Below are positions 1 through 64,000 of a DNA stretch of 64,000 nt, piece after piece. The notes under the pieces are model-generated. The model made no database searches. It saw nothing but the letters and a program-made list of their open reading frames with translations, and had not been told where the DNA came from. The stretch covers positions 124,001 through 188,000 of the forward strand of contig NZ_WXYO01000007.1 of assembly GCF_009901585.1 (NCBI RefSeq), read 5' to 3'. Made by a program: the position numbers and the translations under genes. The stretch is from Poritiphilus flavus. GTDB taxonomy: Bacteria; Bacteroidota; Bacteroidia; Flavobacteriales; Flavobacteriaceae. The stretch's first letter is position 1. Every line of letters starts with the position of its first letter.

Positions 1-236
1 GGGCACCCTCCGTGCTCGGCATACATACCATCTCCGGCAAAAGCTCCGATCTCGATAGATTTTTTTGGGTCGTCCAGCAGGTAATCAATACGGTCACGGG
101 CGGTCATTTTACCGCTGGCGATATGTTTTTCTATACGCGACTTTCCACCTCCCAATTTTACCTGGGCCAGCTTCTTTTTAAGATCGGAAAGTTGCAATTT
201 GTTGTGGTCTTCGTTTTTGTTGAAGGTAATATCCAT
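1..236 (-). CDS. Acyl-CoA carboxylase carboxyltransferase subunit, N-terminal part (propionyl-CoA carboxylase beta-like)
   Basis: The reverse strand opens with ATG at 234-236 and stays open to the window edge, giving 78 codons; the 3' part lies outside. The N-terminus is a short charged helix, then the element KMTARDRIDYLLDD and a GAFAGDGMYAEHGG stretch. These match the start of the biotin-dependent carboxyltransferase beta family, where [K/G]xTARERIDxLLD is a hallmark. In that family the subunit moves a carboxyl group from biotin onto propionyl- or methylcrotonyl-CoA in the cytoplasm. The exact acyl-CoA substrate cannot be told from this fragment. It is divergent from the oxidoreductase at 318, with an 81-base AT-rich gap between them. 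Confidence 0.85.
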   Translation of the reverse strand, partial: MDITFNKNEDHNKLQLSDLKKKLAQVKLGGGKSRIEKHIASGKMTARDRIDYLLDDPKKSIEIGAFAGDGMYAEHGGC

Positions 237-317
237 CGCTATGAGGCAGTTTCTTTTGTGATGATAAATATAAGGAGTAATATTGACTAACATTAACAAA
301 TTTGAAGCAACAAAAAA

Positions 318-1301
318 ATGAGTGAATTAGTACGTTGGGGAATAGCCGGATTAGGAAATATTGCGTCAAAATTCGCCGAGGACCTGGAGTTGGTAAAGGG
401 GGGTGAACTGGCCGGTGTAGCCTCAAGAAGTCTGGAAAAGGCCGAAGAATTCGGGAAGAAATTCAATGCATCTCACTGCTTTGGTAGTTATGAGGAGATG
501 TTTAAGTCGGATAAGGTGGACGCCATTTATATCGCTACTCCTCATACTTCGCATGAAGCCCTTGCCGTACAGGCGATGGAACACGGTAAGCACGTTTTAT
601 GCGAAAAACCTTTTGGCATCAATTCAGCTGAAGTTCAGGCCATGATCGCTGCCTCTGAACGAAATAATGTCTTTCTGATGGAAGCCATGTGGAGCAGATT
701 TAATCCCAGCATACGCAAAGTGAAAGCCCTGGTAGACTCAGGGGATCTTGGCGCAATACGTTACCTGCATGCGGATTTTGCATTTTACGCCCTAAACAAG
801 GCAGAAGATGGAAGACTGTTGAATCCCGAACTGGCTGGGGGTTCTTTGCTGGATATCGGGATTTACCCCATCTTTCTGGCCTACCTGATGCTTGGAAGGC
901 CCAAAAGCATACAAGCTGTCTCTCAGTTTTACCACACAGGTGTAGAGATCCAGACTTCCATGATATTTGATTATGAGAAAGCTCAGGCGCTCCTATTTAG
1001 CGGACTAAATTCTAAATCCGAAATGAAGGCGGAAATTTCCTGTGAGCAGGGATCAGTCTTTATTCATCCTAGATGGCACGAAACCCAAGGTTTTAGTGTA
1101 GAACAAGGCGAAGAAATGAAACATTTCGATCTGCCCACCTTAGGCCGGGGATACAGCCACGAAATCGAAGAGGTGCACTCCTGTCTGGCAAAGGGAGCAA
1201 CTCAAAGTAGTTTATGGTCACATCAGAACAGCATTGATCTTATGCAACTACTGGATACGGTAAGGCAAAAGTCCGGTATCCGCTTTCCCGCTGAGTCTTA
1301 A
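318..1301 (+). CDS. Gfo/Idh/MocA family NAD(P)-dependent oxidoreductase
   Basis: The 327-residue protein has an N-terminal Rossmann fold with the glycine motif GIAGLGNIASKF near residues 9-20. The family's CEKPFG motif sits near residue 96 and a C-terminal alpha/beta dimerisation domain follows. It has no signal peptide, so it should be cytoplasmic. The region FLMEAMWSRFNPSIRKVKAL resembles the dihydrodiol-dehydrogenase-like branch, which oxidises sugars, inositols or trans-diols using NAD(P). Substrate is not predictable here. It is the first of three paralogous Gfo/Idh proteins in the window and the only one without an export signal. Confidence 0.9.
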   Translation: MSELVRWGIAGLGNIASKFAEDLELVKGGELAGVASRSLEKAEEFGKKFNASHCFGSYEEMFKSDKVDAIYIATPHTSHEALAVQAMEHGKHVLCEKPFGINSAEVQAMIAASERNNVFLMEAMWSRFNPSIRKVKALVDSGDLGAIRYLHADFAFYALNKAEDGRLLNPELAGGSLLDIGIYPIFLAYLMLGRPKSIQAVSQFYHTGVEIQTSMIFDYEKAQALLFSGLNSKSEMKAEISCEQGSVFIHPRWHETQGFSVEQGEEMKHFDLPTLGRGYSHEIEEVHSCLAKGATQSSLWSHQNSIDLMQLLDTVRQKSGIRFPAES

Positions 1302-1318
1302 AGTTTAGATAACATAGG

Positions 1319-1348
1319 TTTGAATTCTTCCAAAATTTACGATATTTG
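1319..1348 (+). promoter_or_regulatory. Putative promoter of the small membrane protein at 1376
   Basis: TTTG at 1319-1322 is followed, 18 bases on, by GATATTTG at 1341-1348. This is one mismatch from the Bacteroidota housekeeping pattern TTTG-N17-23-TAnnTTTG. The start codon is 27 bases downstream. Confidence 0.5.
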
Positions 1349-1375
1349 AGATTCAACCAAACTAAACCAATAAAT

Positions 1376-1558
1376 ATGGGAATGAACAAGAATACCGTTC
1401 TGGCCTGGGCTACATTCATTATGATCAGTGTTGGATGCGCTCTGATTGCACTTGGGGCCTTCCGCTATGATGATGTAGCGGGTTGGGGTTTCGCCGCAGT
1501 AGGGATAGGTTTTTTTGCGATTGCCTGGGTTTTTAACGCCTTAAAAGGACGAGTATAG
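1376..1558 (+). CDS. Small two-helix membrane protein (CAL67264-like)
   Basis: A 60-residue protein starts at ATG 1376. An in-frame GTG/TTG-type extension upstream would overlap the promoter box, so it was not used. The sequence starts MGMNKNTVLAWATFIM and holds two hydrophobic helices, about residues 8-28 and 36-54, with a short polar loop (FRYDDVAGW) between them. It resembles the small flavobacterial inner-membrane family named CAL67264. No function is established. It lies between the oxidoreductase and ettA on the same strand, but has its own promoter-like sequence. Confidence 0.75.
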   Translation: MGMNKNTVLAWATFIMISVGCALIALGAFRYDDVAGWGFAAVGIGFFAIAWVFNALKGRV

Positions 1559-1664
1559 TATTTAATTCGTTCAGAATTTCACACTTTTATCGAATTTCTC
1601 AAGTCAATGTCACCTAAATTTTTAGGCTATTGACGAACTGGAACAACTAACAATTCAACTACCA

Positions 1665-3356
1665 ATGTCGGACGACAAGAAAGTTATTTTCTCCATGTCC
1701 GGGGTTAGCAAAACTTACAAAAATGCAAACACCCCGGTATTAAAGAACATCTATCTCAGCTTCTTCTACGGAGCCAAAATAGGAATCCTTGGCCTCAACG
1801 GATCAGGTAAATCGACCTTGCTGAGGATCATTGCAGGGCAAGACAAGAATCATCAGGGAGATGTTGTTTTCTCTCCCGGATACGAAGTAGGATACCTGGA
1901 ACAAGAACCAGTTCTCGACGATTCCAAGACGGTTTTGGAAGTAGTAAAGGAAGGGGTTGCGGAGACCGTGGCAGTCCTGGACGAGTACAATAGTATTAAC
2001 GATCAGTTTGCATTGCCGGAAGTCTATGAGGATGCGGATAAAATGCAGAAACTCATGGACAGGCAGGCACAATTGCAAGATCAGATCGATGCCTCTAATG
2101 CCTGGGAACTCGACACCAAACTGGAGATCGCTATGGATGCCCTTAGAACTCCGGAGGCTGATAAAAAGATCAGCGTTTTGTCCGGAGGTGAGCGCAGGAG
2201 GGTAGCGCTTTGCAGGCTACTGCTTCGGGAACCGGAGATACTGCTGCTGGATGAGCCCACTAACCACCTGGATGCCGAGTCCGTCCACTGGCTGGAGCAC
2301 CATTTGGCTCAATACAAAGGAACTGTCATTGCCGTTACCCACGACCGTTACTTCCTGGATAATGTAGCTGGATGGATACTGGAACTGGACAGGGGAGAGG
2401 GCATACCCTGGAAAGGAAATTACAGCAGTTGGCTCGATCAGAAAGCTAAACGTCTGGCACAGGAAAGCAAACAGGCCTCCAAAAGACAAAAGACCCTGGA
2501 ACGCGAGTTGGAATGGGTAAGGCAGGGTGCCAAAGGAAGGCAGACCAAACAAAAGGCCAGACTAAAGAACTACGACAAATTATTAAGCCAGGATCAGAAA
2601 CAACTGGAGGAAAAACTTGAGATCTATATCCCGAACGGACCCCGTTTGGGGACGAATGTTATAGAGGCTCAGGATGTGAGCAAGGCCTATGACGATAAAT
2701 TGCTTTACGAGTCCTTGAATTTCAAACTTCCCCAGGCGGGGATCGTGGGAGTAATTGGACCCAATGGTGCCGGTAAAACCACCATTTTCAGAATGATAAT
2801 GGGAGAGGAAAACCCGGATAAAGGTGCTTTTGTGGTCGGAGATACCACCAAAGTTGCCTACGTAGATCAGAGTCATTCCAATATTGATCCGGATAAGACA
2901 ATCTGGGAAAATTTTAGCGACAGTCAGGAATTGATCATGATGGGAGGGAGGCAAGTGAACTCCAGGGCTTATCTGAGCCGCTTTAACTTTTCCGGAAGTG
3001 AACAAAATAAAAAGGTTAGCATGCTTTCCGGAGGGGAGCGCAACCGCTTACATTTGGCGATGACCTTAAAGGAAGAGGGGAATGTGCTATTGTTGGATGA
3101 ACCTACCAACGATCTTGATGTTAATACCTTAAGGGCTTTGGAAGAAGGCCTGGAAAATTTTGCCGGTTGTGCGGTAGTCATTTCGCACGATCGCTGGTTC
3201 CTGGATCGTATCTGTACCCACATCTTAGCTTTTGAAGGAGATTCCCAGGTATATTTCTTTGAAGGTTCCTTCTCTGATTACGAGGAGAACAAGAAGAAAA
3301 GACTGGGTGCGGATATTATGCCTCAACGTATTAAGTATAAAAAACTTATTAGGTAG
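1665..3356 (+). CDS. ettA: Energy-dependent translational throttle protein EttA (ABC-F ATPase)
   Basis: The 563-residue protein has two ABC ATPase domains and no membrane segments. Walker A motifs are GLNGSGKST (about residue 43) and GPNGAGKTT (about 365). Signature motifs LSGGERRR and LSGGERNR precede Walker B motifs LLLDEPTNHLD and LLLDEPTNDLD. Between the domains is a charged linker and arm region characteristic of ABC-F proteins. Length and order match EttA (about 555 residues), which binds the ribosomal E site and gates the first elongation step according to ATP/ADP ratio. The gene ends at a strong hairpin terminator shared with the convergent M16 gene. Confidence 0.95.
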   Translation: MSDDKKVIFSMSGVSKTYKNANTPVLKNIYLSFFYGAKIGILGLNGSGKSTLLRIIAGQDKNHQGDVVFSPGYEVGYLEQEPVLDDSKTVLEVVKEGVAETVAVLDEYNSINDQFALPEVYEDADKMQKLMDRQAQLQDQIDASNAWELDTKLEIAMDALRTPEADKKISVLSGGERRRVALCRLLLREPEILLLDEPTNHLDAESVHWLEHHLAQYKGTVIAVTHDRYFLDNVAGWILELDRGEGIPWKGNYSSWLDQKAKRLAQESKQASKRQKTLERELEWVRQGAKGRQTKQKARLKNYDKLLSQDQKQLEEKLEIYIPNGPRLGTNVIEAQDVSKAYDDKLLYESLNFKLPQAGIVGVIGPNGAGKTTIFRMIMGEENPDKGAFVVGDTTKVAYVDQSHSNIDPDKTIWENFSDSQELIMMGGRQVNSRAYLSRFNFSGSEQNKKVSMLSGGERNRLHLAMTLKEEGNVLLLDEPTNDLDVNTLRALEEGLENFAGCAVVISHDRWFLDRICTHILAFEGDSQVYFFEGSFSDYEENKKKRLGADIMPQRIKYKKLIR

Positions 3357-3365
3357 TCTAAAACA

Positions 3366-3394
3366 AAACTCCCGATATGATCGGGAGTTTTTGT
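3366..3394. terminator. Bidirectional hairpin terminator between ettA and the M16 operon
   Basis: A perfect 10-bp stem (AAACTCCCGA / TCGGGAGTTT) with a 5-base TATGA loop is flanked by A-rich sequence on the left and T-rich on the right. It can serve both convergent genes. Confidence 0.85.
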
Positions 3395-3415
3395 TTATAG
3401 TCCAAATATCAAGAC

Positions 3416-4804
3416 CTATTGCTTCAACGGCTGATTCAGGGTTTCCTGGATCTGACTTTCAATTTTGGCCTTGTCCCCAACCACAATAAGGGTCATCTTA
3501 TCCGGCTGAATATACTTCTTGGTCATCTCACTTACCATTCTTGGGGTAACCGCATGCATATTCTTGACCTTGTTTTCGAGGAATTCATCAGGAAGGTCAT
3601 GAGTATCAAGGAATATAAGTTGCCTTATGATCCCATTAGGGGTAGAATTTTGCAGCACATAAATCCCGGACTCGTAGTTGATAATACCATCCATTTCTTC
3701 CTGGGAAGGGGGTTCGTTCTGTAATTTCTCTATTTCTTTCTTTATTTCCGCCAGAGACGCTCCTGTATGTTCTGTGGTCACATCGGCCATCTCATACCAG
3801 ATCCCTGTTTTGTAATTCTCCGCCAATACACTTCGGGGAGAATAGGTATATCCTTTGTCTTCACGGATGTTACTGGTGATCCGGGAGGCGAAAGAACCGC
3901 CCAGTATGGAATTAGTCACATCCAGTGCAATGAAATCCTCATGGGAAGGATCGGCCACAGGCATGCCGTAGTAAATGGTAGATTGCGGAGCTCCCGGTCT
4001 GTCTATGATCTTCACCTTATTGGCGGTTACCGGTTGAGCGACCTCGTAATCTGAAGGACTTCCTTCACGCCAATCGCCTAACGTTCTTTCCACGGTGTTC
4101 CTTACCTCCGTGGCATTAAAATTGCCTGCAACGTAGATGGTTGTTCTAAGTGCACCGAAATTTGTTTCGTAGAAATCTTTGATATCCTCTACCGAATAAG
4201 AATCTATTTGCTCTTCGGAGGGGTAAACGCGTCCATATGGATGGTCCGGATAGATTTCAGCGTAAAAATCCCGGAAGGCCTGAGATCTGGGCCTGGACAG
4301 CCGAACGGAAAGGTCCCGCTTCATATCGCTCTTTAAGCGCTCAAGTTCTTCTGCGGGCCACTTGGGATTTTTTAGTACGTCGGCCATAAGCTCTATAGCC
4401 TTAGGGGCAAACTCATAAAGTACGGAGCTGCTGATAGAAGAATTGTGAACACCAACGGCAATGTTTAGATTGCCACCCATTCCTGCCATTTCATCAGCTA
4501 TTTGCTTAGCGGATTTTGTAGTACTTCCTTCCTCAAGGAGGTCAGCTAACAGATCCGCCAGCCAAACCTGGTCTTCTGTTTCATTGATATTGCCTGTTTT
4601 GATATTGATTCGGATAGACGCTTTTGGGATGGACCCATAGGGCACCATTATAAGCTTTAGGCCGTTGTCAAAACTGATTATCTCTTTTTCGGGAAGGTTG
4701 AAATTTTTGGGTGTTCCGCCCTCCGGTGGGGTTTCTTTTTCCTGTGCCGTCAAAGGAAATGCCATAAGGCCGACAGCTATAAGGGATATGATTACTTTTT
4801 TCAT
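3416..4804 (-). CDS. M16 family peptidase-like subunit lacking the zinc motif
   Basis: The 462-residue protein is taken from ATG 4804, which puts a clean signal peptide (MKKVIISLIAVGLMAFPLTAQ) at the N-terminus; an in-frame ATG 21 bases upstream would overlap the preceding gene. It has the paired M16 domain fold, including a C-terminal domain with RPGAPQSTIYYGMP. The position where HxxEH should stand reads QVWLADLLADLLEE, so both metal histidines are absent. In M16B systems such an inactive subunit pairs with an active one to form the peptide chamber. The active partner is immediately upstream, with a 4-base gap, supporting a heterodimeric periplasmic peptidase. Confidence 0.9.
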   Translation of the reverse strand: MKKVIISLIAVGLMAFPLTAQEKETPPEGGTPKNFNLPEKEIISFDNGLKLIMVPYGSIPKASIRINIKTGNINETEDQVWLADLLADLLEEGSTTKSAKQIADEMAGMGGNLNIAVGVHNSSISSSVLYEFAPKAIELMADVLKNPKWPAEELERLKSDMKRDLSVRLSRPRSQAFRDFYAEIYPDHPYGRVYPSEEQIDSYSVEDIKDFYETNFGALRTTIYVAGNFNATEVRNTVERTLGDWREGSPSDYEVAQPVTANKVKIIDRPGAPQSTIYYGMPVADPSHEDFIALDVTNSILGGSFASRITSNIREDKGYTYSPRSVLAENYKTGIWYEMADVTTEHTGASLAEIKKEIEKLQNEPPSQEEMDGIINYESGIYVLQNSTPNGIIRQLIFLDTHDLPDEFLENKVKNMHAVTPRMVSEMTKKYIQPDKMTLIVVGDKAKIESQIQETLNQPLKQ

Positions 4805-4808
4805 GGGT

Positions 4809-6200
4809 TTAACTCGTTTTTTCATTATCAGCCAGTAATGGATTTACGACCAGAATGGTCCTGTTGCTTTTACGCAGGTATTCTTCAATGGTTCTTTTAA
4901 CCACCTCCGGGGTGATCTTCTTAAACTCTTCCTCAAGACTATTAATTCTGGCGGGATCATCGTCAAAAAGGGCAAAGCTACAGAGTAAATCAGCCCTCCC
5001 CAGACCAAAGGTGCCCCCTATATCGTCGTACAATTGTGAACGGATCTTCACAATTGCGCGGTCTATCATTTCCTGAGAGAGGGTATTGTCCAGATCTGCC
5101 ATAACCTCGTCTATGGCTGTAAGGATATCTTCCTTGCTGGTCTCCTTGTCGTGGGTGAGGTCGTACATCCACAGCATGGGGCCTTTGTAATTGAACATAT
5201 TGCCCAGGTAATTGATACCACCGCTTACGTCAGAAGTGAATCCTTTCTCATTTTCCAGTTTTTGAGCCAGTAAACTATTATCTCCCTGAACGAGTATCTG
5301 ATCCAGGAGACCCATAGCGTAGTATTCCGGGGTATTGCGTTCTGGCATCTGATAAGCAAGTGCTATGGCTGGCTTATTCGCCAGGGAATCGTTCTTTACA
5401 AATTCCTTTTCTTCTTCCTGTCTGGGTTCGGAGATGTCTGGTTGTTCAGGAAGTTCGGCGGCCGGAATGTCTCCGAAATACTTTTCTATCCAGGCTTTGG
5501 TTTCTTCCATATCAAAGTCGCCAACAACGGAAAGCGCAGCGTTGTTCGGCGAGTAGTAGGTATCAAAGAAACTGGCAACATCCTCCAGGTTGGCCGCATC
5601 CAGATCTTTAAGGTCTCCGTAAAAGTTGTGGGCATTGTACCAGTTTGTATTCGCATACTGTGGCATATCCAACCAGGGGAAACCACCGTAGGGCTGGTTC
5701 AGAACATTTACTTTCACCTCGTTTTTTACTACTCCCTGCTGATTGGTCAGGTTTTCCTGGCTTATATCAAGGCCTCGCATACGGTCTGCCTCTGCCCATA
5801 ACATGGTTTCCAGTTTGTGTGAGGGTACAATCTCAAAATAGTTGGTGAAATCAAAGCGGGTTGAACCATTTAAAACCCCACCATTTTGTTGAACCAGCTT
5901 TACGAATTCCATTTTTCCGAGGTTCTTGGAACCCTGAAACATCATATGTTCAAACAAATGTGCAAACCCGGTACGGTCTTTAGGCTCAATTCTGAACCCG
6001 ATGTTATAATAAACGGCCACTATGGCGGTTGGAGAGGTGGCATCCTGGGAAAGGATCACCCGAAGACCGTTATCGAGTTTGTAATATTCCACGGGAACTT
6101 TAAACTCAGAGGTCTCCTTTTCTGTACTCTTGTCTTCTATGCATCCTACCAAAAACATGGTGATCATGCCAAGCGACAAGAGCTTTAGCGGTAATTTCAT
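4809..6200 (-). CDS. M16 family zinc metallopeptidase, lipoprotein
   Basis: The 463-residue protein begins with a lipoprotein signal ending FLVGC (Cys20). It carries the inverted zinc motif HLFEH (His81, Glu84, His85) and, about 75 residues later, the glutamate-containing stretch QQGVVKNEVKVN that supplies the third ligand in M16 enzymes. A C-terminal inactive-type M16 domain follows. It is the catalytic partner of the downstream zinc-less subunit, in one operon with a 4-base spacing. Anchored at the membrane surface, it probably degrades small peptides in the periplasm. Substrate is not known. Confidence 0.92.
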   Translation of the reverse strand: MKLPLKLLSLGMITMFLVGCIEDKSTEKETSEFKVPVEYYKLDNGLRVILSQDATSPTAIVAVYYNIGFRIEPKDRTGFAHLFEHMMFQGSKNLGKMEFVKLVQQNGGVLNGSTRFDFTNYFEIVPSHKLETMLWAEADRMRGLDISQENLTNQQGVVKNEVKVNVLNQPYGGFPWLDMPQYANTNWYNAHNFYGDLKDLDAANLEDVASFFDTYYSPNNAALSVVGDFDMEETKAWIEKYFGDIPAAELPEQPDISEPRQEEEKEFVKNDSLANKPAIALAYQMPERNTPEYYAMGLLDQILVQGDNSLLAQKLENEKGFTSDVSGGINYLGNMFNYKGPMLWMYDLTHDKETSKEDILTAIDEVMADLDNTLSQEMIDRAIVKIRSQLYDDIGGTFGLGRADLLCSFALFDDDPARINSLEEEFKKITPEVVKRTIEEYLRKSNRTILVVNPLLADNEKTS

Positions 6201-6296
6201 TCTTGAATTTTTAAGTTAATTAATACAATTGTCAGTTCAATATACTATAAAACTATAGGACTGTTTTCGCTGATGATTGTTACAATTTTGTGAAAA

Positions 6297-7100
6297 TTAA
6301 TAATCCTCCCCGGGATACCAATCCAATTGAATCACTTCGATCTCCTGGTTACCCTGGTTTACCAGCTTTTTAAACTTCTTTACATCACTTACTTCCGGTC
6401 TCCCCCTGTAATGGTAAGGATAGACCTGTTTTGGTTTGAAATCCAGGACTGCGTCTGCAGCTTTTTCCACAGTCATGGTATAGGGTAGGTTCATACACAC
6501 AAAAGCTTTGTCAATATCCCGAAGCGATCTCATTTCGGGAATATCCTCAGTATCCCCGGAAAAGTAGATCCTTTCTCCATTGAGATCCAATACATATCCA
6601 TTTCCCCGGCCTTTAGAATGGAATTTCAAGGCTTCCTCCCTGAGGTTATACATTGGTATGGCCTCAACTGTAATTCCGTAGCGTTCCTTGCTGTCTCCAT
6701 TGTTGAGAACATCGATCTGCGGAGTAAATTCTTCGGGAATCTTATCCGCAACTGCCTGGGGCACCATGATCTTGGCCTTCTCAGTATTGAGTTCTGTAAG
6801 GGTTTCTACATTTAAATGGTCTCCATGTATATCGGTGATGAGTATAAGATCTGGCTGCTTTTGCCCCTTAAAGGCCACAGCTCCGCCTACGGGATCTATA
6901 TATATGATGGTTTCACCCCATTCCAAAACCGCGGTGGCGTGTTCAATTGGGATAATTTTCAGGGAGGCAGTGGGTTTTTGGGTTTCGTCAGGCTCTCCGC
7001 CCTGAGCTAATGCTTGCTTATCCTGCCCGGAGTCAGGCCTTTCCTTACAACCCAGTAGTGCTAAACAGCAGCTTATCAGAATAAAAACAAAATTTTTCAC
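6297..7100 (-). CDS. Metallo-beta-lactamase-fold hydrolase, lipoprotein
   Basis: The 267-residue protein uses a GTG start at 7098-7100; no in-frame ATG gives a better N-terminus. A lipoprotein signal ends LLGC (Cys18). The metal motif appears as TDIHGDHLN near residue 92, a TxxHxDH form typical of the UlaG/YtkL-like branch. A second metal aspartate lies in YFSGDTED and a C-terminal histidine in YPYHYRG. These features suggest a binuclear zinc hydrolase in the periplasm. The substrate is unknown. It is transcribed in the same direction as the M16 pair, with a 96-base gap, so linkage is possible but not shown. Confidence 0.85.
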   Translation of the reverse strand: MKNFVFILISCCLALLGCKERPDSGQDKQALAQGGEPDETQKPTASLKIIPIEHATAVLEWGETIIYIDPVGGAVAFKGQKQPDLILITDIHGDHLNVETLTELNTEKAKIMVPQAVADKIPEEFTPQIDVLNNGDSKERYGITVEAIPMYNLREEALKFHSKGRGNGYVLDLNGERIYFSGDTEDIPEMRSLRDIDKAFVCMNLPYTMTVEKAADAVLDFKPKQVYPYHYRGRPEVSDVKKFKKLVNQGNQEIEVIQLDWYPGEDY

Positions 7101-7306
7101 AGCTCACAGGTATTATGGGTTCAAACATCAACAATCCCCCTAAAATATAGGGCTACAACCACTTACAAGTTACGACAGGAATTCTATTTCACCTCGTCTT
7201 ATCGATTTTTTTTGCATAAAAAAGTCTAAACCAAATTATAGACCGTATATAGACTGATACAAACAAATACTTTAGCTAAAATTAGAGGTTAATTAATTTT
7301 TAAACT

Positions 7307-8194
7307 ATGACTGAAACAAAAAGTAACAACGGATTGAAGGTAATAGCAGGTTTGCTGGGTGTGGTATTGTTAGGTACCATTATCTACACTGTTAGTCTCT
7401 ATCAGGATAAGAAAAAGACCACTACTGCGTTGATGCAAGAGAAGGATTTGGTGGTAGAAGACCTTAATAGTCTTAAGTCTGAGTACGACAAAGCTATTTT
7501 GGAGAGCAATGCCACTAATGAGGAATTGGTTGCAGCAAGAGACAATATCGCAAAGTATATCGATTCTGTAAAATCTATGAAAGCTGATTTGAGCACGCTT
7601 AGACGATACAGAAATCAGGTAGCTGTACTTAAGAAGGAAAGAGAGCAATTACTTGCCCAGGTTGATTCACTGCAAAGATCGAATACTTTGATCGCTATGG
7701 AGCGTGACAGTACTTTTGTAGAGCTGGAAAAGCAAACTGTTTTCAACGACTCTCTTGTAGTACAGAACACCCAGTTGGCTGATGCGGTTGAGCGTGGTTC
7801 TGCCCTTAACCTGTCTAACTTCACAGTTGATGCAGTAAAAGAAAGAGGTAGCGGTAAACTGGTATCTACTTCCAGAGCCAAAGCTACTGATAAGTTCAAG
7901 ATCTGCTTTACGGTTGCGGACAATGTGATCGCCGAGGCTGGGGATAGAGAGTTCTTGCTTGAAGTTCTTGATCCTCAAGGAAATATCCTTGGTGGTGGTG
8001 CCTCTAAGTCCAATGAAGAAGGAGCATCTGTTAGCTACAGTAAAGGAACTAACTTCTACTATGAGAATAAGAACCTGGACGTTTGTGATTACATCAATAA
8101 ACCAGCAGGTGATTTCCAAAAAGGAAACTACATGGTGAACGTTTATGACGACAAGCTTAAGCTTTTGGGAACTTCCAAGTTCACTTTAAAATAG
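7307..8194 (+). CDS. Coiled-coil inner-membrane protein of unknown function
   Basis: The 295-residue protein has a short cytoplasmic N-terminus, one membrane helix (about residues 9-29) and then a long heptad-rich coiled coil to about residue 155. A globular beta-rich domain of about 110 residues ends the chain (FKICFTVADNV... to the C-terminus). The globular domain looks like a periplasmic beta-sandwich. Similar proteins occur across Flavobacteriaceae and are often mislabelled as ParA-like; nothing here (no Walker motif) supports an ATPase. It has its own terminator and a 206-base upstream gap divergent from the MBL gene. Function not recognised. Confidence 0.8.
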   Translation: MTETKSNNGLKVIAGLLGVVLLGTIIYTVSLYQDKKKTTTALMQEKDLVVEDLNSLKSEYDKAILESNATNEELVAARDNIAKYIDSVKSMKADLSTLRRYRNQVAVLKKEREQLLAQVDSLQRSNTLIAMERDSTFVELEKQTVFNDSLVVQNTQLADAVERGSALNLSNFTVDAVKERGSGKLVSTSRAKATDKFKICFTVADNVIAEAGDREFLLEVLDPQGNILGGGASKSNEEGASVSYSKGTNFYYENKNLDVCDYINKPAGDFQKGNYMVNVYDDKLKLLGTSKFTLK

Positions 8195-8211
8195 TAAACA
8201 CTACCCATTTT

Positions 8212-8248
8212 AAAAAGGGGACAGTCCTGATGGTCTGTCCCTTTTTTT
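8212..8248. terminator. Hairpin terminator, probably bidirectional
   Basis: GGGACAG (8218-8224) pairs with CTGTCCC (8235-8241) around a 10-base loop. An A-run precedes and a T7 run follows, so it can end both the coiled-coil gene and the convergent fumC. Confidence 0.85.
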
Positions 8249-8272
8249 ATGCTTAATTTTTCGGGATGATAA

Positions 8273-9670
8273 TCACTTTAGGCCTCCGACCATATCTTCG
8301 GGTTTAACCCACTGGTCGTATTCCTCGGGCGTAACATAGCCCAGATTGATCGCTTCTTCCCGTAAAGTAGTTCCATTTTTGTGAGCCGTATTGGCGATTT
8401 CCGCCGCCTTGTAATAACCAATTTTGGTATTTAGGGCGGTTACCAGCATTAAGGAGTTGTTTAGCAGCTTTTCGATCACTTCGTGATTCGGCTCAATCCC
8501 GGAAGCGCAATTAACATCAAAACTAACACAGGCATCACCCAGAAGGTTCGCGGACTGCAGTATGTTTGCTGCCATAAGTGGTTTGAACACATTCAATTCA
8601 TAATGACCCTGAGTGCCTCCTATGGTAATGGCCACGTCATTGCCCATAACCTGGGCACAAACCATGGTAAGGGCCTCGCATTGGGTTGGGTTTACCTTGC
8701 CAGGCATGATAGAGCTACCGGGCTCATTAGCCGGAATAATGATCTCGCCTATCCCGGAACGCGGGCCGGAGGCCATCATCCGGATATCGTTTGCGATCTT
8801 ATTCAGGGATACCGCCAACTGTTTAAGGGCGCCGTGACTTTCCACCAGGGCATCGTGGGCGGCCAGGGCTTCAAATTTGTTTTCCGCGGAAACAAAAGGT
8901 AGCCCTGTAAAGTCTGCTATATATTTAGCTACCAGCTCCGCATAGCCTTTTGGGGTATTTAATCCGGTCCCTACTGCCGTGCCACCAAGTGCGAGCTCAC
9001 CCAGGTGCGACATGGTGTTCTCCAGTGCCTTCAGCCCATGATCCAGCTGGGAGACGTATCCTGAAAATTCCTGACCCAGGGTTAGGGGAGTGGCGTCCAT
9101 TAGGTGCGTCCTTCCGATTTTCACCACCTCACAGAACTCATTTACCTTATTTTGAAGTGTATCCCTAAGCTGACGAACACCAGGAATGGTAACTTCAACT
9201 ATCTTTTTATAGGCGGCGATGTGCATTCCTGTTGGGAAAGTATCATTAGAAGACTGCGATTTGTTCACATCGTCATTGGGTTGAATGGTCTTGTCTCCTT
9301 CACCAATGGTTTTTCCGGCTATCTCATGCGCCCTGTTCGCGATCACTTCGTTTACATTCATATTACTCTGAGTGCCTGATCCGGTTTGCCAGATGACCAG
9401 TGGAAACTGATGATCGTGCTTCCCGTCAAGGATCTCATCGCAGACTTGGGCGATAAGGTCTCTTTTTTCCGTAGTCAACACGCCTAGTTCCTCGTTGGCA
9501 TAGGCAGCTGCCTTTTTAAGGTAGGCAAATCCGTAAACGACCTCAAGTGGCATGCTGGCCTCCGGGCCGATTTTAAAATTGTTGCGCGAACGTTCTGTCT
9601 GAGCGCCCCAGTATTTATCCGCGGGCACCTTTACTTCGCCCATGGTATCTTTTTCTATTCGGTATTCCAT
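8273..9670 (-). CDS. fumC: Class II fumarate hydratase
   Basis: The 465-residue protein matches FumC length and motifs. The fumarase/aspartase signature [16 protein letters not shown] lies near residue 318, with the [10 protein letters not shown] substrate-binding element near 100 and [16 protein letters not shown] near 186. The enzyme interconverts fumarate and L-malate in the TCA cycle as an iron-independent tetramer in the cytoplasm. It is a single-gene unit with a TAnnTTTG box upstream and a shared terminator downstream. Confidence 0.97.
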
Positions 9671-9691
9671 TATTAGTTACATTTATACTAA

Positions 9692-9699
9692 CAAATTTA
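9692..9699 (-). promoter_or_regulatory. Putative minus-7 box of fumC
   Basis: The reverse strand reads TAAATTTG, an exact TAnnTTTG match, 21 bases upstream of the fumC ATG. No clear TTG is visible at the matching minus-33 position. Confidence 0.5.
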
Positions 9700-9738
9700 C
9701 GAGATTTAGAAGGACCTGACCAGTCTCTGCCACGCCTA

Positions 9739-9770
9739 TTTGGTTGAATTTGTCCTTCGCAATAAATTTA
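9739..9770 (+). promoter_or_regulatory. Putative promoter of the beta-propeller lipoprotein
   Basis: TTTG at 9739-9742 and TAAATTTA at 9763-9770 are separated by 20 bases. This is one mismatch from the Bacteroidota consensus and lies 19 bases before the ATG at 9790. Confidence 0.45.
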
Positions 9771-9789
9771 TCAAAATTCCTTTGACGCT

Positions 9790-10782
9790 ATGAGTTCACA
9801 GCCCGGATCCTGTATTGTTTTTGTTTTGCTCCTCGCTGTTTTTTCGTGTACTTCAAAAACCGAAGATGTAGATGTCACTCCCAAAGGACCATTTTTTGGG
9901 GTAATCCCTAAAGATTACCCACAATTGCTGGCCCCGGAATTGCTGGCTTCACCCCTGGAAGAGTTTAACGGCACTTTCAATCCAGAAGGAACCGAATTTT
10001 ACTACACTACTGTGGTACAGGAGAATTTCTCCAAAGGCTTGATCAGCTTTACTAAACTCAGGGAAGACCAAAGCTGGACAGCTCCGGCTGTTGCACATTT
10101 TTCCGGAGAGGCAGACGATTACGATCCGTTGTTCAACCCAGATGGTTCCAGGCTGTACTTTAGTTCCAGAAGACCGGCTAAGGATACCCTGTCTCCATAC
10201 AAAAGCAATATTTGGTTCATCGAAAGGGAGGGTGAAGGTTGGAGTGCTCCAGTGGTATTGCCTTTTACGAAGAATGACGATTATTACAGCTCGTTAACCC
10301 GTGATGGGATTATTTATTTCAATGTCTGGTCTACCGGGAATCTTTTCAAGGCAATACCTGATGGAAAGCATTTTGAGGTTAAGGAACTGGATAGCACCAT
10401 TAACCGGCCTTATGACCAGGGCGATCCTTTTGTATCCCCTGACGAGGACTATCTCATTTTCCGAGGCTATGGCAATGATGCCCTTGGACGGGGGGATCTC
10501 TATATCAGCTTTAATATAGACGGAAACTGGACGCTTCCGGAAAACCTTGGAGAGCCTATTAACTCCAGAGCTCATGAAATGTGCCCCTACGTAAGTTCAG
10601 ACGGCAGTATCTTTATTTTTGCCAGCGGGCGGCTTACCAAAGCATATAATACAAGCCCGTTGACCGAACTGTCCGGGATCCAGGAAAAATTCAGGACTGG
10701 AGATAATGGAGAGCTCAACCTGTACTATATGAGTACAGACTTCATAGAACGGCTAAGGCAGAAGCATCTGGATGCGAAATAG
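9790..10782 (+). CDS. PD40/WD40-like beta-propeller lipoprotein
   Basis: The 330-residue protein starts with a lipoprotein signal ending VFSC (about Cys21). At least five PD40-type blades can be read, with repeated [NS]PDG-[ST]xLYF patterns: FNPEGTEFYY, FNPDGSRLYFSS, LTRDGIIYF, VSPDEDYLIF and VSSDGSIFIF. These repeats build TolB-like six-bladed propellers that bind proteins or glycans. No catalytic residues are visible. It is probably anchored to the outer membrane or periplasmic face. A small membrane-protein ORF follows after 70 bases with its own promoter. Confidence 0.85.
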   Translation: MSSQPGSCIVFVLLLAVFSCTSKTEDVDVTPKGPFFGVIPKDYPQLLAPELLASPLEEFNGTFNPEGTEFYYTTVVQENFSKGLISFTKLREDQSWTAPAVAHFSGEADDYDPLFNPDGSRLYFSSRRPAKDTLSPYKSNIWFIEREGEGWSAPVVLPFTKNDDYYSSLTRDGIIYFNVWSTGNLFKAIPDGKHFEVKELDSTINRPYDQGDPFVSPDEDYLIFRGYGNDALGRGDLYISFNIDGNWTLPENLGEPINSRAHEMCPYVSSDGSIFIFASGRLTKAYNTSPLTELSGIQEKFRTGDNGELNLYYMSTDFIERLRQKHLDAK

Positions 10783-10801
10783 CACTTTTTTTGATTAAGG
10801 C

Positions 10802-10833
10802 TTGCAGTTTTTGGCATTTTCAGATTATCTTTG
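10802..10833 (+). promoter_or_regulatory. Promoter of the 57-residue ORF
   Basis: TTG at 10802-10804 is followed after 21 bases by TATCTTTG at 10826-10833, an exact TAnnTTTG box. The ATG is 19 bases downstream. Confidence 0.6.
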
Positions 10834-10852
10834 CTTAACAAATTAAAAACGC

Positions 10853-11026
10853 ATGTTTGATTTCGACCAGTATCTTGGATTTTTAGCATTCCTCACCATC
10901 CTGACCATAGGATTTTGGCTAATGATGTTCTTATTACTATTTGTAGTACCTTACTGGTTAGGGGGAAACCTCATGGAAATGTGGAAAGAAAGACGTGAAG
11001 CCCGCAGGGTAAAGCGCAACGCATAA
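10853..11026 (+). CDS. Small single-helix membrane protein, 57 residues
   Basis: ATG at 10853 opens a 57-codon frame ending TAA at 11024-11026. The product starts MFDFDQYLGFLAFLTILTIG, has one or two hydrophobic segments over residues 8-38, and ends in a very basic tail (KERREARRVKRNA), following the positive-inside pattern. It sits between an exact minus-7 promoter box and a compact terminator, which supports it as a real gene. No family is recognised and function is unknown. Confidence 0.65.
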   Translation: MFDFDQYLGFLAFLTILTIGFWLMMFLLLFVVPYWLGGNLMEMWKERREARRVKRNA

Positions 11027-11028
11027 AA

Positions 11029-11051
11029 GGAAAGCCGAAAGGCTTTTTTTT
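11029..11051 (+). terminator. Hairpin terminator after the 57-residue ORF
   Basis: AAAGCC (11031-11036) and GGCTTT (11041-11046) form a stem closed by a GAAA tetraloop and followed by a T-run. Confidence 0.75.
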
Positions 11052-11091
11052 ATTGCCAAAAATTTGGATTCCGCTTAGGATCCGGGGAAGT

Positions 11092-11571
11092 CTAGGACTC
11101 AGACTTTTTCTTTTTCTTCTTCTTCTTTTTCTTCTTCTCTTTTTTCACTTTCGTATAGCCTTTCTCCTGTAGCTCTACCAGGGCGTTGTACTTGTCTTCC
11201 GGAAGGCCTGCTTTTAATTCAGCCATCTGATTTTTTCGGATCTTTTCCATGCCCTCCCTCATTTTATCCGGTTCCAGGTCCAGAATACGAAGTTCTATGG
11301 TTTGCTGAATGTACTTAGTTAGTATGGAGGCCACTACGGCCTGTTCAAAGTCATTCAATTCCAAAGCCTCATTGATCTTTGGCATTTCGTTGGCCACGAT
11401 CTCTTCAGCAGTTAAGGGTTCCGCTTTTCTTTCAGGAGTTGCCGTTTGCGGGATGGCAGACCGCCCTCTCCTCCCGAAATTATTGTTTCCGTATCCGTAT
11501 TGGGCTTCGGCGATTGGAATAAACAGCAGGGCAAAAAGGATTGACAGGAAATAATTCTTACTCGTACACAT
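11092..11571 (-). CDS. Secreted protein of unknown function with a poly-lysine tail
   Basis: The 159-residue protein has a signal peptide ending IAEAQ (about residue 24), a short Gly/Asn/Arg-rich stretch, a helical middle (about 50-135) and a C-terminal run of more than a dozen lysines broken by one glutamate. The helical segment with NDFEQAVVASILTKYIQQ and KMREGMEKIRKNQMAEL resembles Spy/LTXXQ-like helical periplasmic proteins, but the match is loose. The tail is encoded by repeated AAG/AAA codons, a slip-prone tract. Its relation to the neighbouring ArsC-like gene is unknown. Confidence 0.7.
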   Translation of the reverse strand: MCTSKNYFLSILFALLFIPIAEAQYGYGNNNFGRRGRSAIPQTATPERKAEPLTAEEIVANEMPKINEALELNDFEQAVVASILTKYIQQTIELRILDLEPDKMREGMEKIRKNQMAELKAGLPEDKYNALVELQEKGYTKVKKEKKKKKKKKKKKSES

Positions 11572-11603
11572 CTTATATCAACTTACATGGATTCAGTATA
11601 AAT

Positions 11604-11945
11604 TTAAAGCAAATCTTTTATCTTTTCAACTGGCCTTCCGATTACCGCTTTATTGCCTTTTACGACGATCGGCCTTTCTATCAGCTTTGGGTAATCCACC
11701 ATTGCTTTTATCAGTGCTTTATCGGATAGATCTTTCCCTTTGAACTCTGATTTCCAAATAGGCTCATTTTTACGGATCAGTTCCTCAGGGCTTATATCCA
11801 GGTAAGACAACAACTCCTCCAGTTGCTTTTCGTTAAAGGGATCCTTGAGGTAAAGTACGGTTTCAAAATCTTCACCTGAGGATTCAAGTAAAGCCAAACC
11901 TTCCCGGGATTTAGCGCACCTTGGATTATGGTAAATTTTTATCAT
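11604..11945 (-). CDS. arsC: ArsC/Spx-family arsenate reductase-like protein
   Basis: The 113-residue protein has the ArsC thioredoxin-like fold. The motif HNPRCAKS puts the catalytic cysteine at position 10. The C-terminal part includes ERPIVV and the K/R residues of the anion pocket (GRPVEKIKDLL). In the family it reduces arsenate using glutathione or glutaredoxin, or acts as an Spx-like adaptor; the stand-alone context without arsB or arsR makes arsenic resistance uncertain. Its upstream region is the microrepeat block at 11958-12120, so its promoter would have to lie within or beyond that block. Confidence 0.85.
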   Translation of the reverse strand: MIKIYHNPRCAKSREGLALLESSGEDFETVLYLKDPFNEKQLEELLSYLDISPEELIRKNEPIWKSEFKGKDLSDKALIKAMVDYPKLIERPIVVKGNKAVIGRPVEKIKDLL

Positions 11946-11957
11946 GGTTGTTTATGT

Positions 11958-12037
11958 TGTAAAACTGTGAAATTGTGAAATTGTAAAGTTGTAAAGTTGT
12001 AAAGTTGTAAAACTGTAAAACTGTAAAATTGTACAAC
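11958..12037. repeat. Tandem microrepeat, ten 8-bp units (consensus TGTAAART)
   Basis: Ten consecutive 8-base units can be aligned without gaps, for example TGTAAAGT three times in a row at 11982-12005. Variation is limited to A/G and the last two bases. It adjoins the start of the ArsC-like gene. Confidence 0.85.
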
Positions 12038-12091
12038 TGTTCACTGATTACTGTTTACTGATTACTGCCCACTGCCCACTGCTCACTGATT
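12036..12091. repeat. Tandem microrepeat, eight 7-bp units (ACTGnnn)
   Basis: Eight 7-base units start ACTG, with variable ends TTC, ATT, TTT, ATT, CCC, CCC, CTC, ATT. The array begins where the 8-bp array ends, sharing two bases with it. Confidence 0.85.
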
Positions 12092-12094
12092 TCA

Positions 12095-12120
12095 TCCTCC
12101 GTAGCTTTAGCGAAGGAGGA
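12095..12120. repeat. REP-like palindrome after prfB
   Basis: TCCTCC at 12095-12100 is complementary to GGAGGA at 12115-12120, with a 14-base interior containing a short GC/GC match. It starts 7 bases after the prfB stop. It may be a dispersed palindromic element or a 3' stabiliser; there is no T-run. Confidence 0.6.
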
Positions 12121-12126
12121 CTGCAA

Positions 12127-13222
12127 CTAGTCCCCCTTCTGTCCCATAAGCATGAGATATGCCTTTAGGAAGGGATCTATCTGGCCATCCATCACCGCGT
12201 CTACATTACCGGTCTCTTCTCCCGTACGTACATCTTTTACCAGTTTATAGGGATGCATGACGTAATTTCGGATCTGCGAACCCCATTCAATCTTCATTTT
12301 AGCGGATTCTATCTCATTCCGGGCTTCCTGCTTTTTGCGCAGTTCAATCTCATAGAGTTGCGACTTAAGCATCTTAAGCGCCGTAGCTCTGTTATCGTGC
12401 TGCGAACGCGAATCTGAGCATGAGATCTGAATGCCGGTAGGTTTATGGACCAGCTGGACCTTGGTCTCTACTTTATTCACATTTTGGCCACCAGCACCAC
12501 TGGATCGAGCTGTTGTAATTTCAATATCCGCCGGATTTACTTCTATTTCTATACTGTCATCTACCAGGGGATAAACGTAGACCGAAGCGAAAGAGGTGTG
12601 TCTTTTCGCATTACTGTCAAAAGGTGAAATCCGTACAAGGCGGTGTACACCGTTCTCTCCCTTTAACCAGCCGAAAGCGAATTCTCCTTCTATTTCCAGG
12701 GTAACGGTCTTAATCCCAGCTACATCGCCCTCCTGCAGGTTAAGCTGCTTCACCTTATAGCCGTTCTTTTCGCTCCACATAAGGTACATGCGCATAAGCA
12801 TTTCCGCCCAGTCGCAACTTTCCGTACCTCCTGCACCTGCAGTGATTTGCAAAACTGCAGTCATTTCGTCCCCCTCTTCAGAAAGCATATTCCTGAATTC
12901 CAGACTTTCAATGGCCTCGAGGGCCATTGAGTGCTGCGCCTGTACTTCCGCTTCTTCTACTTCACCTTCCTTGTGAAACTCAATTAGCACCTCCAGGTCT
13001 CCCACCAGGGCAGAGGCCTTTTCAAAATCCGTAACCCATTTTTTCTGGGATTGAATCAGGCGCATTTGGGCCTGTGCTTCTTGAGGATTGTCCCAAAAGT
13101 CAGGGGCTAAGGTCTTTTCTTCCTCGTTTTCAATTTCAATAAGCTTGGCATCTATGTCAAAGATACCTCCTCAGCGCACCCAGGCGCTCAATAAGATCTT
13201 TTTGCTGATCCGTAGTAACCAT
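12127..13222 (-). CDS. prfB: Peptide chain release factor 2, with programmed +1 frameshift
   Basis: Reading from ATG 13222, codons 1-21 run to an in-frame TGA at 13157-13159. Slipping +1 at CTT-TGA-C continues in the next frame to TAG at 12127-12129, giving 364 residues, the normal RF2 length. The product has the SPF stop-codon recognition tripeptide ([10 protein letters not shown]) and the catalytic GGQ in [14 protein letters not shown] near residue 243. RF2 releases peptides at UGA and UAA. Low RF2 favours the frameshift, giving autoregulation. This is not a pseudogene: the stop is the conserved recoding site. Confidence 0.97.
13156..13171 (-). promoter_or_regulatory. prfB: prfB recoding site
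   Basis: The reverse strand reads AGGAGG, then TAT, then CTTTGAC. The SD-like AGGAGG (13166-13171), three-base spacer and slippery CTT before TGA-C match the classic RF2 frameshift signal almost base for base. Confidence 0.97.
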
Positions 13223-13238
13223 TCAACTTAATTTTGGG

Positions 13239-13246
13239 CAAAAATA
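13239..13246 (-). promoter_or_regulatory. Putative minus-7 box of prfB
   Basis: The reverse strand reads TATTTTTG, an exact TAnnTTTG match, 16 bases upstream of the prfB ATG. Confidence 0.45.
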
Positions 13247-13288
13247 CAATTCTTTTTCAGGAGGGAATAGTAAGATCCTATTAATGTC

Positions 13289-14143
13289 TCACTGTTGCTG
13301 TGCAGATACCTCAACACTGTATTTTGTTTCATTGGCACCTTCAGAATAAACCACACCCTTTAAAGGGGAGCAGTCTCTATAATCCTTTCCGTGAGACACC
13401 TTGATATAGTTGGAATTAACGAGGAGATTGTTGGTAGGGTCAAATCCAATCCATCCGGCGGAAGGCATAAAGGCTTCGGCCCAGGCATGCATTTGTGAGT
13501 CTCCAAAATAGCCGTTTCCCTGGTGCAAATATCCGGATACATACCTGACCGGAACACCGTTTTGCCTGGCAAGGGCACAGAACAGGTGGGTAAAATCCTG
13601 GCAGACCCCTTTTCGATTACGGATCACTTCATCCAATTCGGTATTGACATCAGTTACCCCTGTTTCAAAATTAAGGAATTTGAAGGTCCACTCGTTGAGT
13701 TGCTGAAGGTTTTCAAATAGTGAAATACTCTGATCCAATTGGAAGCCCGGCAGATGGGCCTCAGGAAGACGGGTAAACCTCGTGGTTTTGAGAAAAGGCT
13801 CAAAATCCACCTGAAAATCCAGGGTCTTAATATATTGATATTCTTCTTCCACAGCCGGAAAGGCATCAAAATCAAAGGGGTTGATATCCTTTTTTATCAG
13901 CTTAAAACTGGCTTCAAAGGAAATCTTACCAAACTTTTTTGTAGCATGAAGGCGAATGGTCCTGAATCCAAATCCATTAATGGAATAGCTTTTCTCCAAA
14001 CCCAGGGAGTTCCGGAAATCCACACTGAGCAATTGCTGGGTGGAATTTTGCTCCGGAACGATGAGAAATTGCCAGTGGGCCTCATCCACGGAGTTCTGGT
14101 AATCATTTTCAGCCTTATAGTTTATGGAATAATCCAGAGCCAT
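13289..14143 (-). CDS. Bacterial transglutaminase-like cysteine protease/amidase of the ATP-grasp/alpha-E cluster
   Basis: The 284-residue protein is taken from ATG 14143; a TTG two codons upstream is also open. An N-terminal beta-rich domain (about 1-140) precedes a transglutaminase core. The triad is visible as Cys181 in KGVCQDF, His219 in MHAWAE and Asp235 in GFDPTN. No signal peptide is seen, so it is likely cytoplasmic. It is the last gene of a three-gene unit, 39 bases after the alpha-E gene. In this conserved cluster it is thought to hydrolyse or transfer the amide made by the ATP-grasp partner; the substrate is unknown. Confidence 0.9.
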   Translation of the reverse strand: MALDYSINYKAENDYQNSVDEAHWQFLIVPEQNSTQQLLSVDFRNSLGLEKSYSINGFGFRTIRLHATKKFGKISFEASFKLIKKDINPFDFDAFPAVEEEYQYIKTLDFQVDFEPFLKTTRFTRLPEAHLPGFQLDQSISLFENLQQLNEWTFKFLNFETGVTDVNTELDEVIRNRKGVCQDFTHLFCALARQNGVPVRYVSGYLHQGNGYFGDSQMHAWAEAFMPSAGWIGFDPTNNLLVNSNYIKVSHGKDYRDCSPLKGVVYSEGANETKYSVEVSAQQQ

Positions 14144-14182
14144 TTTCAAAAGTACAGGGGCCTAAGATATAAAATGCGGCAA

Positions 14183-15130
14183 TTAGTAGTTAAAAAATTC
14201 GCGTTGCATTTTTTTACTGATCTCTCCCAGGTTGTCCAGAATATCCGAAATGAATGCCTGAATGTCGTTCTCAATTTCCTCAATGTACTTGTATTGGAAT
14301 TCCGCTCTCACCCGGCCCACCAGAAAGGCAGTGGAAGTTCTGTTATACCTGTAATCAGGATCAAGGACTTTAATGTTATTGTAAACCTGATTCAAACAGT
14401 TCATGACAGATCTCGGGCAATTGGGGTTAAGAATTAAAAATTCAAGGGTAGAGATGCTGGTAGGGGTCTTTTTGTAAAAACGCCGCATCATATCATAAGA
14501 CTCCGCGCATTTGAGCAGTGTAGACCACTCATAACTGTTGCTGAACTTGTCACCATAACTCCCCTGAGCCTTAAGGGCGTCGTGATATTTAGCATTGATT
14601 ATTCTGATGATCTGAGTGGCTCTTTCAATATTTACGCCCAGCATGATAATGGCATAAACCTCATTGTGCAGCAGGGTCCCACGGATCTTACCCCGAAGAA
14701 TGGCGGTCATTTCGGTCACATGAGTCGTGAAGTCGTGAAGCCCGTTTTTAACAAAGGCCTCTGCGGAATAGCTGGATACGAAATGATAAAATTTGTTTAT
14801 CGCCTCGTACAATTCGGTAGATATCAGATCTCTGGCACTGTTGGCATTCTCCCTGGCATTTTTTACGTTGTTAAGTATGGATGAAGGGTACTTAGTGTCG
14901 AATCCAATGCGGAACAAAACCTCTTCTTCCTTAAGTTTTTGTTCAGCATCGCTCTCCGGTTCACCTGCCATAAACATAATGGATTTCAGTACAAATTGCC
15001 TGGACTGTGATATCTGATTGGGAGCATCCAAAGAGGAAAAGTAGTTGACATTAAGATAGCGTGCCATATGTTCTGAACGTTCGATATATCGACCCATCCA
15101 AAAAAGGTTATCGGCAACTCTTGAAAGCAT
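14183..15130 (-). CDS. Alpha-E domain protein
   Basis: The 315-residue, largely helical protein begins MLSRVADNLFWMGRYIERSE, the characteristic opening of the alpha-E family, with ENxARxL-like motifs rich in Glu and Arg. Length is typical. It lies 3 bases after the ATP-grasp gene and 39 bases before the transglutaminase gene, so translation is probably coupled. Alpha-E proteins nearly always occur with circularly permuted ATP-grasp enzymes and are presumed partners in peptide or amide synthesis. No catalytic role is proven. Confidence 0.92.
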   Translation of the reverse strand: MLSRVADNLFWMGRYIERSEHMARYLNVNYFSSLDAPNQISQSRQFVLKSIMFMAGEPESDAEQKLKEEEVLFRIGFDTKYPSSILNNVKNARENANSARDLISTELYEAINKFYHFVSSYSAEAFVKNGLHDFTTHVTEMTAILRGKIRGTLLHNEVYAIIMLGVNIERATQIIRIINAKYHDALKAQGSYGDKFSNSYEWSTLLKCAESYDMMRRFYKKTPTSISTLEFLILNPNCPRSVMNCLNQVYNNIKVLDPDYRYNRTSTAFLVGRVRAEFQYKYIEEIENDIQAFISDILDNLGEISKKMQREFFNY

Positions 15131-15133
15131 ATA

Positions 15134-16660
15134 TTATTGATTTTTAAGTACCCAGGTATCTTTGGAACCACCCCCTTGCGAGGAGTTCACGATAAGATTA
15201 CCTTTTTGCAATGCCACCCTTGTAAGTCCTCCCTTCAGCACAAATTCTTTGTCTTTTCCGAGGATTGTAAAAGTCCTGAGATCCACGTGCCGCTGCTCAA
15301 ATGAATGGTTTTCATCGATATAGGTAGGGTGTACGGAGAGCGACATTATTGGCTGGGCGACGTATTTACGCGGATCCTCCTTTACCTGTTTCTTTCGTTC
15401 GTTAATTTCTTTTTTAGTAAGCTTGTTACCTATGGAAATACCATAACCTCCGGCCTCGTCTACTGGCTTGATTACCAGTTTATCTACATTTTCCAGCACG
15501 TATTTAAGTTCCTGAGGTCTGCTGCAATGATAGGTGTAAACATTACTTAATATGGGATCTTCCCCCAGGTAGTATTTGATAATTTCCGGCATATAGGTAT
15601 AAACGGCCTTGTCATCAGCTACCCCGGTGCCCGGGGCGTTCGCCAGGGTTACATTTCCTTTTTTATAGGCGGCAAAAAGACCGGGAACCCCAAGTGTGGA
15701 ATCCTCCCTGAACTCCAGAGGATCCAGAAAGAGATCGTCTATACGCCTGTAAATGATATCGACCCTCTGAGGACCTTTTATGGTTTTCATGTATACGAAG
15801 TCGTTCTCCACAAAGAGGTCGCGACCCTCCACCAATTCCACGCCCATAGTCTTGGCCAGGTAAGAATGCTCATAAAACGCGGAATTGTACATGCCCGGTG
15901 TGATCACTATGCAGTTGGGCTGGTCTACCCCGTGTGGTTTGACAGTCTCCAGCAGGTCTAGAAGGTTTTCTGCATAGTCAGTAACGGTGTGGGTTTGGTA
16001 GTGGTTAAAAACACCGAAAAGCGCCCTTTTCAGTGCGGTCCGGTTACAGATGACATAGCTTACTCCCGAGGGACAGCGAATATTATCCTCCAGCACATAC
16101 CAGTTGCCATCGTTGTGTTTAATGATATCGGTGCCAGAAATGTGGTTGTATATTCCTCCGGGAGGGTCTATACCCAGCATTTGATGTAAATAGTTGGCAG
16201 AAGAACTGATGAGTTCCAGGGGCACCACTCCCTGTTTTATGATCTTTTTTTCATGATACAGGTCTGAAAGGAACAAATTAAGGGCTCTGCTTCTCTGAAT
16301 TACTCCGGATTCAATAGTCTCCCATTCCTGGGAATCAATAATTCTGGGAAAGAGATCAAAAGGGAAAATTTTCTCCTGGGTCTCTTTCTTTCCGTATACC
16401 TGGAAAGTTATGCCCTGGTTAAAGAAGGAGGATTTGGCCTTGTTATTAAGTTGGATGTAGTCTTCAATGGAGTGTTCTCCATAAAGATTAAACAGCTTTT
16501 GATAAATTGCTTTTACCTGCCCTTCCTGATCAAAGATCTCATCGTGCAGCAATGGATTTCTTTGATAGGAAGAAAAGATCTGACTTTCAATATTTGGCAC
16601 TACAAATTCTTTGCAATAAGATAAAGGTTTTTGTTGTGAATTTTGATTAGATATTCTCAA
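15134..16660 (-). CDS. Circularly permuted type-2 ATP-grasp amide ligase
   Basis: The 508-residue frame starts at TTG 16660; a stop lies two codons upstream and the first in-frame ATG is far inside the conserved region, so TTG (or GTG at 16600) must be used. Family features include YHLLHDEIFD-like N-terminal residues, YVLEDNIRCPSGVSY (nucleotide site), NAPGTGVADDKAVYTYMP and LVIKPVDEAGGYGI. These belong to the CP-ATP-grasp group that forms amide bonds between an acyl phosphate and an amine. First gene of the three-gene operon with alpha-E and transglutaminase. Cytoplasmic. Confidence 0.9.
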   Translation of the reverse strand: MRISNQNSQQKPLSYCKEFVVPNIESQIFSSYQRNPLLHDEIFDQEGQVKAIYQKLFNLYGEHSIEDYIQLNNKAKSSFFNQGITFQVYGKKETQEKIFPFDLFPRIIDSQEWETIESGVIQRSRALNLFLSDLYHEKKIIKQGVVPLELISSSANYLHQMLGIDPPGGIYNHISGTDIIKHNDGNWYVLEDNIRCPSGVSYVICNRTALKRALFGVFNHYQTHTVTDYAENLLDLLETVKPHGVDQPNCIVITPGMYNSAFYEHSYLAKTMGVELVEGRDLFVENDFVYMKTIKGPQRVDIIYRRIDDLFLDPLEFREDSTLGVPGLFAAYKKGNVTLANAPGTGVADDKAVYTYMPEIIKYYLGEDPILSNVYTYHCSRPQELKYVLENVDKLVIKPVDEAGGYGISIGNKLTKKEINERKKQVKEDPRKYVAQPIMSLSVHPTYIDENHSFEQRHVDLRTFTILGKDKEFVLKGGLTRVALQKGNLIVNSSQGGGSKDTWVLKNQ

Positions 16661-16798
16661 TAATCAAGGCATAATTTGGCATTTCATCTAAAAATTATAC
16701 GGAATTAATATTGAATTCACTATCGCTTCGCGCACCCCATAACCCCCATGCCGGTTTTCAAATGATTTTGTCTAAATTTAAGGCTTAAACCAGCACTA

Positions 16799-19201
16799 AT
16801 GGCAAAGCGATATATTCAATTTTTTATGCTTTTCCCCCTTTATTTACTCCAGGGGCAATTTTCCGAAACAAGTAAGGATTACCAAAAATTCCAGGGCTTT
16901 TTTGATTTCTATTACGACTCGGCCAAGGACAAGATCTACCTGGAAGTTCCGGAGCTGGAAAAGGAGTTTCTCTATGTTTACTCCCTGAGTAGCGGTATTG
17001 GAAGTAATGATATAGGATTGGATAGAGGACAGCTTGGAAATGAGCAAGTTGTATATTTTAAAAAAGCTGGAAATAAACTATTGCTCGTACAGCCAAATCT
17101 CCGGTTCCGGGCGTTGACAGAAAACGAATTAGAACGCAGATCCGTAGAGCAGGCATTCGCTAAATCCGTGCTTTTTGGTTTTGAGATTATCGATGACAAG
17201 CAGGGGAAATACGTTATAGATATTTCAGGATTTCTAATGCAGGATGCCCATGGGGTCTCCAGGAGGCTAAAAGCGGCAGAGCAGGGTACATACAGCCTGG
17301 ATACCTCCAGGAGCGCTATGGCTATGGAACGTACCAAAGCCTTTCCTAAAAACGTGGAATTCGATCTTACCCTCACCTTTAAAGGCGAGCCCAAAGGGCA
17401 GTATATTCAATCCGTAAGCCCGAACCCGCAGCTGGTGACCGTTGCGCAACATCATTCCTTTATTGAGCTTCCTGATAAGGGTTACGAAAAACGCGTTTTC
17501 GACCCCAGAAGCGGCTCTTATCCCTTTTCGTATTACGACTATAGCACACCAGTTCAGGAACCAATAGTCAAACGCTTTATCACCAGGCACCGTCTTGAGA
17601 AAAAGGACCCTTCGGCCGCTGTTAGCGAGGCTGTGGAACCCATTATTTATTATTTGGACAACGGAACTCCGGAACCCGTCAGATCCGCACTGCTCGACGG
17701 AGGAAGATGGTGGAATCAGGCCTTCGAAGCCATTGGGTATAAAGACGCATTTCAGCTCAAAATACTTCCGGACGACGCCGATCCGCTGGATGTACGCTAC
17801 AATGTGATCCAGTGGGTACACCGCTCTACAAGAGGCTGGAGTTATGGTACCAGTATAACAGATCCCAGGACTGGTGAGATCATCAAAGGACATGTGAGTT
17901 TGGGTAGTTTAAGGATAAGACAGGATTTTATGATCGCTCAGGCGTTAATGAACCGTCCTTTTGCCCAAAACGATGACAATTATGACCCTATGCTGGATCT
18001 GGCCCTGGCACGCATACGTCAGCTCTCAGCCCATGAAATAGGTCATACCCTTGGGTTTTCTCACAATTTTGCCGCAAGTACCAATGGGAGGGCATCGGTG
18101 ATGGATTACCCACATCCTCAATTTTCGATCAAAGATGGGCAGATAGACTTCTCCAATGCCTACGATACCGGAATAGGGGAGTGGGATAAAGTAAGCGTAG
18201 CCTATTCCTACACTGATTTTCCCGAAGGAACTGACGAGAAGAAAGCGCTGAACAGCATACTAAACAAGGCCTATACGGATGATCTGCGCTACATTTCGGA
18301 CCAGGATGCCAGACCTGTAGGTGGGGCACATGCTTACGCACATCTTTGGGATAATGGTAAGGACGCGGTGGCGGAGTTGGAAGATGTGCTTGAGATAAGA
18401 GCCAAGGCAATAGCTGATTTTTCACTTGACAATATCAGGCAGGATGAACCGCTGACGGTTTTGGAGGATGTATTTGTTCCGCTGTTCTTCTTCCACAGAT
18501 ATCAGACTGAAGCAGCGGTAAAGCTCATTGGCGGGCTGGATTACAATTACACCGTCAAAGGGGATGGTCAGCTTTCCGTGGCAACTGTAGATGTAAAAAG
18601 CCAAAGAAAGGCGCTTGAAAGTGTATTGAAAACTTTGGAACCCTCGGTGCTCGCCATTCCAAAAGCGAAATTGGAACTGTTTCCACCAAGGGCCATGGGC
18701 TATTGGCGATCACGGGAATCCTTTAAGGGGAAGACCAGTGTTTCTTTTGATGCGCTTTCTGCATCGGAAACAGCCGCCGACATGACCTTGGGGTTACTGC
18801 TCAACCCGCAGCGGGCTTCCAGAATTATCCAACAAAAAGCTCTTGATCCTGGCAACCTGGGATTAAAGGAGGTACTTGAAACTTTGGTAAACCAATCCTT
18901 CAAAAAACAGCCCAAAGACCCCTATTTGAAAGAGGTGGGGCAAGGAACTAACTACCGGATACTGTTCCATATCATGAACCTTGCGGCGCACAAGGAGGTA
19001 CATCCCCAGGTCAATGCCCTGGCTTATGAGGCTTTGAGAAACATCAACCAGATACTTGGTACCGGGCAGGCTGATGCCAATAAGCGGGAAATGGCCCGAA
19101 GAATACAGGAATTCACCAAGCGTCCGGAAGAATTTGAGGTGATCCCATCCCCGCAGATCCCTGACGGATCCCCGATCGGGATGTATTGTGCCCATCAATA
19201 A
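16799..19201 (+). CDS. Zinc-dependent metalloprotease (DUF5117/DUF4953 type), secreted
   Basis: The 800-residue protein has a short signal peptide (MAKRYIQFFMLFPLYLLQGQ). An N-terminal DUF5117-like domain (about 30-300) is followed by the metzincin-like motif SAHEIGHTLGFSHNFAAS, with His412, Glu413, His416 and a third His422. The extended HExxHxxGxxH pattern supports zinc catalysis. The C-terminal DUF4953-like domain runs to the end. Family members are periplasmic or surface proteases of unknown substrate, common in Bacteroidota. Threonine aldolase begins 17 bases after its stop, so the two may be cotranscribed. Confidence 0.9.
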   Translation: MAKRYIQFFMLFPLYLLQGQFSETSKDYQKFQGFFDFYYDSAKDKIYLEVPELEKEFLYVYSLSSGIGSNDIGLDRGQLGNEQVVYFKKAGNKLLLVQPNLRFRALTENELERRSVEQAFAKSVLFGFEIIDDKQGKYVIDISGFLMQDAHGVSRRLKAAEQGTYSLDTSRSAMAMERTKAFPKNVEFDLTLTFKGEPKGQYIQSVSPNPQLVTVAQHHSFIELPDKGYEKRVFDPRSGSYPFSYYDYSTPVQEPIVKRFITRHRLEKKDPSAAVSEAVEPIIYYLDNGTPEPVRSALLDGGRWWNQAFEAIGYKDAFQLKILPDDADPLDVRYNVIQWVHRSTRGWSYGTSITDPRTGEIIKGHVSLGSLRIRQDFMIAQALMNRPFAQNDDNYDPMLDLALARIRQLSAHEIGHTLGFSHNFAASTNGRASVMDYPHPQFSIKDGQIDFSNAYDTGIGEWDKVSVAYSYTDFPEGTDEKKALNSILNKAYTDDLRYISDQDARPVGGAHAYAHLWDNGKDAVAELEDVLEIRAKAIADFSLDNIRQDEPLTVLEDVFVPLFFFHRYQTEAAVKLIGGLDYNYTVKGDGQLSVATVDVKSQRKALESVLKTLEPSVLAIPKAKLELFPPRAMGYWRSRESFKGKTSVSFDALSASETAADMTLGLLLNPQRASRIIQQKALDPGNLGLKEVLETLVNQSFKKQPKDPYLKEVGQGTNYRILFHIMNLAAHKEVHPQVNALAYEALRNINQILGTGQADANKREMARRIQEFTKRPEEFEVIPSPQIPDGSPIGMYCAHQ

Positions 19202-19218
19202 TAGTGCTTCTGAATAGT

Positions 19219-20241
19219 ATGGAGATCAACCTGATAAGTGATACGGTAACACGGCCTACACCAGACATGCTAAAGGCGATGATGCAGGCCAAAGTAGGCG
19301 ATGATGTCTTTAAATCAGACCCTTCGGTAAACCTTTTGGAACAAAGGGCAGCAGAAATGTTTGGTCGTGAGGCGGCCTTGTATTTTCCCAGTGGCACCAT
19401 GACCAACCAAACCGCCATTAAAATACATACCAAGCCCGGAGACCAACTGATCTGCGATAAATATGCCCATGTCTACAATTACGAAGGAGGGGGTGTAAGT
19501 TTCAACAGCGGGGTTTCCTGCAAGCTGATAGACGGTCATCGGGGCATGATGACTGCCGCCCAGGTAGAGGCAGGGATCAACCCACCTGATTTTTACCACA
19601 GCCCGTTAACCAGTCTGGTATGTATTGAGAATACCACAAACAAAGGGGGAGGGGCCTGTTGGGATTTTGAGGAATTAAAGCGGATCCGGCAGCTATGTGA
19701 TACCCGTAGCCTGGCCTACCATCTGGACGGGGCCCGCATCTGGAACGCGCTGGTAGAGGGAAGTCAGACTGCCAGTGACTACGGAAGCCTTTTTGATACT
19801 ATCAGCGTTTGCCTTAGTAAAGGCCTGGGATGTCCGGTAGGTTCTGTTTTAATTGGTGATAAGCAACATATCGATAAAGCGATACGGATAAGAAAGATCC
19901 TGGGAGGTGGTATGAGGCAGGCCGGATTTATGGCTGCTGCCGGCATCTATGCTCTGGAACATCATATTGAAAGGCTTTCGGAAGATCATGAAAAAGCCCG
20001 GGAGATCGGAAGGCTACTTGAGGGCCTGGTTTGGGTAAAAAAAGTGGAGCCCGTTGAAACCAACATCATTATTTTTGAGATCGACGAGAGTCATATCGCG
20101 GAGGCGGAATTTCTGGAAAAGCTTGCCGAAAAAGGGGTGTTGATCATAGGAATGGGACAGGGCAAACTGCGAATTGTTACCCATTTGGATTATACGGATC
20201 AGATGCACAAAGCCTTCCTAAAGATCCTCAATGAAATTTGA
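19219..20241 (+). CDS. ltaE: Low-specificity L-threonine aldolase
   Basis: The 340-residue protein starts at ATG 19219 (MEINLISDTVTRPT), the canonical N-terminus; an earlier ATG overlaps the metalloprotease gene and adds no conserved residues. It is a fold-type I PLP enzyme with the substrate loop SDTVTRPTPDML, the aspartate motif YHLDGARIWNA and the PLP-lysine motif SVCLSKGLGCPVGS. It cleaves threonine or allo-threonine to glycine and acetaldehyde in the cytoplasm. Its 3' end overlaps the convergent YegP-like gene by 24 bases. Confidence 0.93.
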   Translation: MEINLISDTVTRPTPDMLKAMMQAKVGDDVFKSDPSVNLLEQRAAEMFGREAALYFPSGTMTNQTAIKIHTKPGDQLICDKYAHVYNYEGGGVSFNSGVSCKLIDGHRGMMTAAQVEAGINPPDFYHSPLTSLVCIENTTNKGGGACWDFEELKRIRQLCDTRSLAYHLDGARIWNALVEGSQTASDYGSLFDTISVCLSKGLGCPVGSVLIGDKQHIDKAIRIRKILGGGMRQAGFMAAAGIYALEHHIERLSEDHEKAREIGRLLEGLVWVKKVEPVETNIIIFEIDESHIAEAEFLEKLAEKGVLIIGMGQGKLRIVTHLDYTDQMHKAFLKILNEI

Positions 20242-20559
20242 TTCTTCCAGATCCACCAGGGACAAGATGCGGTTCTTGAGATTTTTTATGCCGTTCTCCA
20301 TGCCCGCTTCGGAACCATAACGTTGGCTTTCACCTATTACCTTACCGCTAATATCCTTAAGATTAAAGAGGAATTTACCACTGTGATCCGTCTTTCGCTC
20401 AAAAACGCCATGACGCTCAAGCAATGGGTTTAGGCCTTTAACAGTTTCCACGATCTCTGCCTTACTGCCAAAAGTGACACTGTTTAGCAAAGTGCTTCCC
20501 TCACTGCTTTTCAGGAAGAAACGATAACTATTGGCCCCTTCTTTAGTGATCTGGATCAT
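20218..20559 (-). CDS. YegP/DUF1508 family protein
   Basis: The 113-residue protein contains two DUF1508-type repeats, about residues 1-50 (YRFFLKSSEGSTLLNS) and 60-105 (KFLFNLKDISGKVIGESQ). Each holds the family's F-x-L-K-x-x-x-G-x-x-[IL]-x-x-S pattern. The fold is small alpha/beta and cytoplasmic; function is not established. The last 24 bases overlap the end of the convergent threonine aldolase gene. Confidence 0.85.
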   Translation of the reverse strand: MIQITKEGANSYRFFLKSSEGSTLLNSVTFGSKAEIVETVKGLNPLLERHGVFERKTDHSGKFLFNLKDISGKVIGESQRYGSEAGMENGIKNLKNRILSLVDLEESNFIEDL

Positions 20560-20640
20560 AGGTTCATCTTTCCTTAAAAATATTAAAAATCCACCAATTT
20601 CAGGCCTTGAAATTGGTTCAAAGTAACCTCAGTCCGATTT

Positions 20641-20967
20641 TTATTTCAGGAAGCTGTCCAGGCCGGGAATGTTCGGCATCCCTTCTTTGGCCACCGCTGC
20701 CAGTTCCGTTTCATTTACGGAAGTGGCCTTCTCAATGGCCTTGTTAATTGTAAGCAGGAGGTAATCCTCAAGTTGTTCTTTATCCTGAAGAAGACTATCA
20801 TCTATCTCAACGGATTTCAGCGTTCTGTTGGCGGTAATGCTAACCTTCAGCAAGCCGTCGGACGACTGCTCCTCAATAATTACCGAATTCAGCCGTTCTT
20901 TGGTGGCTTTAACCTTTTCCTGGGTCTCCTTCAGTTTCCCCATCATGCCCATAATATCTCCGAACAT
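20641..20967 (-). CDS. YbaB/EbfC nucleoid-associated protein
   Basis: The 108-residue protein is started at ATG 20967 ([19 protein letters not shown]), which matches the family N-terminus; an in-frame ATG ten codons upstream overlaps the minus-7 box. It has the helix - three-stranded sheet - helix layout of YbaB, with the strand region [20 protein letters not shown]. The family forms tweezer-like dimers that bind DNA. It is divergent from the S9 peptidase gene, with 63 bases between them. Confidence 0.9.
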
Positions 20968-20994
20968 TGCTTCTTTTTTAAAGTTACTGCCTGA

Positions 20995-21002
20995 CAAAAT
21001 TA
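20995..21002 (-). promoter_or_regulatory. Putative minus-7 box of the YbaB gene
   Basis: The reverse strand reads TAATTTTG, an exact TAnnTTTG match, 27 bases upstream of ATG 20967. It supports that start over the upstream in-frame ATG. Confidence 0.5.
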
Positions 21003-21030
21003 CTAAATTGTGGCCTGAAATAGATTTTTT

Positions 21031-23169
21031 ATGAGACAGTTAGAAAAAACGTCAGCCATTGTGTTAATAAGTATTATTTTTGCGCTTTCTTGCCAAAATC
21101 AAACAAACGAAATGATTGCTGTGAACGCGCCTGTTGCCAAAAAACTCCCCACGGAATTAAAAAAACACGGAGACGTCAGAGTGGATAACTATTACTGGCT
21201 CAACGACAGGGAAAATGAAAACGTCATAGAATATCTCGAGAAAGAGAACGAATACTACCAGGCGCTTACCGCACATACCAAGGATTTTCGGGACCAGCTT
21301 TTCGAGGAAATGAAAGGCCGCATCAAAGAAGACGATTCTTCAGTACCCTATAAGAGAAATGGATATTGGTACATAACGCGATATGAAAAAGGCGGTGAGT
21401 ACCCCATTTTCTCGAGAAAAGAGGGAAACCTTGAGGCTGAGGAGCAGATTATGTTTAACTGCAATCAATTGGCTAAAGGTCACGAATTTTTTAATCTGAG
21501 GGGGGTATCCGTAAGTCCGGATAATCGGCTGGCCGCTTTTGGTACGGATACCGTTTCGAGAAGACAATACTATATACAGATCAAGAACCTGGAAACCGGA
21601 GAGATCTATCCGGATAAAATTGAGAATACCACGGGTAGTGCGGTTTGGGCGGAAGACAATAAGACCCTGTTCTACACTAAGAAAGATCCTGTAACCTTAA
21701 GGTCCGACAAAATTTACAAACACAAGTTGGGTACTTCCGCGGATGAGGATGAACTGGTGTTCCACGAAGAAGATGAGACCTTTTCCGCTTTTGTTTATAA
21801 ATCCAAGTCCAGAAAATATATCATTATTGGCTCATACAGCACATTAACCTCCGAGTATCAGATCCTGGAAGCCAGCAAGCCCGACGGTACCTTCCGGGTG
21901 TTCTCACCGAGAGAAAGAGGAACAGAGTACAATATATATCACTATGAGGATCACTTCTACGTACTGACCAATAAGGATGGGGCAACGAACTTCAAGCTGA
22001 TGAAAACGACCGAAAGCGACACTGATTCGTCCAATTGGAAAGAGTTCGTGCCGCATCGGGAAAAAGTCCTGTTAGAGGATGTAGAGATCTTTAAGGATTA
22101 CTATGTGCTTTCAGAACGGGATAATGGCCTCAATAGACTAAAGGTGACCAGATGGGACGGAACAGAAAACTATTATGTGCCTTTTGATAACGAGACCTAT
22201 GTGGCGTATACCTATGTAAATGTGGATTTTGATACCCAAAAGCTGAGGTATGTCTACAATGCAATGACTTCGCCTTATTCCATTATAGATTTTGATATGG
22301 AGAGCAGGACCAGCGAGATCAAGAAAGAACAGGAAGTGCTTGGAGGCAAATTCAACAAATCGAATTATCGCTCGGAACGGGTATGGGCTACTGCCAGGGA
22401 CGGTGTTAAAGTGCCAATTTCCCTAGTGTATCACAAGGATACAAAAATAGACGGTAACAGTCCGCTATTTCAATACGGTTATGGCTCTTACGGCAGTACA
22501 ACGGATCCTTATTTCTCCTCAGTGCGACTAAGCCTTCTGGATAGGGGATTTATATACGCTATTGCCCATGTAAGAGGAGGGGAGTACCTGGGAAGACCCT
22601 GGTATGAGAACGGTAAGCTGCTTTCCAAAAAGAACACTTTTAATGATTTTATCGATTGTTCTAAGTTTTTAATAGAAAATAACTATACCAATAGCGAGCA
22701 TTTGTACGCCTATGGAGGCTCTGCAGGAGGTTTATTGATGGGCGCGATTGTAAATATGGAGCCGGAACTATACAATGGTGTGATCGCGGCTGTGCCTTTT
22801 GTGGATGTGATAACAACCATGCTGGACGAATCCATTCCGCTTACCACCGGGGAGTATGATGAATGGGGCAACCCCAATGAAAAGGAGTATTACGATTATA
22901 TGAAATCTTATTCACCCTACGATAACGTACAGTCTCAGGAGTACCCTCATCTGTTGGTAACTACAGGTCTTCACGACTCACAGGTACAATATTGGGAGCC
23001 TGCCAAATGGGTGGCTAAACTAAGAGAATATAAAACAGGGAATAATTTGTTATTTCTTGATACGAATATGGACGCGGGTCATGGAGGAGCATCAGGAAGG
23101 TTTGAAGCTCTAAAGGAAACCGCCAAGGATTACGCCTTCCTGCTGGATCTGGAGGGCAAAATTCCCTAA
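21031..23169 (+). CDS. S9 family peptidase, oligopeptidase B-like lipoprotein
   Basis: The 712-residue protein has a lipoprotein signal ending FALSC (about Cys21). A seven-bladed propeller domain (about 80-430) precedes an alpha/beta hydrolase domain. The triad is visible as Ser564 in YGGSAGG, Asp649 in GLHDSQV and His684 in [10 protein letters not shown]. Sequence [19 protein letters not shown] near the N-terminus is typical of the PtrB branch, which cleaves peptides after basic residues. The lipoprotein signal implies action in the periplasm, unlike cytoplasmic PtrB of enterobacteria. Confidence 0.93.
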
Positions 23170-23183
23170 TTAAAAAAAAAATG

Positions 23184-23191
23184 TAATTTTG
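23184..23191 (+). promoter_or_regulatory. Putative minus-7 box of the cysteine-synthase-like gene
   Basis: TAATTTTG is an exact TAnnTTTG match 52 bases before ATG 23244, preceded by an A10 tract. No good minus-33 TTG is visible. Confidence 0.4.
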
Positions 23192-23243
23192 TGCCCAGTA
23201 GATGAAAATCACTTGTGGGTTTTAATCTACCTAACCTAGCTTT

Positions 23244-24284
23244 ATGGAAGATAAGATAAATGCTTACAGCGATATCCTTGATCTCATAGGAAACACCCCC
23301 TTAATCAGATTAAACAAGATTGCCGCTCCCCTGGAGGGAAATTTCTATGCTAAGGTTGAAGCGTTCAATCCGGGACATTCTTCAAAGGATAGAATAGCCG
23401 CCTATATCATAGATGAAGCGGAAAGGCAAGGCATTCTTACCGAGGGTAGTACCATAATTGAAACTACATCGGGGAATACCGGCTTCAGTATCGCCATGGT
23501 CAGTATTATCAAGGGATATGAGTGTATCCTGGCAGTGAGTTCAAAGTCTTCCAAAGATAAAATTGACATGCTCCGCTCTATGGGGGCTAAGGTCTACGTA
23601 TGCCCGGCCCATGTAAGCGCGGACGACCCCAGGTCTTACTACCAGGTGGCAAAAAGACTCCATGAGGAAACCAAGGGTTCCATTTATATCAATCAGTATT
23701 TTAACCGGCTTAATATTGAAGCCCACTACCAGAGTACCGGCCCGGAGATCTGGTCTCAGACCAATGGGAATATAACTCATCTAGTGGCCTGTAGCGGTAC
23801 CGGAGGGACAATTTCCGGAACCGCGCGTTATCTGAAGGAGAAGAATCCTGATATTCGGATCATAGGTGTGGATGCGCATGGTTCTGTGCTAAAAAAATAC
23901 CATGAGACTGGTGAATTGGATACCAATGAGATATACCCTTATCGCATAGAAGGACTAGGTAAGAACCTGATCCCGGATGCCACGGACTTTGAGGTTATCG
24001 ATAAGTTTATAAAGGTCACAGATGAGGACAGCGCGCATACAGCCCGTGAGATATCCCGCACAGAAGGGATTTTTGTAGGTTATACCAGTGGCGCCGTAAT
24101 GCAGGCGGTAAAACAGCTGAACGAAGAAGGAGAATTCTCTGTAGACAGCAAGGTTGTGGTGATCTTTCCGGATCACGGCTCCAGATACATGAGTAAGATC
24201 TACAGCGATCAATGGATGAACGATCAGGGTTTCTTTGATAGCAGGAATATTGAAGCTTCCCAAAAAATACAGTTTATAAAGTAA
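23244..24284 (+). CDS. Cysteine synthase/cystathionine beta-synthase family PLP enzyme
   Basis: The 346-residue protein is a fold-type II PLP enzyme. The PLP lysine is Lys48 in NPGHSSKDR, the substrate loop is [11 protein letters not shown] and the phosphate loop is SGTGGTISG. The family joins serine derivatives with sulfur nucleophiles. Differences from standard CysK (PxSSKDR kept, TSGNTGIA changed to TSGNTGFS) and its place next to an alpha-oxoamine synthase open the possibility that the product is cysteate, not cysteine. A terminator at 24305 separates the two genes, so they are neighbours, not one transcript. Ordinary cysteine synthase remains the default. Confidence 0.88.
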
Positions 24285-24304
24285 AAACACGGACAGAGAA
24301 CAAA

Positions 24305-24338
24305 GAGGGCAGGGATTATAAGAGTCTCTGCCCTTTTT
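24305..24338 (+). terminator. Hairpin terminator after the cysteine-synthase-like gene
   Basis: GGGCAG-G-GA pairs with TC-T-CTGCCC (one G-U step) around an ATTATAAGAG-type loop, followed by T5CT3. Confidence 0.75.
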
Positions 24339-24380
24339 CTTTGGAGGGAAAATAATTTATGAATTCGCTGCAAAAATCCA

Positions 24381-24388
24381 TAATTTTG
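24381..24388 (+). promoter_or_regulatory. Putative minus-7 box of the alpha-oxoamine synthase gene
   Basis: TAATTTTG is an exact TAnnTTTG match. It lies downstream of an in-frame ATG at 24359, which argues that translation starts at 24461 (or 24401). Confidence 0.5.
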
Positions 24389-24460
24389 CAGCATTGTCAA
24401 ATGGAAAGCAGGGGTAGTCTGATAAGGAGTGAATTTGTCCCCGGAACCAATCTAAACTAC

Positions 24461-25720
24461 ATGAGAGACTTATTTGATAGAATCATTGAGAATAAAGGAC
24501 CCTTGGGTCGATGGGCTTCTCAGGCAGAAGGATATTTTGTTTTTCCAAAACTGGAAGGACCAATTTCTAACCGTATGAAATTTCAGGGTAAGGATGTAAT
24601 TACCTGGAGTATTAATGACTACCTGGGACTCGCGAATTTACCTGAAATCAAACAAGTGGATGCCGACGCGGCATTGGAACACGGGGCGGCCTTTCCCATG
24701 GGAGCCCGTATGATGAGCGGTCATACCGATTATCACGAACAACTGGAACAGGAACTCGCGGCCTTTGTTAATAAAGAGGCCTCTTACCTGCTGAATTTCG
24801 GTTATCAGGGTATCATGTCCGCTATAGACGCCCTGGTCTCAAAAGATGATATCATCGTCTACGATGTAGATTCTCATGCCTGTATCATAGATGGTGTCAG
24901 ACTTCATGTAGGTAAGCGCTTTACCTTTAAACATAACGATATTGACAGCCTGGAGAAAAACCTGGAACGTGCCACGAAATTGGCGGAACAGACAGGCGGT
25001 GGAATACTGGTGATTTCGGAAGGTGTCTTCGGAATGCGCGGTGAGCAAGGAAAACTGCGGGAAATTGTTGCCCTTAAGGAAAAATACAGCTTTAGGTTGC
25101 TGGTAGACGATGCTCATGGATTCGGTACGCTTGGAAAGACAGGGGCCGGAGCAGGAGAGGAGCAGGGTGTTCAGGACGATATAGATGTCTACTTTGCCAC
25201 TTTTGCCAAGTCAATGGCCGGAATTGGTGCCTTTTTGGCCGCTGATCAGGAGATTATAGATTATCTCAAATACAACCTGAGATCTCAGATGTTCGCGAAA
25301 TCCCTCCCGATGATCTACGTTAAAGGTGCCCTTAAGCGCCTGGACATGTTAAGGAGCATGCCGCAATTGAAAGAAAAGCTCTGGGAGAACGTCAATGCAT
25401 TGCAAAATGGATTGAAGGAACGCGGATTTGATATCGGTACCACCTCCAGCTGCGTAACACCGGTATACCTGAACGGTAGTATTCCTGAGGCGATGGCGTT
25501 GGTCAAGGACCTTAGGGAGAACTACGGTATTTTCTGCTCAATTGTAGTCTATCCTGTAATTCCTAAGGGTCTCATTTTACTTCGGATGATTCCGACGGCT
25601 ACCCATACTATGGAAGATATAGCTGTGACCCTGGATGCTTTCTCATCCATCAGGGAGCGACTGGAAAACGGGACCTATAAGAGGCTTTCGGCAGCCGTTG
25701 CGGCAGCTATGGGAGAATAA
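24461..25720 (+). CDS. Alpha-oxoamine synthase: serine palmitoyltransferase or cysteate acyltransferase-like
   Basis: The 419-residue fold-type I PLP enzyme starts at MRDLFDRIIENKGPLG. Features are the SINDYLGLAN stretch, the GHTDYHEQLEQELAAF loop, VDDAHGFGTLG (PLP aspartate) and the PLP lysine at about Lys250 in TFAKSMAGIG. Such enzymes condense an acyl-CoA or acyl-ACP with an amino acid, releasing CO2. In Bacteroidota this branch makes 3-ketosphinganine from serine or 3-ketocapnine from cysteate. A cysteine-synthase-like gene just upstream favours the second, but residues alone do not decide. KBL or BioF activity is a weaker alternative. Confidence 0.85.
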   Translation: MRDLFDRIIENKGPLGRWASQAEGYFVFPKLEGPISNRMKFQGKDVITWSINDYLGLANLPEIKQVDADAALEHGAAFPMGARMMSGHTDYHEQLEQELAAFVNKEASYLLNFGYQGIMSAIDALVSKDDIIVYDVDSHACIIDGVRLHVGKRFTFKHNDIDSLEKNLERATKLAEQTGGGILVISEGVFGMRGEQGKLREIVALKEKYSFRLLVDDAHGFGTLGKTGAGAGEEQGVQDDIDVYFATFAKSMAGIGAFLAADQEIIDYLKYNLRSQMFAKSLPMIYVKGALKRLDMLRSMPQLKEKLWENVNALQNGLKERGFDIGTTSSCVTPVYLNGSIPEAMALVKDLRENYGIFCSIVVYPVIPKGLILLRMIPTATHTMEDIAVTLDAFSSIRERLENGTYKRLSAAVAAAMGE

Positions 25721-25725
25721 TCCCT

Positions 25726-26844
25726 TTATAGATTTTTGCGGTAGGTTCTCCTGCGTTTGTGGGTGACCGGGTTGAAGTGTTTCCACATTTGCCTTATGGC
25801 CACATTCTCTTCCAGTTCCGGAGTTCGTATGCAGTTTACAATACCCTTTTCCTTGAATGTCTTGTAGTATTCGTTAAAGATGATCGCGGTTACCCCTTTG
25901 TTCTGGTATTCCGGACGAATACCTATCAGATAGAAAATCACATCTTTACTGTGTTTTTTAGCCTGCATCAGGTGGTAGATTCCAAATGGGAACAATTTGC
26001 CATTGGCTTTCTGCAGGCCTCTTGAAAAAGAAGGCATCACTATGGCAAAGGCTACCAGCTTGTCTTCTTTGTCCACGATAAACTTGATGTATTCCGGATT
26101 TACAAACCCCAGGAATTTCTTCTTAAAATAGGCTTTTTGAATATCCGTGATCGGCACGAAGGAAGTGAGCCTGGCATAGGTTTCATTAAAGAGGTCGAAC
26201 ATTTTATCCGCCCAGGGAACGATATCCGCGGTCCTGGTAAAATTGATCTCCCTTAGTCCGTATCGTTTTTTGATCAGTAGCTGCACCTTGGAAAAAAGTT
26301 TGGGATCTGCAGCGGACATTTTGAATTTGTTCTCGAGGTATTCCTTTTCTTTAAAGAAGCCCAACCTTTCATAGTGCTCCTTATAATACGGATGATTATA
26401 CCAGGTGATCATGGTGCCGATATGATCGAATCCCTCGATCAAGACCCCCACCTTATCCAGGTTTGAAAAGCCTACCGGACCTTCCATATATTCCAGCTGA
26501 TGCTTTTCACCGATTTCCTGAACTTTTTGCAATAGCGCTTCGGAAACTTCATGGTCGTCCTCAAAATCGAACCAACCAAACCGCATCTTCTTCACTTTTT
26601 GCTGGTTTACCTCAATCCAGTTAATGATAGCCGCTACCCGACCAACAATTTTGGAACCCCTATACGCCAGAAAGAACCAGACATCAGCATCTTCAAAGGC
26701 GGGGTTTACAGAACGGTCAAAAGTCTCCATTTCCTCCCTGATAATAGGAGGGACCCAATAGGAGGACCCTTTGTATAATCCAAAAGGAAATTTTACAAAC
26801 TTTTTGATATCAGCTTTGGAAGTGGCTTCTTTAAGGGTGATCAT
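25726..26844 (-). CDS. GNAT-superfamily-like protein of unknown substrate
   Basis: The 372-residue protein is taken from ATG 26844 (MITLKEATSKADIKKFVKFP); TTG at 26865 is open but less likely. The N-terminal half holds FFLAYRGSKIVGRVAAIIN and the C-terminal half GIRPEYQNKGVTAIIFNEYY, an acetyl-CoA loop pattern (Q/R-x-x-G-x-[GA]). The protein therefore looks like a double GNAT fold. Databases often label relatives as GTP cyclohydrolase, which the sequence does not support. Its stop is 5 bases from the stop of the convergent oxoamine synthase. An acyltransferase role in the same lipid pathway is possible but unproven. Confidence 0.75.
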   Translation of the reverse strand: MITLKEATSKADIKKFVKFPFGLYKGSSYWVPPIIREEMETFDRSVNPAFEDADVWFFLAYRGSKIVGRVAAIINWIEVNQQKVKKMRFGWFDFEDDHEVSEALLQKVQEIGEKHQLEYMEGPVGFSNLDKVGVLIEGFDHIGTMITWYNHPYYKEHYERLGFFKEKEYLENKFKMSAADPKLFSKVQLLIKKRYGLREINFTRTADIVPWADKMFDLFNETYARLTSFVPITDIQKAYFKKKFLGFVNPEYIKFIVDKEDKLVAFAIVMPSFSRGLQKANGKLFPFGIYHLMQAKKHSKDVIFYLIGIRPEYQNKGVTAIIFNEYYKTFKEKGIVNCIRTPELEENVAIRQMWKHFNPVTHKRRRTYRKNL

Positions 26845-26940
26845 GCAGTGTTTTTGAACCCCCAATATTAGGAATAAATGAACTTAGAATAAAATCATTC
26901 CGGGAAATTTGGTACTGGCTGTCCTTATTTTTCCAATGAT

Positions 26941-28038
26941 TTAAAAGTCAATAATGCTGTCGTCTTTTTTCTTGCCTTTCTTTAGTTGCCTCTTTTTTTT
27001 GCGGAGTTGTTTTTTTGATGGCCCCAAATCAATATCCTCGGCTCCTTTGCCCTTTTTAGCCCTTTTCTTATTCTTCTTTTTGTTCTTCTTCATGCTGTTT
27101 TTCTTGATCGGACCAACGCCGTATTGGTTGTTCGGGTCCTTGGCGGGCAGGAGCTCATCCTGATGAAAATCAAAGCGGTAGGAAGCCCCGGCAGTGATAA
27201 AAATCCGCGATGGGGTGCTCTTGAAACTAGAACCCAGGTTGATGTCTGCCTGCAGATTCTCACTGATCAGATGGGCTACACCGCTGCGAATTAACAGATC
27301 TGAATAGCGGTCGCTGTCTATGCCCTGGTGCTCTACAAATACACTCCACTTTGGATTCCTGAAAGCATGCGAAAGCGAAACCAGATAGCTGAATTCGGGA
27401 AAATCAGTACCTATACGGTCGTAAGCGATATTAGAGATAAGCACGAATCTGGGCGTCAGCCTGCTTTGGGTTGCGACCATTACCCTTGGTGATATGGTGG
27501 GATCTCCAGCGAAGAAAGGATTATCCCCTAAAAGAAAGTTCGCTCCGGCATACACGGAAACCGAAGGGATAAGGTTTTTCAACTGAAAGAGATTGTTTGC
27601 CCTCCAGCTATAAAGATTGGGCTTATTGCGTTGCGGATCCTTGTATCGATCGTAAATGAGGTACTTCAGCCCGATTCGGTTCCGGTAGAAATTCGTTCTG
27701 GAATCCTCATATCCAATGAGCGGAACGCTTAGATTTTGATCCTGAAAGCGGCCCTCCCAGTGGATCTCCAGCTGCTCAAAAAACAGTCCGTACCTCAGGG
27801 AGAGGTCTGCTCCCCAAATATTGGATTCCGTCTCCGTTTTGCTGTGATCCTGCTGTTCATAAAATAAACCACCTTCGATCTGGAAGACGTTTTTACCTAC
27901 GGCATAGGCACTTACCGATAGTCCGGGCCTGTTTGAATTTATGACATCCGTGTATTGAGAAAACCCGGTTATGGGTAGCGTGAAAACGAGGAAAAGAAGT
28001 ACAGTTTTGAGAGTTTTCAATCCAAAGAGCCTGCCCAT
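26941..28038 (-). CDS. Outer-membrane transporter-like beta-barrel protein with lysine-rich tail
   Basis: The 365-residue protein has a signal peptide (cleavage near TGFSQ, residue 27). Alternating beta-strand patterns run to about residue 290, as in the MetA-pathway phenol degradation (PF13557-type) transporter family. From about residue 300 the chain changes into a highly charged tail with many KK and KKNKK blocks, ending KKDDSIIDF. The tail is unusual for a barrel protein and would face the periplasm or the surface. Function is unknown. Confidence 0.75.
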   Translation of the reverse strand: MGRLFGLKTLKTVLLFLVFTLPITGFSQYTDVINSNRPGLSVSAYAVGKNVFQIEGGLFYEQQDHSKTETESNIWGADLSLRYGLFFEQLEIHWEGRFQDQNLSVPLIGYEDSRTNFYRNRIGLKYLIYDRYKDPQRNKPNLYSWRANNLFQLKNLIPSVSVYAGANFLLGDNPFFAGDPTISPRVMVATQSRLTPRFVLISNIAYDRIGTDFPEFSYLVSLSHAFRNPKWSVFVEHQGIDSDRYSDLLIRSGVAHLISENLQADINLGSSFKSTPSRIFITAGASYRFDFHQDELLPAKDPNNQYGVGPIKKNSMKKNKKKNKKRAKKGKGAEDIDLGPSKKQLRKKKRQLKKGKKKDDSIIDF

Positions 28039-28067
28039 TCTATTGATTTTATTATTATTTTATGACT

Positions 28068-28104
28068 TTTGTACTGTTAATACAACGTCGGAATCGTACT
28101 TTTG
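28068..28104 (+). promoter_or_regulatory. Putative promoter of the YfhO/glycosyltransferase operon
   Basis: TTTG at 28068-28071 and the exact box TACTTTTG at 28097-28104 are 25 bases apart, slightly longer than usual. ATG 28125 follows 20 bases later. Confidence 0.45.
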
Positions 28105-28124
28105 ATATAAATTTTTAAAACATT

Positions 28125-28391
28125 ATGGGTTTTTTCAAAGTAGTATTAATCCTCCTTCTGGTCTATTACCTGTTCAAGATCCTGGCCAGATGGTTTGGAC
28201 CCAGATTGTTCAGTTATGCAGTGAAACGCACCGAAAGGGAATTTCAACAGCAATTTGAACAATTTCAGGGTCAATACAACTCCGATCAATCCAAAGTTGG
28301 AGATGTAAGTATTGAAAAAAAACCAACCAGCAATACCAAAACCTCAAAACCGGATATCGGAGAATACATTGATTTTGAGGAAATAGACTAA
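28125..28391 (+). CDS. DUF4834 family small membrane protein
   Basis: The 88-residue protein has one N-terminal membrane helix (MGFFKVVLILLLVYYLFKIL), then a basic amphipathic region and a polar tail ending DIGEYIDFEEID. This matches the DUF4834 family of Bacteroidota. It is the first gene of a four-gene unit, 20 bases before the YfhO gene. Function unknown; the position suggests a membrane accessory in surface glycan assembly. Confidence 0.85.
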   Translation: MGFFKVVLILLLVYYLFKILARWFGPRLFSYAVKRTEREFQQQFEQFQGQYNSDQSKVGDVSIEKKPTSNTKTSKPDIGEYIDFEEID

Positions 28392-28411
28392 CCAATACCC
28401 CAGACGACGCG

Positions 28412-30853
28412 ATGAGGAAAAAGGATGTCAACGCTTTCTTTGTTCATTTTTTTGCGCTTGTTTTTTTTGTTGTGGCCTCCCTGGCCTATTTCTACCCGGT
28501 CCTTCAGGGGAAGACGATCCGCCAGTCCGATATTGAGCAATACAACGGTATGGCCAAGGAGCAAAATGATTTCAGAAGGCGGACAAAGACCGAACCCTTT
28601 TGGACCAACGGTGCTTTTGGAGGAATGCCGACCTACCAGCTAGGCGCCAGATATCCGCACGATTACGTCAAGAAACTAGATAGGCTGATTCGTTTTTTAC
28701 CCAGGCCTGCAGACTACCTTTTTCTCTATTTTATAGGGTTTTATATACTACTCTGCTGTATGAAAGTGGATTACAGGCTGGCCATTTTTGGTGCCCTGGC
28801 CTTTGGTTTTTCCACCTATTTTATAATTATACTGGGAGTAGGGCATAACGCAAAAGCGCATGCTATCGGATATCTTTCTTTACTCCTCGGCGGCATACTA
28901 CTGGTTTTCCGTAAGAAATACCTATGGGGCTTTGTACTTACGGCTTTGGCCATGGCCCTGGAGGTACAGGCCAACCATTACCAGATGACCTATTACTTTA
29001 TGCTTCTTGTACTCGTTTTGGGTGCTGCTTACCTGGTGGATGCTATTCTGAAGAAATATCTAAAGCACTTTTTTATTTCTATAGGTATTCTAATGGTGGC
29101 TGTCTTGCTTGGGATTTCCGCAAACGCCACCGCTTTGATGGCGACCAAGGAATATGCGGATTGGAGCACCCGCGGTAAATCAGAGCTCAGCATAAACCCG
29201 GATGGTTCTCCAAAAGAGTCTTCAGACGGGCTTGATAAGGAATATATCACTCAATGGAGCTACGGGATCAGTGAGTCCCTGAATCTCTATATACCCAGGC
29301 TATTTGGAGGATCAAACTCCGAAAATCTGGGAGAGAACTCCAAAACCTATGACTATCTTGTAGATCAGGGGCTTCCCCGAACCAGAGCTCTTGAATTTTC
29401 AAGTGGTTTGCCTTTATACTGGGGAGATCAACCCGGTACTTCAGGTCCGGCTTACGTCGGGGCAATCATTTGCTTTCTGTTTGTATTGGCACTATTTCTG
29501 GTAAAAGGCCGGCTTAAATGGTGGCTGGTTGGCGGAACCCTCATGTCTCTGCTTCTTTCCTGGGGTAAGAACTTTGAGCTGCTTACCAATTTTATGATCG
29601 ATTACTTCCCACTTTACAATAAATTCCGGGCCGTTTCCTCAATACAGATCATTCTGGAATTATGTGTTCCCGTACTGGCAGTGGCCGGACTGGTTCAGCT
29701 TTTCAATAAGGAGGTAAGCGCGACTAAAAAATTAAGCGCCTTGAAGTGGAGCACCATTGTAGCCGCAGGCCTCTGTGTATTGTTATTTCTGATCAAGGGA
29801 ACATTTGATTTTGAAGGACTGAACGATGGGACCTATATCAGGTATTTTGGAGATGAGGTTATGGAATTGATCGTCCGGGATCGTGAAGCGGTGTATACGG
29901 CAGATACCATTAGATCCCTGATCTTTGTACTCCTGGCGGCCCTGTGTCTTTGGCTATTCATGAAGGGCAGGCTTAAGCAGCTTCCCGCGATCGTTGTACT
30001 AACATTGCTTACTGTGGTAGATCTTGCCGGGGTGGATAAGCGCTATGTAAACGAGGATAATTTTGTACGGAAGCGGCAGATGGATCAACCCTTCCGGGAA
30101 ACAGCCTTCGACCAGCAGATCAAACAGGATAAATCAGTATTTAGGGTTTATGATCCCGGGGAAGGATTGTTCGGAGCCCGTACTTCATATTTTCATCAAT
30201 CCATTGGGGGCTATCACGCGGCAAAGCCCGCTGCTATGCAGGATCTGTTCAGCTATCATATCCAGAAAGGGAATACGGAGGTTCTGAATATGCTGAATGT
30301 AAAATATGTGATACAGCAGAATGAAAATGGGGAAAACTTCGCGGCCTTAAATCCAGGGGCTAATGGTAACGCCTGGTTTGTGGAAGAGCTCAGGAAGGCC
30401 AATAATGCCAATGAAGAGATAAGCATGCTGGATAGCCTGGACCTTTCCAGAATCGCGGTAATTAATACTGCGAAATTCCCCGGAGTCTCCCGATTCGCTT
30501 TTAAGAAGGATTCTACAGCGACTATTTCCCTTGAAAAATACGAACCCAATCAACTTACATACAGAGCAACAAACCCTGAATCCGGACTTGCCGTTTTTTC
30601 CGAGATGTATTATCCCCATGGCTGGAACGCCTATGTTGATGGCAAACTATCTCCTCATTTCAGGGTAAATTATGCCCTAAGGGCACTGAAATTACCTGCC
30701 GGCGATCATACCGTGGAGTTCAGATTTGAACCAGAGCTTGTCCGGAAGGGTTCGAAAATTACCTTGGCCAGTTCTGTACTACTTGCTCTTATAGTTATTG
30801 GAGGTATTGGATACTCCTTATGGCGAAGGCGGAAAGAAGCCCCTGAATCTTAG
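28412..30853 (+). CDS. YfhO-family polytopic membrane protein
   Basis: The 813-residue protein has a dozen or so hydrophobic helices between residues 10 and 560 and one near the C-terminus, with a soluble loop of about 230 residues before it (MDQPFRETAFDQQIK to HTVEFRFEPELV). Motifs such as LQGKTIRQSDIEQ early and YYPHGWNAYVDG late are typical of YfhO proteins, which are GT-C-like membrane proteins linked in Gram-positives to glycosylation of lipoteichoic acid. Here it likely transfers a lipid-linked sugar at the periplasmic face. It precedes a GT4 and a flippase in the same unit. Confidence 0.88.
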   Translation: MRKKDVNAFFVHFFALVFFVVASLAYFYPVLQGKTIRQSDIEQYNGMAKEQNDFRRRTKTEPFWTNGAFGGMPTYQLGARYPHDYVKKLDRLIRFLPRPADYLFLYFIGFYILLCCMKVDYRLAIFGALAFGFSTYFIIILGVGHNAKAHAIGYLSLLLGGILLVFRKKYLWGFVLTALAMALEVQANHYQMTYYFMLLVLVLGAAYLVDAILKKYLKHFFISIGILMVAVLLGISANATALMATKEYADWSTRGKSELSINPDGSPKESSDGLDKEYITQWSYGISESLNLYIPRLFGGSNSENLGENSKTYDYLVDQGLPRTRALEFSSGLPLYWGDQPGTSGPAYVGAIICFLFVLALFLVKGRLKWWLVGGTLMSLLLSWGKNFELLTNFMIDYFPLYNKFRAVSSIQIILELCVPVLAVAGLVQLFNKEVSATKKLSALKWSTIVAAGLCVLLFLIKGTFDFEGLNDGTYIRYFGDEVMELIVRDREAVYTADTIRSLIFVLLAALCLWLFMKGRLKQLPAIVVLTLLTVVDLAGVDKRYVNEDNFVRKRQMDQPFRETAFDQQIKQDKSVFRVYDPGEGLFGARTSYFHQSIGGYHAAKPAAMQDLFSYHIQKGNTEVLNMLNVKYVIQQNENGENFAALNPGANGNAWFVEELRKANNANEEISMLDSLDLSRIAVINTAKFPGVSRFAFKKDSTATISLEKYEPNQLTYRATNPESGLAVFSEMYYPHGWNAYVDGKLSPHFRVNYALRALKLPAGDHTVEFRFEPELVRKGSKITLASSVLLALIVIGGIGYSLWRRRKEAPES

Positions 30854-30871
30854 ACCTTTATACGATTACAT

Positions 30872-32152
30872 TTGAAAAAGGTATTGATCATTACATATTA
30901 TTGGCCTCCGGCAGGCGGACCGGGAGTGCAGCGATGGCTCAAATTTACCAAGTATTTGAAGGCATACGATATAGAACCTGTTGTCTACAGCCCTGAGAAT
31001 CCTTATTATCCTATCACGGATGAAACTTTGCTGGATCAGGTGCCTAAAGGGCTTACCCAATATACACTGCCGATAAAGGAGCCTTATCGCCTGGCAAACC
31101 TGCTTTCGAGGGGCAAGACCAAAAAAATAAGTTCCGGGATTATAGATGATAAAAAACAATCTCCCATAGAACAATTACTGCTTTGGATACGAGGAAATTA
31201 CTTTATCCCGGACGCCCGTAAGAACTGGGTTGAACCTTCCATCCGCTACCTAACGGAAATCGTCCAAAAAGAGCAAATTGAGCAGATCATTACAACCGGC
31301 CCCCCTCACAGCATCCATCTTATTGGTCTGGGACTAAAACAAAGCCTCAACCTTCCCTGGATTGCAGATTTTCGGGATCCCTGGACTTCCATCGGCTATC
31401 ACAAAAAATTGAAACTTCGACAGTCCGCTCAAAAAAAGCACCTGGAAATGGAGCACGAGGTGCTGAATACCGCGGACAAGGTAATTGTGACCAGCGAAAC
31501 TACACGTAAGGAATTTGGGAATATCACCAAAAAACCCGTGGTCGTGATTACCAATGGTTATGATTCGGAATACACAGGCGGGGCTAACCTCGATGATAAA
31601 TTTACCCTTACCCATATCGGTTCTTTACTGACTGGCAGAAATCCGGCAAATTTATGGAAGGTATTGTCTGAATTGGCCGGTGAGAATGAGACCTTTCGTG
31701 CCGCTCTCCAATTGGAGTTCCTTGGCGTTGTCAGCCAGGAGGTTATCGACAGCCTGTATCGCTATGAACTGGCCCCTTACCTTAAGTTAAGGGGATACGT
31801 GTCTCACCATCAGGTGCTGAGAAGACAACGCAGCGCACAGATATTGCTGTTGATTGAGATAGATTCTCATGAAACCAAGGGCATAATACCCGGAAAGTTA
31901 TTTGAGTATATTGCGGCCAGGAGACCCATTCTGGCTGTGGGTCCGAAAGATTGGGACGCCGGTCAGATAGTCCGTGACACCAAAACCGGAAGGGTCTTTG
32001 ATTATGCTGAACACACAGAACTAAAGGAAACCGTATACCAATGGTTCCAGAAATTTAGAAAAGGGAAATTAGACTGGAATGGGGAGCAGTTTGAGAAATA
32101 CAGCCGGCGTGAGCTCACAGCAAGATTAGCAGAAGAACTGGAATGGGAATAG
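30872..32152 (+). CDS. Glycosyltransferase family 4-like protein
   Basis: The 426-residue protein begins with TTG at 30872 (first residues KKVLIITYYWPPAGGPG), the canonical start of this glycosyltransferase group, and no upstream in-frame ATG exists near the YfhO stop 18 bases earlier. A GT-B fold is suggested by the N-terminal ADFRDPW motif and the C-terminal donor site with GIIPGKLFEYIAARRPILAVG. It probably adds a sugar to a lipid-linked acceptor on the cytoplasmic face. Its 3' end overlaps the flippase gene by 10 bases. Confidence 0.88.
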   Translation: MKKVLIITYYWPPAGGPGVQRWLKFTKYLKAYDIEPVVYSPENPYYPITDETLLDQVPKGLTQYTLPIKEPYRLANLLSRGKTKKISSGIIDDKKQSPIEQLLLWIRGNYFIPDARKNWVEPSIRYLTEIVQKEQIEQIITTGPPHSIHLIGLGLKQSLNLPWIADFRDPWTSIGYHKKLKLRQSAQKKHLEMEHEVLNTADKVIVTSETTRKEFGNITKKPVVVITNGYDSEYTGGANLDDKFTLTHIGSLLTGRNPANLWKVLSELAGENETFRAALQLEFLGVVSQEVIDSLYRYELAPYLKLRGYVSHHQVLRRQRSAQILLLIEIDSHETKGIIPGKLFEYIAARRPILAVGPKDWDAGQIVRDTKTGRVFDYAEHTELKETVYQWFQKFRKGKLDWNGEQFEKYSRRELTARLAEELEWE

Positions 32153-33597
32153 TCTTTAGACAGTCGCTCAACAACACAATTATCACCTATATTGGTTTTG
32201 GAATAGGGGCAATTAATACGCTCTTTCTTTATACCCGTTTCCTTACAGAAGAATACTTTGGCCTTGTAGGTGTAATACTGTCTACCTCTGCCATCTTAGC
32301 CCCTCTATTGGCCTTTGGTGTGCCGAATACCATCGTTAAATATTACAGCAGCTTTACAGAACAAAAGTCTACCGATGGTTTCCTTAGTCTGATGTTGTTG
32401 CTACCGCTGCTATTCATTTTGCCACTTGCACTTATTAGTTATGTTGCCAATACCGCGATAGGGGAGTTCCTTGCCAGGGAGAATACCATTGTAAAAGACT
32501 ATGTCTGGTACATCTTTCTCATTGGGATGGCCATGGCCTATTTTGAAGTATTTTTTTCCTGGTCCAAGGTTCAGTTGCGATCAGTATTCGGAAATTTTCT
32601 GAAGGAGGTCTTTGTCAGGGCAATCGTTAGTATTTTATTGATACTGGTGTACCTGGAGCTCATTACGGTTGATCTCTTTCTTAAAGCCCTGGTAGGGGCC
32701 TATCTGCTGAGGACGATAATTATGAAGATCTATGCCTACTTGCTGAGATCTCCGAAACTCCGCCTTGTTTTCCCACAAAATACATCAGCTGTATTAAAAT
32801 ACAGTGGGTTGATGATCCTCGGGGCTTCAGCCGCGGTCCTGGTACTTGAAATAGACCGTTTTATGATCAATCAGTTTATCAGGATAGAGAATGTCGCTTA
32901 TTACAGTGTGGCGATCTTTATAGCAGCCGTGATCGCGGTCCCGTCCAGAGCTATGCATCAGATCACATACCCCCTGACGGCAGAATTACTGAACAAAAAA
33001 GACCTCGCGGGCCTTAAGCAATTGTACAAAAAGAGCTCACTGACCCTTTATATTGCCGCCGGACTGGTATTCCTACTGATCGTCCTGAATCTCACGGACC
33101 TTTACGCCTTGCTTCCGGAATCTTACAGGGGCGGATTTACCGTAGTCTTCCTGGTTGGACTAGCCAAAGTTTACGATGCCCTGCTGGGGAATAATAATGC
33201 CATACTTTTTAGTTCGGACTATTATAAGACGGTTTTGATCTTTGGCGCGTTTTTGGCCGTGCTTACAGTGCTGTTCAATTTGTGGCTGATTCCCGCTTAT
33301 GGGCTAAATGGGGCGGCAATTGCCACTTTTCTGGCAATCTTTCTTTACAATACGACCAAGGTGGTTTTTGTAAAGCTAAAGTTCGGATTTCTTCCGCTTA
33401 GCCCAGAAACATTCAAAATTACCGGGCTTTTGATTTTCACGGGCTTGTTGTTTTACTTTCTACAATTTCCATTTCACCCCATCATCAATATCGCTATCAA
33501 AAGCGCCCTGATGGTTGCCATGTATATTGGGGTATTGTTCCGCTTTAAGATATCCTCCGATGTCTTTGGGGTCCTTTCAAAGTTCCTGAGACGATAG
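32143..33597 (+). CDS. Oligosaccharide flippase (Wzx/MATE-like)
   Basis: The 484-residue protein has about 12-14 hydrophobic helices across its whole length, starting MGIVFRQSLNNTIITYIGFG. This is the polysaccharide_synt/MVF fold that flips lipid-linked glycans across the inner membrane. The start overlaps the GT4 gene by 10 bases, which implies coupled translation. With YfhO and GT4 it forms a surface-polysaccharide or glycolipid unit. No polymerase or ligase gene lies nearby, so the product is unknown. Confidence 0.9.
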   Translation: MGIVFRQSLNNTIITYIGFGIGAINTLFLYTRFLTEEYFGLVGVILSTSAILAPLLAFGVPNTIVKYYSSFTEQKSTDGFLSLMLLLPLLFILPLALISYVANTAIGEFLARENTIVKDYVWYIFLIGMAMAYFEVFFSWSKVQLRSVFGNFLKEVFVRAIVSILLILVYLELITVDLFLKALVGAYLLRTIIMKIYAYLLRSPKLRLVFPQNTSAVLKYSGLMILGASAAVLVLEIDRFMINQFIRIENVAYYSVAIFIAAVIAVPSRAMHQITYPLTAELLNKKDLAGLKQLYKKSSLTLYIAAGLVFLLIVLNLTDLYALLPESYRGGFTVVFLVGLAKVYDALLGNNNAILFSSDYYKTVLIFGAFLAVLTVLFNLWLIPAYGLNGAAIATFLAIFLYNTTKVVFVKLKFGFLPLSPETFKITGLLIFTGLLFYFLQFPFHPIINIAIKSALMVAMYIGVLFRFKISSDVFGVLSKFLRR

Positions 33598-33688
33598 ACC
33601 TGAATACCAGTCTTATAAAGTCCCTATCTGTTGTTTTTTTTGTAACTTATTAGGAAATTTACTACAACACTTGTAAAACCCGTTAGCT

Positions 33689-34432
33689 ATGAATACAATT
33701 CGATTTTTTTATTTTCTGATACCTGCACTTTTGCTGATTTCCTGCGGAAGTGACGATGGAGGATCTTCCAATCCCACACCTGCAACTGCAGGCGACATTA
33801 GCGGTTCGGTTAATTTGTACGATTCCGGTACTACCCAATTAAGCGGTGCTGATATGACAATTACTGTTGAAGGGACCAGCCCACTTATAACTACTACCAC
33901 GGATGCCAACGGAGAATTTACGCTATCAGAGGTACCCTTTGGGACCTATACTATCGCATACTCCAAAACCGGCTATGGAACCTTTAAGCAATTCAATATC
34001 GCCCATAATAATGAAAATGGTACCTCAATTACCGTAGCTCCCTCACTAGGCCAATTATCGCCTACAGAGGTTTTATCCGTTGATATCACCATAAACACGA
34101 ATGAAGTGGAGATCGAGAAAAGCCTGGATCCCCCGGCCAGCAGCAATGATCGGAGATACTTCAGAATATTCTTCGGTAGTGATGACACGGTCAGTAATAC
34201 AAATTTTGTGGCCGTTGCACCAACGCTTGAAACCGGATCAGAACCAAGTACCACTACCTATTCGGTTTCGGAACTTATGGATCTGGGTTTACAGTCCGGA
34301 AGTACTGTTTTTGTCCGGGTGTACGGGGATTCATTCTTTGGCAACTCCTATAACGATCCAGGTCTTGGCAGGGAGGTGTTTCCAAATCTTAACGCCAATT
34401 CAGCAAGCCCGGTTTCTTTTGTAGTACCATAG
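33689..34432 (+). CDS. Surface lipoprotein with carboxypeptidase-regulatory-like domain
   Basis: The 247-residue protein has a lipoprotein signal ending ISCGSDDGG; the acidic residues just after the cysteine resemble the flavobacterial surface-export signal. Residues about 35-125 form a carboxypeptidase-D regulatory-like beta-sandwich (SGSVNLYDSGTTQLSGADMT, DANGEFTLSEVPFGTYTI). A C-terminal beta-rich domain follows. It is likely an outer-surface binding protein. There is no clear operon partner; the polysaccharide unit ends 91 bases upstream. Confidence 0.8.
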   Translation: MNTIRFFYFLIPALLLISCGSDDGGSSNPTPATAGDISGSVNLYDSGTTQLSGADMTITVEGTSPLITTTTDANGEFTLSEVPFGTYTIAYSKTGYGTFKQFNIAHNNENGTSITVAPSLGQLSPTEVLSVDITINTNEVEIEKSLDPPASSNDRRYFRIFFGSDDTVSNTNFVAVAPTLETGSEPSTTTYSVSELMDLGLQSGSTVFVRVYGDSFFGNSYNDPGLGREVFPNLNANSASPVSFVVP

Positions 34433-34495
34433 CTTTTTCCTTTCGGCTTTCTGAGGCGGCTAAGTTCAGGTTATACAAGGCATAAGCAAAGAAAT

Positions 34496-34963
34496 TCAAT
34501 TGTTGATAAGGGCAATTTTTTCGTTTACCTTATCGATAAACCCATGAAGATAGACAGGGACATTATCCTTGGCCTGGTCAATTCTCCAGGTTCTTTTGAC
34601 ACCCATACCGGAATATTGGATCATTAATCCGCCTCCGTCTGCGCAATCCGGGCAACCAAAGAACTGCTCTTCAGAGTTGAGCAGTCGATCGGGGAAAAAG
34701 TCTGCCAGATCCCTTACCTGCTCAAATACCGCATTATCCAGCTCTACAAAGTTCGTTTCTCTTCCGGAATAGTCGTCAACGGTGTCTTCATATAGTTTAG
34801 AGCCGGTCAGTTTGAAGGTTTCTACGCATCCTTCGCCAATGCACTCACCATAGAAATGACCAAAAATTAAAAAGTTACCCTCATTCAGCGCAATGCCATC
34901 ATCATCATTATTACAGCTAACTAAAACGGTTAGCGCCAGCAAAAAGAATAAAACTTTTCTCAT
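34496..34963 (-). CDS. Lipoprotein of unknown function
   Basis: The 155-residue protein is taken from ATG 34963; a longer open frame would run back through the terminator at 35045, so it was rejected. The signal MRKVLFFLLALTVLVSC ends in a lipobox, followed by NNDDDG, an acidic surface-export-type sequence. Cysteine pairs occur at GECIGEGC and GCPDC, suggesting disulfides. No family recognised. It is downstream of the Arg-rich protein gene on the same strand, but separated by that gene's terminator. Confidence 0.75.
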   Translation of the reverse strand: MRKVLFFLLALTVLVSCNNDDDGIALNEGNFLIFGHFYGECIGEGCVETFKLTGSKLYEDTVDDYSGRETNFVELDNAVFEQVRDLADFFPDRLLNSEEQFFGCPDCADGGGLMIQYSGMGVKRTWRIDQAKDNVPVYLHGFIDKVNEKIALINN

Positions 34964-35044
34964 AGGTTGTTTTAATAGAAGACTTGGAAATCCCGGGATG
35001 GTTGCGTTGCTGTTGGATCCTGTTCTCTCCCGTATCCTGGGCAT

Positions 35045-35081
35045 TAAAAAAGCCCCGCGGGGACGAATCCACCGCGGAGCT
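35045..35081 (-). terminator. Hairpin terminator of the Arg-rich protein gene
   Basis: On the reverse strand AGCTCCGCGG pairs with CCGCGGGGCT (one bulge each) and a T6 run follows at 35045-35050. Confidence 0.8.
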
Positions 35082-35109
35082 AAACAACTAACCAACCTAA
35101 AAACTATTT

Positions 35110-36387
35110 TTACTGCACTCTCGTGCTTCTGCTTCTTGTATTACTCTTTCCGCTTCTTGAGCTTCTTGAAACCGATTTATTATTGCTTCTTTTCACTGAG
35201 CTTCGGCTTACTGTGCTCTTGTTTGCGGAACTTCTGCTCCCAGATCGGGAGGCAACGCTTCGCTGTGTCCTGTTACTTTTGGTAGCTACCGTTCGCTTAC
35301 TTGCAGACCTGCTCTCAGGTTTCCTATAAGTAGTACTGGTACTCCTCTTCACTGTGGTGCTCCTTGGCGTCTTGGTAACTGTCCTTTTGGTAACTGTCCT
35401 TTTGGTAACAGTCCTATCGGCTCCGTTGCGTACAGAACGAGCTTCTCCTTTTCTAAAGTTACTTCGTTCCGGACCTCTGTTCCTATCTACATTGCTTCGG
35501 TTAACAGTTCGTCTTGCGTTTTCAGTCTTAACTGTATTACTTCGGCGTACGTTTCTGTCGTTGGTAACAGCATCTCCTCTTCGTGAAACATTCCTATTGC
35601 TTCTTCCAACCTTGTCATATCTCGCTGTTACATCCCTGTTACTTCGCAGACCATCATTTCTTGAACTTCTGAAATCCCTGGCTACTACCCGCTTATCATT
35701 GCGATAGATGTTAGACCTTCTGTGGGTTCTGTCGTTCCTGTGATCATACCTGTAGGTTCTTCCAATCCGGGCATACGCTCTTCTTGTGTTAAACCTGTAA
35801 GGTCTGTACCAGGTATACCTAATTGGGCTGTAAAACCTTCTGTAGGGCCTGTCATACACCAGGCAGAATCCTACGGCTGGTCTAACGAAAAACCTGTGAA
35901 ACGGTCTGTATACATAGTAACGATTGAAAGGGTTTATAAAACCGGTGTAGTAATCAAACACACCTCTGTTATTATAGTATACATGTAATCCACCTATTCG
36001 TCTTACCCTGTTATTTCTATACCAGACATTCACATCTCCGATCTGGGAAACCCGTCCGTAATAATCGTAAAAAACGGGTACGTTCTCTACCTGGATCACC
36101 GCTCCGTAATCGTCGTACTGAACAAAGGGATCGTAGTTGAAACCAGAGTTAAAAGTGATGCTCACGTTCCTGGAGTGAAAACCCGCGTTAAAATTTGCAC
36201 GGTTATCAATGTAAAAGTCAAATTCCCCATCCGGATATACCGCGAACGTAATGCCGTTCTCAACAAATATGAACGAGTTGTTGTACCTGATAGCATTGCG
36301 TAGGGCAACCTTATCTTCAGCTGTAGCAGCAGTGGTACTCAATGTTCCTAATGTCAGGGCCGTTAATAAGAGTACAAATCTTTTCAT
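35110..36387 (-). CDS. Secreted protein with Arg/Ser/Asn-rich low-complexity C-terminal half
   Basis: The 425-residue protein has a signal peptide (MKRFVLLLTALTLGTLSTTAATA). Residues about 25-200 are a Tyr/Phe/Asn-rich domain with repeated strand patterns (VYPDGEFDFYI, VFYDYYGRV, VYYNNRGVFDYY). From about 215 to the end the chain is dominated by Arg, Ser, Asn, Thr and Lys, including a TVTKR repeat coded by three 15-bp units at 35371-35415. The tail is extremely basic. Binding to nucleic acid, polysaccharide or membrane is possible; no function is known for the family. Confidence 0.75.
   Translation of the reverse strand: MKRFVLLLTALTLGTLSTTAATAEDKVALRNAIRYNNSFIFVENGITFAVYPDGEFDFYIDNRANFNAGFHSRNVSITFNSGFNYDPFVQYDDYGAVIQVENVPVFYDYYGRVSQIGDVNVWYRNNRVRRIGGLHVYYNNRGVFDYYTGFINPFNRYYVYRPFHRFFVRPAVGFCLVYDRPYRRFYSPIRYTWYRPYRFNTRRAYARIGRTYRYDHRNDRTHRRSNIYRNDKRVVARDFRSSRNDGLRSNRDVTARYDKVGRSNRNVSRRGDAVTNDRNVRRSNTVKTENARRTVNRSNVDRNRGPERSNFRKGEARSVRNGADRTVTKRTVTKRTVTKTPRSTTVKRSTSTTYRKPESRSASKRTVATKSNRTQRSVASRSGSRSSANKSTVSRSSVKRSNNKSVSRSSRSGKSNTRSRSTRVQ
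35371..35415. repeat. Three 15-bp tandem units inside the Arg-rich gene
   Basis: CTTGGTAACTGTCCT, TTTGGTAACTGTCCT and TTTGGTAACAGTCCT are consecutive. On the coding strand they encode repeated RTVTK residues. Confidence 0.85.
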
Positions 36388-36761
36388 GATATAAGGCTTT
36401 AAATTTCCGAATGCAACTATTTACATTCGATTTGTATATACCAAACAGCGTGCCAAAAAATATTTTTATTTGTAAATGATTGATAAACAGACACATATAT
36501 TTATGATATCTGAACTACCCTATAAAGCCCCTTATATTGCCTAAAGCTAAATCACCCAATATCACGAACACTGAAAGTGTGCTGTAATGGTCCGGAAGAA
36601 ATGACTTGATCTGCCTAATTAGGACATTTTTTAAGCAGTTCAACGAAAAACCGGGGATGGAAGTCATATCACTCAAATAATTAAAAGGATCGGGCGTTAG
36701 CACAAAGGCCCTGAAGAAAAACGAAAGGGCGAAAATTCATCAAACCTAATAATAAGCAGAT
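36388..36761. other. Intergenic region, 374 bases
   Basis: Between the divergently read Arg-rich and DUF805 genes. It is AT-rich and holds no convincing gene or exact promoter box. A weak GCCCT/AGGGC inverted repeat near 36707-36730 is the only structure seen. Confidence 0.5.
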
Positions 36762-37253
36762 ATGGAGTGGTATTTAAAAGCATGGCGACTGGCATTTGAC
36801 TTTAGCGGAAGAGCGAGAAGAAAGGAATACTGGATGTTTATCCTTTTCAATATTATCTTTTTTATCATGGCGTTTATGCTTGATGTAATGCTTACTTTGC
36901 TCCTGGATCTGCCCATACAAATAATTTTTCCACTTTATTATATTGCAGCCTTCTTTCCGAGTTTAGCAGTATTGTTCCGCAGGCTGCACGATACCAATCG
37001 AAGTGGGTGGTACGTCTTATTACAGTTTATTCCGTTGGTAGGTCCTATCCTGCTTTTCGTGTACCTGGTGGAGGAAGGCCACTATTCGGATAACCGCTAT
37101 GGGGAAAATCCTAAAAAGAATGAAAATCCTATAGTGGAACCAGCCTATCAAAAGATCGAACCGGCTGCTATAAAAGTAGAGCCGGCCGTGTCTGAAAGGC
37201 TTGTAAGCCGCGAGGACAAGGAAGACCACAGCAGGTTTATGCCCAGATCTTAG
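36762..37253 (+). CDS. DUF805 family membrane protein
   Basis: The 163-residue protein has the DUF805 hallmark N-terminus (MEWYLKAWRLAFDFSGRARR) and three to four membrane helices up to about residue 115. The loop RRLHDTNRSGWYVLL carries the conserved RRLHDxxxSG motif. A polar tail with repeated EPAxxKxEPA follows (about 120-163). Family role unknown. It is alone on its strand. Confidence 0.88.
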   Translation: MEWYLKAWRLAFDFSGRARRKEYWMFILFNIIFFIMAFMLDVMLTLLLDLPIQIIFPLYYIAAFFPSLAVLFRRLHDTNRSGWYVLLQFIPLVGPILLFVYLVEEGHYSDNRYGENPKKNENPIVEPAYQKIEPAAIKVEPAVSERLVSREDKEDHSRFMPRS

Positions 37254-37323
37254 TAGGAATTCATCCGATTACAGCTGTCCTAATAATCATTTAGTGACCC
37301 TATACAATACAGTTGAGTGAAAG

Positions 37324-40104
37324 TTACCCTAATTTTTCACGCAAATACTTTGCTGTGTGCGAGCTTTTGTTTTGAATCACTTCTTCCGGAGTGCCCATAA
37401 CCACCAGATTTCCACCCTTGTTGCCCCCGTCCGGGCCCAGGTCAATGATATAATCGGCGCATTTTATGAGTTCAATATTGTGCTCAATGACTACGATAGA
37501 GTGGCCGTCTGTCAGTAATGCATCAAAGGATCTCAACAGTTTCTTAATATCGTGAAAGTGCAGACCGGTTGTGGGTTCATCAAAGATAAACAGGGTCTTT
37601 TCCTTACTGTGCCCTTTCACCAGGAAGGAGGCCAACTTGATGCGCTGGGCTTCACCTCCGGAAAGGGTGGATGAAGATTGTCCCAGGGTAACATAACCCA
37701 GGCCTACATCCTGTAAGGGCTTTAGTTTGTTTACTATACGGGTTTGCTTGTGTTCCGCAAAGAAGTCTATGGCCTCGTCAATGGTCATGTTCAGGATCCC
37801 ATCAATGTCTTTTCCCTCAAACCTGACTTCCAGCACCTCTTTTTTAAAACGTTTACCCTTGCAGGTATCACATTCGAGATGTACATCTGCCATAAATTGC
37901 ATTTCCACCGTAATCTCTCCTTCTCCCTTACATTTTTCACATCGACCGCCGTCTACGTTAAAGGAGAAGTGTTTCGCCTGGTAACCCCTGATCTTACTGA
38001 GTTTTTGAGAAGCAAAGAGCGAACGGATCTCGTCATAGGCCTTGATATAGGTAACCGGATTGGAGCGAGATGATCGGCCGATTGGATTTTGGTCTACAAA
38101 CTCCACATTTTTTATGGATTGATATTTACCTTCGAAAGTGCTGAACTGACCTGCTTTCTCACCATATCCACCAACTTCCTTTAGAATTGCCGGATACAAT
38201 AACTTTCTTACCAAAGTGCTTTTCCCGCTACCGGAAACTCCGGTAACCACAGTAAGCATATTCAGCGGAAAGGTCACATCAATATTCTTTAAGTTGTTTT
38301 CCCTTGCCCCTTTTATGGAAATATAGTTCTTGGAACTTCTGCGTTTTTTGGGTATTGAGATCTGTTGTGTTCCGTTTAGATATCCGGCCGTGAGTGAAGC
38401 GGATTTCAGGATCTCCCTCATGGTGCCCTGGGCCACTACTTTCCCACCGTGGGTGCCAGCTTCCGGTCCTATGTCTATTACCACATCCGCCGCCTTCATA
38501 ATATCTTCATCGTGTTCTACCACAATTACAGTATTCCCAAGGTCCCGTAAGGACTGTAGCACTTCTATAAGGTTCTCGGTATCTTTTGGGTGCAGTCCAA
38601 TGCTCGGTTCATCCAGGATATACATAGAACCTACCAGGCTGCTTCCAAGGGAGGTAGCGAGATTTATCCGTTGGCTTTCGCCACCGGAAAGTGTATTGGA
38701 TCGTCTGTTTAGCATAAGATAACTGAGCCCAACCTTGTTTAGAAACCCAAGCCTGGTTTTGATCTCCTTCAACAGCCGCTGGGCTATTTTTGTGTCGTGT
38801 TCGTTAAGGTTCAGAGATTCAAAAAAGCCCTGCAGATCCTCTATAGGTTCTTCTACCAGGTCTGAAATAGACTTTTCCTGGACCTTGATATTATTCGTTT
38901 CCGGCCTTAACCGCTTTCCTTTACATTGGTTACACCTGGTCTTTCCTCTGTAGCGTGATAGCATCACACGATTTTGGATCTTATAGCTCTTTTCTTCAAG
39001 CTGCAGGAAAAAGTCGTTCAATCCGGTAAAGTACTCGTTGCCCTCCCAGACGAGTTGTCTTTGCGCTTCGGTAAGCTCAAACCAGGGTTTGTGGATAGGA
39101 AAATCGAATTTATAGGCGGTATTGACCAGTTGATCCCGATACCAGCTCATGCTTTCTCCTCGCCAGGGAAAAACCGCGTTTTCATAGACCGAAAGAGAGG
39201 TATTTGGAATGACCAGGTCTTCGTCTATTCCAATAACATCTCCATAGCCTTCACATTTCGGGCAGGCTCCATAAGGGTTGTTAAAGCTGAAGAGATGTAC
39301 GTTAGGTTCCGGAAAACTCAATCCGTCTAACTCAAATTTGTTACTGAAAGCCATTTGGTTGCCGGAATCCAGCTCCTCGATAATGCAACTTCCTTTACCT
39401 TCAAAATAGGCATTGTCTACGGCATTGGCCAGACGGTTGTAAAAATCTTCATCGTCTTTTTTAATGATACGGTCCACGACCAGAAAGAATGATCGGCCAA
39501 TATCTTTAAGTTCAGAATCTATGCGAAGTACTTTGTCCTTGTGTTTTATTCTTGCATAACCCTGTTTGGAGAGTAATTCCAATGTTTTTTGAGTATCGCG
39601 GTCCTCAGGGATATTGATTGGAGCGAGTAGCAAAAGTTTAGTTCCTTCCTCAAAAGTGCGCACATGATCAACCACATCCGTCACAGTGTGCTTTTTAACT
39701 TCTTTTCCGGAAATAGGGGAGAAGGTCTTCCCGATCCGGGCGTACAGCAGTTTGAGGTAATCGTAAATCTCTGTAGTGGTCCCCACCGTAGATCGCGGGT
39801 TGGTAGAGTTCACTTTTTGTTCAATAGCTATAGCCGGGGCAATACCTTTAATATAATCCACTTTTGGCTTATCCAGTTTACCAAGGAACTGTCTGGCGTA
39901 GGAAGACAGGCTCTCAACATACCTTCTTTGGCCCTCTGCATAGAGGGTATCGAAGGCCAGGCTGGACTTACCTGAACCGGATAATCCGGTGATTACGACC
40001 AGTTTGTTTCTTGGGATTACCACATCAATATTCTTGAGGTTATGCAGTTTTGCACCCTTAATAATGATGTTTTCCTTAGGATCTATTTCTTCAATCGGGA
40101 TCAT
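37324..40104 (-). CDS. uvrA: Excinuclease ABC subunit A
   Basis: The 926-residue protein has the full UvrA layout. It has two ABC ATPase modules with Walker A motifs GLSGSGKSS and GVSGSGKST and two signature motifs ([18 protein letters not shown]). The structural zinc sites CPKC...CNQC and CEKC...CDTC are all present. As the damage-sensing subunit it loads UvrB in nucleotide excision repair. A minus-7 box lies 17 bases upstream. It is divergent from the ECF sigma module. Confidence 0.97.
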
Positions 40105-40121
40105 TTAAGCGTATAAGTTTG

Positions 40122-40129
40122 CAAAGATA
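40122..40129 (-). promoter_or_regulatory. Putative minus-7 box of uvrA
   Basis: The reverse strand reads TATCTTTG, an exact TAnnTTTG match, 17 bases upstream of ATG 40104. No LexA-like palindrome was noticed here. Confidence 0.5.
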
Positions 40130-40200
40130 CAACATGAAGATTTCAATAACCAGAACCCTTGTAAAGTTGTATTTCAACCCTCAAATATTAACATAGTTTT

Positions 40201-40228
40201 TTGAAAGCGGATATTTTTTCTATATTTG
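40201..40228 (+). promoter_or_regulatory. Promoter of the first ECF sigma module
   Basis: TTG at 40201-40203 (within a TTTTTTG run) is followed after exactly 17 bases by TATATTTG at 40221-40228. It is one of the best housekeeping-type matches in the window. The leader to ATG 40351 would be about 115 bases. Confidence 0.65.
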
Positions 40229-40350
40229 ATCGAATAATCCATAATCGATTCGCCTATACAGCAATAATTACTTTTTGAAGACTGACCTAGATAACTGAAG
40301 CCCTTTCCCTAAAGAAAGGAACCCCTAAGTTGAACCAAAAAGTAATTTGT

Positions 40351-40932
40351 ATGGAACTACAAATCGATGATTCAGTACTAGTAAGAGACTACATGAACGG
40401 GGACGAGAGAGCCCTGGAGTTGCTTATAAGCAAACACAACCAAAGAATATCCAGCTTCATTTACTCCAAGGTGATGGATCGTGAGATCACCGAGGATATT
40501 TTTCAGGATACCTTTATTAAAGTAATTCGTACCCTTAAACGCGGAACCTATAGTGAAGAGGGCAAATTTTTGCCATGGGTGATGCGTATCGCCCATAACC
40601 TAATAATTGACCACTTCAGAAAGAACAGAAGGATGCCCAGGTTTGAGGGTAATGACGACTTTAATATCTTTTCGCTCATTTGCGATGACCGCCTCAACGC
40701 GGAAAGGCAGATCATCAAAGATCAGATAGACAGTGATCTTGAATTACTTATTGAAGAGCTTCCGGAAGACCAACGCACTGTACTGATAATGCGGATCTAT
40801 CGGGATATGAGTTTTAAGGAGATCTCTGAGAACACCGGAGTAAGTATAAATACGGCATTGGGCCGTATGCGATATGCCCTGATCAACCTTAGAAAGATCA
40901 TTGAGCGTAACAATATTGTTTTAACGAATTAA
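40351..40932 (+). CDS. ECF RNA polymerase sigma factor, copy 1
   Basis: The 193-residue protein is taken from ATG 40351; a TTG seven codons upstream is open, but the paralogue at 41479 aligns from this ATG. Region 2 includes DIFQDTFIKVIRTLKRG and PWVMRIAHNLIIDHFRKN. Region 4 is a helix-turn-helix with MSFKEISENTGVSINTALGRMRYAL. No anti-sigma membrane protein follows; a 47-residue ORF does, after 69 bases. It is about 85% identical to copy 2 by my alignment (164 of 193). Confidence 0.93.
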   Translation: MELQIDDSVLVRDYMNGDERALELLISKHNQRISSFIYSKVMDREITEDIFQDTFIKVIRTLKRGTYSEEGKFLPWVMRIAHNLIIDHFRKNRRMPRFEGNDDFNIFSLICDDRLNAERQIIKDQIDSDLELLIEELPEDQRTVLIMRIYRDMSFKEISENTGVSINTALGRMRYALINLRKIIERNNIVLTN

Positions 40933-41001
40933 TAGGTTTTAGGTCGAGTAAACCGATTTTTTCCGTAATACTTGCGTTATTTAGGTATAACATTAGTATC
41001 T

Positions 41002-41145
41002 ATGGCAAAAATTTACTTCGAAAACCCCGACAAATGTGCATTGATAAAGGCCAGGCCGGAAACCGTCTCGTTTTTACTCAATTACTCAAAATCTTTAGAA
41101 ATTGTAAAGTTTGATGGTCTTAGTTTTGAGAATAATCTGAACTAA
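41002..41145 (+). CDS. 47-residue microprotein paired with ECF sigma copy 1
   Basis: ATG 41002 to TAA 41145 gives 47 residues beginning MAKIYFENPDKCALIKARPE and ending SFENNLN. It aligns without gaps to the microprotein at 42132, with 22 of 47 identical, including KIY, a central Cys at position 12, ET, FLL, YS, SL, G, FE and LN. It has no membrane segment. A terminator follows after 39 bases. Both copies keep length and pattern despite more than 50% divergence, which argues for selection on protein sequence. Possible roles are a sigma partner, anti-sigma peptide or an independent effector; none is shown. Confidence 0.8.
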   Translation: MAKIYFENPDKCALIKARPETVSFLLNYSKSLEIVKFDGLSFENNLN

Positions 41146-41184
41146 TTTCCGATTCTCTTCTTACATTATACTATATAAAGAGCT

Positions 41185-41216
41185 ACCCTCTGGTTTATAA
41201 GATCAGAGGGTTTTTT
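41185..41216 (+). terminator. Terminator closing ECF module 1
   Basis: ACCCTCTG (41185-41192) pairs with CAGAGGGT (41204-41211) and is followed by a T-run. Confidence 0.85.
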
Positions 41217-41478
41217 ATTAGTATTGCTGTTTCATGCCCGTTTTTAAGGGTTTCAGGAAAAATATACTACTCTGTTGGGCAAGCCGCAACTGATTTTTTT
41301 GTGTTTTAGTATAGGTGGAATTATAAAACTGCACTTTTACATCAAAAATAGGGGGTTTGACAACATACTTTTTCACAGCCCTCCTTCTTTGGCTACTTTT
41401 AAACTGTGATTAAAACGAATAACCAGTAGAAGTCTTTCAAACGAAAAAGGCCCTTAATCTTAACCAAAAATACTTCCT
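41217..41478. other. Region between ECF module 1 and module 2
   Basis: The whole gene-free stretch is 41146-41478 (333 bases) and includes the terminator. The remainder holds no convincing ORF. No exact TAnnTTTG box is seen; TACTTTTA at 41393-41400 is a one-off match with no TTG at the right distance. Promoter of module 2 is unresolved. Confidence 0.4.
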
Positions 41479-42060
41479 ATGAAACTTGAGATCGATGATT
41501 CAGTATTAGTACGCGACTACATCAGCGGAGACGAAAAAGCACTCGAAATTCTCATCAACAGGCACAACCAAAGAATAACCAGTTTTATTTATTCCAAAGT
41601 TCTGGACCGGGACATTACCGAAGACATATTTCAGGATACCTTTATTAAGGTCATCAAGACCCTAAAGAGAGGTTCTTATAGTGAGGAAGGAAAGTTTTTA
41701 CCCTGGGTAATGCGTATAGCGCACAACCTGATCATTGATCATTTCAGGAAAAACAAGCGGATGCCAAAATTTGAAGGCAGTGATGATTTTAACATTTTCG
41801 CCGTAATAGGTGATGATAAACTCAATGCTGAGCGACAGATCATTAAAGATCAGATCGATAGCGATCTGGGGGTTCTAATCGAAGAATTACCGGAAGATCA
41901 AAAAGAAGTTCTCGTGATGCGGATCTACAGAGATATGAGTTTCAAAGAGATCTCTGAAAACACCGGAGTAAGCATAAATACTGCTCTGGGACGTATGCGC
42001 TATGCCCTTATCAACCTTCGAAAAATAATCAACAAACACAATATAGTTCTGACGAGTTAA
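41479..42060 (+). CDS. ECF RNA polymerase sigma factor, copy 2
   Basis: The 193-residue protein starts MKLEIDDSVLVRDYISGDEK and is colinear with copy 1. Regions 2 and 4 are almost unchanged; most replacements cluster near residues 108-115, 130-145 and the last ten. The conserved DNA-binding helix (SINTALGRMRYALINLRK) is identical, so both copies could read overlapping promoters. A 47-residue microprotein ORF follows after 71 bases. Confidence 0.93.
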   Translation: MKLEIDDSVLVRDYISGDEKALEILINRHNQRITSFIYSKVLDRDITEDIFQDTFIKVIKTLKRGSYSEEGKFLPWVMRIAHNLIIDHFRKNKRMPKFEGSDDFNIFAVIGDDKLNAERQIIKDQIDSDLGVLIEELPEDQKEVLVMRIYRDMSFKEISENTGVSINTALGRMRYALINLRKIINKHNIVLTS

Positions 42061-42131
42061 GAACAGTTTTCAGCTTTAAGCAATATTTCCATTTTAGTTG
42101 CGTTATCATAACATAACTATACTATTTACAT

Positions 42132-42275
42132 ATGGAAAAAATTTACTCTGAGGAAAAAAACGCTTGTAGGCTGACCAAAGTGAGTTCCGAAACGATCCGA
42201 TTTTTATTGGATTATTCGAGATCGCTCAGAGTCATAGACTACAAGGGCTTCAAATTTGAAGCCGGATTGAACTGA
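42132..42275 (+). CDS. 47-residue microprotein paired with ECF sigma copy 2
   Basis: ATG 42132 to TGA 42275 gives 47 residues beginning MEKIYSEEKNACRLTKVSSE and ending FEAGLN. It is the paralogue of the ORF at 41002, same length, same Cys12. The stop lies 7 bases before a strong terminator, so it is the last gene of its unit. A conserved TTGCGTTAT element sits 25 bases before its ATG, as upstream of the first copy. Function unknown. Confidence 0.8.
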   Translation: MEKIYSEEKNACRLTKVSSETIRFLLDYSRSLRVIDYKGFKFEAGLN

Positions 42276-42282
42276 AAAAACT

Positions 42283-42309
42283 AAACCCGCTGCTAGCGGG
42301 TTTTTTTAT
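42283..42309. terminator. Terminator closing ECF module 2, overlapping the nth stop codon
   Basis: AAACCCGCT (42283-42291) pairs with AGCGGGTTT (42295-42303) around a three-base GCT loop; T-rich sequence follows. The stem covers the nth stop at 42293-42295. Confidence 0.85.
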
Positions 42310-42955
42310 TGCGATAATATTCCGCGATAACCGTCTTTCTCCCAATAGTTTTAGTAATTATATCCTTATCCAGGTCCCATCCCCTGGCTGGCGAATACTC
42401 TCTTCCATACCAGATGATCTGAAGGTGTAAGGTATTCCATAGTTCCTTCGGAAACAGCCTTTTAGCGTCTTTTTCCGTTTGTACCACATTTTTACCGCTA
42501 GAGAAACCCCAGCGATACATTAGTCTGTGTATGTGGGTGTCTACCGGAAACGCGGGTATACCAAATGCCTGCGAAACGACTACACTGGCCGTTTTATGGC
42601 CAACTGCCGGTAGTTCTTCCAGCAGATGGATCTCTTTGGGGACCTCCCCATTGTATTTTTCTATCAATATCTTAGATAAGCCATGAATGCCTTTGGATTT
42701 CATAGGGGAGAGGCCTACGGGCTTAATGATCTCCCGAATTTCGTCTACAGACAATCGGACCATGGCATATGGGTTATCAGCCTTCGCGAACAATATTGGA
42801 GTGATCTGATTTACCCTTACATCTGTACTTTGTGCCGATAAAAGTACCGCTATGAGTAGGGTATAGGGATCCCGATGATCCAGTGGGACAGGAACTCTGG
42901 GATAAAGCTGTTGCAAAGTAGAAATTGTATACTGAACCTTCTCAGATTTGGTCAT
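42293..42955 (-). CDS. nth: Endonuclease III, lacking the iron-sulfur cluster
   Basis: The 220-residue protein has the helix-hairpin-helix glycosylase fold. The HhH motif LPAVGHKTA places the Schiff-base lysine at Lys121, and the catalytic aspartate is Asp139 in FPVDTHIHR. It excises oxidised pyrimidines and nicks the abasic site in base excision repair. The protein contains no cysteine at all, so the usual C-terminal 4Fe-4S loop is absent, although the chain runs past the place where it would be. Convergent with ECF module 2, divergent from bcp. Confidence 0.92.
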   Translation of the reverse strand: MTKSEKVQYTISTLQQLYPRVPVPLDHRDPYTLLIAVLLSAQSTDVRVNQITPILFAKADNPYAMVRLSVDEIREIIKPVGLSPMKSKGIHGLSKILIEKYNGEVPKEIHLLEELPAVGHKTASVVVSQAFGIPAFPVDTHIHRLMYRWGFSSGKNVVQTEKDAKRLFPKELWNTLHLQIIWYGREYSPARGWDLDKDIITKTIGRKTVIAEYYRNKKTR

Positions 42956-42973
42956 TTTTGTTTAACTTTATGA

Positions 42974-42981
42974 CAAAATTA
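42974..42981 (-). promoter_or_regulatory. Putative minus-7 box of nth
   Basis: The reverse strand reads TAATTTTG, an exact TAnnTTTG match, 18 bases upstream of ATG 42955. Confidence 0.4.
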
Positions 42982-43011
42982 TTAAACATTCAAAAATTGG
43001 AAGCACTTATT

Positions 43012-43464
43012 ATGAACACACTTAAAATTGGCGACAAAGTACCCGAATTTTCTGCTAAAGACCAAGACGGGAATGACATAAATCTTTCGGATTATCTTGG
43101 AAAAAAATGGATAGTTTTCTTTTATCCCGCCGCTAACACTCCTACCTGTACCACCGAGGCCTGCAACTTGCGCGACCATTACGGCGAATTACAGGCAGAG
43201 GGATATCAACTGCTAGGGGTAAGCGCGGATTCCCAGAAGAAGCAGAGTAATTTTAAGAAGAAATTTGAGTTGCCTTTTCCATTATTGGCGGATACGGAGC
43301 ACGAAGTAATCAACGCCTTTGGTGTATGGGGACCGAAAAAATTTATGGGCAGGGAATTCGACGGAATTCACAGAAAAACCTTTGTTATGGATGAACAAGG
43401 GGTTGTTGCTAAGGTCATTGATAAGGTAAAAGCCAAGGAGCACGCTGCTCAGATACTTGAGTAG
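43012..43464 (+). CDS. bcp: Thioredoxin-dependent thiol peroxidase (BCP-type peroxiredoxin)
   Basis: The 150-residue protein starts at ATG 43012 (MNTLKIGDKVPEFSAKDQ); the open frame upstream reaches into nth and was rejected. The peroxidatic cysteine is Cys46 in NTPTCTTEA, and Cys51 five residues later fits the BCP resolving cysteine. It reduces hydrogen peroxide and organic hydroperoxides in the cytoplasm with thioredoxin. It is divergent from nth; both protect against oxidative damage. Confidence 0.95.
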   Translation: MNTLKIGDKVPEFSAKDQDGNDINLSDYLGKKWIVFFYPAANTPTCTTEACNLRDHYGELQAEGYQLLGVSADSQKKQSNFKKKFELPFPLLADTEHEVINAFGVWGPKKFMGREFDGIHRKTFVMDEQGVVAKVIDKVKAKEHAAQILE

Positions 43465-43503
43465 TTTTATACTTCAGTAAGAACTTAAGGAAATTAATTG
43501 TTA

Positions 43504-43655
43504 GTTCGAGCGCAGTCCCTCGTCACATCGAGCGCAGTCGAGATGTCAGTAAATCAACAAATGTTTATGAGTTCTCGACTGCCCGTCCGACCGAGTCATC
43601 CGGGCGCGGCTCTCGAACTGACATTTTATTTTAAAATGCGCTCGAACTGACAATC
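43504..43655. repeat. Intergenic inverted-repeat cluster (TCGAGCGCAGTCGAGA family)
   Basis: Two direct GTTCGAGCGCAGTC-like units at 43504-43517 and 43528-43548 face inverted relatives at 43571-43582 (GTTCTCGACTGC), 43609-43624 and 43638-43653 (GCTCGAACTGACA). Units share TCGAnnGC and GACA/TGTC ends and can fold into nested hairpins. It lies between the convergent bcp and 43686 genes. It resembles the short interspersed palindromes found between flavobacterial genes. Confidence 0.65.
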
Positions 43656-43685
43656 CGCTTCAAAAAGCGCCAATAAGTCCTTTTG

Positions 43686-45146
43686 CTACTTTACCACCTC
43701 CTGGGCAGGCACTTCTTTCTGGGTGAAAAGGTTCTTTTCCTTGATGATCTCCGCGATACCTTCGGGCAGCATTTCCTCCCATCCTTTTTCGCCATTAGAG
43801 ATCTTCTTAAGGACATCCCTGGAGAAGATATGCATGATATCGGGATCGTAATCGATAATGTCCATCACCTTTCCATTGTACTTGAAGAATTTGTACAATT
43901 CTTTCATCCTGGGATGCACTTTAATATTGTTGCTGGTCATGATCTGACCGGTTTCCGGATTCTTCATGGGGTAGAGGTACACTTTGAGGTCTTTGAAAAA
44001 CAGTTTTCCGAAGGCCTCCAAAATACCTCCGCTAAGATGCCTGTAATACTTCTCATCAAATACGTCTACCAGGTTGTTAACACCCATGGTCAGCCCGATT
44101 CGGGCTTTGGTGTAATTGCTGAAATACTCTACGAGCTTATAGTACTCCTGGAATTTGGAGATCATCACCGTATGCCCCAAAGAGCACAGGGTGTCTGCCC
44201 TGTCCAGGAAATCCCTTTCGTCAATTTCTCCGGAAGCCCTTAGGTTGGCCAGCGTGATCTCAAAGATCACAATGGATTTTTCTTCCTCTACCGTCTGTTC
44301 CCGGATAAAGATGTCGTGTGATTTCTGGAACATGTCCATATTCACCTTGGTAACCGGTCTGAAACTTCCGCGAAGTGCCAGTATATTCTTTTTATAAAGG
44401 ATCGCGGCTGGTAGAAGGTTATTCCCGTCAGGTCCGAACATCACCGCGTCGGTCATATCGTTACGGATCAACTGCAGGCTCATTAGCCGGTTGTCCACAT
44501 CCTTGAAGTTAGGGCCTGAAAAATTGACCATATCGATCTCAAGGGTATCTTTATCGATATGATCGTATAGGTATTTGAGTAATTTTCGCGGTTTGTTGTA
44601 CTTGTAGAACGCCCCGTAGATAAGATTTACGCCAAGTATGCCAAGGGTTTCCTGCTGCAGGCGCGCCTCATTCTGTTTAAACCTTACATGGAGAATGATC
44701 TCATCAAACTCTTTCTGATTCGGATCCAGCTGGAATTTAAGTCCAAGCCAGCCATGACCTTTATATCGTTTGGAAAAATCAATAGTGGCCACGGTATTGG
44801 CATAGGTAAAGAACAGCCTTTCCGGGTGTTCTTCCCGGCTGATCCGTTCTTCCATAAGACGCATCTCATGGGAAAGCATCTTCTTTAGTCGGCTTTGCGT
44901 TACGTAGCGGCCGTCTGTTTCAACTCCATAGACCGCGTCGCTAAAGGCTTTGTCATAGGCACTCATGGCTTTTGCTATGGTACCGGAGGCTCCTCCGGCC
45001 CTAAAGAAATGCCTGGCAGTCTCCTGTCCTGCACCTATCTCTGCAAAAGTTCCGTAAATGTCTGGGTTTAAGTTTATTCTTAGGGTCTTAGCCTTAATGG
45101 AAGGAATGTTCTCAAATGCGGGATCCCTTTTTAAAACAGAAGCCAT
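43686..45146 (-). CDS. Conserved 486-residue protein of unknown function
   Basis: The protein starts MASVLKRDPAFENIPSIKAK and contains GTFAEIGAGQETARHFFRAGGASGTIAKAM in its first 60 residues, a glycine-rich loop that may bind a nucleotide. No signal peptide or membrane helix is present, so it is cytoplasmic. Homologues in Bacteroidota carry labels such as TonB-dependent receptor or nicotinate-nucleotide adenylyltransferase, neither of which fits the sequence. It stands alone between a repeat cluster and a PhnP-like gene. Confidence 0.85.
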   Translation of the reverse strand: MASVLKRDPAFENIPSIKAKTLRINLNPDIYGTFAEIGAGQETARHFFRAGGASGTIAKAMSAYDKAFSDAVYGVETDGRYVTQSRLKKMLSHEMRLMEERISREEHPERLFFTYANTVATIDFSKRYKGHGWLGLKFQLDPNQKEFDEIILHVRFKQNEARLQQETLGILGVNLIYGAFYKYNKPRKLLKYLYDHIDKDTLEIDMVNFSGPNFKDVDNRLMSLQLIRNDMTDAVMFGPDGNNLLPAAILYKKNILALRGSFRPVTKVNMDMFQKSHDIFIREQTVEEEKSIVIFEITLANLRASGEIDERDFLDRADTLCSLGHTVMISKFQEYYKLVEYFSNYTKARIGLTMGVNNLVDVFDEKYYRHLSGGILEAFGKLFFKDLKVYLYPMKNPETGQIMTSNNIKVHPRMKELYKFFKYNGKVMDIIDYDPDIMHIFSRDVLKKISNGEKGWEEMLPEGIAEIIKEKNLFTQKEVPAQEVVK

Positions 45147-45181
45147 TTTTGTTCGGTTTACATATAAACAAAGTTAAAAAG

Positions 45182-45218
45182 TTTGCATAATCTATTAAAT
45201 AAATAAGTTATAAATTTG
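45182..45218 (+). promoter_or_regulatory. Putative promoter of the PhnP-like gene
   Basis: TTTG at 45182-45185 and the exact box TAAATTTG at 45211-45218 are 25 bases apart, a long spacing. The TTG start at 45237 follows 18 bases later. Confidence 0.45.
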
Positions 45219-45236
45219 AAATAAATAGACGAGGGG

Positions 45237-46001
45237 TTGAAAATCACTTTTTTGGGAACAGGAACATCTCAGGGAATCCCCGTGATCGGGAGCGAACATC
45301 CGGTTTGCCTCAGCACAGATCCTAAAGATAAAAGACTTCGTGTTTCCGTTCTTATCTCCTGGGAAAATCACAACTTTGTTATCGATTGCGGTCCTGATTT
45401 CAGGCAGCAAATGCTCACGAATAATATCCAAAAGCTGGATGGTATCTTGTTTACCCACGAACATGCTGATCACACTGCGGGCATTGACGATATCAGGCCC
45501 TTTTTTTTCCGGCAGGGAGACATCCCTATTTACGCCCACAGGCGTGTAATTGATTCCTTAAAACACCGTTTCGATTATATTTTCGCGGATGAAAACCGGT
45601 ATCCGGGAGCTCCGGCTGTCAAAGTCCAGGAAGTGAAAAACAACGAGCCTTTTGGCATTGGCGATCTCCTGGCCATTCCCATAGAGGCCCACCATAACAG
45701 ATTACAGGTTTTTGGTTACCGGGTGGGAGACTTCGCATACCTCACAGATGTAAAAACGATTGAGCAGGCAGAAATTGACAAGCTAAAAGGAGTCAAAGTG
45801 CTCTGTGTTAACGCATTGCGTAAAGAACACCATCACTCTCACTTTAATCTCGATGAAGCCCTTGCATTTGTCAAAGAGGTGAAGCCACATAAGGCTTATT
45901 TTACCCATATCAGCCATATGTTGGGATTTCACGCGGATGTTGAACGGGATCTACCGAAAGACGTACATTTGGCTTATGATAATCTCAGCATTGAACTCTA
46001 G
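45237..46001 (+). CDS. PhnP-like metallo-beta-lactamase-fold phosphodiesterase
   Basis: The 254-residue protein begins with TTG at 45237; an in-frame TAA lies four codons upstream and no ATG lies nearby. The N-terminus KITFLGTGTSQGIPV is canonical for the family. The metal motif THEHADHTAGIDD is near residue 74, and later metal residues are in HHSHFNLDE and FTHISHM. The enzyme resembles PhnP, which opens cyclic phosphate diesters; without phn genes nearby its substrate is unknown. A coiled-coil membrane protein gene follows 23 bases later. Confidence 0.88.
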   Translation: MKITFLGTGTSQGIPVIGSEHPVCLSTDPKDKRLRVSVLISWENHNFVIDCGPDFRQQMLTNNIQKLDGILFTHEHADHTAGIDDIRPFFFRQGDIPIYAHRRVIDSLKHRFDYIFADENRYPGAPAVKVQEVKNNEPFGIGDLLAIPIEAHHNRLQVFGYRVGDFAYLTDVKTIEQAEIDKLKGVKVLCVNALRKEHHHSHFNLDEALAFVKEVKPHKAYFTHISHMLGFHADVERDLPKDVHLAYDNLSIEL

Positions 46002-46024
46002 CCATTTAACCCATACCTAAGAAC

Positions 46025-46519
46025 ATGAAGAGTAGAATTTATCTTTACCTATTTATTTTTGCAGCCCTGATCGCACTTTACCTCGCAGTAAGCGGTAACA
46101 AGCGCGCCAGTGGGAACGAAGGCCGGATACAGGAACTTCAATCCAATGTTGAAGATCTCCGGGATTCCTTGCAAGCTTCACAACTAAAGGTCCTGGATAT
46201 GCAGTACTTTTCCCTGGAAAATAACGACGATGCCCTGGCGTATTACGATCATCTCAATCTGGATGATCCAAGTCGATATATATCTGATAAACTTCTGGAA
46301 ACCAATGAAAGGCGTGGAGATAACCCTCTGATTCCATATGAAGGTATGGAGAGTGATTTCAAATTAAACAAGATAAAGATCCTGAATCACAAATGGATAG
46401 TGGTAGATTTCTCGGACGGGAAATACTGGGGGGAATTGCTCTTGGGTTACGAGTTGAAAGACGATTTGAGTGTTGATTTTACCTTAAAGGACCACCTGCT
46501 TTATACCAGAAGTAATTAG
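46025..46519 (+). CDS. Membrane-anchored coiled-coil protein of unknown function
   Basis: The 164-residue protein has one N-terminal membrane helix (about 4-24), a short coiled coil (about 35-60) and a C-terminal domain of about 100 residues. The C-terminal motif KILNHKWIVVDFSDGKYWGE is distinctive. Its stop codon shares bases with the stop of the convergent esterase gene (46516-46519). Possibly cotranscribed with the PhnP-like gene. No family function known. Confidence 0.75.
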   Translation: MKSRIYLYLFIFAALIALYLAVSGNKRASGNEGRIQELQSNVEDLRDSLQASQLKVLDMQYFSLENNDDALAYYDHLNLDDPSRYISDKLLETNERRGDNPLIPYEGMESDFKLNKIKILNHKWIVVDFSDGKYWGELLLGYELKDDLSVDFTLKDHLLYTRSN

Positions 46520-47175
46520 ACCCTGGCTTCCAGCCACCGCTTAAATGCCTGAAAATTATGTGGAGATACCCCATGACCTACAGGAAATTCCTCGTAGCGA
46601 TGTGAGATCCCTATGGACTTCATCAATTCTGGGGCGCGTTGGGCCCATTCCGGAGGTATGACCATGTCTACCTGCCCGTGGGAGGCGTATACATCCAGTT
46701 TTGAATGGTCTTTATCCCGGTATCCGTCTACAAGGATCTTCTCATCAATATAGCCGCTAAGGGCTATCAGATATTTGATTTTTTCTGGAAATGACAGGGC
46801 CACGGCATAACTGAGAACCGTACCCTGGCTAAATCCCAATAAACTCAGGTTGGCTTTGTCCAGGTCATATGCTTCACAGGCTTCATCCATAAAGCGCAGT
46901 ATGATGTCCCTGGAGATTATGGCTTGTTCCACATCGGTCCATTTGCCGTATTCCGCATCAAAATTGATGGCGTACCAGGCGTACCCAAAAGGTTGAAGTG
47001 AAAATGGCGCCCGGGCTGAGATCACATACAGTTTCTCCGGTAGTTCCGAAGCAAAGGAAAACAAGTCCTCCTCGTTGCTTCCGTATCCGTGAAACAGGAA
47101 AATAGCCGGGGCAGGAGTATCCTTTAATGAAGAGGGCCTAACTATATGGTGAAGAGACAATGGGGGTGTTGTCAT
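46516..47175 (-). CDS. Phospholipase/carboxylesterase-like alpha/beta hydrolase
   Basis: The 219-residue protein starts at ATG 47175 (MTTPPLSLHHIVRPS). The oxyanion region is LFHGYGSNEEDL, the nucleophile motif is GFSQGTV (Ser about 116), and the C-terminal VDMVIPPEW and VGHGVSPHN supply the Asp and His. This is the small carboxylesterase family that hydrolyses short-chain or acyl-thio esters in the cytoplasm. It begins 1 base after the DUF4870 stop, so it is the last gene of a four-gene unit. Confidence 0.9.
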   Translation of the reverse strand: MTTPPLSLHHIVRPSSLKDTPAPAIFLFHGYGSNEEDLFSFASELPEKLYVISARAPFSLQPFGYAWYAINFDAEYGKWTDVEQAIISRDIILRFMDEACEAYDLDKANLSLLGFSQGTVLSYAVALSFPEKIKYLIALSGYIDEKILVDGYRDKDHSKLDVYASHGQVDMVIPPEWAQRAPELMKSIGISHRYEEFPVGHGVSPHNFQAFKRWLEARV

Positions 47176-47176
47176 T

Positions 47177-47506
47177 TTATTGAATAAAAGTGAACCACTT
47201 TTGAAAATAGGGACCAATTACGGGTACGGATTGCTTTTTGTTGTTCAAGGCTCCGAGAAATCCATAGAACCAAAGTACAATATAAAAGATATACAATCCA
47301 AACCATGCATATTTGTTGAACGAAACACTGAGGAAAAGGGCAAATCCAATAAAGGTAAGGTGAAGACCAAATGCCTGCCTGGTGTGAAAACGGGCAAAGT
47401 CATTTTTAGGCTCCACATTCATTGTGATAGCAATAAAAGCACCTACAATTGTGAGATATGCTATAATCGCGGTTGTTTTACCTTCCTTAATTGATTGTTC
47501 GTTCAT
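47177..47506 (-). CDS. DUF4870/Tic20-like membrane protein
   Basis: The 109-residue protein has three hydrophobic helices, about residues 13-30, 45-62 and 65-86. The loop MNVEPKNDFARFHTRQAFGLHL carries the F-x-R-x-H-x-x-Q-[AS] motif typical of this family. Function unknown. It lies 25 bases after the dihydroorotase-like gene and 1 base before the esterase gene. Confidence 0.85.
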   Translation of the reverse strand: MNEQSIKEGKTTAIIAYLTIVGAFIAITMNVEPKNDFARFHTRQAFGLHLTFIGFALFLSVSFNKYAWFGLYIFYIVLWFYGFLGALNNKKQSVPVIGPYFQKWFTFIQ

Positions 47507-47531
47507 AAAAAATATGAGCTTCGGATTGTGG

Positions 47532-48785
47532 TCAGATAATGAGTTGGTTATTGGCTATTATTCCTATTGCTTTACCTTTTAGCTCTTCTCCCAAGTACAT
47601 GCTGTTCTTGGAAGTCGAGTAGAGGTCGTCCTTGTTTAACTGATAAGAAACGTCCGGATCAAAAAGGCTTAAACAGGCCTCTTCACTCACTTCAATAGGC
47701 AGGTTTGCCACCCCGTAGCGTTCCTTTCCTTTGGTGAGTAAATCAACGGCCATCTCCGTACCGAAAAGCTGATTCAGCACTCCAAAAGCATTCTCGAGCC
47801 CCAGGGAACCGTAGCCTGCATTATCGAATTCCAATCGCTTTTCTTCAATATCCATTGGGGTGTGATCAGTGGTCACAAAATCGATAACACCATCTTTTAC
47901 GGCTTTTATCAGCATTTTTTGATCTTCCCTGGTCCTGAGTGGGGGTAAGACCTTGTAGTTGCTGTCAAAAGCTTCCAGCTCCTCGTCCGTAAACCAAAGA
48001 TTGTGAATGGCAACACTACAGCTGATATTCAGTCCTTTCTTTTTAGCTTCCTCAATATGTTTAACAGCGGCCCCGCTGGAAATCGTCGGGATATGCAATT
48101 TGCCTCCGCTGTACTCCAAAATATCCAGATCGCGTTTTATCTGCAGATTCTCTGCAAGGTTGGGAATGCCCTTCAAACCAAGCCTGGTAGAGGATGCTCC
48201 TTCGTGTACAATTCCCTTAGGTGCAAGTTTGCGGTCTAATGGAAAGGAGTAGACCAACCCACCAAAATTTTGGGAATACTGCAAGGCTATTTTGAGTAGG
48301 TTCGAATTTTCGATCGGACTTTTAAAATCGTAAAATCCTCCAGCTCCGGCATTGTGCATGTCATAGAGCTCGGCCAGATCAACTCCTGAGCTTTTTACCG
48401 TAAGGGAACCCAGGGGAATAAGATCCACTGCATTTCCTTCCGCCGATTTTTTCAGGAATATTATGGCTCCGCTACTATCCGGTTTTGGGTGAGTGTTCGG
48501 GTTAAGTACAATTGTGGTGAAGCCGCTTCTGGCCGCTGTTGCCAATCCGTTTGCAATGGTCTCACGTTCTTCGAATCCAGGTTCGCCGAAACTGACTCCG
48601 CTATCAAACCATCCTCTGGAAACACAGAGGCCTTTCTGTTGGATCACCCGGATGTTACTTCCCGTCTCTATACGAGCTGCAAGACGTTCAATACGCCCGT
48701 TCTTAATGAGAATGTCCCTTTTTTTAAGATGATTCGCCTTATTGGCCGGATCTATTAGTTTAACGGACTTTAGGAGTACATTCAT
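47532..48785 (-). CDS. Dihydroorotase-like protein lacking metal ligands
   Basis: The 417-residue protein has the amidohydrolase fold of multifunctional-type dihydroorotases: GEPGFEERETIANGLATAA and TTDHTPMDIEEKRLEF are well kept. The metal HxH after the first strand reads SGVSF, and the ligand motif usually HICHVS reads LHIPTISS. Two or more metal histidines are missing. Catalysis is therefore doubtful; such PyrC-like subunits in other bacteria act as structural partners of aspartate transcarbamoylase. A separate active dihydroorotase would be needed elsewhere. Confidence 0.85.
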   Translation of the reverse strand: MNVLLKSVKLIDPANKANHLKKRDILIKNGRIERLAARIETGSNIRVIQQKGLCVSRGWFDSGVSFGEPGFEERETIANGLATAARSGFTTIVLNPNTHPKPDSSGAIIFLKKSAEGNAVDLIPLGSLTVKSSGVDLAELYDMHNAGAGGFYDFKSPIENSNLLKIALQYSQNFGGLVYSFPLDRKLAPKGIVHEGASSTRLGLKGIPNLAENLQIKRDLDILEYSGGKLHIPTISSGAAVKHIEEAKKKGLNISCSVAIHNLWFTDEELEAFDSNYKVLPPLRTREDQKMLIKAVKDGVIDFVTTDHTPMDIEEKRLEFDNAGYGSLGLENAFGVLNQLFGTEMAVDLLTKGKERYGVANLPIEVSEEACLSLFDPDVSYQLNKDDLYSTSKNSMYLGEELKGKAIGIIANNQLII

Positions 48786-48862
48786 TTTTTCAATTTATCT
48801 CTGCGAGTTCGGGCTCTGATCTCAATATCCGATCCGCAAATCTTGTCCTTGCTGAACTGATC

Positions 48863-50779
48863 CTATTTGAAAAATTTTTGGATAAGCACTTCCACAAGGA
48901 TAAAAATCAAAGCTAAAATAACAAACCATTTCCAAAGCGAACTGACTTCATTCTCTTTTTCTATTTGACGAAGCAGATTTTCTACTGTATTTCCGCGCAT
49001 GCCGACCTCCAGGCTGTCGGTGTTCATATAAGCAAGATCGCTCTCATTTCTGGAATAGTTAAAACTGATCCTGGAGTGAATATCCGACCCTTCTTTAATA
49101 TCATAGATCCCGTCCTCTTTAGGATCTTCCTCGAAAACCATAGAGGTCTTATTGGAAAAAGACTGTTGTCTCGGGATAAATTCATAATTGTCACGACTCA
49201 CAGATAAAATTCGGTCAGATCCGACGGTTACGGGCAGGTCTATCTGATTTACCTGATCCATGGAGTAGTACAGCTGTGGTAACTTCAAACTGGATATGCC
49301 TATAGAATAAAAGGTAGGTACAATTAAGGGAGATCCCTTAAAATTGGTATTGGATCCATTAAGAGCGGCTGTAAACAGATATACGGAATCGGAACCCAGG
49401 AGGAACGCGTCTCCGCTTTGTAGTCTTAGCGCTGTTGGGGCGGCACTTCGTACCGTGTAATGGCTTTTTACCAATGGATATTGGAAATTGCTGACCTCTT
49501 TAACAAAGGCATTGTTATAAATGGGGTGCGCGAAGGCGATTGAAGTAAGATTTTGTTCCGTGTCTGAGCGTTCTATGAGGGTGGTGGAATAAAAATTTTG
49601 CAATACCGAATTATAGTTATTGACATCCGAATTTAGACCGGGAATAATGATCAGGCTACCCCCGTCTTTCACAAAAGACCGGACCGCGTTTTGCAATGCG
49701 GTAGGGATGGATTCCAATTCATTCAGCACCAACAGATTCTGTCTGGGCAAAAGGCTATAGTTTAACTCATTCAATCCGAAAGCTTCATACTCAAACTCAT
49801 CAGGGGTGTAGATCCGCTTCAGGAAATCACTTTCAGTATCGCCAATTACCAGAACCTTGATCTTATCCTGCCCGCCAATACGGAAAAAAAGTTGATTGTC
49901 ATAAGCGAGTCCGGTATCGGAGATCTCTATCCTCCCGTCAATTATTTCGTTTGATGGCAATGTAAACACCACTTTGGCAAGTCTTCTTTGGTCAAACGCG
50001 GCCGCCGTTTTGGCTATGAGCTTATCCCCGTTGTAAAGTGATACCGGGATGCTTTCCATAGTATCACTGGATGAAAGTTCGACAGTCAGTTCCAGTGAAT
50101 TTACGCTGTTGTCATTCACATATGCGGAGTCGATGGAAACATTAGTTTCGGAATCAGGAAGAAGCTGTACCACATGCCTTTGAACCCCTTCAATGGGATC
50201 AGCTACTCCCAACCGTCTCTGGAAGTCAGAAATTATCAGCAGGTCTTTGGTGCTTTCTTCTGTCGTATTGAAAAGTGCCGTGGCTTTAAGATCAATCTGA
50301 TCAAGCCCCAGTTGTTTCTGACTGTATTTCAACGTGAGCAAGTCATTCTGAATATCAGAGATACGTACATTTTGAAATTCGGCTTCGTTGGTAAAAAGGC
50401 TGAATACCCCATCCTGAGGCAGTGTTTTAACCAGATCCTGTACAGCCGCCTCCATCAGGCTGCCGTCTTCAGTTTTTGCCTGCATACTAAAGGAATCGTC
50501 CAGGTAGATGACCATTTCCCTTGGTTTTAAGGCCGTTTCCCTGGCTATAAAAGGCTGTGCGAAAGCGAGGACCAATGCGGTGAGGAGCATAAGACGGCTA
50601 ATCAAAAGCAGCCATTCTTTGAGACGGTTGCTGCGCCGGGATTCCGCGGCGACCTTTTGGAGTAATTTGACGTTTGTAAAAGGGGTTTTGCGAAATTTTC
50701 TAAGCTGAAAAAGATGCACAAAGATCGGGATCAGCAGGAGAAGAAGCGCCCAAAGAAGTTCCGGATGTTTAAACTGCAT
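48863..50779 (-). CDS. BatA-like membrane protein with aerotolerance-type N-terminal and VWA-like domains
   Basis: The 638-residue protein starts at ATG 50779 (MQFKHPELLWALLLLLIPIF); a TTG two codons upstream is less likely. The BatA N-terminal domain has two membrane helices (about 6-25 and 56-75) separated by RKFRKTPFTNVKLLQKV. A VWA-like domain follows with YLDDSFSMQAK. It ends with a helix (about 612-630) and a short basic tail. Family members act in the periplasm, possibly as assembly factors. It is the first of four same-strand genes (77-base gap to the next). Confidence 0.87.
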   Translation of the reverse strand: MQFKHPELLWALLLLLIPIFVHLFQLRKFRKTPFTNVKLLQKVAAESRRSNRLKEWLLLISRLMLLTALVLAFAQPFIARETALKPREMVIYLDDSFSMQAKTEDGSLMEAAVQDLVKTLPQDGVFSLFTNEAEFQNVRISDIQNDLLTLKYSQKQLGLDQIDLKATALFNTTEESTKDLLIISDFQRRLGVADPIEGVQRHVVQLLPDSETNVSIDSAYVNDNSVNSLELTVELSSSDTMESIPVSLYNGDKLIAKTAAAFDQRRLAKVVFTLPSNEIIDGRIEISDTGLAYDNQLFFRIGGQDKIKVLVIGDTESDFLKRIYTPDEFEYEAFGLNELNYSLLPRQNLLVLNELESIPTALQNAVRSFVKDGGSLIIIPGLNSDVNNYNSVLQNFYSTTLIERSDTEQNLTSIAFAHPIYNNAFVKEVSNFQYPLVKSHYTVRSAAPTALRLQSGDAFLLGSDSVYLFTAALNGSNTNFKGSPLIVPTFYSIGISSLKLPQLYYSMDQVNQIDLPVTVGSDRILSVSRDNYEFIPRQQSFSNKTSMVFEEDPKEDGIYDIKEGSDIHSRISFNYSRNESDLAYMNTDSLEVGMRGNTVENLLRQIEKENEVSSLWKWFVILALIFILVEVLIQKFFK

Positions 50780-50882
50780 TCCCAAATTAGATTGGGCAAA
50801 TATAAAAGTATTAGGAGCAATTTAATTATGATTTAGGACAAAATTAGCAGTCGATGGGCTACCGAAAGCCTAAACAGGTTTT

Positions 50883-50916
50883 AAAAAGCAGCCTCCCGTT
50901 ATTCTACGGGAGGCTG
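50883..50916 (-). terminator. Hairpin terminator of the 718-residue protein gene
   Basis: CAGCCTCCCGT (50889-50899) pairs perfectly over 11 bp with ACGGGAGGCTG (50906-50916). On the reverse strand a T5 run follows. Confidence 0.85.
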
Positions 50917-50929
50917 TTCCTAAGCCACT

Positions 50930-53086
50930 TTAGGTGTTGCTCAGGGCAAAAGCATTGGTATCTGCAGCATCGTATTGGTCCAGGCGTTCCGTTCCATTGG
51001 TGGCCAGGGCATATACCCTTAGCCGCTCGGCAAATGCTGCCTGCGGACAGGTTCCTACCAGCCTTGATACCGGAAAAGTATTAGAGAATACCCCTCCGGA
51101 CAGGCTGTAGAGTGGGGTAGAAGAGATAACGTATCCGCTCTCATTGACAGTTGGAGTGATAGCTTCTGTATTGTTTCCTTTTACAACTGAGAACCCGAAA
51201 GTCGCGAAGTTATTAACGTGGGATGCGATAAAGCTGATCTTTACCGGATCGTTCAGGTCGTTATACCTGAGAAAACCACATCGTCCGGACAGACTGCTTC
51301 CCAGTTCCACATCCTGGATGTCTGCATCGCAGTGATTGTTGTCTATTCGAACTTTAACTTCAAGATTCCTGGCGTTACCAGCTTGAATATTCAGGTAGTT
51401 GTCCGGAGCATTCACAGAGTTTCCGGAATTGTTGTAATCTGAAACCTGGAATACTTGTTTTGGTACGTCCACCACATGGAATACGCCTGCGCTGTCCCTT
51501 CTTAAGAGCTCAAGATCAAAGCGCCATAATCCGTCTGCCAGGTCTTTACTATTCATCGCCGCGGACCAGAAATCCGGACTTGTCCACTGTATCGTCAGGG
51601 CCTTATGTGCGGCAGGAACACCCGGATCATTATAGATATCCCAATGCGGAATGCGATAGCCGATATTTTCACCGGAACCTTCTGCACCAAGCGTAACGGA
51701 CTTGGTCTCGAAGTGCATATGCCCGTTGGTGTCCGTGGTAATTACGAAATAATGCTTGTTTACGGCTCCCTTAACTACTGTGGTTGTGGCTGCCAGAACA
51801 TTGTTAAGGGTCGCGTTTTTCAGTTGGGTTCTCGTCCATCTGTAATGGGTGATCCCTGTTTTGGGAAGGCCATCTCCAAACAACAATTTAAAGTAAAGTG
51901 TACTTCCGAATGGATTGATCTGATTGGAATGATGAATATCTGTACAGCCGACATTCCTTAGATTCACTCCCTGAACCGGAACGATACTGGCATCGTTTTG
52001 CTGTATATGCAGGGCGGTTGCATGTTGCCCGATAGAACGGAACCACACAAGTTCTCCCTCCAGTTGCCGTTCACAGTCGCAAGGAAAAACCCGGGGATCA
52101 GTAATATTGATGTTGATGTCTGTTCCGCAATCATAATCCCAGTAGGTGTAACATGGTATCGGAGGTCGGTATACGGTCACCCATTCCCCGTTTATATTCA
52201 CCTCAACCCAGATGTAAATATCCTTGTCGTTGGTAAAATTCAAATAATTGAAGTCGAAATTCCCATTGCAATCGCTATAAGCCGTGGCAATTTCCGTGCA
52301 GCGGTAGAAATAGGGCCAAAACCAGGGCCAAAGGCACAAATAGGGGTGCAACAAATGAAAATTTTTGTAGATCGTATTGTGAACTGTTGCAGTGGAAGAG
52401 GACAGGATCCCTTTTTTTACGAATTCCGGGAGTTCTACTAATTCATCTTTTGCACCCGCCATGGAGGCTAATCCTTCCAACCTATTTCTTGGAAAAATGG
52501 GCCTTCCGGGAATTGGTTCGATCACCGGCCCCGGATCCGGAATTGGAGGAATTTCTACTTTAGGTTTAAGTATGAACTCCTTTAACTTGTCTGCGAGATC
52601 TGTTATGACCGGTCTTGGGATCAAGGGCCACCACCATCGGATGCGATCAATCTCGCAAATGTGTACTCTCGCGTCGCATACCGGTAATACCTGGTCTTCC
52701 CCATCTATATTGAATGATTTGGACAGTGCCCCGGTAATCAGACACCAGTCCCAATTCGGGAATATTATCTTTGGAAGCCTGGTGATATTGATCTCATTTT
52801 TCAGATCCACGCGGATGGAAGGCTCGTATCCTCCCATCTTTTTAATTAGTAAGGGACTCATTTGCCGTCCTTTGAATTCTTTCGGAAGTGACGGACCGAT
52901 AAGTACACGGCTCTTTCCTCTTACGGTCTTAGCAGCCGTCTTTAGAACGGCCTTCCCATCCTTAATTGGGACACTTTCCAGAAGCTCATCTTTACTTCCG
53001 AAAAGGTAAAATTGAAGCCCTTTCTGAGGTACTCCATCCACACTTTTTACATTAACTTTAATAGGCGCGTTAGCTTTTTTTGCCAT
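50930..53086 (-). CDS. 718-residue protein of unknown function, no export signal visible
   Basis: The protein starts MAKKANAPIKVNVKSVDGVP, with no signal peptide or membrane helix. A first beta-rich domain (about 1-120) is followed by a Trp/Pro-rich region with CDARVHICEIDRIRWWWPLI and an IPPIPDPGPVIEPIPG linker. An aromatic/Cys segment (PYLCLWPWFWPYFYRC) leads into TAYSDCNGNFDFNYLNF, which looks like a transthyretin- or CarboxypepD-regulatory-type sandwich. Beta-rich sequence continues to the end. I do not recognise a function. It is a single gene with its own terminator and about 300 gene-free bases upstream. Confidence 0.8.
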   Translation of the reverse strand: MAKKANAPIKVNVKSVDGVPQKGLQFYLFGSKDELLESVPIKDGKAVLKTAAKTVRGKSRVLIGPSLPKEFKGRQMSPLLIKKMGGYEPSIRVDLKNEINITRLPKIIFPNWDWCLITGALSKSFNIDGEDQVLPVCDARVHICEIDRIRWWWPLIPRPVITDLADKLKEFILKPKVEIPPIPDPGPVIEPIPGRPIFPRNRLEGLASMAGAKDELVELPEFVKKGILSSSTATVHNTIYKNFHLLHPYLCLWPWFWPYFYRCTEIATAYSDCNGNFDFNYLNFTNDKDIYIWVEVNINGEWVTVYRPPIPCYTYWDYDCGTDININITDPRVFPCDCERQLEGELVWFRSIGQHATALHIQQNDASIVPVQGVNLRNVGCTDIHHSNQINPFGSTLYFKLLFGDGLPKTGITHYRWTRTQLKNATLNNVLAATTTVVKGAVNKHYFVITTDTNGHMHFETKSVTLGAEGSGENIGYRIPHWDIYNDPGVPAAHKALTIQWTSPDFWSAAMNSKDLADGLWRFDLELLRRDSAGVFHVVDVPKQVFQVSDYNNSGNSVNAPDNYLNIQAGNARNLEVKVRIDNNHCDADIQDVELGSSLSGRCGFLRYNDLNDPVKISFIASHVNNFATFGFSVVKGNNTEAITPTVNESGYVISSTPLYSLSGGVFSNTFPVSRLVGTCPQAAFAERLRVYALATNGTERLDQYDAADTNAFALSNT

Positions 53087-53384
53087 GACTAAACTATTTT
53101 AAGGATTACTATTTGAGGCTCGGCGGAGGAATTGCTGTGATCTAGTTTAGTATGGCCGGATTGGTCCCGGGGGATGGGATAGTTTGAAGAATCCACATTA
53201 AAACTACAAAAGCATTAAGCCACAACTAATATGAAATGTATGGCTGGTGAAATCTGCTGTGTAAATAACACCATTTCCTGCCCGGAATAACAAAAATTAT
53301 TCTGCTTTTGGTAGTAAAAAGATTACACGAAAAGAAAGCGAGACAGAATAGCTACCTGTGATTAAACTGTCTGACATTTAGCGG
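53087..53384. other. Intergenic region, 298 bases
   Basis: Between the 718-residue gene and the GT2 gene, both on the reverse strand. No exact promoter box is evident. A 19-codon Cys-rich ORF at 53231-53290 (+) is too short to call. Confidence 0.4.
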
Positions 53385-54392
53385 CTAACAGAAGAAAAAA
53401 TAATCCTCCATGGGGTTCATACCCAGGTCAGACAAATAGGTTTTGATCTGTATTTGGGCTTCCTCATTGGCCACGGTTACTATACTTTGGGTATTATTCA
53501 TGCTACGGATAAGATCGTAGTGCTGCAGTATCACACCGTAAACCTTCTTGCCTATCTTCCTGGGATTGTCGCAAACCCAGGTAAACGGAACATCCTGATT
53601 TACCAGACTCCGGGCTATGGTCTTACCTTTTGTTCCGGCTCCCCAAATGACCAGCTGCTTCCCGGATTCAAAATTCAACTTTAGAAAGTAGTGCAGTTTG
53701 ATATCCAGAAAGTAGTTCTGGGCATAGTGTTCACTTGTCCGGGATGTTCTGCTGTCATAATCGCGCCACAAGTGCAGAACCTCGCGGCAGGGGATACATT
53801 TCAGGCCTTTTTCGTAAAACCTAAAGGTGAGGTCATAATCTTCCGGGTATCGGTCCGGATCAAAGGCGCCACAGCTATTGAGGTCTTCTTTGTAAACCAT
53901 CCAACAAGGTGAGGGGATAACACATTCTTTATATATTTCGGAGTAATTGGTCCCACTTTCGGTCAATTGGTTTATCCAGCGTTCGTATCTGGCATAGCCG
54001 TCGCTGATACCGCGATCCGAAAAGTATTTCACCTGCCCTAGGGCTACATGACCTCTACCGTGATCCATTAGATTCCCGACCAGTTTTTGCAGTTTATGCG
54101 GTTTCATCAGATCGTCGGAATCCATTCTGCTTATTAGTTCACCCTTACTTTTTTTAAGCGCAATTCTAAGGGCGGGGATGATCCCTTCGTGCGTATTTGA
54201 AAATACTTTGATCCGCGGATCGGCGGCTGTGTAGCTATCCAAAATCTCCCGACTGCTGTCTGTGGAGTGATCATCTACAGCCAAAACTTCCCAATGAGTA
54301 TAAGACTGCTTTAGAATTGAATCCAGGCAGGCGGGTAGGAATTCGGCAGTGTTTTTAAATGGAATTAGAATGCTTACCAAGGGATCTTGCAT
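53385..54392 (-). CDS. Glycosyltransferase family 2 with C-terminal Rossmann-like domain
   Basis: The 335-residue protein starts at ATG 54392 (MQDPLVSILIPFKNTAEFLP); an upstream in-frame start adds a non-conserved dozen residues. Residues about 1-210 form a GT-A domain with the DxD site SRMDSDDLM and VLAVDDHSTD. Residues about 240-335 contain LVIWGAGTKGKTIARSLV, a glycine-rich Rossmann-type motif, and end DYFFFC. The fusion suggests a sugar transferase coupled to a nucleotide-binding or NAD-binding domain. Located downstream of a long inverted repeat and the sterol-desaturase gene on the same strand. Confidence 0.88.
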   Translation of the reverse strand: MQDPLVSILIPFKNTAEFLPACLDSILKQSYTHWEVLAVDDHSTDSSREILDSYTAADPRIKVFSNTHEGIIPALRIALKKSKGELISRMDSDDLMKPHKLQKLVGNLMDHGRGHVALGQVKYFSDRGISDGYARYERWINQLTESGTNYSEIYKECVIPSPCWMVYKEDLNSCGAFDPDRYPEDYDLTFRFYEKGLKCIPCREVLHLWRDYDSRTSRTSEHYAQNYFLDIKLHYFLKLNFESGKQLVIWGAGTKGKTIARSLVNQDVPFTWVCDNPRKIGKKVYGVILQHYDLIRSMNNTQSIVTVANEEAQIQIKTYLSDLGMNPMEDYFFFC

Positions 54393-54491
54393 GCTGGCAA
54401 GATAAGATAACTGAAAAAGCCCCGGCAATTCTGCAGGACTTTTTAACGGATTCAGTTGACCTAAGGATTACTTTTATTATTCGATGAAACA

Positions 54492-54558
54492 CCCTCTGGT
54501 TGGTTGTTTGCAGGGCCAGGCTGCCTGTTGCCATACCCATACCAACCGAACCAGAGGG
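54492..54558. repeat. Imperfect long inverted repeat between the GT2 and sterol-desaturase genes
   Basis: CCCTCTGGTTGGTTG (54492-54506) pairs with CAACCGAACCAGAGGG (54543-54558) over 15 bp with one bulged base; the 36-base interior has a small CAGG/CCTG stem. There is no T-run on either strand, so it is not an ordinary terminator. Confidence 0.65.
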
Positions 54559-54581
54559 GCTTTCCAGTTCTTCTCTTACTG

Positions 54582-55370
54582 TTATTCATTTTTACTAACC
54601 GAATCGGATTTTGAGACATCCCTGAACATCAGCATGTCTTTGATCTTTGCAGATGCTCCCAGATAGAAACCCGTCTCGTGGTCGTAATCCTTTGGATTTC
54701 TGAAAGTGCCGAACAAGATGTCAAAAATTGGCAGATCGGAATAGTTATAAGCATGTATACCTTTCGCGTGGTGTACGGTATGCGCTTCAGGACGCTGTAC
54801 CAAATACCCTACCCAGACCGGAGTTTTGATATTACTGTGCTGGAAGATCGCCAGAAAAGTCGTGATAAGAATTATTAATGTACTCGCTTCAGCTGTGAAA
54901 CCTGCAACCACTACCAGGCAAAGACTTCCGAGGAAAGTAAAGCCTATCATATCCATTGGGCTGAAATAAAAGGCTCCAAAGCTATCCATACGTTCCGCAC
55001 TGTGATGCATCTGGTGGAAGATCTTCCAAAGTGCATTGTTGCTATGCATAGCCCTGTGCCAGATGTACAATCCAAATTCATAGATCAGGATTCCTACCAG
55101 GGCTCCCCAATAGGTGCCCAGAACAGAGAGGTCCAGTAGTTGGTAGTTTGCCAGAAACCCATCCCAAAGAATCGGCAAATAAGAAGAAAGGAAAAAGAAG
55201 AATACAAAAGAGAGCATTCCTTTTAATTTCCAGAATTTTAGTTTAGGTAGTTCCCTGGCAGGAAATAAAGCTTCCCATAACATCAAGCCGCCATACATGG
55301 CGAATACGATATAGGAAATAGGGTTTAAAACAAGTTCCAGGGGCTTCGGTAAATTCAATATGGTTTCCAT
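54582..55370 (-). CDS. Sterol desaturase/fatty acid hydroxylase family membrane enzyme
   Basis: The 262-residue protein has four or so membrane helices and the di-iron histidine clusters HRAMH, HQMHH, QHSN and HTVHH. The enzymes insert oxygen or a double bond into lipids at the membrane using O2 and an electron donor. Possible substrates in this group are hopanoid-, sterol-, carotenoid- or fatty-acid-type lipids; the sequence does not choose. Two 14-bp direct repeats lie about 150-205 bases upstream of the ATG, and a TPR/HTH regulator gene lies just beyond. Confidence 0.9.
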   Translation of the reverse strand: METILNLPKPLELVLNPISYIVFAMYGGLMLWEALFPARELPKLKFWKLKGMLSFVFFFFLSSYLPILWDGFLANYQLLDLSVLGTYWGALVGILIYEFGLYIWHRAMHSNNALWKIFHQMHHSAERMDSFGAFYFSPMDMIGFTFLGSLCLVVVAGFTAEASTLIILITTFLAIFQHSNIKTPVWVGYLVQRPEAHTVHHAKGIHAYNYSDLPIFDILFGTFRNPKDYDHETGFYLGASAKIKDMLMFRDVSKSDSVSKNE

Positions 55371-55453
55371 TTCGATTACTTTTTAATTTGCTAATAAGCT
55401 GTTCTTTTTCAATGATTTACGTTCAATTATTGCAATGGCTTTTTTCCAGGATG

Positions 55454-55461
55454 CAAATGTA
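55454..55461 (-). promoter_or_regulatory. Putative minus-7 box of the sterol-desaturase gene
   Basis: The reverse strand reads TACATTTG, an exact TAnnTTTG match, 83 bases upstream of the ATG. No TTG is visible at the minus-33 position, which would fit an activator-dependent promoter. Confidence 0.45.
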
Positions 55462-55521
55462 TTTCGGCTTTTTAAGCTTCGGAAATAGAAGGAGTAGACC
55501 TTTGGCATACACCTTGCCGAT

Positions 55522-55577
55522 ATGAGGTAGACAATGAAGAGAAGGTGTTAAAATTTGGGGTACATGAGGTAGACAAT
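55522..55577. repeat. Two 14-bp direct repeats spaced 42 bp, candidate operators
   Basis: ATGAGGTAGACAAT occurs exactly at 55522-55535 and 55564-55577. The 42-bp start-to-start distance is four helical turns, putting both on one DNA face. They lie about 60-115 bases upstream of the minus-7 box at 55454 and before the 3' end of the TPR/HTH gene. Confidence 0.7.
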
Positions 55578-55640
55578 ACTTAACAAAGTATTGATTTCAA
55601 AATGATTGTGGATTTTGGAAAGCCGCTTATCCCTGGCTGC

Positions 55641-57347
55641 CTATTTTCTGGCAGACTGCTCTAATTCAAGGAAATAATCCAATATTTCCTGCTCGGGTTC
55701 TAAACCAAGTTTTTTTCGCAGTCGGTATCTGGCGGTCTTCGCGCTTTCAGGAGAAATACCCAGAATACTTGAACTTTCCTTAATGCTTAAGTTCAATCTG
55801 GTAAGGGCACAGATCTTCAGATCGTTGGCGCTTAGGTCCGGATGCTTTTCTTTTAGCCTGAGATAAAAGTCGGTATGTACTTCTTCAAAGGACCTTTTAA
55901 AGTCTTCCCAGTCCCTATCAATAGTTACATGTTGTCTGATAGTGCGTTCAAGATCTGCCAATAGTCTTGCCTGATTGGCCACGGGCGCACTCTTTACCTC
56001 TTTTATTTTCTCCTGCAGCTGGTGCATCAATTCATTTTTTTGAACAAAATTCAGGGTATAGGAGGTTAATTCCTTGTTCTTGAAAGCCAGTTGCTGTTGC
56101 AGTTCTTTCTGTTTTAAATTGGCATTTTCCAGAGCGGTTTTGGCCAGTTCCTCCCGGGAGGCCATCAATTCTTGTTTTCTGTTGACCAACTCCCGTTCCT
56201 TTTGGGTTTTTTGACGCTGATTGTAGAAAATCAGAAAGCCGATAATTCCCAATCCAAGCAGTCCCAGGCCAAGGCTCCAATTTATAATGGAACTCGTCTT
56301 TTCTTTCTGTTGTAGTAATGCGATCTCTTTCTGCTGATCTTCCAATTCCTGTCCAAATTCCAATGCCGCGATCTGTTTGGATTTATCGGCATTGAATATG
56401 GAGTCTTTTAAGGTCAGATAGGCGTCGTAATAATGCAGGGATTCCTGAAACAATCCCAGTTCTTTTTTCAACAGTTTTAGCTCTTTATAGGCCGCAAGCA
56501 TATATTTTCGCAGCCCCTTCTTTTGAGCAAGTTCCAAGGCTTCCAGAAGATGTTCTTCTGAATCGGGATGATTCCGCCGCAGTCGCTGAAGTTTACCAAA
56601 TTGGATCAAATTTCCGATATACCCATCTTCATCATTCACCTTACTCCCGTATTCAACTGCCTTTTTAAGATGATAGTCGGCCTGCTCCAACTCCCCTCGT
56701 TCCAGAAGTACTATGGCCAGTTTGTTGTGCGCCTCTCCCATGCCGTAGACATAGTTGTTGTCCGAGTGCATATTTAGGGCATTGGTCAGGTAATCCTTGG
56801 CCTCATCATAAGAACCTTGCATCAACAATACATCTCCTATTTTGGTGAAGGTGGTGGCGATTCGGGCTTTGAGCCCCAGTTCTGTGAATTTTTGGATGGA
56901 CTGATCGTAGATGGAAAGTGATTTTTCATAATCACTGATGTCTGCATAGACCATCCCGGTATTCATAAGCGCATTGGCATAACCCTCCTGATCGCCTATT
57001 TGTGTATAGATTTCCTGGGAGCTGTAGAGATTTTCAAGGGCCAGTTTTGCTTTACCCTGGGTCCAATAGGCCACCCCCAGGACCCTTTTGGCCTTAGCCA
57101 TCCCCGGTTTATATTGGAGCTTTTCGGAGAGTTCCAGCGCTTTGTTCCCAAAATCTACCGAGGTACCTGAGTTGACGATCCAATAGCGATATCCCAGTTC
57201 ATTAAGAATATCGATCCTTTGCTCATCTTCAGTCTTAGACAATGAAAGCTCGTTTTCAAGGCTATCAATGATCTGCTCGGTCCTTTGAGCCAGGCCGGGC
57301 ATTAAGAATGAGCAATTGAATAGTATCAGACAAAGTAATACGCGCAT
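55641..57347 (-). CDS. Membrane-tethered TPR protein with C-terminal LuxR-like HTH
   Basis: The 568-residue protein has a signal peptide (MRVLLCLILFNCSFLMPGLAQ), seven or so TPR-type repeats (about 60-330), one membrane helix (about 352-371), a coiled coil (about 375-460) and a C-terminal HTH. The HTH reads LSANDLKICALTRLNLSIKE followed by SPESAKTARYRLRKKL. The layout puts TPRs in the periplasm and the HTH in the cytoplasm, as in Bacteroidota one-component membrane regulators. It may sense a periplasmic partner and control a nearby gene. Confidence 0.88.
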   Translation of the reverse strand: MRVLLCLILFNCSFLMPGLAQRTEQIIDSLENELSLSKTEDEQRIDILNELGYRYWIVNSGTSVDFGNKALELSEKLQYKPGMAKAKRVLGVAYWTQGKAKLALENLYSSQEIYTQIGDQEGYANALMNTGMVYADISDYEKSLSIYDQSIQKFTELGLKARIATTFTKIGDVLLMQGSYDEAKDYLTNALNMHSDNNYVYGMGEAHNKLAIVLLERGELEQADYHLKKAVEYGSKVNDEDGYIGNLIQFGKLQRLRRNHPDSEEHLLEALELAQKKGLRKYMLAAYKELKLLKKELGLFQESLHYYDAYLTLKDSIFNADKSKQIAALEFGQELEDQQKEIALLQQKEKTSSIINWSLGLGLLGLGIIGFLIFYNQRQKTQKERELVNRKQELMASREELAKTALENANLKQKELQQQLAFKNKELTSYTLNFVQKNELMHQLQEKIKEVKSAPVANQARLLADLERTIRQHVTIDRDWEDFKRSFEEVHTDFYLRLKEKHPDLSANDLKICALTRLNLSIKESSSILGISPESAKTARYRLRKKLGLEPEQEILDYFLELEQSARK

Positions 57348-57365
57348 GGGCTTTGCTGTATACTA

Positions 57366-57373
57366 CAAAGATA
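57366..57373 (-). promoter_or_regulatory. Putative minus-7 box of the TPR/HTH gene
   Basis: The reverse strand reads TATCTTTG, an exact TAnnTTTG match, 18 bases upstream of ATG 57347. Confidence 0.5.
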
Positions 57374-57442
57374 GAATTTGGAGGCAAATGGGGTTGTTAT
57401 CGCCTGGTTTTGGGAAAACTTTATGGTATTGGACTGTTGGGA

Positions 57443-58603
57443 TCAGTTGGAAAAAAACTGCTTCCATTCTATGGTCTTTCCACTTACTGATGCCTGTTTC
57501 GCGGCTTCCAGGATCTGCATAACTCGCATATTGTTTTCCAGTGAGGAAACGTCAAAAGGCGTAAGCTGATATCCTTCCTTGACCACTTTCTGAAGCAGTG
57601 CAAACGGATCGTGATAGCCTTGCTTCAGGGCTTTTGCAGTCAGGGGATAGCTGCCTTTTTTCTCGTCTTCAAGGATCTCCATATCCGTACCGTTCTTACA
57701 AACTACATAGCCATTGGTACCGTATACTTCCATATCCTTGCGGTTATGAGACCAGTTCCAGGAAGCCTGTATGATCACCTGGGCTTTGGGATAGGTAAGT
57801 ACTATGGTCGCGTCGTCCTCAACTTTAGGATACATATCTGGCTTTAATTGCTGGGTAGTACAACTAACCGTCAGTGGCTCAGCACCTTCAAGGAACCAGG
57901 TAGCCAGATTCGCGCCGTAACAACCAAAATCAGTCAGGGCACCTCCTCCGTTCAGTACCGGATCTGTTAGCCATTCCAGGAACTCCGGATTACATCCTAT
58001 CTCTATAGGGCCAGGATGACCTGTATGGAAAAGCATCCTGCGCAAAGGTCCTATTTTATCCTCCTTTTTAACCATTTCGTAGGCCTTGTAATTGCTGCCG
58101 TACCATGAGGTCTCATAGTTTGTCAGCAGGGCGATCCCGTACTTTTTCGCCAAAGCTTCCATTTTTTTTGCGTGTTCCAGGTTTACGGCCAAAGGCTTTT
58201 CTACCATCACATGAATCCCTTTAGGAGCACAGTATTCCACCACTTCCAGGTGATCGTAAATAGTATTGAATGCAGTGACCGCTTCCGGATTAGTAGCTTT
58301 TACCATTTCATCCAGGGTATCAAAAACGATATCCATAGAATAACCATGCTGATCTGAGTATTGCTGCGCAAGCTGCCGATTTGGCTCTACAATACCAACA
58401 ATTTCAATGTCGTCCTGGGGTTCCCTGCCCAGTATCCAATGTACATGCGTATGGACCAGGCCCACCACTCCAACTCTAAGCGTTTCTGTAGCGTTTTTAT
58501 TCATTTCAGTCTGGGTGTCCTTAGCTTGCAATGACCATAAACCAAAGGTTACCAGCATTGCAGCCAAAAGGAAAGATCTGATCTTTGGGATGTTCGATGG
58601 CAT
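57443..58603 (-). CDS. Gfo/Idh/MocA family protein with Sec-type signal
   Basis: The 386-residue protein has an N-terminal signal-like segment (KIRSFLLAAMLVTFGLWSLQ) with no twin arginine. The Rossmann glycine motif is GVVGLVHTHVHW, missing the middle glycines of the usual GxGxxG. The EKP motif (VEKPLAVNL) is kept, and LTDFGCYGANLATWF marks the C-terminal domain. Start ATG 58601-58603 shares one base with the stop of the upstream SGNH gene (TAATG), so translation is coupled. It probably acts on a sugar in the periplasm; NAD supply there is unclear. Confidence 0.87.
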   Translation of the reverse strand: MPSNIPKIRSFLLAAMLVTFGLWSLQAKDTQTEMNKNATETLRVGVVGLVHTHVHWILGREPQDDIEIVGIVEPNRQLAQQYSDQHGYSMDIVFDTLDEMVKATNPEAVTAFNTIYDHLEVVEYCAPKGIHVMVEKPLAVNLEHAKKMEALAKKYGIALLTNYETSWYGSNYKAYEMVKKEDKIGPLRRMLFHTGHPGPIEIGCNPEFLEWLTDPVLNGGGALTDFGCYGANLATWFLEGAEPLTVSCTTQQLKPDMYPKVEDDATIVLTYPKAQVIIQASWNWSHNRKDMEVYGTNGYVVCKNGTDMEILEDEKKGSYPLTAKALKQGYHDPFALLQKVVKEGYQLTPFDVSSLENNMRVMQILEAAKQASVSGKTIEWKQFFSN

Positions 58604-59295
58604 TAGTGGGTATTAAGGGCTTTTTTGATTGCCGCCTCGGCAAGCGGGGCCATGATCTCGTATCCTTTTTTGGTGGGATGCACTCCATCTCCGGCCAGAT
58701 CCTCATCCAGGCCATTCTTGTCGTTAGTCATCACAGAGAAGTAATCCAGATAAACTACCTTAGCCTCATCCGCATAGTCTTTGATCATAGCATTGAGTTT
58801 AGGGATCTTTTCATTGGGGTTGAGCCCTGGTCGCCATGGGTAGTCGTAGGCAGGCAGGACGGAGGAAAGAACCACCTTTATGCCATTGGCTTTAGCAAGC
58901 TCCGTCATCGATCTTAAATTATCAACAATTTGCTGAAGGGTCATCGGGCCAGTATTACCAGCTATATCATTGGTGCCCGCCAGGATCACGACCACTTTGG
59001 GCGTGAGATCAATAACGTCCTGCCGGAACCTCAGCAGCATCTGCGGCGTGGTCTGCCCGCTAATTCCGCGATTGACATAGGGTTTTCCTTCAAAGAACTC
59101 CGGCACGGAATTCAACCATCCAATGGTAATGGAGTTCCCAAGGAATACCACACGAGATTCATCTTGTGTAGATGGCTGTAATTTCTCGTTGGCGGCCTTA
59201 AAATGTTTGAGGTCTGGCCAGTCCTGGGCATTAACGATTTCTGTCATTCCTATCAGGCTTATTACAAGGACATAAAAGTATATTTTGCTTCTCAT
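58603..59295 (-). CDS. SGNH/GDSL-type esterase, secreted
   Basis: The 230-residue protein has a signal peptide (cleavage near VNAQ, residue 24). The nucleophile block is FLGNSITIGW (Ser55), the oxyanion glycine and asparagine appear in GISGQTT and LAGTNDI, and the Asp/His pair is in DGVHPTKKGY. These are the four blocks of SGNH hydrolases. Such enzymes remove acyl or acetyl groups from polysaccharides or lipids. It is first of a two-gene unit with the exported Gfo/Idh protein, suggesting joint glycan processing. Confidence 0.9.
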   Translation of the reverse strand: MRSKIYFYVLVISLIGMTEIVNAQDWPDLKHFKAANEKLQPSTQDESRVVFLGNSITIGWLNSVPEFFEGKPYVNRGISGQTTPQMLLRFRQDVIDLTPKVVVILAGTNDIAGNTGPMTLQQIVDNLRSMTELAKANGIKVVLSSVLPAYDYPWRPGLNPNEKIPKLNAMIKDYADEAKVVYLDYFSVMTNDKNGLDEDLAGDGVHPTKKGYEIMAPLAEAAIKKALNTH

Positions 59296-59353
59296 TGCGT
59301 TGGATTATTTAAATCACGGGCAAAAAGATACAAAAAGGCTGGTCATTTATGTG

Positions 59354-59623
59354 TTAGCTCACAAAAAATAAATAAATCGCAAAAAGTACCAATACGGTCA
59401 GTACTGCCGAGAACACCCATACCCGGAATTCCCTCCGCTTATCCGCCTTTAGCCGTTCTCTGACCGCCTTTAACTGGGCAGGTGTGGCTTTCCGAATTTT
59501 TATCCGGGTTATACCTCTCTCACCGATGTAGTCTTTACGTTTTAGGCTTGTACGTTTTTTTAGTAGTGCTCTGTTTGCAGCCACAACCTTAGCAGCGTGC
59601 TGCGCGAATCCTCCGCCTCCCAT
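59354..59623 (-). CDS. Small membrane protein with C-terminal helix
   Basis: The 89-residue protein starts MGGGGFAQHAAKVVAANRAL, is very basic in the middle (KKRTSLKRKDYIGERG), and ends in one membrane helix (about 68-88). The orientation would be N-inside, tail-anchored. It resembles a small family seen in Flavobacteriaceae. No function is known. It is 83 bases after the S10 gene on the same strand side, with its own ATG at 59623. Confidence 0.75.
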   Translation of the reverse strand: MGGGGFAQHAAKVVAANRALLKKRTSLKRKDYIGERGITRIKIRKATPAQLKAVRERLKADKRREFRVWVFSAVLTVLVLFAIYLFFVS

Positions 59624-59706
59624 AGATGTAGGTTTTATAGTTTATACAATATGGGTAGCAAAATCTGAGATTTCGTTACAACGAGGATCCGCAACTACTT
59701 ATCCTA

Positions 59707-61194
59707 CTAGTATTTAGCGGAATTTCCGTTGGTTTGCGTGCGTACAATAAAGGCTCTGATATCATCATTGGCCTTTTTGAGGTCCTCTCGCCTCAGGTAC
59801 ATCATATGTCCGCTTCGGTATCCTTTGAATTCAAAACGGTCTTTCATGCGCCCACTGGGATCTATCTGCCACATTGTATACTTGGCATTAAAATAGGTCG
59901 TAGCTCCGTCATAGTATCCGGATTGCACCAATACATTCAGAAAAGGATTCTGTGCCATGGCCTGCCTGAGGTTGTCCCTGGTATTATCATCTTTGTTGTC
60001 CCATGGCCTTACCGGACCAAACATATTGTATTTAATATCGGTTTTGAATTTTAGTTCTTCCTGCAGATAGTAGTTGATGGCAGGAGTAAAACTGTGAAGC
60101 CAGGAGGTGATCTCCGAGTTGTAATCCGGGCTGTTACCTGCAAGCTGCTTGTCCAGACCGAGGTATCGGCTGTCTAAACGGCCTACGGTATATCCTCCGC
60201 GATCCCTTAGCAGCGCTTTCCAGAAATAAGCGGTAGGTATGTCCAGGTTGTGGTCAAGGATCTCCTTTTTGCTCAGTCCGGAATACTTTGCCATATTTTC
60301 TGCCACCTCGTTCTTTTCGGTACTGTCTATGAACCCTCCTTTGGCAATTGCTGGTATTACCTTATCTATGGTATATTGCTCTACCTCTGGTAAAATTTCA
60401 AGCAGATCCTTGCTTTGAAGGCTCTGAGGTAAAGCCTTCTGATGCCAGGCCGCCGCGGTGTAGTAAGGCAGGTTAAGGGCGCTGCTAACCGGGCCTCCAA
60501 CCCGTATAACCTTGTAGTCTGCCGGAGAGACCATGATAACCCCATTGAGGTACATCCATTGCTGATTTTGAAGCGCCAGGGAAAGCCCCATAACACGAGT
60601 ACCGCCATAACTCTCTCCTATAATGTATTTGGGAGAACGCCAGCGGTTGTTTCTGGTGACGAAGGTATTGAGCCATTCTGCCAGGTATTTTATATCTGCA
60701 TTGATCCCAAAGAACTTACTTCGGTCTACCTCTTTCCCCATTTCCGGGATGGTCCTTGAATAACCAGTGTTTGTAGGGTTTACATATACGATATCGGTAA
60801 CGTCTAAAACGGAATATGGATTCTGCCTTACGCCGTAGGGTTGAACCGGGTAACCCTCATCATCTATGTTCAAAACCCGGGGACCGGTATAGGCCAGGTG
60901 CATCCACACGGAACCAGACCCTGGTCCGCCATTAAAGGAAATCAGCAGGGGTCTGGAAGCCCTGTCCCTGACGTTGTTCCTGGTATAGTAGGTATAATGG
61001 AGCGAAGCAATGGGTTTTCCCATTTCGTCCCAAACCGGCTGGGTTCCGGTTTGCGCTGTATAGGAAAAGTTCGTTCCGTTTACCGTTACACTGTGTTGTG
61101 TGGTCACTACGGTATCTATAGGTAGTTTTCGCTCTTGTGCCTGTGAAGTCCAGAACAGTGCAGCAGCTATTAAAAAGAGGAATTTTGATCTCAT
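59707..61194 (-). CDS. S10 family serine carboxypeptidase, secreted
   Basis: The 495-residue protein has a signal peptide (cleavage after SQAQ, about residue 19). The oxyanion region is ISFNGGPGSGSVWMH. The nucleophile motif GESYGGTRV places the serine near residue 194, and the C-terminal part contains a GYYDGATTYF segment and a YRSGHMMYLR motif with the catalytic His. S10 enzymes remove C-terminal residues from peptides at acidic pH, unusual among bacteria but common in this phylum. Confidence 0.9.
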   Translation of the reverse strand: MRSKFLFLIAAALFWTSQAQERKLPIDTVVTTQHSVTVNGTNFSYTAQTGTQPVWDEMGKPIASLHYTYYTRNNVRDRASRPLLISFNGGPGSGSVWMHLAYTGPRVLNIDDEGYPVQPYGVRQNPYSVLDVTDIVYVNPTNTGYSRTIPEMGKEVDRSKFFGINADIKYLAEWLNTFVTRNNRWRSPKYIIGESYGGTRVMGLSLALQNQQWMYLNGVIMVSPADYKVIRVGGPVSSALNLPYYTAAAWHQKALPQSLQSKDLLEILPEVEQYTIDKVIPAIAKGGFIDSTEKNEVAENMAKYSGLSKKEILDHNLDIPTAYFWKALLRDRGGYTVGRLDSRYLGLDKQLAGNSPDYNSEITSWLHSFTPAINYYLQEELKFKTDIKYNMFGPVRPWDNKDDNTRDNLRQAMAQNPFLNVLVQSGYYDGATTYFNAKYTMWQIDPSGRMKDRFEFKGYRSGHMMYLRREDLKKANDDIRAFIVRTQTNGNSAKY

Positions 61195-61217
61195 AATTAC
61201 TTTTGGATTAGTCCTGA

Positions 61218-61249
61218 CTAAAATAGGGAATTTAGCTAAGGCTTTGCAA
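61218..61249 (-). promoter_or_regulatory. Putative promoter of the S10 gene
   Basis: On the reverse strand TTG (61247-61249) is followed after 21 bases by TATTTTAG (61218-61225), one mismatch from TAnnTTTG. The ATG follows 23 bases later. Confidence 0.4.
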
Positions 61250-61347
61250 TTCCTTAATAAAGACTTTGTGAAGCCTTAATTATGATGCAACATTCTTTAT
61301 TATCTTTAGAGGAAGCTTAAATCGGACTCTCTTATAACAACCCTATC

Positions 61348-62490
61348 ATGAAAAAAATATCCCGAAGAAAATTCAGTACAACACTTACCAAAGGTATTGG
61401 AGGAGCAGCGCTGTTAAATGGTATGCCCCTGGCCTGTGCGATGGGTAATCCAAATAAACCACAAAAAAGCCTCGGGGTAGCACTGGTAGGTTTGGGCAGC
61501 TACAGCACTTACCAGTTGGCTCCGGCACTTCAGGATACGGAGTATTGCCATCTGGCCGCTGTTGTAACAGGAACACCAGAAAAGGCCAGGACCTGGTCTT
61601 CGCGTTACAATATTGGGGAAGAGCATATTTACAACTACGAGAATTTCGATGCTATCAAGGATGATGAAGGGGTAGATATTGTCTATGTAGTACTACCTAA
61701 TAGCATGCATGCGGAATTCACCATAAGAGCGGCAAAGGCCGGTAAGCATGTGATTTGCGAGAAGCCCATGGCGATGAGCGTTGCCGAATGCGATACTATG
61801 ATGGAGGCCTGTGAGCAGGCCGGCGTAAAACTGGCCGTAGGGTACCGCCTGCATTCGGAGCCATTTACCAAAGAGGTTAAGAGACTGGTAAGGGACAAGA
61901 CCTATGGCAAACTGCGATACATTTCCGCGGATGCGGCTTACATTTCAAGAGGAAATCCCGATCAATGGCGTTTGAACCGCGAACTATCCGGAGGCGGAGC
62001 CTTAATGAATATGGGTGTGTATTCCATTCAGAGCATCATTTACGGATCAGGGGAGAATCCTATTTCAGTGAGTGCCCAGGAATTCAGTACCCGGCCGGAG
62101 TATTTCAAACAAACGGACGAAACCATTACCGCACAATTTGAACTCCCCAGTGGAGCGGTAGGGCAGATGATGACCTCTCACAACGTCCGTGCAAACCGAT
62201 TATACGCCAGCTGCGATTCCGGATGGTATGAACTGGATCCGGCAAGCACCTATATACCGCTGGCAGGAAGAACCTCGGACGGCCCCATGAATTTTGAACA
62301 AGAAAGCCAGCAAAAACTTCAAATGGACGATTTCGCGAAACATATCCTTGAGGGTACTCCTAACGTTGCACCAGGGGAAATGGGCAAAAGGGACATGGTT
62401 ATCGTTGAGGCAATTTATAAGTCTATTGCGGAAGGCGGAAAAACAATACCGCTGGATCTCGGCAACATGGGAATCGTAAAGCGAAGCTGA
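61348..62490 (+). CDS. Gfo/Idh/MocA oxidoreductase with twin-arginine-type signal
   Basis: The 380-residue protein begins MKKISRRKFSTTLTKGIGGA, a Tat-like signal with SRRKF and a hydrophobic stretch ending before CAMG. The Rossmann motif GVALVGLGSYSTYQLAPAL is intact, as is CEKPMAMS. The layout is that of glucose-fructose oxidoreductase-like enzymes, which are folded with bound NADP before Tat export to the periplasm. Substrate unknown. It is divergent from the S10 gene. Confidence 0.9.
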   Translation: MKKISRRKFSTTLTKGIGGAALLNGMPLACAMGNPNKPQKSLGVALVGLGSYSTYQLAPALQDTEYCHLAAVVTGTPEKARTWSSRYNIGEEHIYNYENFDAIKDDEGVDIVYVVLPNSMHAEFTIRAAKAGKHVICEKPMAMSVAECDTMMEACEQAGVKLAVGYRLHSEPFTKEVKRLVRDKTYGKLRYISADAAYISRGNPDQWRLNRELSGGGALMNMGVYSIQSIIYGSGENPISVSAQEFSTRPEYFKQTDETITAQFELPSGAVGQMMTSHNVRANRLYASCDSGWYELDPASTYIPLAGRTSDGPMNFEQESQQKLQMDDFAKHILEGTPNVAPGEMGKRDMVIVEAIYKSIAEGGKTIPLDLGNMGIVKRS

Positions 62491-62680
62491 AGAGCAGATT
62501 TTTTGTTTAACCCTCATATTTCTGGAAACCCTAGTGTTTACAGGGACTTTGTGATTAGGTAATCTTTAAATAATAAACAGATTCCTATTTCTTTACCCAA
62601 ATTTTACACCTTAACAATTCACTAAAGGTTTCGTAATTCAAAGACCAAATTCGATTAACACCATTGGCAGACTACCTGGA

Positions 62681-62688
62681 TAATTTTG
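62681..62688 (+). promoter_or_regulatory. Putative minus-7 box of the collagen-like lipoprotein gene
   Basis: TAATTTTG is an exact TAnnTTTG match 23 bases before ATG 62712. TTG at 62664 is only 14 bases upstream, shorter than usual. Confidence 0.45.
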
Positions 62689-62711
62689 TAAAGAACCTTA
62701 AACTTTATGAA

Positions 62712-64000
62712 ATGAAAATATCCAAAAAATTAGTCTTTAGAGTCCTTTTTATGTCAATTTTAGGGCTATTTATTTACAGCTGTGATGGAGAAGATGGGGT
62801 AGACGGAAGAGACGGCGTTGATGGTGTCGACGGCCAGGATGGTGCCGACGGCGCTGACGGCGAGGATGGTATGGATTTTATGCCAGAAGCCACCATGTTT
62901 GAAAACAAATCGGCATTAGAGCCGTTAGTGGCTATCCAACCTCAATTTAGTTTTGTAAAGGCGTATTCCCTGATCAGTTCCACGGATTTCCTCGATAACG
63001 GTTTTCAATTTGTAGGAGCAACAGACGGTGCCGGATTTCTCCCTGACGGAGACGGGTTCATGTATATTGTAAATGCAGAGGACGATTATGCGGTAGCCCG
63101 TATACGTATGGATGCCAACCTTACGCCTACAGAGGGAGACTGGTTGCTAAATTCCGGAGTAGCAGATTTTGCACGTCAGTGCTCAGGAACCATGTGGGAG
63201 TCTGCCATCCACGGAGGAGCAACGGATCTTTTTCTTTCAGCTTCGGAGAGTTTTAACTACGACGTTAAGGGTATAGATCCTTATATAGGGACACCGACGC
63301 CAACCGCAGACTTTGGTCTGGATGCATTGGGAGAATTCAACTGGGAGAATGCTGTACCACTTCCACAAGGCGCTTATTCGGGCAGTACCGTGATCGTTGG
63401 CGGCGACGATGACTCCAGCGGTTCTGAAGGACAGATCACCCTATACTACTCCGAAAACGGAGATGCAGACCTTGACGGAGGTAAGATCTACGTATTACGA
63501 CTGCTTCAGGTTTCCGATGGAGCCGGAGGAGTAATGGATGTAGCCGCGGCCACTACCTATAACGAGTCTAATCTGGATTTCGGGGTAACTTATGATTTTG
63601 AGTTCGTGGAGATCGTTGACGGTGCTGCCATGACCAAAGACGAAATGGAAGACGCCTGTGTTGCCGTCAATGCTACTGCTTTTATGAGGGTAGAGGACGT
63701 TGACTACCAAAAAGGATCTGACGCTAACGCCAGAAATATATATGTAGCGGTAACCGGAAGAGGGCCTGGAAGAGGAACTTATAACGACTGGGGTACTGCC
63801 TACAAACTGGAGTTTGATGAGGCTTCACCACTTTCCGGAAAGTTAACACAGATCATTAGCGGGAATACCGATACTAATAATATGGATGGTAACCTGGCTG
63901 AGCTTCAAAGCCCGGATAACATCTGTGTAACTGAGAATTTTATTTACCTGCAGGAAGATCCTAATTCTTTTGATCGGGGTCACGCAGCATATATCTATCA
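62712..64000 (+). CDS. PhoX/DUF839-like surface lipoprotein with Gly-X-Asp collagen-like spacer, 3' part outside window
   Basis: From ATG 62712 the frame stays open to the window edge, 429 codons. The ATG nine bases upstream hits a stop at once. The lipoprotein signal ends YSC (Cys24). Ten consecutive Gly-X-Asp triplets occupy residues 26-55, then a large beta-rich domain follows. Segments such as GAGFLPDGDGFMYIVN, CSGTMWES and LQSPDNICVTENFIYLQEDPN resemble PhoX-type (DUF839) propellers, where they surround a calcium/iron phosphatase site. The acidic stretch after Cys24 fits surface export. Phosphatase activity cannot be confirmed without the rest. Confidence 0.82.
   Translation, partial: MKISKKLVFRVLFMSILGLFIYSCDGEDGVDGRDGVDGVDGQDGADGADGEDGMDFMPEATMFENKSALEPLVAIQPQFSFVKAYSLISSTDFLDNGFQFVGATDGAGFLPDGDGFMYIVNAEDDYAVARIRMDANLTPTEGDWLLNSGVADFARQCSGTMWESAIHGGATDLFLSASESFNYDVKGIDPYIGTPTPTADFGLDALGEFNWENAVPLPQGAYSGSTVIVGGDDDSSGSEGQITLYYSENGDADLDGGKIYVLRLLQVSDGAGGVMDVAAATTYNESNLDFGVTYDFEFVEIVDGAAMTKDEMEDACVAVNATAFMRVEDVDYQKGSDANARNIYVAVTGRGPGRGTYNDWGTAYKLEFDEASPLSGKLTQIISGNTDTNNMDGNLAELQSPDNICVTENFIYLQEDPNSFDRGHAAYIY

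Follow-up and report, generated by a model that had tools for sequence, protein, structure and literature searches.

The window analysed here, a 64,000-nucleotide stretch of the Poritiphilus flavus genome, contains two genes on the minus strand that are separated by a 270-bp gap. The downstream gene (54582..55370) encodes a 262-aa membrane enzyme of the FA_hydroxylase ("sterol desaturase") superfamily (PF04116, 99.6 bits), which scored 63.2 bits against the OlsE model and did not reach its cut-off of 475. Between this gene and a glycosyltransferase gene lies an inverted repeat identified by eye (CCCTCTGG ... CCAGAGGG, 54492-54558), possibly a terminator. The upstream gene (55641..57347) encodes a 568-aa TPR-TM-coiled coil-HTH protein with a signal-peptide-like N-terminus, a TPR region (residues about 42-300), one hydrophobic segment (about 353-375) and a GerE/LuxR-like helix-turn-helix (HTH) domain (about 505-565); its recognition helix reads KTARYRLRKK and includes Tyr541. 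By its sequence this protein is membrane-tethered, consistent with the adjacent HTH regulator described in a sequence-only reading of the locus.

Within the gap, ATGAGGTAGACAAT was located as two exact copies 42 bp apart (55522-55535 and 55564-55577), just as that reading had reported; on the desaturase strand the repeat reads ATTGTCTACCTCAT, which contains TGTCTACC. The genome search that it had suggested was run and detected no third exact copy across the 5-Mb P. flavus genome, while tolerating up to two mismatches gave 62 matches (2 exact, 2 with one mismatch and 58 with two), compared with 40 for the reversed pattern. A regulon built from the two-mismatch matches was dropped: elsewhere in the genome the paired half-site pattern turned up only once (C10:344205), no more often than in the control, and the promoter profile described below had no match there. 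Exact 14-mers repeated 14-200 bp apart were detected three times in the window, at 11108 (low complexity), 35372 (a 15-bp tandem) and 55522, compared with a mean of 0.07 per window and a maximum of 1 in 60 under a first-order Markov null, and the repeat on its own is therefore modestly unusual. The 15-bp tandem repeat (35372-35409) is perfect across overlapping 14-mers. The ATGAGGTAGACAAT repeat is adjoined by a diverged 28-nt repeat (71%; 55484-55511 and 55537-55564) and by a hairpin (CAATACTT/AAGTATTG, 55574-55593) that shares two bases with half-site 1 (see below); the hairpin was considered as a source of the repeat and is thought not to account for it. The repeat is judged to be real through its conservation in relatives.

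Reading towards the desaturase gene, the gap contains a -7 box, TACATTTG (55454..55461, minus strand), conforming to the Bacteroidetes sigma-A consensus TAnnTTTG. Taking the box to lie at -12 to -5 (PMC9723704), the transcription start would be near 55449. By eye there is no TTG at the -33 position in the window, in agreement with the earlier description of an otherwise weak promoter, and a sigma-70 promoter scan found one promoter with 1.1 expected, equivalent to chance. Upstream of the box we identified five half-sites, all on the minus strand. Half-site 1, TGTCTACC (55568..55575), lies -114 from the -7 box within the second 14-mer, and half-site 2, TGTACCCC (55557..55564), at -103, forms an 11-bp tandem with it. 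Half-site 3, again TGTCTACC (55526..55533), lies at -72 within the first 14-mer. Half-site 4, TGTATGCC (55504..55511), is degenerate and lies at -50, forming an 11-bp tandem with half-site 5, GGTCTACT (55493..55500), which at -39 adjoins the empty -33 position. The steps of this array (11, 31, 22 and 11 bp) are near whole helical turns, with two 11-bp tandem pairs placed either side of a single middle site. Half-sites 2, 4 and 5 had been overlooked, such that the sequence-only reading of the repeats is correct but too small: the repeat stands, while the unit is not the 14-mer but TGTCTACC, often in 11-bp tandem.

An intergenic DNA search of 60 genomes matched three, namely the P. flavus genome itself and two others with pieces of only 29-32 bp. 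The promoter is thus too diverged for DNA search, so relatives were sought via the protein. Many TGTCTACC-like words were present in the intergenic regions of the desaturase relatives, and 29 promoters were chosen by anchoring on the TAnnTTTG box, which is present in 29/29 by selection. Relative to the box, half-sites occur at about -114, -103, -92, -71/-72, -50 and -39. The position of half-site 1 ranges from -113 to -116 in relatives, half-site 2 is TGTCTACC-like in many of them, and across the 29 promoters there were 28 calls at -71/-72 and 15 at -39, with half-site 4 being weakest in relatives too (6 calls at -49/-50). In one subgroup the upstream pair is 11 bp, or one turn, closer to the box (-103/-92 rather than -114/-103). 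An A/T-rich element around TNTCANNNTATTT (55581-55596 in the window) was noticed by eye in many promoters, occupying about -135 to -120 relative to the -7 box; it stays put even where the upstream sites move by one turn. Additionally, 20 of the 29 promoters (e.g. L110, L103, L093 and L144) are followed by a short basic open frame (30-45 codons), whose end falls within 8 bp of the desaturase start or overlaps it by up to 2; many of these frames have a common W-x-R-R-K-like core, and none was listed for the window.

The half-sites are phased on the DNA helix. For 68 half-sites in 20 promoters with <70% ungapped identity, the Rayleigh R was 0.92 near 10.75 bp, a value matched by 0/2000 random sets, which overstate independence here because the promoters and their regulators are related by descent; for the same reason the counts of phasing, linkage and covariation reported in this work are not independent trials. 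In promoters <70% identical the half-sites are conserved above the intervening sequence and their positions are fixed. When 31 promoters of non-syntenic orthologs were aligned to their own -7 boxes, 20 half-site calls were obtained and these were scattered. The proposal of two sites on one DNA face therefore survives with respect to the shared face, while the number of sites is five.

To relate the array to the regulator gene, we used desaturase relatives comprising the best 80 of 99 confirmed loci, together with further loci from additional genomes, and scored loci with at least two sites (up to two mismatches to TGTCTACCT) within 450 bp. Among the 80 loci, such sites were present in 22/23 with a TPR-HTH gene just upstream, compared with 5/57 without (Fisher p 6e-14). 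The reversed-sequence control gave 3 of 23 and 9 of 57 at the same loci, such that the loci without a linked regulator do not exceed the control. The single miss among the linked loci, L070, has a degenerate array. The sequence-only reading had singled out absence of the repeats upstream of orthologous desaturase genes as evidence against it; these counts show that such absence does occur and mainly coincides with absence of the regulator gene.

L158 and the 57 loci lacking close linkage, 58 in total, were then scanned with a promoter profile, and 55 of them gave no match at an E value of 1 or better. Each of the three matches (L079, L091 and L158) has a regulator gene nearby. L158 (64 bits) and L091 (52 bits), neither of which was used in profile construction, have the array on the 3' side of the regulator gene, while L079 was among the sequences used for the profile. 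L091 is rearranged: the array lies directly 3' of the regulator gene, followed by a methyltransferase-like gene and then the desaturase gene (names assigned by eye). In L079 the regulator gene is on the opposite strand, 3' of the desaturase gene and separated from it by one gene, and the desaturase promoter still carries the array. These two rearrangements indicate that the sites are part of the target promoter and not of the regulator 3' end. L079 also contains a second array in the opposite orientation (3307-3415, minus strand), with AAGGTAGACAAT occurring twice, 32 bp apart (by eye). This array faces a gene with CxxCH motifs that appears c-type-cytochrome-like by eye, and a single regulator may therefore act at two promoters.

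The regulator itself was examined by sequence and structure comparison. Its Pfam domains are TPR families only, with no STAND-type ATPase domain preceding the TPR region, and the protein also has long helices. An AlphaFold2 model of the C-terminal domain (pLDDT 84) resembles the DNA-binding domains of NarL, DosR and GerE; the comparison with the DosR C-terminal domain gave a TMt of 0.82 and rmsd of 1.9 at a Foldseek E value of 0.08, and no Foldseek match reached 0.001 or better. The closest sequence match to a solved structure had an E value of 0.014. In Pfam the window regulator falls below the cut-offs for both GerE (13.1 of 23.5 bits) and Sigma70_r4_2 (17.6 of 25.7 bits), and the GerE cut-off is exceeded by its paralogs L174 (27.0 bits) and L175 (25.3 bits). 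The model predicts a GerE/NarL-like fold for the DNA-binding domain; the weak Foldseek E values and the Pfam scores, with Sigma70_r4_2 above GerE, count against this assignment.

This type of HTH is widespread, with matches in 21/37 genomes examined and 10 in the P. flavus genome. When the same promoter profile, as a DNA-only profile (R1), was run against the P. flavus genome, the window promoter scored 70 bits. The two next-best matches (22 bits each) are each located immediately 3' of a paralogous TPR-HTH gene; the genes that follow are lipoprotein-like (by eye, no Pfam match) and Thiol_cytolysin (PF01289). These cassettes (L175:5-1366, minus strand, and L174:1702-3090, plus strand, on C12 and C10) precede a Thiol_cytolysin-family and a lipoprotein-like gene. 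Three weaker matches (8-11 bits) in the same genome have no adjoining TPR-HTH gene, which counts against a regulator-linked operator. Across 149 family genomes, R1 returned 34 rows, comprising 3 desaturase promoters, 3 rows without a locus that were left uncounted, and 28 that were examined; one uncounted row (G127:C2) overlaps a locus, L327, that lacks a TPR-HTH gene on its 5' side. Among the 28, 11 matches follow a TPR-HTH stop codon on the same strand at a distance of 0-40 bp, and 17 have no TPR-HTH gene beside them, again counting against that reading.

A motif-free test was applied to 55 of the 82 paralog rows besides the window's own (27 with frames of at least 700 aa were dropped); these 55 loci represent 52 distinct genes, owing to overlaps between L285/L295, L298/L299 and L313/L316. 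Within 260 bp downstream of the genes, the spacing of exact 7-mer direct repeats peaked at 11 bp, with 13 loci and no duplicate among them, compared with up to 4 loci at other spacings and a mean of 1.1 (maximum 5) in shuffles. Half-sites starting with TGT made up 10/13. Against this, an exact 11-bp repeat is missing downstream at 42/55 loci, and at 8/55 one is found upstream of the paralog gene instead (shuffles, mean 1.2 and maximum 5). The layout is seen to recur, as a putative regulator-operator-target cassette, around paralogous regulators.

Thirteen of the paralog cassettes could be aligned over a conserved 5' leader that follows the promoter (L174:1592-1704, plus strand; L175:1373-1501, minus strand; L187, L188, L281, L211, L212, L213, L215, L221, L223, L231 and L236). 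It comprises a small hairpin, recognised by eye, followed by GTTTTGTGG...GGCTGCAGACC...CACAAAAC; a second CCACAAAAC is found ahead of the start codon and could also pair with that GTTTTGTGG. The predicted outer stem has 7 pairs, one of them with a two-sided change, and the leader may be a switching RNA. Rfam gave no match above the gathering score for the leader, nor for the window region and 13 paralog loci, and the leader was not seen in the window promoter.

Within one clade, the recognition helices of the paralogs vary together with their operator words: KKARY occurs with TGTC[TC]ACC or near variants, KKARQ with TGTACCCC and KKARN, in one case, with TGTCACCC. Tandems of TGTACCCC and of TGTCYACC were searched for in 397 family genomes. 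For TGTACCCC there were 11 places, all examined (reversed control, 2); seven are beside a TPR-HTH gene, with Gln in 7/7, and four are not (L327, L332, L334 and L335, with L332 and L334 overlapping). For TGTCYACC there were 61 places (reversed control, 4), 30 of which were examined; nine are beside a TPR-HTH gene, with Tyr in 9/9, a further 18 lie within open frames (711-762 nt) that have one word in common and were taken as coding background, and three are neither (L360, L364 and L365). Of the 16 positives, 13 were new (5 Gln and 8 Tyr) and three were already known (L330, L333 and L340); the clades are related by descent, so 16/16 does not represent 16 events. The window regulator, with Tyr541 and TGTCTACC, agrees with the pairing of Tyr and TGTCYACC. 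Outside the clade, Tyr is found with other words, TGTTAAG (L289), TGTAGAC (L284) and TGTCTAT (L318), indicating that the helix code is not general, and exceptions are provided by L235 (Ser with TGTCCACC/TGTCCCCC) and L267 (KKARY with the array absent).

On the evidence of related bacteria, the protein predicted to dock on the array is the membrane-anchored regulator encoded by the neighbouring gene. We consider it very likely that the array is the operator of this GerE-like TPR-HTH regulator, which would bind it and activate the desaturase gene. The TPR domain would sense a signal, most likely periplasmic, and relay it through a single membrane helix and the coiled coil to cytoplasmic GerE-like HTH domains, several of which would sit side by side, presumably cooperatively, on one face of the promoter. 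The bound regulator would then recruit RNA polymerase to the TAnnTTTG box and turn the desaturase gene on; because half-site 5 adjoins the position of the absent -33 element, the contact with polymerase is probably made by the regulator. The layout from which an activator had originally been proposed is borne out in its elements, and it is from this layout that activation is deduced. The same operator and regulator might instead repress the promoter or keep it silent until a signal arrives, as the sign of regulation is not directly readable in sequence and half-site 5 is near the expected polymerase footprint. However, all five sites are upstream of the -7 box, with none overlapping the box or the likely start, and a missing -33 TTG is what would be expected of an activator-dependent promoter, which makes repression unlikely.

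Classical operators of GerE-type proteins are palindromic, and OmpR/PhoB-type response regulators also use 11-bp direct repeats. The heptamer repeats with 4-nt spacers seen here are of the type described for SARP operators (PMC5930380), which raises the question of whether the array is instead bound by a different kind of protein, such as an OmpR/PhoB-type response regulator, with the TPR-HTH gene a mere neighbour. The linkage to TPR-HTH genes, the DNA-only matches beside TPR-HTH paralogs and the 16/16 covariation of Tyr and Gln with the operator word argue for the neighbouring regulator, rendering a different binder quite improbable, and a two-component response regulator was set aside on the linkage. 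It is extremely unlikely that the exact repeat is a functionless product of recent local duplication or chance: although the 71% 28-nt repeat is adjacent and the null permits about one repeated 14-mer per 15 windows, half-sites are conserved at fixed places in promoters <70% identical.

Within the open-access literature, searched by title and the start of the abstract, we found no operator description for TPR-type regulators of this phylum. MalT of enterobacteria is a soluble STAND ATPase with a TPR-like sensor and a C-terminal LuxR-type HTH, activating transcription from direct repeats; the window system shares the sensor type, HTH position and direct repeats, whereas its regulator has TPR families only and is membrane-tethered by sequence. 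SARPs are actinobacterial regulators with another type of HTH. Together with the SusR-like regulators, their operators are the nearest precedents. In the account of PimR, heptamer direct repeats with 4-nt spacers and an 11-bp period are thought to place monomers on one DNA face, at least two repeats are needed, and the regulator activates (PMC5930380); the window shares only this geometry, its HTH being GerE-like by model. SusR-like regulators of Bacteroides are described as one-component proteins that associate with the membrane, carry a C-terminal HTH and regulate genes next to their own, with predicted operators of direct repeats on one DNA side (two sites, centres 67 or 77 bp apart) and motif similarity tracking regulator similarity (PMC3878776). 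The window system resembles these in membrane association, C-terminal HTH, neighbouring target and same-face direct repeats, and differs in having five half-sites at 11/31/22/11-bp steps and a lipid-type enzyme as target rather than a sus-type locus. Against the NCBIfam SusR_regulator model the window regulator scored 28.2 bits (cut-off 480) over the TPR part only (residues 21-230), and nothing in the P. flavus genome scored above the cut-off. As for the periplasmic oligosaccharide sensing of the SusR family, the features observed in the window regulator are its signal-peptide-like N-terminus and one hydrophobic segment.

The 10-12-TM LuxR regulators of Eggerthella are membrane-spanning activators encoded near their targets, and the passages on them describe no operator (PMC9734109); their sensor is polytopic, in contrast to the TPR domain and single TM helix of the window regulator. 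The latter also scored 70.7 bits against the BT3442 family (NCBIfam NF053779; best stretch residues 291-551, cut-off 940). BT_3442 of Bacteroides thetaiotaomicron lies beside a cluster of potential pore-forming proteins, and the passage on this locus describes it only as a TPR protein and not as a regulator (PMC2954219). A potentially pore-forming neighbour is likewise found at the P. flavus TPR-HTH cassette that precedes the Thiol_cytolysin-family gene.

If the cassette rule holds, many such regulators would have a target and a binding site readable from sequence, the single-residue switch would be directly testable, and the signal for the desaturase gene could be sought with a simple reporter. 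More broadly, Flavobacteriaceae may possess a large family of membrane-tethered TPR-GerE regulators in which many genes directly precede their own operator, an 11-bp tandem of half-sites that start with TGT on one face, and in which, for the KKAR(Y/Q/N) clade, the helix allows the operator to be deduced (TGTCYACC for Tyr, TGTACCCC for Gln and, in one case, TGTCACCC for Asn). We give this slightly better than even chances, having lowered our estimate because Tyr also occurs with other words outside the clade. The window array would then be an elaborate form, with five half-sites, and the family would offer a readable protein-DNA code by which targets could be assigned to many orphan membrane regulators.
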